From IMG/VR virus record IMGVR_UViG_3300032245_000091, positions 1 to 23,872 of that record: a stretch of DNA of 23,872 nucleotides. One strand, written 5' to 3'. This DNA comes from a virus. A program made the position numbers and the translations under genes. The notes below the pieces were generated by a model. It ran no database searches. It saw only the letters and a list, made by a program, of their open reading frames with translations, and was not told the origin of the DNA. This document shows, in pieces, positions 1-23,872 of this stretch. Numbering within the stretch: the first letter of the stretch is position 1; each line of letters opens with the position of its first letter.

Positions 1-880
1 ATGCGGTTGATGCAAGTCTAATAGAAACAAGTGGTTTATAAGTTGTAGTTATATAAGAACCCGCTGTAGCAGATGTCATTGTGGCAACATGTTCAATAGA
101 TGTTTGTTCATAACCAGCTTCTGATAATACAGTTGAACAAATTTGTTTTAAATAAGAAGCTGATCCAGTTGCCGCAGTATTTGTTATTTCATATCTTACA
201 GGTAATATAGCAGTTGTCATATAAACAGAAGTTCCAGTAACGTTTGCAGTTTGATAAGTATGACAAACTATATACTGACCATTAATAATAAAACCACATC
301 TAACATTACCAACACCCAACCATTCAAAATCCATCCATAAGATTTGAGGTTTAGTTAAATCTAAAGTTAAACCACTTGAACCTGTTCCATCTAATTTATC
401 CCCATTCCAAGAAGACTGATCAACTTTTCTTGTAGTATCATCAACAGAACCCCCTATATAAGTTCTTAATATAAATGATTTAGTAGTGTTATTTAATTGA
501 AAAAATACTCCATTTTGAACTCCAAAATAACCAACCCTCTGTCTTAAATTTGTTTTAGCTTCATTCATTACAAAAGTTGCAAGAACTAATAAACCTTTAC
601 CTGGTTGATATGGAAACGATCTAAATGTTTGTCTTACTACTTCAGCGCCAGAAGCAGTGCTTACATCCATTCTAACAGATGATTCATTAGGTAAATAAGT
701 TGTAGATCCACCCGACACAGTTGATGTATCAAATTGAGGATCTATTGTGTATCTATTTTGAGAATCAAATAATGTATATGGTTGGGATACTCTTAATCTT
801 CCAAATGCATCAGTATTAGTTCCACCTATTGCAATATAAGTTGGATTACTTGGACCTGAGTTTAAATTATCACAACTCAT
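1..880 (-). CDS. Virion structural protein, 3' end cut off by window edge
   Basis: The reading frame opens at ATG 878-880 and runs without a stop to the left edge, giving about 293 codons; the C-terminus lies outside. Near the N-terminus (about residues 18-35) it carries GGTNTDAFGRLRVSQPYTLF, a signature I associate with virion structural proteins of marine cyanophages and pelagiphages. The rest is Gly/Thr/Ser-rich with alternating hydrophobic residues, as in beta-rich virion proteins; no enzyme motif is visible. The start overlaps the stop of the preceding 58-aa gene by one base (TAATG), so it is probably translationally coupled. It is the most distal tail-side gene in the window. A tail-associated or fibre-like role is inferred from position; the exact function is unknown. 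Confidence 0.8.
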   Translation of the reverse strand, partial: MSCDNLNSGPSNPTYIAIGGTNTDAFGRLRVSQPYTLFDSQNRYTIDPQFDTSTVSGGSTTYLPNESSVRMDVSTASGAEVVRQTFRSFPYQPGKGLLVLATFVMNEAKTNLRQRVGYFGVQNGVFFQLNNTTKSFILRTYIGGSVDDTTRKVDQSSWNGDKLDGTGSSGLTLDLTKPQILWMDFEWLGVGNVRCGFIINGQYIVCHTYQTANVTGTSVYMTTAILPVRYEITNTAATGSASYLKQICSTVLSEAGYEQTSIEHVATMTSATAGSYITTTYKPLVSIRLASTA

Positions 881-1056
881 TAGCAGCCAAACCTCATGTT
901 AAACCATGTAAATCTTTGCAACTCTTGTTTTAGATCTTCTTGAAAAGAAAAGTTTAATTGATCTTTTAATGTTTCCAAAGCTTGTAGAACTTGTCTTTGA
1001 TTATCCGGAGAATATTCTTGACTTGGTTCTGGTATGTACGTTGTAATTTTTGCCAT
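880..1056 (-). CDS. Small 58-aa protein between tail genes
   Basis: The ORF runs from ATG 1054-1056 to TAA 880-882. It is coupled at both ends by one-base TAATG overlaps: its start overlaps the stop of the tail-hub gene and its stop overlaps the start of the next virion gene. That arrangement, with no wasted bases, is the main evidence that it is real. The product begins MAKITTYIPEPSQEYSPDNQ. The middle is rich in Gln, Leu and Glu and could form one amphipathic helix, with an aromatic/basic end (WFNMRFGC). No known domain is recognised. Position suggests a small tail or virion component. Confidence 0.7.
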   Translation of the reverse strand: MAKITTYIPEPSQEYSPDNQRQVLQALETLKDQLNFSFQEDLKQELQRFTWFNMRFGC

Positions 1057-2969
1057 TATCTTCTTCCATCAGGTTGAATATCTACTCTAAATAATCCATA
1101 TCTCCAGTTTTCATCTACAGATTCGTTTTCAACTTTAATACTCATTAATCTATTTCTTGCTCTAGTATCTATCTTAGTTGTAGATGAAGTTACAGTGTAA
1201 GGTCCCAACATCTGACTATTTTGTGTTTGAGATGGATAATCTCTTAACAATAAAGTTACTTTAGCATTTCCATCAAGTATTTTAAAGTCGGGTATAAATC
1301 TATTTATCTTCATTAAATACTGACCATCTCCTTCTATATCTAAGTCAAAGTCTCCAGATTCAACATATGCAGGAATAGCTGTTTTAACTCCAGTATAACT
1401 TACTTCATTAACACCTGTCTCATGTTCGTAATATGTACATGCCCCATAAGTATTTGTTACACCATTAATAGTTGGGAATGTTGGTACTGCAGTTGATATC
1501 CATTTTGTAGCATATGGTTTATCGTATGTTTGAGCATCTGAATAAGTTGTTCTAGTTAAAGACATTGTAGTCCAAGTATTTTCAACAAAGTTATACACTA
1601 CTGATGCATTGATTGCTGATGAATTTGCAGTTGGATAAAACCAAATTACTTCATTATATAAACTATTATGAGAACCATAGACAATATCTGCAGAATTATA
1701 GTTTATACCAGGATTATCTCCACCAGTTGTAAATACATAATCTTCAACCAATGATGGCAATTGTTTAACAGTACCGTCGTATACAAAGAATCCTCCACCA
1801 AATCCCATCCAGAATATTGCACCTTGTGCAAAGACTATTGAATGTTGACCAATACATCCGCAGTTTGTACCGACCTGTCTTATTGAAAAAACAAATGGGG
1901 GACCAACAAATTGCATAACATAAGCTGCTTGATCCGTTAAAATAAATATATAATCCTTACCTTGTACAGCTCCAACGATATAGTTTCCTGTGTCAAGTCT
2001 AAAGGTACCTGCAGTATTTGTTGCAGTAGGTGCCCAAGTATTATAATCTTCTTGGTTTGAAAATCTTATAAACATTGGATCTTGAGAAGATGCAGTTCCA
2101 ATCGTAGTTTCTGTTCCAAGTAATATTAAATGTCTATCTCTATCAGATACGATTGAACAAACAGATTTAGTTGGAGCTCCTGCTATAATAGATGCTCTAG
2201 TAGTTAAAGCTCCACCCACTGATGGATCCCATGAATATGTTTTTCCATCTTTAACAGTTGAAACTAATATTTGTCCAAAGTTATCAAACGACCAATTTGC
2301 TGCCGATAGTATTACTGTTGGAGAAGTTGATGCTGATCCCCAAGCAACTGTTCCCCAGGTAGATGTTCCCCATCCATAACCATAAGTCTGATCAATAGGA
2401 CCTATAAATATATATGGGGTTGTAATTAAGGAACCACCGCCAGTGACACCTGTCCCTGTTTCAGTTACTGGCATTGTAATTCTAAATGTTGAAGAAGATG
2501 GAACCGATATTACTTCAAAAGTATTAGTTGTAAAATTAGCTGATGTAAAACTTGTAGTAGTAGGACCTGGTGTTGTAACTGAAGTAAATATAATATAATC
2601 ACCAACTGCAAGTCCATGAGCTGCTTTATTAATTGTAACAGTTCTAGATCCTGTTGTAGATGTATAAGTGCATCCAGTTATAGCTGTACCAAGTGGCGTA
2701 ATGTCATAAAACGCACCTTCAAAATAAATAGCTAATACTTTATTTGTACCAATCGCTGCATATTTATTACCACTTAAATCTGTCCATGTATGCTGTGATC
2801 TTGCAACACCTGCTAATGTTTTAGGTAATAGTTCTTGCCAACCACCTATTTTTTCAGGGTATCCATAACGAAAACGAATAAAATCACCATCAATCCACTG
2901 ACCTTCTGCAGCGGTCGCTGTGTCTTGTTTGTTAAATCCAGCTTTTATTGGTATTTTTTTTAAAGGCAT
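1056..2969 (-). CDS. Tail hub / gp10-like stabilisation protein
   Basis: A 637-aa protein starting MPLKKIPIKAGFNKQDTATA. The opening (IKAGFNKQDT, then WIDGDFIRFRYGYPEKIGGW at about residues 25-44) resembles P22 gp10-like packaged-DNA stabilisation or tail-hub proteins of short-tailed phages. The body is Gly/Thr/Ser-rich and beta-like. Residues around 118-126 (AAHGLAVGDY) match a small module common in phage tail proteins. Residues about 195-213 contain WGTSTWGTVAWG, a repeated Trp-Gly motif shared with the N-terminus of the repeat protein at 9121-9882. No good Shine-Dalgarno lies upstream of the start, although a TATAAT is present at 2978-2983. It sits just beyond the AT-rich cassette and returns to the composition of the structural genes. 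Tail-hub assignment is moderately sure. Confidence 0.65.
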   Translation of the reverse strand: MPLKKIPIKAGFNKQDTATAAEGQWIDGDFIRFRYGYPEKIGGWQELLPKTLAGVARSQHTWTDLSGNKYAAIGTNKVLAIYFEGAFYDITPLGTAITGCTYTSTTGSRTVTINKAAHGLAVGDYIIFTSVTTPGPTTTSFTSANFTTNTFEVISVPSSSTFRITMPVTETGTGVTGGGSLITTPYIFIGPIDQTYGYGWGTSTWGTVAWGSASTSPTVILSAANWSFDNFGQILVSTVKDGKTYSWDPSVGGALTTRASIIAGAPTKSVCSIVSDRDRHLILLGTETTIGTASSQDPMFIRFSNQEDYNTWAPTATNTAGTFRLDTGNYIVGAVQGKDYIFILTDQAAYVMQFVGPPFVFSIRQVGTNCGCIGQHSIVFAQGAIFWMGFGGGFFVYDGTVKQLPSLVEDYVFTTGGDNPGINYNSADIVYGSHNSLYNEVIWFYPTANSSAINASVVYNFVENTWTTMSLTRTTYSDAQTYDKPYATKWISTAVPTFPTINGVTNTYGACTYYEHETGVNEVSYTGVKTAIPAYVESGDFDLDIEGDGQYLMKINRFIPDFKILDGNAKVTLLLRDYPSQTQNSQMLGPYTVTSSTTKIDTRARNRLMSIKVENESVDENWRYGLFRVDIQPDGRR

Positions 2970-3008
2970 AACTTGTTATTATACACAAATATATCCTAAA
3001 CGCTATAT

Positions 3009-3362
3009 TTAAAGATTTTGTTTTAAACTTTGTCTAATCCTAGTTGCTGATATTTCTTGTATTTCTTTTGATAATACAATTTCTTCTATTTTATATCCTA
3101 CATCTCTACCATAGCATATATTAGTTACATTTGGAACTTTAATAACTTCAAATTTACCTACATAATCTTTAAGTTTATCTTCAATACGCTTTTTAATTTC
3201 ATCAAATTGAAATGGATTGTTTTCTGATTCTGGCATTGATCTAACCATAATAATAACTTGGCCAGTCTTCTTTAATATCTCTTTAAATAAAGCTAAATGA
3301 CCATCATGGAATGGTTGCCATCTTCCTAACATTTGTGCTGTTGGTTTACTGTAGTCTATCAT
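3009..3362 (-). CDS. HxGH-type nucleotidyltransferase
   Basis: A 117-aa single-domain protein. Residues 13-22 read GRWQPFHDGH, the ATP-binding HxGH motif of the cytidylyltransferase/NadM-like superfamily, and residues 104-110 (ISATRIR) match its C-terminal ISxTxxR motif. Both catalytic signatures are therefore present in a compact enzyme, shorter than typical NMN adenylyltransferases of about 170 residues. Family knowledge predicts transfer of a nucleotidyl group from an NTP to a small phosphorylated or anionic substrate; the substrate cannot be read from the sequence. AAGGAG lies four bases before ATG. The gene overlaps the APS-kinase-like gene by 17 nt. Adjacency to kinase and sulfotransferase genes raises, but does not prove, an ATP-sulfurylase-like role; NAD salvage or a sugar-nucleotide role are alternatives. 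Confidence 0.8.
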   Translation of the reverse strand: MIDYSKPTAQMLGRWQPFHDGHLALFKEILKKTGQVIIMVRSMPESENNPFQFDEIKKRIEDKLKDYVGKFEVIKVPNVTNICYGRDVGYKIEEIVLSKEIQEISATRIRQSLKQNL

Positions 3363-3735
3363 GTATCTCCTTTATTATGTTATTGTAATTAAAATTTTTT
3401 ATCTCAAAGTCTACTTTTTTAGGTTTTTCAAATACTTTATTAGTATCTTCAAATCTTCCTTTATCAATCGTATTCATCCAAATCTTCATGTCATAGAAAG
3501 ATCTATAAGATTCAAATGGACAAACAAAGTCTACAACAACATTATTAACGGCAAGATCACACATAGTCATCATACGGTTAGCTTGTCGCTTACGACCATT
3601 TTCTGTAAAATCCCAATCTTCAAATAGCTTTCTAATGTCATCAGCGTTGAAGTGTGGTATTTTTTTACCTTCTATTAATTTTTTAGCAAATGTAGTTTTG
3701 CCAGACCCTGGTAATCCAAATATTAATATCTTCAT
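3346..3735 (-). CDS. APS-kinase-like P-loop kinase (short)
   Basis: A 129-aa P-loop protein. Walker A is GLPGSGKT at residues 7-14. Residues 30-35 (NADDIR) and the following WDFTENGRKRQANR match the substrate loop of adenylylsulfate kinases, whose pattern is D-G-D-N-x-R followed by a D/E-R-x-E-N-x-R stretch. VDFVCPFESYR (68-78) corresponds to the SPYR region. The protein is much shorter than a typical CysC of about 200 aa: residues after about 90 look divergent and the usual C-terminal helices are missing or reduced. Family knowledge predicts ATP-dependent phosphorylation of adenosine 5'-phosphosulfate to PAPS, but a different small substrate is possible. The start overlaps the stop of the sulfotransferase-like gene by four bases (ATGA). 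Confidence 0.72.
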   Translation of the reverse strand: MKILIFGLPGSGKTTFAKKLIEGKKIPHFNADDIRKLFEDWDFTENGRKRQANRMMTMCDLAVNNVVVDFVCPFESYRSFYDMKIWMNTIDKGRFEDTNKVFEKPKKVDFEIKNFNYNNIIKEIHDRLQ

Positions 3736-4448
3736 ATGAAATATTTTAAATTGCTAAATTCTTTTTCAACTTTATTAACTATATTATTAATTTCTTCATT
3801 ATTAAATGTCCATTGTTTTTCCTCGTTAAATAATTTTTTTCTATGTTCAGTTACATTTTTTAAATTTATATATTCATTGTTATCATTTAAACCAGCGTCT
3901 TTTACATGATAATTTATATTTACTGGCAAATATTCAATTTCAAAAAAAGAACATATTTCTTTTAATTTACTTTCTTTATTTAAAATAAAATCATTGTATT
4001 CTAAAAAATAAACATTTTCAGAATCTAAAATCCACAACAATCTATCTATCCAAAAATGTGCTTGTGCTTCTAATATACTACAGTTATTCAATTTTTTATT
4101 TTTAAAATGTTGATTAATATTCATTGCTTTTAGTATTTTAATATTTGAATCAAAATAAAATTCTTTTGTTTGATAATTATTATCTATTTTATATAAATGA
4201 TCTTTTAATTTTCTATAAATAAATACTTTTTTATTTTTTATTACTTTTGATAAAAAACATAATCCACTAGAAAATTTTATTAAGATATTTTTTTTAAACT
4301 TTTCTTTCATATATTTTTCAATATCTTTTTCATTCAAATCAATACAATTAAAAGTACACTGCGGCTCCGTTAATGTTGGAATTGAATTACTTAATAAAGA
4401 AGCAAGTAGGGTTGAACCACAAAAAGAAGTATGAAATATACTAAACAT
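3732..4448 (-). CDS. Sulfotransferase-like P-loop protein
   Basis: A 238-aa protein. Its N-terminus carries HTSFCGSTLLASLL at residues 6-19, which fits the 5'-phosphosulfate-binding loop of bacterial sulfotransferase-family proteins (S/C-G-S/T-T-L-L, with Gly and Ser/Thr binding the PAPS phosphate). The centre (AQAHFWIDRLLWIL, about 126-139) and ENVYFLEYNDFILN (about 142-155) look like the helical and strand elements of that fold. The rest is Lys/Asn/Ile-rich, reflecting the extreme A+T content. Family knowledge predicts transfer of a sulfuryl group from PAPS to an acceptor hydroxyl or amine. The acceptor is unknown; a host-surface glycan or virion protein is inference. It overlaps the upstream oxygenase gene by eight bases and the downstream kinase gene by four. 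Confidence 0.68.
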   Translation of the reverse strand: MFSIFHTSFCGSTLLASLLSNSIPTLTEPQCTFNCIDLNEKDIEKYMKEKFKKNILIKFSSGLCFLSKVIKNKKVFIYRKLKDHLYKIDNNYQTKEFYFDSNIKILKAMNINQHFKNKKLNNCSILEAQAHFWIDRLLWILDSENVYFLEYNDFILNKESKLKEICSFFEIEYLPVNINYHVKDAGLNDNNEYINLKNVTEHRKKLFNEEKQWTFNNEEINNIVNKVEKEFSNLKYFI

Positions 4449-4965
4449 TAGTATTAGAAATACTGTGAAAATATCCTGTAAATAAATATCTGTCCTTATT
4501 ATCTGGGCAAGGTTGACCTTTATGAATATGAGTAAATGAACAAGGAAAAATAGTTAATCTTCCTTTTTTAGTATATATAATATTATTATTAAAAAATTCA
4601 GTCCCACATTTATTATTTGATAAATAAATAGTTAAACCTAAAACTCTATATGGATCTCTATAACTATGCTCCCAATGCCAATTTTCAAAATAATTTCCAG
4701 GTTTAAAATATTTAAATTTTAACTCCTTTAATTCCATTTTTCCAAATAAATATTTTAATTCTGTGAATTTTTCTAAATATTTATAATAACAATTTAGTAT
4801 TTTAGAGACCATAAAATTAATCTTATCGTATTCTTCAGGTTGAATGTGATAGTAATTTATTCCATTAAATATTTGTTTATTAACTTTTTCTTTAAATAAA
4901 TTTATTATTTTATCGCATTCATCTTCGGATAATACATCATCTTCTACCAAGATATGATCTAACAC
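4441..4965 (-). CDS. 2OG-Fe(II) oxygenase (HxE-type metal site)
   Basis: A 174-aa double-stranded beta-helix oxygenase. The metal ligands appear as H97-W-E99 in NWHWEH, with a distal His at 146 or 148 (FTHIHKG) and the 2-oxoglutarate-binding Arg at 159 (DRYLFTGYF). KKGRLTIFPCSFTH (133-146) is typical of marine phage oxygenases of this class. The acidic ligand is Glu rather than the more usual Asp. The start is GTG, overlapping the stop of the preceding gene as TAGTG, with AAGGA just upstream. The substrate is unknown; the family hydroxylates or demethylates proteins, nucleic acids and small molecules. It is the third of three such enzymes in the cassette and lies immediately before the sulfotransferase-like gene. 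Confidence 0.85.
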   Translation of the reverse strand: MLDHILVEDDVLSEDECDKIINLFKEKVNKQIFNGINYYHIQPEEYDKINFMVSKILNCYYKYLEKFTELKYLFGKMELKELKFKYFKPGNYFENWHWEHSYRDPYRVLGLTIYLSNNKCGTEFFNNNIIYTKKGRLTIFPCSFTHIHKGQPCPDNKDRYLFTGYFHSISNTNV

Positions 4966-5186
4966 TATTTTCCTTCTATTTTTGTAAATTCGTTTGTTTC
5001 TTTATCTTTAATTTTTTTATCAAAATAAGCATGCCAGTCTCCGACTATTCTTATTAATGTATTTGAAAAATGTTTTAATGTTTCTGCTGGTAAATGTAAT
5101 TTTTTATTTTTTTTAATAATATTTATTTCCTGTTTAGAAAATTCTATATCACAGGATCCATCTTTTCCATATTGTTTAAATATCAT
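4965..5186 (-). CDS. Small orphan protein between oxygenase genes
   Basis: A 73-aa Lys-rich protein, not recognised. It contains YGKDGSCDIEFSKQEINIIK near the N-terminus and a middle HLPAETLKHFSNTLIRIVGD that looks helical. There is no signal peptide or membrane segment. The start overlaps the stop of the upstream oxygenase gene by four bases (ATGA), and its stop overlaps the GTG start of the next oxygenase, so it is embedded in a coupled translational chain. The position suggests a partner or accessory of the oxygenases; no function can be assigned. Confidence 0.65.
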   Translation of the reverse strand: MIFKQYGKDGSCDIEFSKQEINIIKKNKKLHLPAETLKHFSNTLIRIVGDWHAYFDKKIKDKETNEFTKIEGK

Positions 5187-5821
5187 ACTTCAGATCCTTC
5201 ATAACTTGGTAATAAATTATTATTTTTATAATGATCCATTAATGAATTTTTTAATTTATCATTTCTATATTTTTCATGTAAACCAATATCTGGTCTGCAG
5301 TCAAATTTCATATCTTTATATAATCCATTTTTATCAACATAATGTATAAAAACTTGACTATTCCAATCTCCGTTAAATTTTTCTCTCCAATGTAATACTT
5401 CACATCCAGAATATAACAAAGCATCTCCATCATTTAATTCGATCGGTGTACCATCAACAAATATAGGCCATTTTGTACCATCACTACCTATTTTAATAGT
5501 TAAACTTATCTCACAACTTGGTCTATCTCTATGTTTTTTTAAAGACGAACCATATGTATACATTCTCCAATAAGTATAAGTTGGAAATAGTTTTAATCCA
5601 CTTTCATTTTCTACCAAACTTGTTTTAATTTTTAAAATTGACTCCATTAAAGGATCATTAATAAAAAAAGTATCTCCATTAGGAGACATACGTATATCAA
5701 AAGAATTTATATTATTTCTGTGTCTATATACACAGTATTGATTTAATAATATTATTTCATCTTTTGATAAAAAATTATTAATTATTTTATATTTAAAATC
5801 TTTTTTAATTATACCGCCCAT
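5183..5821 (-). CDS. 2OG-Fe(II) oxygenase (HRD type)
   Basis: A 212-aa protein with a double-stranded beta-helix core. H97-R-D99 (KKHRDRPSCEISL) supplies the first two iron ligands and H144 (EVLHWREKF) the third. IELNDGDALLYSGCEVLHW (about 127-145) is the turn and strand before the distal His. The expected 2OG-anchoring Arg about ten residues after the distal His is not evident; NSQVFIHYV (154-162) occupies that place, so co-substrate binding may differ. The N-terminal 80 residues probably form a lid region. The target is unknown. It shares 13 bases with the upstream oxygenase gene and four with the downstream orphan gene. It differs clearly from both neighbouring oxygenases, so this is not a simple tandem duplication. 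Confidence 0.85.
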   Translation of the reverse strand: MGGIIKKDFKYKIINNFLSKDEIILLNQYCVYRHRNNINSFDIRMSPNGDTFFINDPLMESILKIKTSLVENESGLKLFPTYTYWRMYTYGSSLKKHRDRPSCEISLTIKIGSDGTKWPIFVDGTPIELNDGDALLYSGCEVLHWREKFNGDWNSQVFIHYVDKNGLYKDMKFDCRPDIGLHEKYRNDKLKNSLMDHYKNNNLLPSYEGSEV

Positions 5822-6384
5822 GATACTACTGAATACCTCGTTCCTTTTAAAACCGGTTTAACTGTATGTGGATACATAAAATTACTTGGCCATATTATAC
5901 ATCTATTTTTTTTAGCATCTATGTTTTTTTCTTCTGATCCATCTGGATTTCTAAAACACAGTTGACCTCCGCTATAATCATCATTTATCATTAAAATACA
6001 ACTTAATGTTCTTGGAGCATTTTTACAATGATCCGTATGCCAAGTATAAAACCCAGTGTTTTCATATTTTAAAACAGAGGGTGGTCCCAATGATTCAACT
6101 GATAAATCTAAAATTTTCAAATCTTGTCTATATTTATTTATCCCTTCCCAAAAAACATTACTTAAAAATTGTCCCCAATGTACGGAAGACATACTATCAC
6201 TAAGTATATCTAATGCTGACACGTAAGTCCTTCTTATATCAAAATCAACAACTCCAGCTGCTCCAGGATTGATTACTTTAGATTCTTCATATTTTAAATG
6301 ATTTTTACAAAAATCCAATAAATTATCAATAATATTATTTGGCAATATATTATCGTATACTTTTATTAAACTATTTATTTCCAT
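5809..6384 (-). CDS. Prolyl-hydroxylase-like 2OG-Fe(II) oxygenase
   Basis: The open frame extends to 6399, but that codon is TTG; the first ATG (6382-6384) is preferred, giving 191 aa. Ligands for Fe(II) are H116-T-D118 (WHTDHC) and H173 (YPHTV), with R183 (GTRYSVVSW) for the 2-oxoglutarate carboxylate. This complete HxD...H...R set, with GGQLCFRNPDGS between, is that of prolyl-4-hydroxylase-like enzymes. Family members hydroxylate proline in proteins or other substrates. It is transcribed in the same direction as, and two genes after, a fibre gene rich in Xaa-Pro-Gly, which makes that fibre a plausible substrate (inference). The start overlaps the preceding gene by 10 nt, and only a weak GGA-type ribosome site is seen. 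Confidence 0.85.
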   Translation of the reverse strand: MEINSLIKVYDNILPNNIIDNLLDFCKNHLKYEESKVINPGAAGVVDFDIRRTYVSALDILSDSMSSVHWGQFLSNVFWEGINKYRQDLKILDLSVESLGPPSVLKYENTGFYTWHTDHCKNAPRTLSCILMINDDYSGGQLCFRNPDGSEEKNIDAKKNRCIIWPSNFMYPHTVKPVLKGTRYSVVSWAV

Positions 6385-7130
6385 AATTTTTTTTTCCAAA
6401 ATAAATTTTTATACTTATGTAATAAATTAAACCCTTCATATTTCCAAATAGAATGTTTAATCTCTGATTCTTTTATTGGTTTTATAGACATTTTCCAATT
6501 ATCTCTTTTAAACGGTATTACTTGTACATATGGTGTTCCTTTTTTTATAGTATCTTCTAGCACAGGATATTTATCTCCATTAATTATTATTGGAAAATTT
6601 ATTTCAACTGGAAAAACATCTGTATCGACAATACCAGATATAATTGAAAATCTATCATCTGAATTATTTAAAGGAGGAACAAATAAACAAGAATATCCTC
6701 TTGGTGTTTTAATTCTCCATGGATTTAATATTTTATAAAAAGGTAAGTTTTTATTTTTATCAACAAAAGGACATTCTTTTCCACCCACCTGAGTAATGGG
6801 ATGAACATCGTTTCCATGATTTAAGTTTATTTTTTTTGAAATATTAAAAATAGAAAATTCATTCATAGCAAAAGTACTAAAAGAATCTTTTATATTTAAT
6901 TGTCCATTATATACATTATGTCTAATAAAAAAATCTTGAGGAATTTTTAATAAATATCCAGAAGTAAGTGTATCTAAAAATGGTATGCATCCTTTTATAG
7001 TTTTATTTAAAATAGTATGATCTAATTTTTTATACCATTCAGGTATATTAAGTTTAATTGGGATAGGAATATCTTGTTTTGTTTTAAAATATTCTTCATG
7101 GGTTGAAAACTCTATTTCTTTATCAAACAT
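6375..7130 (-). CDS. Conserved phage protein, DUF6065-like
   Basis: A 251-aa protein without a recognised catalytic motif. The N-terminal half has IPEWYKKL (about 29-36) followed by KGCIPFLDTLTSGYLLKIPQ (46-65). The C-terminal half has NPWRIKTPRGYSCLFVPPLN (about 136-155), then a GIVDTD...PVEINFPI strand pair and a KGTPYVQVIPF strand. This pattern resembles proteins I associate with DUF6065, possibly a cupin-like beta-barrel fold; that match is from memory and tentative. It is the second gene of the AT-rich cassette and lies upstream of the oxygenases. A 39-base AT-rich gap (7131-7169) separates it from the preceding gene, one of the few gaps in the cassette. Confidence 0.7.
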   Translation of the reverse strand: MFDKEIEFSTHEEYFKTKQDIPIPIKLNIPEWYKKLDHTILNKTIKGCIPFLDTLTSGYLLKIPQDFFIRHNVYNGQLNIKDSFSTFAMNEFSIFNISKKINLNHGNDVHPITQVGGKECPFVDKNKNLPFYKILNPWRIKTPRGYSCLFVPPLNNSDDRFSIISGIVDTDVFPVEINFPIIINGDKYPVLEDTIKKGTPYVQVIPFKRDNWKMSIKPIKESEIKHSIWKYEGFNLLHKYKNLFWKKKLWK

Positions 7131-7169
7131 ATTATAAACATACTACATTTTATATATACTTGTAAAGTA

Positions 7170-7766
7170 TTAAGGCAATTGTAATAATGAATAATATAAT
7201 AATGCATTATTTTTAAAATATCTTTCTAAAGAACAATTTCTTAACGTTAAAAAAGGTTCTTTTATCTTTTCTACTTGTATGCATATTTCTTTATCTTTTT
7301 CTACCCAAAAACCTGAACCAGGTTTTCCATTTTCAAGTGTATTTGGAATGAGAACCAATTCTTTTTCAATCTTTAATTCATTTTCAATAGTAGTTTCTTG
7401 AGTATCTACAATAACTTTTTTAAAATTTTTTAATTGTAAATTATAATCATTCCATCTTGAAAATAACACATGATTTTTATTATTTTTTAAAAAATTTGTA
7501 GTATGATAAATTAAAGAATCAACATACTCTATTAAATATTTTTTAGATGTAAAACCACTAATAACTTCTTTAAAATTTATATTTTCATTAACAATATTTA
7601 ATATTATTTTTTCATTTGTTTTTACTTTTTCAAAATCTTCTTGTGAACCCTCTTTTATTGTATAGACAGATGTATCTATATCTAAATTGTTTAAATCAGA
7701 TTGATTTTCCGCTATTTTATAAATAGGTTGTTCTTGATTATCTAAATTAAAAATAAAAAAAGCCAT
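7170..7766 (-). CDS. Unrecognised protein downstream of fibre gene (possible fibre accessory)
   Basis: A 198-aa protein starting MAFFIFNLDNQEQPIYKIAE. The N-terminus is beta-like, the middle is helical and Lys/Asn-rich (about 75-120), and the C-terminal third has ENGKPGSGFWVEKD followed by more helix. No catalytic motif, signal peptide or membrane segment is seen. Its ATG lies one base after the stop of the collagen-like fibre gene, which is the place where many tailed phages encode a fibre-assembly chaperone or fibre-tip protein. That role is inferred only from position. Its base composition matches the AT-rich cassette rather than the fibre gene. Confidence 0.7.
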   Translation of the reverse strand: MAFFIFNLDNQEQPIYKIAENQSDLNNLDIDTSVYTIKEGSQEDFEKVKTNEKIILNIVNENINFKEVISGFTSKKYLIEYVDSLIYHTTNFLKNNKNHVLFSRWNDYNLQLKNFKKVIVDTQETTIENELKIEKELVLIPNTLENGKPGSGFWVEKDKEICIQVEKIKEPFLTLRNCSLERYFKNNALLYYSLLQLP

Positions 7767-7767
7767 A

Positions 7768-9054
7768 TTAATTTCCTATGTTTTCATAAATAACTAAATA
7801 CCCAGCACCACCAGCTACACCTGGATTCCCTGCATTTCCAGGGCTTCCTGGATTCCCTGCATTTCCAGGTCTTCCACCTTGACCAGGACCACCACCAGCA
7901 CCACCCGTACCACCTGTACCACCAGCACCACCCGTACCACCCGTACCAGCATTACCAGCAGCTCCATAACCATCAACAACTAAAAACGTTCTGTTAGTTG
8001 CAGTAAATGTAGTTGCCTTAGGAGAATTTCCAGCGGTAACAGTTCCAGCAGCGTTTGCTGATCCTAAATTTGTTATTGTAGTATTTCCACCACCTCCACT
8101 AACTGAGTATGGCGCTGAAAAAGGAGCCGACACAGGAGAACTAAAAAATCCGTAACCACCAGCAGTTCCAGGATTTCCAGCTGTACCAGCATTACCTGCA
8201 GCACCGGGATTACCAGGATTTCCAGGATTACCAGTTTGACCAGGTTGATCTGGACCAGGACTTGGAGCACCTCCATTACCAGGATTTCCAGGGTTACCAG
8301 CAGCTCCAGAATTACCAGGATTACCGGCAGAACCTGCTCCACCACCTGCATACATTACACTTAATATACTTGTTGCTGCGGGATTTGCCGTATAAGTTCC
8401 ACTTGCAGGACCAACATAATTAACTTTTGGTACATATCCTCCTCCACCAGCAGCTCCGGATGATGCAGAAGTAATACGACCATCAGCATCTACTGTAATT
8501 GTAGCAGAAGTATAAGTCGCTGCAGTAACTCCAGTTGAAATCAATTGATTTGCCCCAACAGAATTTGCAGCTAATTTAGATTGTGTAATTGTTGAAGTTG
8601 TAATCTGAGCCGCCACGATTTGTCCTGATAGTGTAGAAAGATCTGTTACTCTAATATCTGTTCCATCAGCATATAAAATTTTAATTCCTTTATCTGTCGT
8701 AGTCCAAGTTATCCCTGTTCCAGTTGATGCATATTTAAATGTAACTGTAAATGCACCAGTTGTTCCATTAGATACTATCCATGTTTTTTTAATTCCATTT
8801 GGAACTGTTACGATTTGATTTCCTGTGATTGTCCCTGATAATTTAATGACGGCGTTTCTTGCAGTTGCTAATGCATTCTGTGTCATTACAAGAGCTGTTG
8901 TTTGAGCTCCACCTGCAATAGATATGTCTTGATATCCTGCGATTGCTTGCTGAACCACTACTAAATTTGTATTTGTAATTGCACCCCATGTACCAGCGTT
9001 TTCGCCAGTTGCCATTAATTGTATTGCTAGATCTGTAGTATATGTAGAAGCCAT
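7768..9054 (-). CDS. Tail fibre with collagen-like Gly-rich domain
   Basis: A 428-aa fibre protein. The N-terminus (MASTYTTDLAIQLMATGENA, then GTWGAITNTNL) is a conserved opening of marine phage tail fibres and probably anchors it to the tail. Residues about 30-230 are beta-rich. Residues about 236-301 and 360-418 are two Gly-rich tracts in Gly-Xaa-Yaa register with GNPGNPG units; I count 14 Xaa-Pro-Gly triplets, with Pro in the Yaa position. A non-repetitive segment (about 302-359) separates them, and a short tail GYLVIYENIGN ends the protein. The tracts could form a collagen-like triple helix or a polyglycine-II bundle as in phage S16 gp38. This is the likely receptor-binding fibre. AGGA precedes ATG, and a promoter-like sequence lies just upstream (9076-9103). 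Confidence 0.82.
   Translation of the reverse strand: MASTYTTDLAIQLMATGENAGTWGAITNTNLVVVQQAIAGYQDISIAGGAQTTALVMTQNALATARNAVIKLSGTITGNQIVTVPNGIKKTWIVSNGTTGAFTVTFKYASTGTGITWTTTDKGIKILYADGTDIRVTDLSTLSGQIVAAQITTSTITQSKLAANSVGANQLISTGVTAATYTSATITVDADGRITSASSGAAGGGGYVPKVNYVGPASGTYTANPAATSILSVMYAGGGAGSAGNPGNSGAAGNPGNPGNGGAPSPGPDQPGQTGNPGNPGNPGAAGNAGTAGNPGTAGGYGFFSSPVSAPFSAPYSVSGGGGNTTITNLGSANAAGTVTAGNSPKATTFTATNRTFLVVDGYGAAGNAGTGGTGGAGGTGGTGGAGGGPGQGGRPGNAGNPGSPGNAGNPGVAGGAGYLVIYENIGN
7800..7968 (-). repeat. Distal collagen-like coding repeat of the fibre
   Basis: Degenerate nine-base units encode Gly-Xaa-Yaa triplets near the fibre C-terminus. The tract starts with Gly-Gly-Thr and Gly-Gly-Ala units, then shifts to Pro-containing GNAGNPGSPGNAGNPG. 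Five Xaa-Pro-Gly sites fall here. The DNA repeats are imperfect but similar enough to permit slippage or recombination with the other tract at 8150-8349. Confidence 0.8.
8150..8349 (-). repeat. Proximal collagen-like coding repeat of the fibre
   Basis: Imperfect units of about nine bases (plus-strand CCAGGATTTCCAGGATTACC and variants) encode GNPGNPG-type triplets. Nine Xaa-Pro-Gly sites fall here. The Gly register breaks once, around GAPSPGPDQPGQTG. The repeats resemble those in 7800-7968. Confidence 0.8.
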
Positions 9055-9075
9055 TTAAAATTCCTTTTTTTAACC

Positions 9076-9103
9076 TTTAAAATATTTATCAGTTTTTGTC
9101 AAT
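9076..9103 (-). promoter_or_regulatory. Candidate promoter before the fibre gene
   Basis: In the 66-base gap between the repeat protein and the fibre gene, the minus strand has a perfect TTGACA (plus 9098-9103) and, 16 bases on, TTTAAA (plus 9076-9081) as a weak -10. The ATG at 9054 would follow after a short leader holding an AAGGA ribosome site. The -10 matches only four of six consensus positions, so this is a candidate only. Confidence 0.35.
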
Positions 9104-9120
9104 TAATACAACCCCTATAT

Positions 9121-9882
9121 TTATGCTGCTACTTCTGTCCAAACTATAGATTGTCCAGTATCTACAGGGGTCCAGGCCGATACATATAATTGACCTGTGC
9201 TCCCTTTTAAACTAAATCCGGTCACATTTACACTTATATCTAACTTGGTTGATATAGATCCTAATGATGACGTTAAACTTTGTCCTGTTAAATTTATAGG
9301 TGTATTTAAAATTACAGATACTGAATTTAATGATGTTGATAATAATTGACCTGTTACAACTCCAGCAACGGCTATATCTATATTTACACTATTTATTCTA
9401 GTGGTCAATTGTTGTCCAGTTACATTTACAGGTGTATTTAAATTTATCGATGCAGAATTTAATGATAAAGTAGCTAAATTAGTTGTTAAATCTATAGGTG
9501 TATTTGTATTTATAGATACAGAGTTTATAGATGTGGATAATAACTGACCCGTTATATTAGCATCAACAGATATTTTTATATCTACACTATTTAGTGTAGT
9601 AGTTAATTGTATTCCTGTTACTTCAGCATCAGGAGCAGGATCTATTGAACCTAGAGTAGATGTTAATTGTTGTCCTGCTAATGAAACACTGGCAGTTCCA
9701 GTTGTGTTTTCTTCTCCAAGAGATAATGTTAATAATTCTCCTGTTACATTTGCTGGAGTAATTGATACAGTCGCTACAGAATTTAATGATGTTGTTAAAC
9801 TTTGACCAGTAACATTTACAGTTACATCTATTCGTCCTATTCCCCAGGTTCCTATTCCCCAGGTACTTTCGCCCCATGCCAT
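9121..9882 (-). CDS. Repeat-rich tail/fibre protein (about ten 22-aa repeats)
   Basis: A 253-aa protein. Residues 1-19 contain MAWGESTWGIGTWGIG, a Trp-Gly motif also found inside the tail-hub protein at 1056-2969. From about residue 20 to 240 it is built of roughly ten tandem units of about 22 residues with the consensus VTGQxLTTSLNSVxI, rich in Thr, Ser, Asn and Val, followed by a short C-terminus (SIVWTEVAA). Such units alternate polar and hydrophobic positions and probably form stacked beta strands, as in fibre shafts. There is no signal peptide or catalytic motif. It sits between virion genes and the collagen-like fibre, so a fibre or spike part is likely. Confidence 0.7.
   Translation of the reverse strand: MAWGESTWGIGTWGIGRIDVTVNVTGQSLTTSLNSVATVSITPANVTGELLTLSLGEENTTGTASVSLAGQQLTSTLGSIDPAPDAEVTGIQLTTTLNSVDIKISVDANITGQLLSTSINSVSINTNTPIDLTTNLATLSLNSASINLNTPVNVTGQQLTTRINSVNIDIAVAGVVTGQLLSTSLNSVSVILNTPINLTGQSLTSSLGSISTKLDISVNVTGFSLKGSTGQLYVSAWTPVDTGQSIVWTEVAA
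9163..9825 (-). repeat. Tandem repeats of about 66 bases within the coding sequence
   Basis: About ten degenerate tandem units encode V-T-G-Q-x-L-T-T-S-L-N-S-V. At DNA level the units are diverged, but the plus-strand motifs TTGTCCTGTTA/TTGACCTGTTA and GAATTTAATGATGTTG recur at roughly 66-base spacing. One unit (around residues 128-149) has lost the V-T-G-Q core. Confidence 0.75.
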
Positions 9883-9895
9883 TTTGTAACTCCTA

Positions 9896-10336
9896 CTAAG
9901 CTATTCTTATAATAGCCGATGTATTAGTGAAAGCTGGGAATTGGATAGTGAATGTTCCTGAAGTAGCTGTCTTATCTGCTCCAAAATTTAATACTGCAAC
10001 TGCAGCATTACTAAACGATGTATTATATATCAAACAACCTCTAGCAGTTAGAGTAACACTTGTAAAAGATAAATCAGCAAAACTAGTAAAAGCAGTTGTT
10101 GATACAACTGATGTTCCAGAATTTACTAATGCTTTTCCACCTGTTGTGTAACCAGTTCCAGAAGAACTAACTTGTCCATTAGTTGTATAAGAAGTAGTTG
10201 CTGCACCTAGTGTTGCAGTTGATACATAAAGAGCTAACTTAAATTTATCACCACCTGCACCTAAAGTTTTAAAATCTTGAGATGAATCTAATAGTTGTTT
10301 TTTAAAACTATTTGGTAATGCTTGTACTATAGCCAT
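9896..10336 (-). CDS. Virion-region protein, function unknown
   Basis: A 146-aa protein beginning MAIVQALPNSFKKQLLDSSQ. The middle is Thr/Ser/Ala-rich with alternating beta pattern and Gly-containing turns (KTLGAGGDKFKLALY, about 23-37), ending FTIQFPAFTNTSAIIRIA. I have seen this kind of protein in the tail region of marine phages, but I cannot name the family. AAGGAGAAACAAAT precedes the ATG, a strong ribosome site. It lies between the connector-like genes and the fibre proteins, so a structural role is likely. Confidence 0.7.
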   Translation of the reverse strand: MAIVQALPNSFKKQLLDSSQDFKTLGAGGDKFKLALYVSTATLGAATTSYTTNGQVSSSGTGYTTGGKALVNSGTSVVSTTAFTSFADLSFTSVTLTARGCLIYNTSFSNAAVAVLNFGADKTATSGTFTIQFPAFTNTSAIIRIA

Positions 10337-10348
10337 ATTTGTTTCTCC

Positions 10349-10993
10349 TTATTGTGGTTTTCGAACTATACGAGGTTCTCCATCTAGAAACTCATCAGTT
10401 CGTCTTCTTCCCATTTGTTCTAATGAGAATCCTTCGATAGCTTGCTTATATCTATTTTCATAATATTGCAACATATCATTTGGACCCTTTAAAAATCCAT
10501 AAGCCTCAACTAGGCAAGCATATAATAAACCATTGGGAAACTGTTGGCTTAGATATGTGTTAGCAGTTGTAGCCGATAATCCAGTTGGTTTCAAGATATA
10601 ATTTGCTTGTACGTTATAAGCTTGATCTGGTGTAGGAGCTACAATAACTGTGTTTTCATCCCAGTTAGCATAATATTTAGGTCTTCCTGTAGTATTTTCT
10701 TGATTATATTCATTAATAAAAGATACATCCCTAACATCTAAAAAGCCTATATCTCCATTAGTATCAAATATCTGTACAGATCTTAAAATTAAACAATTAT
10801 CAGGAACAGTAAAATATTTTTGAGTTACAACAACTGAAGCTGTTGCATATTTTCTATTATTATCAGAATCTACATCTCTTAATATTCTAAACTCGGCATC
10901 AGAAATAAATCCATCAATAATAGTAGCTGTTAAAACATTAGAATCTACTTCTGTGTAATTTCTTATTTTTGTAACTAATTCTGTGTATGTCAT
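10349..10993 (-). CDS. Head-tail adaptor-like protein
   Basis: A 214-aa protein. The N-terminal helix MTYTELVTKIRNYTEVDSNV with ATIIDGFISDAEFRILRDVD (about 23-42) and a C-terminal helix with NDMLQYYENRYKQAIEGFSL (about 176-195) bracket a beta-rich middle. That layout fits small phage adaptor proteins that sit under the portal ring and join it to the tail. The C-terminal tail is basic (IVRKPQ). Family assignment rests on this pattern rather than a catalytic motif. It lies among other connector-like genes (11569-12531), with only one base separating it from the preceding gene. Confidence 0.65.
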   Translation of the reverse strand: MTYTELVTKIRNYTEVDSNVLTATIIDGFISDAEFRILRDVDSDNNRKYATASVVVTQKYFTVPDNCLILRSVQIFDTNGDIGFLDVRDVSFINEYNQENTTGRPKYYANWDENTVIVAPTPDQAYNVQANYILKPTGLSATTANTYLSQQFPNGLLYACLVEAYGFLKGPNDMLQYYENRYKQAIEGFSLEQMGRRRTDEFLDGEPRIVRKPQ

Positions 10994-10994
10994 A

Positions 10995-11576
10995 TTAAGC
11001 CTGTAGTGTTACTGGACCTGCAGAACATTGTGCTCCACCACCAGCTATGTTTCCATTTGTTGCCGTATCTGTACTTCTAAAATAAAAATAATTTAAAGTA
11101 TCACTTACAATACCAGATGAATTAATAAATCCAACTGTAATTGTAAATCCATTTGGATTAGATATATCTGTAACTCCATCAAATGAAGGAACTACATCAA
11201 AAGAATCTTCTCTAGAAGGAGTACCAACAGTATTAACTTCAGGAGGTCCTCTAAATCTTACAATGTTACCAGTAGATCTACCATGATCTTCAGAATAAAC
11301 ATTGATATAAGTATTGCCAGCGTATTTAGTAGTTATAAAAGGATTTAAAGTTAAAGCTATAATTACTGGTGGCTCTTGTCTATCAGGATGAGCATATCTT
11401 AATCCTTGTGGATCAGCTGTAGTTGGTTTTGGCTCTAATTGAGGTTGTTTTGGTTCATATTCAGAAGTATGTACCCATGAACCATTCCATTCTTGAACCA
11501 TTTCTTGATATGGAAATCTACAACCAGAACGGTCAGAGATCATGTAAGCAAATCTACCGCTGGAGTTCTTAGACAT
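10995..11576 (-). CDS. Conserved virion-region protein with SGRFAYMISDRSG domain
   Basis: A 193-aa protein. Residues about 6-33 hold SGRFAYMISDRSGCRFPYQE followed by VQEWNGSWV, a domain I recognise from many phages near connector genes, followed by a Pro-rich linker EYEPKQPQLEPKP (39-51). The C-terminal two thirds are beta-rich with Thr/Ser/Gly (about 75-190). The function is not known; a structural or connector accessory role is inferred from its position between two adaptor-like genes. The start overlaps the end of the upstream gene by eight bases. Confidence 0.7.
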   Translation of the reverse strand: MSKNSSGRFAYMISDRSGCRFPYQEMVQEWNGSWVHTSEYEPKQPQLEPKPTTADPQGLRYAHPDRQEPPVIIALTLNPFITTKYAGNTYINVYSEDHGRSTGNIVRFRGPPEVNTVGTPSREDSFDVVPSFDGVTDISNPNGFTITVGFINSSGIVSDTLNYFYFRSTDTATNGNIAGGGAQCSAGPVTLQA

Positions 11577-12531
11577 TTGGATAATAAGTTTTTGGAGTTA
11601 TAAATGAACTTGAAGAAGATCCATCACCTTCTAAAGCTCTATTTAATTCATCTTCATAAAATAATTTTAATTCTTGTGTTCTTTGTGGGGCAAGTTTTAA
11701 TGAAACATAATAAGCAAGTCCTGCACACATACATGGAACAAATCTATATGGAACATCTGTTGCATTTGTATAAGCTCCAACGTCTTGAATTCTTTTAGCA
11801 TAATAATATTGCATTACATTATTTACCTGTGATGCACCAGGAGTTAAATATAAAGTAATTGTAATTTTATCTATAAACCTTTGTACATAATATTGTGTTG
11901 GTTGCCCTTGTGAATATTTAGATGATAGTCCACTGTAAGCTGATCTGTTAATTTTAGTAAGTGGAAAATCAACAACAGGACTTTGTTCTGTGTTTCTATA
12001 AACTGCTTCTAAAATATCATCTGGTCCATAAGTAATAGAATTATAATCATATACTGGTGCATTATCAGCATGAATTGCAGCAGTTGTACTATTAGCGCCT
12101 CTTGTACATCCTGTGATTTGATTATTACTTGTATTTGTACCTGTGTAAGTAATTTGTTCAGTTCCAATTAATAAAGTTCCAGTTGTTGGAAACTGCCAAA
12201 CTGAATCTAATGTAATTGTTGTTTGAGATGCAGTAATTGCACCATCTAAATAACTAAGTGTTCCATCTGACGTTCCATCAGATTGCGATCTATAAATAGT
12301 ATAGGTTGACTGACCTTGGACCATGGAAATAGTATTACTTGCTACTTCCCAATAATGAAGACCTCTGTTTGCCCATTCCTGGAACATTATATTTAGAGAT
12401 CTTCTTGTAGATTCTAAATCTTGTCCAGTTCTTGGTGCAGACAAACCAATTCTTTCGTAAGCCTCTTCTATAATTTTATCTATATAAAAGGTCTTTTCAA
12501 AAGTTGTAGTTCCAGAAGTAGTGTTAGCCAT
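11569..12531 (-). CDS. P22 gp4-like head-tail connector
   Basis: A 320-aa protein. The N-terminal helix region (IDKIIEEAYERIGLSAPRTG, 17-36, then RRSLNIMFQEWANRG) and the C-terminal helices (QRTQELKLFYEDELNRALEG, about 284-303) match head-completion/adaptor proteins of the P22 gp4 type. Between them, residues about 88-160 carry a beta-rich insertion with TGTLLIGTEQITYTGTN and CTRGANSTTAA, a module widespread in phage virion proteins. This suggests an adaptor decorated by an inserted domain. CGGAG-like and GGAG ribosome sites are common at neighbouring genes; here GGAGAAGCTAA precedes ATG. Confidence 0.65.
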   Translation of the reverse strand: MANTTSGTTTFEKTFYIDKIIEEAYERIGLSAPRTGQDLESTRRSLNIMFQEWANRGLHYWEVASNTISMVQGQSTYTIYRSQSDGTSDGTLSYLDGAITASQTTITLDSVWQFPTTGTLLIGTEQITYTGTNTSNNQITGCTRGANSTTAAIHADNAPVYDYNSITYGPDDILEAVYRNTEQSPVVDFPLTKINRSAYSGLSSKYSQGQPTQYYVQRFIDKITITLYLTPGASQVNNVMQYYYAKRIQDVGAYTNATDVPYRFVPCMCAGLAYYVSLKLAPQRTQELKLFYEDELNRALEGDGSSSSSFITPKTYYPNV

Positions 12532-12541
12532 TTAGCTTCTC

Positions 12542-12859
12542 CTACGCTGTTAATCCAGGTCCAGAATATTTATCTGTTAGTAATGTAACTGCCTTAATAT
12601 TAGTAAGGGTAGAAACATAAATACCTTTTGGAAAAGGAATTCCGTCTTCCGGAAAATTTAAATTAATAACATCACCACTTGGAACATCTGCTGTAAACAG
12701 ATTTGATCCAGCTTGACTTGTTGTTGTTAATTTTACAATTCCAATACCAGAACTATTTGATGCAATAATAATTCCTCTTAATCTTACTGGAGGAGCAACG
12801 ATTGCAGTAGAAGTACTTGCTGTAAATCTAGTCGCTTGTATATCACTTTTATAACTCAT
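12542..12859 (-). CDS. Small virion-region protein
   Basis: A 105-aa protein starting MSYKSDIQATRFTASTSTAI. It has a PPVRLRGIIIASNSSGIGIV segment (about 23-42), then beta-rich sequence with DGIPFPKGIYV (about 72-82) and a short C-terminal GPGLTA. I recognise similar small proteins next to capsid and connector genes of marine phages, but no named domain. A strong ribosome site (CGGAG then a run of A) precedes ATG, directly after the UUCG hairpin at 12875-12900. Confidence 0.68.
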   Translation of the reverse strand: MSYKSDIQATRFTASTSTAIVAPPVRLRGIIIASNSSGIGIVKLTTTSQAGSNLFTADVPSGDVINLNFPEDGIPFPKGIYVSTLTNIKAVTLLTDKYSGPGLTA

Positions 12860-12874
12860 TTTTTTCTCCGTTAA

Positions 12875-12900
12875 TTAAGGAGCTCCGAAGAGCTCCTTAA
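12875..12900 (-). terminator. Stable hairpin with UUCG tetraloop
   Basis: On the minus strand the arms TTAAGGAGCTC and GAGCTCCTTAA are perfectly complementary over 11 bp, closed by a C(TTCG)G loop, one of the most stable RNA tetraloops. It lies after the stop of the 102-aa gene and before the ribosome site of the 105-aa gene. No long U-run follows, only TTAATTAA, so it may be a weak terminator, an RNA-processing site or a stabilising 3' end. Confidence 0.65.
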
Positions 12901-12909
12901 AATAATTAA

Positions 12910-13218
12910 TTAAGATGTTGCAATAGAAGTAGTTGGAGCATTCATTCGCTGCCAAGTTGTTCCATTAGAAAATGCATATCCTGGGTTTCCTGCGATTCCA
13001 TTAGATACGTAAATCATAACACCTGTGTTACCAACTGCACTCAGAGTTTCACCTGAATTTTGTCCACTTGCAATTTGCACAAGTGAAGTAGATGAATAAG
13101 ACCAAGCAACTGCTCCGCCTTGTTCTGTATCATTCTCTGGGTTAGTTGAATTGACATTTGGTCCACCGATAAATCCACCGATTGATACCACTGGTCCTGT
13201 AAACGTTGTATTTGCCAT
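12910..13218 (-). CDS. Small virion-region protein
   Basis: A 102-aa protein starting MANTTFTGPVVSIGGFIGGP. It is Gly/Ser/Asn/Thr-rich, with GVMIYVSNGIAGNPGYAFSN (about 67-86) and a C-terminal WQRMNAPTTSIATS. There is no enzyme motif. The opening resembles small proteins often encoded just after the major capsid protein in marine phages, some of which are head-associated. It is the first gene after the 160-base non-coding stretch (13219-13378) and has AGGAGAACATAACT before ATG. It is bounded downstream by the UUCG hairpin, so it could form its own short transcript. Confidence 0.68.
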   Translation of the reverse strand: MANTTFTGPVVSIGGFIGGPNVNSTNPENDTEQGGAVAWSYSSTSLVQIASGQNSGETLSAVGNTGVMIYVSNGIAGNPGYAFSNGTTWQRMNAPTTSIATS

Positions 13219-13285
13219 AGTTATGTTCTCCTAGTTATTCCAATACCGTCTCTAGGCCGTCGACTATACGCGTCGATAGTGGAAA

Positions 13286-13300
13286 GTTAATGTATAGTGA
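13286..13300 (-). promoter_or_regulatory. Phage-promoter-like motif TCACTATACATTAAC
   Basis: The minus-strand motif contains TCACTATA, the core of T7-type promoters just before the start site. A near-identical copy (TCACTATATATAAAC, two differences in 15) lies at 16885-16899 before the scaffold gene. The upstream half of a T7 promoter is not matched and no RNA polymerase gene is in the window, so this is speculative. Confidence 0.3.
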
Positions 13301-13344
13301 TTAAGATATAACTGAATTTATTAAATAGCGCAAGGAATACCTGC

Positions 13345-13366
13345 ATCGAAAATCTACTTTTCGGAT
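13345..13366 (-). terminator. Possible weak terminator hairpin
   Basis: Arms CGAAAA and TTTTCG pair over 6 bp around a five-base loop, extended by two pairs across a one-base bulge. It lies just after the stop of the 72-aa gene. No U-run follows on the minus strand, so termination would be weak. Confidence 0.3.
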
Positions 13367-13378
13367 ATATAGCTAGAT

Positions 13379-13597
13379 TTAGCTAGCTACAGAAAACTCA
13401 GGAGCTGACATTTCTACCTTAATTTGTCTATAAGCTATTTCAGCCTCAGACACCTTAATCTGGTTAATGATATCACGAATTTTTTCGTCTATCTTAACCA
13501 TGTCAAGAGTATATTTTCCCTCTTGAATGTAGTGTTGCTCCCAATCAAGTTCTAGGGCTCTCTTCTTTGTGTAAAGAGCTTGAACGTGATTTATCAT
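13379..13597 (-). CDS. Small helical protein, function unknown
   Basis: A 72-aa protein, predicted almost all helix, with heptad-like spacing of Leu, Ile and Val (RALELDWEQHYIQ, then IDEKIRDIINQIKVSEAEIA at about 37-56), consistent with a short coiled coil. GAGGAGAT lies seven bases before ATG, a good ribosome site inside the upstream gene's 3' end. It overlaps the 81-aa gene by 53 bases in another frame. Nothing identifies a function; small coiled-coil proteins in this position may be head or connector accessories. Confidence 0.6.
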   Translation of the reverse strand: MINHVQALYTKKRALELDWEQHYIQEGKYTLDMVKIDEKIRDIINQIKVSEAEIAYRQIKVEMSAPEFSVAS

Positions 13598-13790
13598 CTA
13601 CGATCTCCTCATAGGTTATCCAGCATTTGTCTTTAGCAAAAGATCTCATGCTGTCTTTGAATATTACCCCATTTTGTCCTATTTTGTCAAGGATAGCCTG
13701 TTCTATATCTTTCGCTGTATCAATAGCTTCAATATCAAAATCAGCTTTATAACCATATGCTCTAATTTTAACTTGAAACAATTTTGTCAT
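13545..13790 (-). CDS. Small protein after the major capsid gene
   Basis: An 81-aa protein, not recognised. It begins MTKLFQVKIRAYGYKADFDI, with beta strand then helix (KDIEQAILDKIGQNGVIFKD, about 28-47) and KCWITYEEIVDD, and a Ser/His/Lys/Glu tail (SRSSSLHKEESPRT). That tail is encoded by the part overlapping the 72-aa gene, so it may be under little constraint. The ribosome site is weak (AGAAAG). It lies directly after the hairpin that follows the capsid gene. Confidence 0.55.
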   Translation of the reverse strand: MTKLFQVKIRAYGYKADFDIEAIDTAKDIEQAILDKIGQNGVIFKDSMRSFAKDKCWITYEEIVDDKSRSSSLHKEESPRT

Positions 13791-13815
13791 AACTAATTCT
13801 TTCTAACACATTTAA

Positions 13816-13836
13816 GGGGCCCCATAAAGAGGCCCC
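13816..13836 (-). terminator. GC-rich hairpin after the major capsid gene
   Basis: Minus-strand arms GGGGCC and GGCCCC pair over six G:C base pairs around a nine-base loop, 23 bases after the capsid stop, in otherwise AT-rich DNA. The sequence after the stem is TTAAATG, not a clean U-run, so read-through is likely. It may limit or process the capsid transcript. Confidence 0.55.
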
Positions 13837-13858
13837 AAAAATAAAAAATGCTTATATA

Positions 13859-14764
13859 CTAAGCACCTGGTGAGCCAAACAAACCTCTAGGGTCAGACCA
13901 GCCGAAGCTGTATCTTTCTCTAGCTTTGTATCTAACGTTACCAGTATCAAAATCACCTTCCATAGAAGTTTTGATAGCAGCTCTAACAAAGTTTTTCATT
14001 CCATTTGGAACGTCCGTTTTGATAAAGAATGCATCAGAATCTGTAAGGAAATTGTTCACAGTATAACCCTGTGGAATCATTCCCATAGATTTGATTGCAT
14101 TGATGTCGTTATTAGCAGTACCAGTTCTACCTTGAGACGCCATTAATCTCTCCGCAGTGAATTGTAATTCACTAGGGATAATTAATTTAACACCTCTTGC
14201 AGCAATCTTTAAACCACGTTCATCAGTGAACGCATTGATATCAATCAATGACTGTTCTAATGAAGTTTCGTTTAAGTCAGCAGCAGTTGCTAATTCATTT
14301 CTAAATGAACCAGCAATAGTAGGGTGAGCTTGATCCAATAAAGGAGAGCCATCACCACCTGGGTAAGAGCTTGAAAACGCATTATTAAGTACGTTTGCAG
14401 CAGTTACCTGCTTAGTGTTTGCCATAGATCTTGCTAAAGCTTTTGTATATCTAGACGCAAGTCTATCATACAAATTATCTTCAATCGCTTCTTCAGTGAT
14501 TGAGAAAGCAAGCGCTACAGTGTTATGTGTGTATCTAGCTGTGAAAGTTTCTTGAGCATTGTCAAAAGTCACTCCAGAACCTTCTGGCTTAACTTGAGCA
14601 TTTGCGAAACCTGATAACATAACTTCTTCTTCAAAAGCTCTGTCAGAAGTTTCTACATCAAATATTTCAAGATGCTGATTTTCATAACGTTTGTACTCCA
14701 GGCCGAATAGTGCATTCAATCCTGGTTCTAGTTCTTTAACTAGTTGTCCTCTTGATATAGCCAT
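13859..14764 (-). CDS. Major capsid protein
   Basis: A 301-aa protein, the shell subunit of the head. The sequence MAISRGQLVKELEPGLNALF at the N-terminus, FEEEVMLSGFANAQ (about 44-57), ARYTHNTVALAFSITEEAIE (about 75-94), FTDERGLKIAARGVKLIIPS (about 179-198) and the C-terminus VRYKARERYSFGWSDPRGLF fit major head proteins related to Mu gpT, with an expected HK97 fold. There is no N-terminal pro-domain of the HK97 type; the separate scaffold gene just upstream (15864-16871) fits that. A GC-rich hairpin follows. Codon composition is distinctly richer in G+C than in the AT-rich cassette, as usual for highly expressed capsid genes. Confidence 0.9.
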   Translation of the reverse strand: MAISRGQLVKELEPGLNALFGLEYKRYENQHLEIFDVETSDRAFEEEVMLSGFANAQVKPEGSGVTFDNAQETFTARYTHNTVALAFSITEEAIEDNLYDRLASRYTKALARSMANTKQVTAANVLNNAFSSSYPGGDGSPLLDQAHPTIAGSFRNELATAADLNETSLEQSLIDINAFTDERGLKIAARGVKLIIPSELQFTAERLMASQGRTGTANNDINAIKSMGMIPQGYTVNNFLTDSDAFFIKTDVPNGMKNFVRAAIKTSMEGDFDTGNVRYKARERYSFGWSDPRGLFGSPGA

Positions 14765-14768
14765 ATTC

Positions 14769-15341
14769 TTATACTCCTGTAGTTGTTAAGAACTGATGTT
14801 TGTTAATTCTAGTCACTAATACAACGTGTGACTGAGTAATGTTATTATCACCAGTGTCTTTTGTTGCACCAAGTACCTGTAATTGAAGAGTGTTCGTTGT
14901 ATTCAACGTCGACGCATTCAATCTACTTCTAGATACGTAGTTTGCTGAGTCCCCAGCCAAATAAGTTATATTCGCATTTAAGAATACATCTGTTTGGGCA
15001 CCGCCTGTTGTTTTATTAGATCTGATCTCAAATCTTTCATAAGGATCATCACTTACGAATGCAACGATATCTGTCGCTGCAACGCTAGGGATATAATTCC
15101 TCCATGTTGGTTTTTGAGTCGTTGGATCAGTATAGAAAGATCCGTTAAGTGAACCTAATAGTATGTCTGACGACGTCGCAACTGCTATAGTTCCAGTGTT
15201 TACTGCTTTCACAGCATCATTGAAATATACAATAGTTGGACTTGTAGCTACTACGTATTCACTTAAACCTTGAGCATCTCTATTTTGACCAACTTTACCA
15301 ATCGGTCTTAGACCGAAGCCTACTGAGCTTCTATTAGCCAT
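14769..15341 (-). CDS. Head-associated protein (possible decoration protein)
   Basis: A 190-aa protein opening MANRSSVGFGLRPIGKVGQN, a start typical of proteins encoded directly before the major capsid gene in marine phages. The body is beta-rich, with SDDPYERFEIRSNKTTGGAQ (about 96-115) and VVLVTRINKHQF near the end. There is no catalytic motif. It is separated from the capsid gene by only four bases and has AAGGAGAAAACAA before ATG. A decoration or capsid-accessory role is inferred from position and size. Confidence 0.7.
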   Translation of the reverse strand: MANRSSVGFGLRPIGKVGQNRDAQGLSEYVVATSPTIVYFNDAVKAVNTGTIAVATSSDILLGSLNGSFYTDPTTQKPTWRNYIPSVAATDIVAFVSDDPYERFEIRSNKTTGGAQTDVFLNANITYLAGDSANYVSRSRLNASTLNTTNTLQLQVLGATKDTGDNNITQSHVVLVTRINKHQFLTTTGV

Positions 15342-15392
15342 TTGTTTTCTCCTTGTTTAAGTTTTTATTACCTTGTTGGTATTGCCAAAAAA

Positions 15393-15857
15393 TTACTTTT
15401 TGTTCGTACCACCAAAAGTTACACGAGTCTGCCTCTCATTATTGATAGGCATACTTGGATGTTGATCCTTATAAAGGTCGTTATCAATTGCTTCTTCGCG
15501 AGCTTCAATTTGTTTCCTAAAATAAGCTTCACGAGATTTTGCAACCTCTTCAGGTATCCTTGCCAACACAAGGCCACCAACTCCGATTACTCCCGCGTAT
15601 TTACCATCTTTGACTTCAGGGTAAATAGATCCAGGATATTCATCTGCTCTTACGAGCTCCCATCCTGATCTAATTTTACCAGTCATATTTTTGGTATCGT
15701 CGAAGCCTAAAACTTCAGTACGAATCCATCTATGTCTAAAGCCATCTGGTGCCGGCGGGGCATCTAAAGATGACGGTGGAGTCCAAGTTGTAGGTCTCTT
15801 TTCAGTAGATCTAGTTTGGCTCGCACGAGGGGTCTTAATTGTTTTATTTTTTTCCAT
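15393..15857 (-). CDS. Conserved head-region protein (GFRHRWIR family)
   Basis: A protein of about 154 aa. The first ATG (15861-15863) lies only three bases after AAGGAG; the second ATG, two codons on, has better spacing (nine bases) and is chosen here. A basic/Pro-rich N-terminus leads to APPAPDGFRHRWIRTEVLGF, then NMTGKIRSGWELVRADEYPG and VIGVGGLVLARIPEEVAKSR, and a charged helix AYFRKQIEAREEAIDNDLYK. I recognise this conserved block from many tailed phages next to scaffold and capsid genes, but no biochemical role is known to me. The stop of the scaffold gene overlaps the ribosome site, implying coupling. Confidence 0.7.
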   Translation of the reverse strand: MEKNKTIKTPRASQTRSTEKRPTTWTPPSSLDAPPAPDGFRHRWIRTEVLGFDDTKNMTGKIRSGWELVRADEYPGSIYPEVKDGKYAGVIGVGGLVLARIPEEVAKSREAYFRKQIEAREEAIDNDLYKDQHPSMPINNERQTRVTFGGTNKK

Positions 15858-15863
15858 ATGCAT

Positions 15864-16871
15864 TTACTCCTTCGTGATTATATGTTTCGCATATTCTTCA
15901 AGTGGCACACCTAATTTTTTAGCAATAGCTACTTGAGAAGGCGTGAGTCTCACAGTTTTGCGATTACTGTTTTTTCCACTTCTATTAGCCGAAGCTACAT
16001 TTTGAATTGGTTTTGCAGTTATCGTTTGTGATGCAGTTGTAGCAAATTTATGAGGAAACTCAAGTCTTATTCTTTTATCAATTTCCGCATAGTATTCGTC
16101 ACTTTGAGCATCATATCCTTCTTCATCCACAAGTTTCTTGTGTAATCCAAAGGCTGTGTATGTCATTGCCTCATCTTGTCCAAACCACGAGTTTTTTTGT
16201 GCCCAATTTTGAGCTTTCGGATCTGGATTGATAGGTTGTTCTTGTTGAACAGCTTGTTGTTGATTTAACTGAACTTTAGGTTCAATTTCCTTAGCTTCTG
16301 ATTGTCTAGCTTTAAGATCAAGAAGTCTAGCTTCTTCATATCCTAATTTAGATATCTCAGTTTGTGCTGCGATTTCAGCTTTTAGATCACCATCTAATCT
16401 AGCTTGTGCTAATTTAGCAGAAGCAGATTCTACAGATGATTGTATTCTTTTTTCCATTTCAGAAACATAACCTGAATCTAATTTGGTAAGGCGTCCAGCT
16501 AGAGAATCTTTCTCAACTTGGATTTTACGCGCATAGTCGATAGCAGCTTCACGCTGTCTTTCAGCTTCACGCATTTTCTTTGTTAGTTTTGCTATTCTCT
16601 TCTTAACACCTTCGCTGTAATCTTCTAATTCTTTCTTGTTATCTGTATCTTCAGACCCTGTTCCTTGGTCCTTGTTTTCTGTCTCTTGTTTATCTGCCTT
16701 AACATCAGACTGCTCATTAGATTGCGCAGGTGTGTCAATGGACTTAACGTTGTCTTTATCATTTGATACCTCTATATCGGTTGATTCAGGTTGCTTAACG
16801 TCGAATTCGACCTCGGCTCCTGGACCAGACGTATCAATGTCAACGGTCTTTTCATTTTTGTTTTCTGGCAT
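15864..16871 (-). CDS. Capsid assembly scaffold-like protein
   Basis: A 335-aa protein that would guide capsid assembly and leave before DNA packaging. The N-terminal 80 residues are highly acidic and Asp/Asn/Glu-rich. Residues about 90-185 are a long charged coiled coil (KKRIAKLTKKMREAERQREA onwards), followed by a Gln-rich linker (about 200-215). The C-terminus is basic and helical (RKTVRLTPSQVAIAKKLGVP, then EEYAKHI), like the capsid-binding helix of scaffolds. This acidic-coil-basic layout and the position two genes before the capsid gene fit a scaffold. The start has AGGAGAAAACT before ATG. A T7-like TCACTATA motif lies just upstream. Confidence 0.78.
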   Translation of the reverse strand: MPENKNEKTVDIDTSGPGAEVEFDVKQPESTDIEVSNDKDNVKSIDTPAQSNEQSDVKADKQETENKDQGTGSEDTDNKKELEDYSEGVKKRIAKLTKKMREAERQREAAIDYARKIQVEKDSLAGRLTKLDSGYVSEMEKRIQSSVESASAKLAQARLDGDLKAEIAAQTEISKLGYEEARLLDLKARQSEAKEIEPKVQLNQQQAVQQEQPINPDPKAQNWAQKNSWFGQDEAMTYTAFGLHKKLVDEEGYDAQSDEYYAEIDKRIRLEFPHKFATTASQTITAKPIQNVASANRSGKNSNRKTVRLTPSQVAIAKKLGVPLEEYAKHIITKE

Positions 16872-16884
16872 AGTTTTCTCCTAT

Positions 16885-16899
16885 GTTTATATATAGTGA
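16885..16899 (-). promoter_or_regulatory. Second TCACTATA motif, before the scaffold gene
   Basis: TCACTATATATAAAC on the minus strand differs at only two of 15 positions from the motif at 13286-13300 and sits 14 bases before the scaffold ATG. It overlaps the last codons of the GroES-like gene (His-Tyr-Ile-stop), so part of the match may be coding constraint. Confidence 0.25.
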
Positions 16900-17357
16900 A
16901 GTACATCTTCAGGATTTTTAATTGTCCCTAAGACTTCGTCGTCATTTAATAGACGAACTTCACCGCCTTCAATTGGAAGTCTTGAACCCGCATAACGAGC
17001 AAAGATCACCCAATCTTTTTCCTTGCACCAAGGGCCTGTTGGATATTTTTCTTTATCCAAATAAGCTAATGGTCCAATCTTTAAAACATAACCGCAATTA
17101 GTTGCGATCCTTGCTTTGTCTAAAGATTCTTGTGATATAATTAATCCACCTGCAGTTTTATCTTTAGGTGTAAATGGTAATACTAGTAACCTCCAACCAG
17201 ACGGTTGTGGTAAACTATCAATTAAAGATTCAGAAATATTTTCTGCTCTAATAGTTTTATCTTCAACTTTTTTATCTTCTTCTTTATACTTTTCCTCAAG
17301 ACCTAGATTTATCTTTGGTACTTCCTTTTCCGAGGTCAACAACGTTTCCTTTATCAT
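16887..17357 (-). CDS. GroES-like co-chaperonin
   Basis: A 156-aa protein from the preferred ATG at 17355-17357. The open frame begins at 17375, but the AAGGAG ribosome site lies between the two ATGs, eight bases before the second. After a Lys/Glu-rich N-terminal extension of about 45 residues comes a GroES-like core: PSGWRLLVLPF, a mobile-loop-like DKTAGGLIISQESL, GYVLKIGPLAYLDKEKYPTG, DWVIFARYAG and a terminal EVLGTIKNPEDVLHYI. The family caps host GroEL; phage versions (T4 gp31) help fold the capsid protein. Here it lies just before scaffold and capsid genes. The core is longer than a bacterial GroES of about 95 aa. Confidence 0.85.
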   Translation of the reverse strand: MIKETLLTSEKEVPKINLGLEEKYKEEDKKVEDKTIRAENISESLIDSLPQPSGWRLLVLPFTPKDKTAGGLIISQESLDKARIATNCGYVLKIGPLAYLDKEKYPTGPWCKEKDWVIFARYAGSRLPIEGGEVRLLNDDEVLGTIKNPEDVLHYI

Positions 17358-17547
17358 CTTTTCGCTCCTTTTCATTTAGCAGGTTAGAGATTTCCTGAAT
17401 TACTGTTTGATAGGCATTAGCCTGTCCTTGCATATACTTGTATTTCTCCATGTTGTCAACATTACCAGATATCATAGACTCACCAATTCCTTGGTATTGC
17501 TCTCTGATAAACTTTTGTAATTTACTTAAAAATACTACTGCGTCCAT
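17296..17547 (-). CDS. Small helical protein overlapping the GroES-like gene
   Basis: An 83-aa protein starting MDAVVFLSKLQKFIREQYQG. It looks mostly helical (KYKYMQGQANAYQTVIQEIS, about 36-55), with a charged end rich in Lys and Asp. AAAGGAGAAAGAA precedes the ATG, a strong ribosome site. Its last 62 bases overlap the GroES-like gene in another frame. No family is recognised. Similar-size helical proteins in this position can be head accessory proteins, but that is a guess. Confidence 0.65.
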   Translation of the reverse strand: MDAVVFLSKLQKFIREQYQGIGESMISGNVDNMEKYKYMQGQANAYQTVIQEISNLLNEKERKDDKGNVVDLGKGSTKDKSRS

Positions 17548-17571
17548 TTCTTTCTCCTTTTGTTGGTTATA

Positions 17572-17898
17572 TTAACAATTCCACTTACGTAAAGATTTAT
17601 TGATTCTAGAATCAGGATCTCTTGCCGTCTTAGCTGATGTTAATCTTTTTTTCATGCCTTTCATTCTAGCACAAAATGACTTTCTTCTTTTAGCAGATTT
17701 AGAACCAGGTTTCAACTTACTAGGTTTAGTTGTAACTGCCATTGATAATTTTGATCCAGGATTTGCAGCTCTATAAGATGCAATACCTTTTTTATTTAAT
17801 CCACCTGATTCAGATTTTCCTTCTTTACGTTGCCATGCTGGAGTTGATCCAGATGCTAACATTGCTCTTCCTTTTCCTCTTAAAGATATATCGCCCAT
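17572..17898 (-). CDS. DUF6321-like basic protein
   Basis: A 108-aa basic protein. It contains SESGGLNKKGIASYRAANPG (about 30-49) and KRRKSFCARMKGMKKRL (about 71-87), the pattern of DUF6321 proteins of marine phages. The C-terminus (DSRINKSLRKWNC) ends in Cys. Its function is not known. The basic charge suggests binding to DNA or to acidic proteins, an inference. The start overlaps the stop of the preceding small gene by one base (TAATG). Confidence 0.78.
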   Translation of the reverse strand: MGDISLRGKGRAMLASGSTPAWQRKEGKSESGGLNKKGIASYRAANPGSKLSMAVTTKPSKLKPGSKSAKRRKSFCARMKGMKKRLTSAKTARDPDSRINKSLRKWNC

Positions 17899-18143
17899 TA
17901 GTAATACTTAGTAACTTTTCTTCTATTAGACATTACTTTCCCACAACCTTTTGCAATCCCACCATCTTTATAATGTTCAACTGGATTATATTCTCTAGTT
18001 GAATCTTCTGGATGTAATGAATTTAAATATTCAAATGCAGATTCTTCATCGGTCATTTCTCTATATTTTTTATTCATATCTTCTTCTGACTTTTTAAATT
18101 TAGTTTGTCTTGCTCGTTCTGCGTTGTAATATTTATTAGCCAT
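17898..18143 (-). CDS. Small basic protein with GGIAKGCGKV motif
   Basis: An 81-aa protein from ATG 18141-18143, whose ATG shares a base with the upstream stop (TAATG); the open frame to 18152 would need a TTG. The N-terminal half is charged and helical (MANKYYNAERARQTKFKKSE). The C-terminus has DGGIAKGCGKVMSNRRKVTK, a motif I know from small proteins of marine phages. No function is known. It belongs to a run of small Lys/Gly-rich genes between portal and GroES-like genes. Confidence 0.68.
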   Translation of the reverse strand: MANKYYNAERARQTKFKKSEEDMNKKYREMTDEESAFEYLNSLHPEDSTREYNPVEHYKDGGIAKGCGKVMSNRRKVTKYY

Positions 18144-18493
18144 TACTTCCAACCTCTCATAGCAATTTTAGGATTACCTTTAATTAATCCACCCTTAGCT
18201 TTTTTTGTAAAACCAGATTTCATATTTGAATAAGCTTCTTTAGAAATAGTGGATTTAGATTTAGGTCTAGATATTCCTAATTTTTTTCTACGATTTATAT
18301 TTGCATATAAACCAATTCTTCCACCTTTAGCTTTTTCTTGTGGTTTTGGTTGTGCAGGTGGTTCTATAGGAACAACAACATCATCTTCTGTGTTTCCACC
18401 AGTTCCAAGTTCTTCAGCAAGATCTATGAAATCTTGTCTTGTTCCACCTTTTTTAGCAAGGTCAATGAACTGTTGTCTTTTAGATTTACCCAT
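18143..18493 (-). CDS. Small Lys/Gly-rich protein with KGGRIG motif
   Basis: A 116-aa basic protein. The N-terminus has two similar copies: SKRQQFIDLAKKGGTRQDFI (about 4-23), in which RQQFIDLAKKGGT and RQDFIDLAEELGT form a direct repeat of about 14 residues. A Pro-rich linker (PIEPPAQPKPQEK) leads to AKGGRIGLYANINRRKKLG and, near the end, KAKGGLIKGNPKIAMRGWK. KGGRIG-type motifs recur in marine phage small proteins of unknown role. Its stop is coupled to the next gene (TAATG). The ribosome site is weak. Confidence 0.65.
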   Translation of the reverse strand: MGKSKRQQFIDLAKKGGTRQDFIDLAEELGTGGNTEDDVVVPIEPPAQPKPQEKAKGGRIGLYANINRRKKLGISRPKSKSTISKEAYSNMKSGFTKKAKGGLIKGNPKIAMRGWK

Positions 18494-18499
18494 TGGATA

Positions 18500-18775
18500 T
18501 TATCTTTTGCTACTCATCATTTTGCCTTTTTTCTTCTTAGACATTTTAGAAGTTAAAGCATCGGCTTTTTTCATTTTGCCAGATTTAGTTTCCATATATC
18601 CTTTTTTTTCCATGCTAGTTTCTTTTGATTCCATGCCCATAGATTCTGCACCTTCATGTGCCATTGATTCATCCATAGCCATACCACCTTTTTTGAAAGC
18701 AGCTCCCATACCTTTAATAGCAATTCCACCACCTTTAAAAGCTGGTCTTGGTCTTTGTTTATAATCGTTTCTCAT
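18500..18775 (-). CDS. Small Met/Lys/Gly-rich protein
   Basis: A 91-aa protein with unusual composition: many Met, Lys and Gly, few aromatic residues. The N-terminus has FKGGGIAIKGMGAAFKKGGM (about 14-33), a KGGG-A-KG-G pattern I recall from other marine phage small proteins. The middle is acidic/Met-rich and the end strongly basic (MSKKKKGKMMSSKR). It is probably disordered. The gene has AAGGAGTAAAC before ATG. Function unknown; a packaged basic protein is one possibility. Confidence 0.65.
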   Translation of the reverse strand: MRNDYKQRPRPAFKGGGIAIKGMGAAFKKGGMAMDESMAHEGAESMGMESKETSMEKKGYMETKSGKMKKADALTSKMSKKKKGKMMSSKR

Positions 18776-18777
18776 GT

Positions 18778-19191
18778 TTACTCCTTGTTATTTTTATTAG
18801 CCATCGTTCGTGCGATAGATTCACCTGAGCGTCCTACTACATATCCACCAAGACCTATTTGTAACAATGTCCAAACGTCTCCTGGAAGTTCAAATGTAAT
18901 AACCGTTCCCAACATTAATTTTATAACAGGTCCAATAATATAATTCCAGACCAAAATAAAAATTAACACATACATTAAAAGAGGTCTCCAGCTTGCTGAA
19001 AACCAACCTGCTTTAGCTTCTGCTTCAACAATAGAGGCTGCAGCTTTTAATTCTTCTGTACTAGATTGTAATAATTGTTGATTAAGTTGTGCTTTTAATT
19101 TTTCTTGTAAATCTTTATCTGGAACTGACTTCTCAATAGTTGAAAATAGTATTTTAGCTAGAGGTGCAATAGCTCCAAGCATTGGTAACAT
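18778..19191 (-). CDS. Holin, GTA-type 3TM family
   Basis: A 137-aa membrane protein expected to open the inner membrane at lysis. It matches the 3TM holin family (GTA_holin_3TM): an N-terminal hydrophobic segment (MLPMLGAIAPLAKILFSTIE), an amphipathic linker rich in Gln/Glu/Ala (about 25-60), ASWRPLLMYVLIFILVWNYI (about 66-85) with IIGPVIKLMLGTVI, and then LLQIGLGGYVVGRSGESIAR (about 110-129). The GGYVVGRSGE motif is diagnostic. There is no endolysin or spanin gene in the window. It lies amid head genes, two bases from the preceding small gene. Confidence 0.85.
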   Translation of the reverse strand: MLPMLGAIAPLAKILFSTIEKSVPDKDLQEKLKAQLNQQLLQSSTEELKAAASIVEAEAKAGWFSASWRPLLMYVLIFILVWNYIIGPVIKLMLGTVITFELPGDVWTLLQIGLGGYVVGRSGESIARTMANKNNKE

Positions 19192-19194
19192 GGA

Positions 19195-19566
19195 TTAAAA
19201 CCACTTAGCTGATCTTTTTTTCTCTGGTAAAATGCTTCCTTGACCTTGTACTACATCAGATTGAGTTTCATTTGGTTTTGACATCTCAACATCAACTCCA
19301 CCAACTAAATAACCTTCTGAATTTGTAAATTTTGAATGATTAACTTCTTTTGTCATTGAAGCTGGAGAAAAAGTTCTAACTGAATTAGCTAAACCACCTA
19401 CTGCCATTTTTTTTCTAGACATTCCTGCTTCAGATAAAGCAATAGCAATTGCTTGTTTAGGATTTTTTACTTTTTTTGAAGATCCACCAATGTTAAGTTC
19501 ACCTTTTTTGAACTCTCTCATTACTTTACCAATCTTCTTTTGTTTTGAATTCATTTTCATAGCCAT
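19195..19566 (-). CDS. DUF6496-like small basic protein
   Basis: A 123-aa protein. The block KIGKVMREFKKGELNIG (about 12-28), then KVKNPKQAIAIALSEAGMSR (about 32-51), is the hallmark I associate with DUF6496 proteins of phages. The second half (AVGGLANSVRTF, then KPNETQSDVVQGQGSILPEK) is low-complexity. Its role is not known. AAGGAGTATACAT precedes ATG, a strong ribosome site. It lies between the portal and holin genes. Confidence 0.78.
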   Translation of the reverse strand: MAMKMNSKQKKIGKVMREFKKGELNIGGSSKKVKNPKQAIAIALSEAGMSRKKMAVGGLANSVRTFSPASMTKEVNHSKFTNSEGYLVGGVDVEMSKPNETQSDVVQGQGSILPEKKRSAKWF

Positions 19567-19598
19567 ATGTATACTCCTTTTTTGTTATTTAACAATAA

Positions 19599-22064
19599 TT
19601 ATTGTATTTTTTTATTTGTATTAGAAAAATGTTGTTTTGCAATAGATGTTGCTGCTCTTAATTCAGCTAAATCTTCATTTTGTTGTAGTTTTTCTTGTGT
19701 ATTTGATTGATTCATCATAGCTCTCATCTTATCTAGATTAATTCTTTGCTCACCTTCTTGTTTTTTTCTATAGTTTTCTTGAGCTTGTAGATCTAACTCT
19801 CTAGCTTTTAATGCAGCAATAGGATCATTATCAAATTGTGATGTAATTTTCTTTTCTTCATCCATAAATTCACCCATCATCTCAGCAATTAAGATTGCTT
19901 TTCTAGATTCTAACTTCATTTGAAACTGTTGAACCTGTGCTTGCATTTGTGGATTCTGTAAAGCTTGTGGATTTTGAGACATCATTTGTATTTGTTGTAA
20001 CTCTTGTGCAAATTCTAACTCCACTTGTTCTAAAGCCATTAAAGAAATATGTTCAAATATATTTTTCTCCAATGATCCAACTATCATAGGATTATTTTTT
20101 GCAATGTTAGTAGACATAAAACTTAAATGAGAAGTTATATGTGCTCTATGATCTTGTCCTCTAAATGCTTGGAATGGTTGTCCACCTAATGCATCAATAT
20201 GTTCTAATGCAGGATCTTTAGGCATTGGTTTTGCAGGTTGTATTAAAATTTTATCAATATCTTTTACTCCTAATGCTTCATACATTTTTCTATAAATTTC
20301 ATACAGATTATGAATTTGTGGATTAGATTGTGCAAGTTGCAATTCAGTTTGCGCTAAACTAATTCTTTGTGTTTGAGAAAATATATTTGGATCAGCAACT
20401 GGAACGATATCTATTCTATCATCAAAGTCTGCTTGCTTAATATTTTTTTCTCCACCTACAACATCATATGGATATTCTTCAGGTAGATATAATTTAAATA
20501 CTCTGGATAATAATTTGAATTCTTGTTTTAATGATGAATACAATCTTTTATGAATAGCAGACATTGTTCTGCTTCCTCTTTCAAGTAAGGCTACAGTTGT
20601 ACCAACAGCTGCTTGTTGATTACCATCTCCTACTTGCATATCAGCAATAGAAGCAAATCTTTGACCAGCAGAAACAACAACACCCATTAATTGTAATAAT
20701 GTTTGAGAAGGTTCTTTATATGGTAAGGTCATAAATGCATCTCTAAGGTTTCCACCTGGAGCATCTACATCTCTCCATTCACCTGGCTGAATAGATTGAG
20801 CATCATCTCTGATTCTAATACCACGCATTTTAAATCCTGCTGGTAAATTAGATAAAGTTCCTGCATCAATTAATTGTCTTAAAGCTGAAGTTGCAGTTCT
20901 AGATAATCCACCAATCATATGGATTAAACCAAAACCATAAAATCCTAAGCCTGGTAAGAATTTGAAATGTACAAAGTAATTAATTTTATTTTTCTTAGGA
21001 TCAGCTATTTCGTAATTTCTACGAATAGATAGAATTTCACGAGAGCCTTCTTCTATCGTCACGATATAAGGAAGTTTAATTCCAGTCATTTCCCCATTGG
21101 GATCACGATCTTCAAAGCCCTCGAGATCTAAGTTTACATGACATTCAATTAAAGTAAAGATATCTTCGTAACCTGATTTAGTTACTCCTTCAATTTCTCT
21201 TTCTTTTGATTTTACATCATCTGCTTCTGTAACAGAATCATCACTTGGTAATAAATCTAAGTCTCTATAAAAACCACCTACTTGTTGTTTTCTTAATTCA
21301 TTTGCAGACATTTTAATTGTATGCATTATTGCTTCAGCATCATCTAATGATGTTGCTGAATATGGAACAACTAAATCTTCTGCTGGAACAAATTTAGATA
21401 CAGCCCTTCCTAATAAATCATCATAGTAAACTTTTTTAAATGTGGATCCTGATAATGGTAAGTAAAATAACATCGTATCAAATTCTGGTTCATATTCTTT
21501 CATGACATCCATAATTTGATAATTCATAAAATCTTTAACACGAGTAGCTTGATCTTCTTTTTCTCTATTTGTGTTTCCAATAATTTGAGTTCGCACTGGT
21601 CCATCTGCTGGTAATAATTCTTTGTAAGCTAATGCTTGAAATTGTGTAACTGCTTCTGCTAATACCGGATGTGTTGCACCAGATGCACCTTGGAATGGTT
21701 CTGTTCTTTGATCATATTTAAATCCAAGTAAATCTAAACCTTGCGTATAAGTTTGTTCCCAATCTTGTCTTGAGTTTTTATAATCTAAAAAGTTTTGATA
21801 AAGTTCTGAACCTAATTGTCCTAAAATATTTTCGGGTAATAATTCTGCTAAGTTGTCAAAGTGATTTACACTTTCTCCCTGACTAAAGGCACCTGGGTCA
21901 AAATTAATTTCAACTCCACCATCTGACGTTGGTGTAATTTCTGTGTTCTCTACACTAGGAATAGATTCCTGAACATCTACAATCTCTTCTGTAGCTGCTG
22001 CTGGATTTTCTATCTCAATAGTATTTCTAACTTCGTTTGGTAGTGACTTGTCTATTGTTGCCAT
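19599..22064 (-). CDS. Portal protein (P22-like)
   Basis: An 821-aa protein forming the twelve-subunit DNA gate at the head vertex. Residues about 80-150 hold LPENILGQLGSELYQNFLDY, DWEQTYTQGL and PVLAEAVTQFQALAYKELLP, a region seen in long P22-type portals. Further on come LPLSGSTFKKVYYD, VPAEDLVVPYSA (about 227-238) and the central GGLSRTATSALRQLIDAGTL (about 384-403) with NLPAGFKMRG, typical of this family. The last 150 residues are Gln-rich helical, as in the C-terminal barrel of P22 portal. Length (821 vs about 725 in P22) fits. It starts at CGGAGAAATTAAATG and is overlapped upstream by the 46-aa ORF. Confidence 0.9.
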   Translation of the reverse strand: MATIDKSLPNEVRNTIEIENPAAATEEIVDVQESIPSVENTEITPTSDGGVEINFDPGAFSQGESVNHFDNLAELLPENILGQLGSELYQNFLDYKNSRQDWEQTYTQGLDLLGFKYDQRTEPFQGASGATHPVLAEAVTQFQALAYKELLPADGPVRTQIIGNTNREKEDQATRVKDFMNYQIMDVMKEYEPEFDTMLFYLPLSGSTFKKVYYDDLLGRAVSKFVPAEDLVVPYSATSLDDAEAIMHTIKMSANELRKQQVGGFYRDLDLLPSDDSVTEADDVKSKEREIEGVTKSGYEDIFTLIECHVNLDLEGFEDRDPNGEMTGIKLPYIVTIEEGSREILSIRRNYEIADPKKNKINYFVHFKFLPGLGFYGFGLIHMIGGLSRTATSALRQLIDAGTLSNLPAGFKMRGIRIRDDAQSIQPGEWRDVDAPGGNLRDAFMTLPYKEPSQTLLQLMGVVVSAGQRFASIADMQVGDGNQQAAVGTTVALLERGSRTMSAIHKRLYSSLKQEFKLLSRVFKLYLPEEYPYDVVGGEKNIKQADFDDRIDIVPVADPNIFSQTQRISLAQTELQLAQSNPQIHNLYEIYRKMYEALGVKDIDKILIQPAKPMPKDPALEHIDALGGQPFQAFRGQDHRAHITSHLSFMSTNIAKNNPMIVGSLEKNIFEHISLMALEQVELEFAQELQQIQMMSQNPQALQNPQMQAQVQQFQMKLESRKAILIAEMMGEFMDEEKKITSQFDNDPIAALKARELDLQAQENYRKKQEGEQRINLDKMRAMMNQSNTQEKLQQNEDLAELRAATSIAKQHFSNTNKKIQ

Positions 22065-22167
22065 TTAATTTCTCCGAGTTTACTATCTTAACCTTATTAT
22101 ACGAAACATTCAAGCCCTGTGGGTTTGGTCCAGATTTAGGTGGTATAGTTCTTGTTAATCTTTTCAT
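22027..22167 (-). CDS. 46-aa ORF coupled to the portal gene
   Basis: The ORF begins at ATG 22165-22167, overlapping the stop of the upstream gene by one base (TAATG), and ends at TAG 22027-22029, inside the start of the portal gene. The product reads MKRLTRTIPPKSGPNPQGLN and continues with a basic tail. The KSGPNPQGLN section resembles small peptides I recall upstream of portals in marine phages. The last 12 codons overlap portal codons in another frame. Probably a short functional peptide or a coupling ORF; function unknown. Confidence 0.55.
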   Translation of the reverse strand: MKRLTRTIPPKSGPNPQGLNVSYNKVKIVNSEKLNGNNRQVTTKRS

Positions 22168-22895
22168 TAAACTGGTAATCCTAGATTAACTCTTAATCTT
22201 CTCATATACGCATCCATAGTTGGATTACCTGTATCAGTGTTATATGTTGGTGCATATTCTTGTATGGTTCCAATTCCACCACTAGATGGACTTTGGGTAT
22301 TTGTTTGAACTGAAGTATCTAATTGAGAGTAATCATCTGGAGCAGCAACTCCTTTTGAATAATTTGAATATGCTTTTTGTGCTAAATTATATCCAAGTCC
22401 TAAAGCTGGATTCATCATACCTAAAGCTGTAGCAACTGGATTATTAATTGCATTTTGAATTGATTGTTTTGCAAAACCAGTTAATGTATTTACAGCTCCT
22501 GTAACTCCTGTGTTTGCTGCCGCTGATGCTTCCGCTTCTGCTGCTGCATTTGGACCAATACCAAATCCTTCTTCTGCACCACCAAATGATCCTGGTGATT
22601 CTCCACCAACTCCGCCTGTTCCAGATTCTCCACCTGGACCCGATCCAGATCCTTCTCCACTTGTACTGTCTCCTGATCCCCCAACTCCTGCTGAATCTCC
22701 TGTGGAATCTCCTGCATCACCTGCAGAATCAGATCCTCCAGATCCGTCACCACCATCTCCACCATCTCCACCATCTTCAAATTTTTTTCTTTTAGTTTCG
22801 TTTAAAATATATTTTATTTCTTCTTCAGAAAGACCTAAACCTTTTAAATGTTTTGCAAAATTTTTATCGCTATAACTAGCCCTTTTATCAATCAT
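22167..22895 (-). CDS. Gly/Ser-rich acidic protein, function unknown
   Basis: A 242-aa protein. The first 40 residues are charged and helical (DKNFAKHLKGLGLSEEEIKY). Residues about 40-115 are a low-complexity Gly/Asp/Ser tract (repeated GGDGGDG, then GSGSGPGGESG), followed by an Ala-rich stretch AAAEAEASAAAN and a hydrophobic Ala/Asn/Gly region (AINNPVATALGMMNPALGLG, about 151-170). The C-terminus DAYMRRLRVNLGLPV is basic. No family is recognised. Its position between TerL and portal might suggest a small terminase, but it lacks an obvious DNA-binding motif; an ejected or head-internal protein is another guess. The ribosome site is weak. Confidence 0.65.
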   Translation of the reverse strand: MIDKRASYSDKNFAKHLKGLGLSEEEIKYILNETKRKKFEDGGDGGDGGDGSGGSDSAGDAGDSTGDSAGVGGSGDSTSGEGSGSGPGGESGTGGVGGESPGSFGGAEEGFGIGPNAAAEAEASAAANTGVTGAVNTLTGFAKQSIQNAINNPVATALGMMNPALGLGYNLAQKAYSNYSKGVAAPDDYSQLDTSVQTNTQSPSSGGIGTIQEYAPTYNTDTGNPTMDAYMRRLRVNLGLPV

Positions 22896-22896
22896 A

Positions 22897-23872
22897 TTAA
22901 TAATATGTTCTATTTACTCTTGGAGTAACTTCATCTTTATAGTCTTCTGGATGAGAAATCAACCCACCTTGTCTAAATCTCATTAAGGCTTGTGTCATAG
23001 AATCTACTAAGTCATCATTATCTCCATGTGGAAATGCAGCACATTCTTCAATAACTTCTTGTGCAAATTGTTTATTCTTTGGAGCCCATATCTTTCCAGA
23101 TTCAAATAGTGGAGCAACTGAATTAACTCGCGCATGTTTATCATTACCTTTTGATGGTGTGTAATTAACAACTGGTATTCCCATTTGTCTAAGTTCATAA
23201 GTTAATGGAAGACCTGATGCTTTAGCCTCAACTAAAACAGTCTCTGGTTTCCAATACATATATTGTTCGTGAGCCAAGCGCCTTAGTTCAGGAAACTCTA
23301 CACGCTTCTTTATTGAATCTAGCAATATTAAATTTGGACCAGAATCCTGGCTTGGATAGAATACGCCCCAAGTAGTTATCGCTGAATAATCCGCAGTTTC
23401 TTTTTTTAAGAACGCAGTATCATAAGATTGAATTACATGTTCAATTGGAGGTACATAATCTTCATCCCAATCTTGCCACCACTCACGCTTAATAATAGCC
23501 CCTTCTTCTGATGTTGGGTTTTGCATATACTGCGCATTCCATTTTGAAATACCAGCTGATGCTTTAACTGATAGTAAATCTTCTAGCTTCCAATACTCAG
23601 GCCATACAGGTTTACCACTCGGTAAGATTGCAGGAAACTCTACGACTTCCCATTTATCAGCTTTATCCTCTGCTCCTTGGGCCTTGATTAATTGTGCAGT
23701 TAAATCTTTTGTAGACCATCTAGTCATGACTAGAACAATACGTCCACCAGGTTGTAAACGCTGACGTGGACCTGAAGTATACCATTCATACGCTTTATCA
23801 AATGCAGTTGTAGAATTAGCATCTTGCTCAGAATGTGGATCATCGATGATTAATAAATCAGCACCCCTACCG
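22897..23872 (-). CDS. Terminase large subunit, 5' end outside window
   Basis: The frame continues beyond the first in-window ATG (23727) to the right edge, so the gene starts outside; about 325 codons are visible. Upstream of that ATG the frame encodes ADLLIIDDPHSEQDA (Walker B with catalytic acid) and GGRIVLVMTRWSTKDL (coupling motif), showing the ATPase half. The nuclease half follows, with VIQSYDTAF (acidic residue 1), VLVEAKASG (2) and NDDLVDSMTQALMRF (3), the usual three-acid centre of TerL nucleases. It powers DNA packaging and cuts the concatemer. The Walker A part is missing here. TAATATG links it to the next gene. Confidence 0.92.
   Translation of the reverse strand, partial: GRGADLLIIDDPHSEQDANSTTAFDKAYEWYTSGPRQRLQPGGRIVLVMTRWSTKDLTAQLIKAQGAEDKADKWEVVEFPAILPSGKPVWPEYWKLEDLLSVKASAGISKWNAQYMQNPTSEEGAIIKREWWQDWDEDYVPPIEHVIQSYDTAFLKKETADYSAITTWGVFYPSQDSGPNLILLDSIKKRVEFPELRRLAHEQYMYWKPETVLVEAKASGLPLTYELRQMGIPVVNYTPSKGNDKHARVNSVAPLFESGKIWAPKNKQFAQEVIEECAAFPHGDNDDLVDSMTQALMRFRQGGLISHPEDYKDEVTPRVNRTYY

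Follow-up and report, generated by a model that had tools for sequence, protein, structure and literature searches.

Predicted prolyl-hydroxylase-type oxygenases encoded beside a glycine-rich tail-fibre tip in an HTVC023P-type phage

Described systems and the layout of the locus

2OG-Fe(II) oxygenases colocated with "ferrochelatases" have already been published for pelagiphages of the HTVC023P type (PMC9599517), and a viral prolyl hydroxylase together with tail-fibre collagen had been suggested earlier in general terms (PMC9301287). The locus described here belongs to the same phage group as those pelagiphages, and its two adjacent genes are of the same kind. However, whereas the pair was previously read as auxiliary metabolism with a ferrochelatase, the "ferrochelatase" here models as an oxygenase, and we tie the pair to the tail-fibre interval and to the type of fibre tip. 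Gly-Xaa-Yaa (GXY) tracts occur in the prophage fibres of E. coli O157 (PMC3368898) as they do in our fibre, but the former are collagen domains without a preference for Pro at Yaa, whereas the latter appear to be loops of a glycine-rich tip and have Pro only at Yaa. Two described tips share features with this one: gp24 of cyanophage Pam3 (7ypx), in which TNF-like strands bear glycine-rich loops, and T-even gp38 (S16, 6F45), with Xaa-Pro-Gly in its glycine-rich part. The GXY loops studied here are far longer than in either.

The window, meaning the whole stretch of DNA that was analysed, is an entire IMG/VR record, a linear fragment of 23,872 bases whose head and tail genes are of the HTVC023P type. 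The features relevant to the fibre and its neighbours are as follows.

1056..2969, minus strand: virion structural protein (phrog_3287), which closes the fibre interval in relatives and was used as its boundary
4441..4965, minus strand: oxC, a third predicted 2OG-Fe(II) oxygenase, phrog_61 type (PF13640 at 27.9 bits, just above the cut-off)
4965..5186, minus strand: small conserved cassette ORF, 73 aa, in conserved order in relatives
5183..5821, minus strand: oxB, a second predicted oxygenase with a modelled prolyl-hydroxylase fold (AF2 and Foldseek) and Gln156 at the expected place of the 2OG-binding Arg
5809..6384, minus strand: oxA, a predicted prolyl-hydroxylase-like 2OG-Fe(II) oxygenase, 191 aa, with H116, D118, H173 and R183 (PF13640 and PDB profile match)
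6375..7130, minus strand: DUF6065-like protein (phrog_7084); 11/16 members match PF19541 weakly (best 1.3e-4)
7170..7766, minus strand: small ORF directly after the fibre, of a family found in part of the relatives
7768..9054, minus strand: tail fibre, 428 aa (phrog_31104; matches pelagiphage tail protein HTVC023P gp69)

The oxygenase gene string is contiguous with the tail genes in the window, and the DUF6065-like gene and oxA overlap by 10 bases. The sequence-only reading had placed oxA beside the fibre, two genes downstream. The genomic link is real and conserved across relatives, and the placement is nearly right, with two genes (7170-7766 and 6375-7130) lying between. In about 80 relatives the stretch from the fibre to the following structural gene contains DUF6065-oxA-oxB-small ORF in conserved order. 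Among 81 loci, 80 of which were found via oxA so that its presence there is by construction, oxB is present in 79, DUF6065 in 68 and the fibre in 66. The slot after the fibre also contains varying further genes of differing kinds, and sulfotransferase- and APS-kinase-like genes lie in the same gene string of the window. A promoter scan of the region gave promoter-like sites not clearly above shuffles, and the text on the timing of HTVC027P transcripts (PMC12753301) gives no peak for the oxygenase gene.

The fibre tip and its GXY tracts

The fibre divides into an N-terminal domain and a distal tip that holds the tracts.

8635..9054, minus strand: N-terminal domain, residues 1-140, common to fibres with very different distal ends
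7771..8517, minus strand: tip, residues 180-428, predicted TNF-like and glycine-rich domain (AF2 model and VIA-align)
8263..8343, minus strand: GXY tract 1, residues 238-264, 9 triplets
8143..8241, minus strand: GXY tract 2, residues 272-304, 11 triplets
7795..7965, minus strand: GXY tract 3, residues 364-420, 19 triplets, extending into the final beta-strand

Of the earlier description of this fibre, the 14 Xaa-Pro-Gly sites and the position of Pro were borne out (within the tracts, Pro occupies Yaa in 13 cases and Xaa in none, p = 0.0002), but three tracts are a better count than the two proposed. Since phage collagens have been reported not to favour Pro at Yaa (PMC3368898), this pattern is unusual. 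Tract 3 exceeds chance, as shuffling the tip 20,000 times gave at most 11 triplets, and tracts 1 and 2 are mostly insertion relative to 39 aligned relatives.

The fibre itself had been read as collagen-like, but its being collagen was not supported. Pfam Collagen (PF01391) scores the window fibre at 16.5 bits, below its cut-off of 27.2, and both the alignment and the AF2 model place the tracts as expanded loops between the beta-strands of a TNF-like/glycine-rich tip. The model of residues 180-428 is of moderate confidence (pLDDT 69, pTM 0.64) and of a single chain, with low confidence in the GXY regions; it matches Pam3 gp24 (7ypx) with a VIA-align Z of 14.1 over 160 residues at 2.5 A (model 26-249). 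Pfam Gly_rich_2 (PF21722) matches two relatives (L021 and L121) and HTVC023P gp70, with no match in the window fibre. On the basis of the model and alignment, the "collagen-like" part looks like a podovirus receptor-binding fibre tip of the glycine-rich kind, with loops expanded into GXY repeats. A collagen stalk was rejected on the model, the fold match and the placement of the tracts as loop expansions.

Relatives bear on the same point. Most keep oxA with glycine-rich tips of 3-8 triplets, two (L006 and L007) keep the oxygenase with tips that hold no Xaa-Pro-Gly, and the oxygenase is also kept with collar-domain tips (Xaa-Pro-Gly absent in 9/28). These relatives give the outcome that the sequence-only reading had set against its own proposal, related phages regularly retaining the oxygenase without a collagen-like fibre. 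Pro before Gly is enriched 1.47-fold in the tips. As a sign of hydroxylation, the enrichment of Xaa-Pro-Gly was rejected: GNPG/APG occurs in T-even gp38 tips, Xaa-Pro-Gly is equally frequent in them (19 of 45 Pro in gp38 tips, against 173 of 531), and, unlike the window, S16 and seven other genomes with gp38 hits yielded no PF13640 oxygenase. Such glycine-rich tips thus need no hydroxylation as a rule. A gp38-seeded scan of viral contigs yielded two loci only.

Two predicted cassette enzymes of prolyl-hydroxylase type

From its sequence, oxA is predicted to belong to the 2OG-Fe(II) oxygenase superfamily PF13640 (68.5 bits, cut-off 27). The complete HxD...H...R set previously assigned to it is exact at all four residues; in 25 relatives H116, D118 and H173 are invariant and R183 nearly so. 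Relatives of oxA are 34-48% identical to the enzyme of the window. Its nearest PDB profile match is PHD2/EGLN1 (1e-10), which it resembles in HxD...H and Arg as well, followed by a prolyl 3-hydroxylase at 5e-9. The collagen prolyl hydroxylase of PBCV-1 (5c5t), from an algal virus rather than a phage, is matched far more weakly than PHD2 (E 0.004). In collagen prolyl 4-hydroxylases, Lys is the 2OG ligand. With PHD2 as nearest match and Arg183 in place of Lys, we rejected oxA as a collagen-type prolyl 4-hydroxylase by sequence kinship.

The partner gene, oxB, is labelled "ferrochelatase" in PHROGs and in the published pelagiphage annotation. We rejected this function: 0/19 oxB members match the ferrochelatase Pfam, and the model shows a prolyl-hydroxylase fold. 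The oxB profile matched nothing among PDB sequences even at E 5, and a structure model was therefore used. The AF2 model (pLDDT 90) has the Pseudomonas putida EF-Tu prolyl hydroxylase as its best structural match in Foldseek (4iw3/4j25, E 2e-8; 4iw3/4j25/6t8m, E about 1e-8 to 1e-7), and it also matches the viral PBCV-1 enzyme, which has the same fold. H97, D99 and H144 (HxD...H) are invariant in the family. Unlike the Pseudomonas enzyme, oxB has a nearly invariant Gln156 at the position expected to bind the 2OG carboxylate; an invariant Arg146 lies nearby. On this evidence oxB models as a second oxygenase of prolyl-hydroxylase fold. The cassette thus encodes two enzymes of prolyl-hydroxylase type, oxA by sequence profile and oxB by model.

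In cyanophages oxB is fused to oxA; in cyanophage ACG-2014f the fused gene has no annotated tail gene within 8 kb. Members of the oxB family are common among bacteria, where they stand in other contexts, and their bacterial neighbours showed no common context naming a substrate.

Tip type and the possible targets of the enzymes

To measure co-occurrence, we used 62 loci fetched by the fibre N-terminus in which the interval to the next structural gene is complete. Oxygenases are present with 33/35 glycine-rich tips and 15/15 collar tips, but with 0/8 long one-piece fibres; these share the N-terminal family, and their complete intervals, up to 4.4 kb long, contain no oxygenase. Comparing glycine-rich tips with long fibres gives a Fisher p of 3e-7, among related sequences. 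The complete-interval measure was adopted after the first results had been seen, in place of a plain distance cut-off, because under the latter the contrast with long and unclassed fibres, 4e-12 at 5 kb, was lost at 7.5 kb (p = 0.065; 0.22 at 8.5 kb). The loss arises from loci with additional tandem tip-like ORFs, whose oxygenases lie at greater distance. Complete isolate genomes show the same pattern. PF13640 genes are present in HTVC023P, with its glycine-rich tip, and in HTVC027P, with a collar tip; Roseobacter phage CRP-901, whose long fibre shares the N-terminal family, lacks them. The presence of the cassette depends on distal tip type and not on GXY content. Kinship among loci weakens the association; about 3 of 4 independent pairs on supported branches are concordant and none opposite (p 0.125-0.5).

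The reading we favour, tentatively and at somewhat less than an even chance, is a tip-linked hydroxylation cassette. The oxygenases would be made together with the late virion proteins and would hydroxylate the tip, or a partner in its folding or assembly, inside the infected cell; the modified tip would then fold or bind its receptor properly. Pro in Xaa-Pro-Gly is a possible, but not specially indicated, hydroxylated residue.

A serious rival, though in our judgement an unlikely one, is that the enzymes act on the host and not on the virion, hydroxylating a host protein or altering a surface molecule that serves as receptor, and are inherited jointly with the tip they match, forming a single host-range module. 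The dependence on tip type rather than GXY content would fit this, as would the bacterial relatives of oxB, the sulfotransferase- and APS-kinase-like neighbours in the window's string and the structural match to a Pseudomonas enzyme that hydroxylates EF-Tu. However, no host target is indicated, and host-directed phage genes are often early, whereas the genes here adjoin the tail genes in one string.

We give rather little credence to the post-fibre interval being an insertion site with the oxygenases as metabolic cargo, their tip dependence stemming from shared ancestry. The mixed contents of the slot, the recurrence of an APS kinase/cytidylyltransferase pair in another locus (L126) beside different tips, and the non-significant branch-wise support are consistent with it; the DUF6065-oxA-oxB order, kept despite the divergence of oxA, and the oxygenase-free intervals after long fibres argue against it. 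That oxA is a collagen-type enzyme hydroxylating Yaa Pro in Xaa-Pro-Gly to stabilise a fibre triple helix is very improbable: Yaa-only Pro, the 14 sites, the above-chance tract, the 1.47-fold enrichment and the prolyl hydroxylases nearest to oxA speak for it, but the tracts are placed in tip loops, the Pfam collagen cut-off is missed, oxA persists beside short tracts or no Xaa-Pro-Gly, and gp38 tips are as rich in the motif without a PF13640 gene.

Returning to the tip-linked cassette, the occurrence of the oxygenases with only some kinds of tip makes fibre hydroxylation worth testing. The link to the fibre tip gives these oxygenases a concrete, testable substrate, and their "ferrochelatase" partner is explained as a probable second oxygenase. 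If the tips are hydroxylated, phage adsorption would come under a new level of control, one that would need host O2, iron and 2-oxoglutarate.

The fibre and its glycine-rich end

The window, a complete IMG/VR record in the form of a linear fragment of 23,872 bases, has its terminase, portal, head and tail genes arranged in order, and the closest isolate to its fibre is pelagiphage HTVC023P. The sequence-only reading had proposed that the oxygenase oxA may hydroxylate a collagen-like fibre, and its coordinates and motifs were all exact on re-check. The two genes read as follows:

7768-9054, minus strand: fibre, with 14 Xaa-Pro-Gly and three Gly-Xaa-Yaa tracts of 9, 11 and 19 triplets
5809-6384, minus strand: oxA, 191 aa, matching PF13640, with H116, D118, H173 and R183

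The 19-triplet tract is longer than any in 20,000 shuffles of the tip (shuffle maximum 11), and proline within the tracts occupies Yaa 13 times and Xaa never. Alignment of the window tip with 39 relatives revealed common segments, and between them glycine-rich stretches that differ in length and hold the window's tracts; tracts 1 and 2 are mostly inserted relative to the other 39 tips and tract 3 extends into the last strand. An AlphaFold2 model from this 40-tip alignment (moderate confidence, mean pLDDT 69, pTM 0.64; about 50 in the Gly-Xaa-Yaa regions) resembles in fold the solved cyanophage fibre Pam3 gp24, its top match (Z 14.1, 2.5 A, 160 residues), followed by the Bxb1 tail tip and, more weakly, the glycine-rich domains of ALK and LTK (Z ~7.7). 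Relatives (L021, L121, HTVC023P gp70) match Pfam Gly_rich_2; the window fibre gives no match to that model and falls below the cut-off of the Pfam collagen model. Collagen is thus not borne out, given this fold match, the placement of the tracts and the collagen score. Because of the alignment, the model match, Gly_rich_2 in relatives and the sub-threshold collagen score, the fibre end most probably serves as a glycine-rich adhesin tip, and the long tracts may locally take some other structure. Elsewhere in the window, 22167-22895, between the portal and terminase genes, encodes a protein with a Gly/Asp-rich GGDGGDG-type stretch, and 16887-17375, among the head genes, a GroES-like co-chaperonin (phrog_3188).

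The cassette and its dependence on tip type

Loci fetched with oxA run from a tail gene through the fibre, sometimes a 7170-type ORF (the fibre-adjoining ORF of the window), DUF6065, oxA, oxB, a small ORF and further cargo to a structural protein, and the cassette is conserved among relatives. Their fibre is a single ORF, as in the window, which joins the N-terminal part and the glycine-rich tip, or, in many relatives, is divided between an N-terminal ORF (~226 aa in L017, L022, L035, L063 and others) and a separate glycine-rich tip ORF. In the window, neighbouring genes from DUF6065 to the cytidylyltransferase-like gene overlap by 1-17 bases; the latter belongs to a possible PAPS and sulfation set:

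3009-4448: genes resembling a cytidylyltransferase, an APS kinase and a sulfotransferase, overlapping one another

In locus L126, closely similar versions of the cytidylyltransferase- and APS-kinase-like genes adjoin a clear sulfotransferase (PF00685, 1e-12), beside different tips.

The fibre N-terminal domain is common to many distal fibre types, and three scans seeded with it yielded 182 new loci. Counts were made on 62 loci with a complete interval from the fibre to the next structural gene, repeats removed. An oxygenase lay in this interval at 33 of 35 loci with glycine-rich tips, all 15 with collar tips (PF07484), the single locus with tandem tip-like ORFs, one of three unclassed loci and none of eight with long one-piece fibres (Fisher, glycine-rich versus long, 3e-7). 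The contrast is measure-dependent: at fixed distance, that between glycine-rich and remaining fibres weakens at 7.5 kb, since the oxygenases of loci with tandem tip-like ORFs lie beyond those ORFs. On the fibre N-terminus tree the glycine-rich state undergoes at least 15 changes, and well-supported branches provide only four independent pairs, mostly concordant and none discordant (p 0.125-0.5). Isolate genomes agree, with PF13640 genes in HTVC023P and HTVC027P and none in CRP-901 (long fibre, same family) or ct7L0027. Subject to the choice of measure and these few pairs, cassette presence depends on tip type. Cyanophage S-SCSM1 (L089:762-9784) offers another fibre gene among oxygenases: its short tail fibre (L089:3961-5226), with RQPRNFR-type Pro-rich repeats, has oxygenase genes on both sides.

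oxB and the ferrochelatase label

The PHROGs containing oxB (phrog_2954, phrog_3531) are named ferrochelatase, as is its relative HTVC023P gp67 in GenBank, and a study of HTVC023P-type phages relied on this label (PMC9599517). We reject it: no oxB family member examined matched the ferrochelatase Pfam models, and the oxB model (pLDDT 90) has a prolyl-hydroxylase fold, matching EF-Tu prolyl hydroxylase, Dictyostelium PHD, PHD2 and the PBCV-1 enzyme. H97, D99 and H144 are invariant in the family; Gln156 replaces the usual 2OG-binding Arg. Cyanophages encode an oxB-oxA fusion. As modeled, oxB is a putative second 2OG oxygenase, and the pelagiphage and cyanophage label appears to be an error spread through databases and one paper. 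Judged by their HxD and H motifs, 'DNA endonuclease V' genes (phrog_274, phrog_2297) between the small ORF and structural protein (L083:8258-9254 and related loci) look like further 2OG oxygenases.

Candidate substrates

Proline precedes glycine 187 times in glycine-rich tips, versus 127.5 expected. As a hydroxylation signature, Xaa-Pro-Gly was rejected, being at least as frequent in gp38 phages lacking a PF13640 match: it accounts for 19 of 45 prolines in gp38 or gp38-like proteins of eight Straboviridae (motifs including GNPG and APG), whereas the 39 relatives have 173 of 531, and none of those eight genomes matches PF13640. Two relatives, L006 and L007, keep oxA and oxB beside a fibre and tip without Xaa-Pro-Gly, which is also absent from 9 of 28 loci with collar tip and oxygenase.

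The cassette enzymes may act on the tip or its assembly. Action on a host protein or receptor, with cassette and tip inherited together, would explain the same pattern; the oxB family is widespread in bacteria, and therefore its substrates need not be fibres. Collagen with prolyl hydroxylase in viral tail fibres has been raised as a possibility (PMC9301287), and pelagiphage oxygenases located together with 'ferrochelatases' have already been published (PMC9599517); among openly licensed publications, mostly represented by title and abstract, we found no report of hydroxylated phage fibres. The collagen story is not borne out, and the tip-linked cassette, together with the corrected 'ferrochelatase', turns an old annotation puzzle into a testable question.
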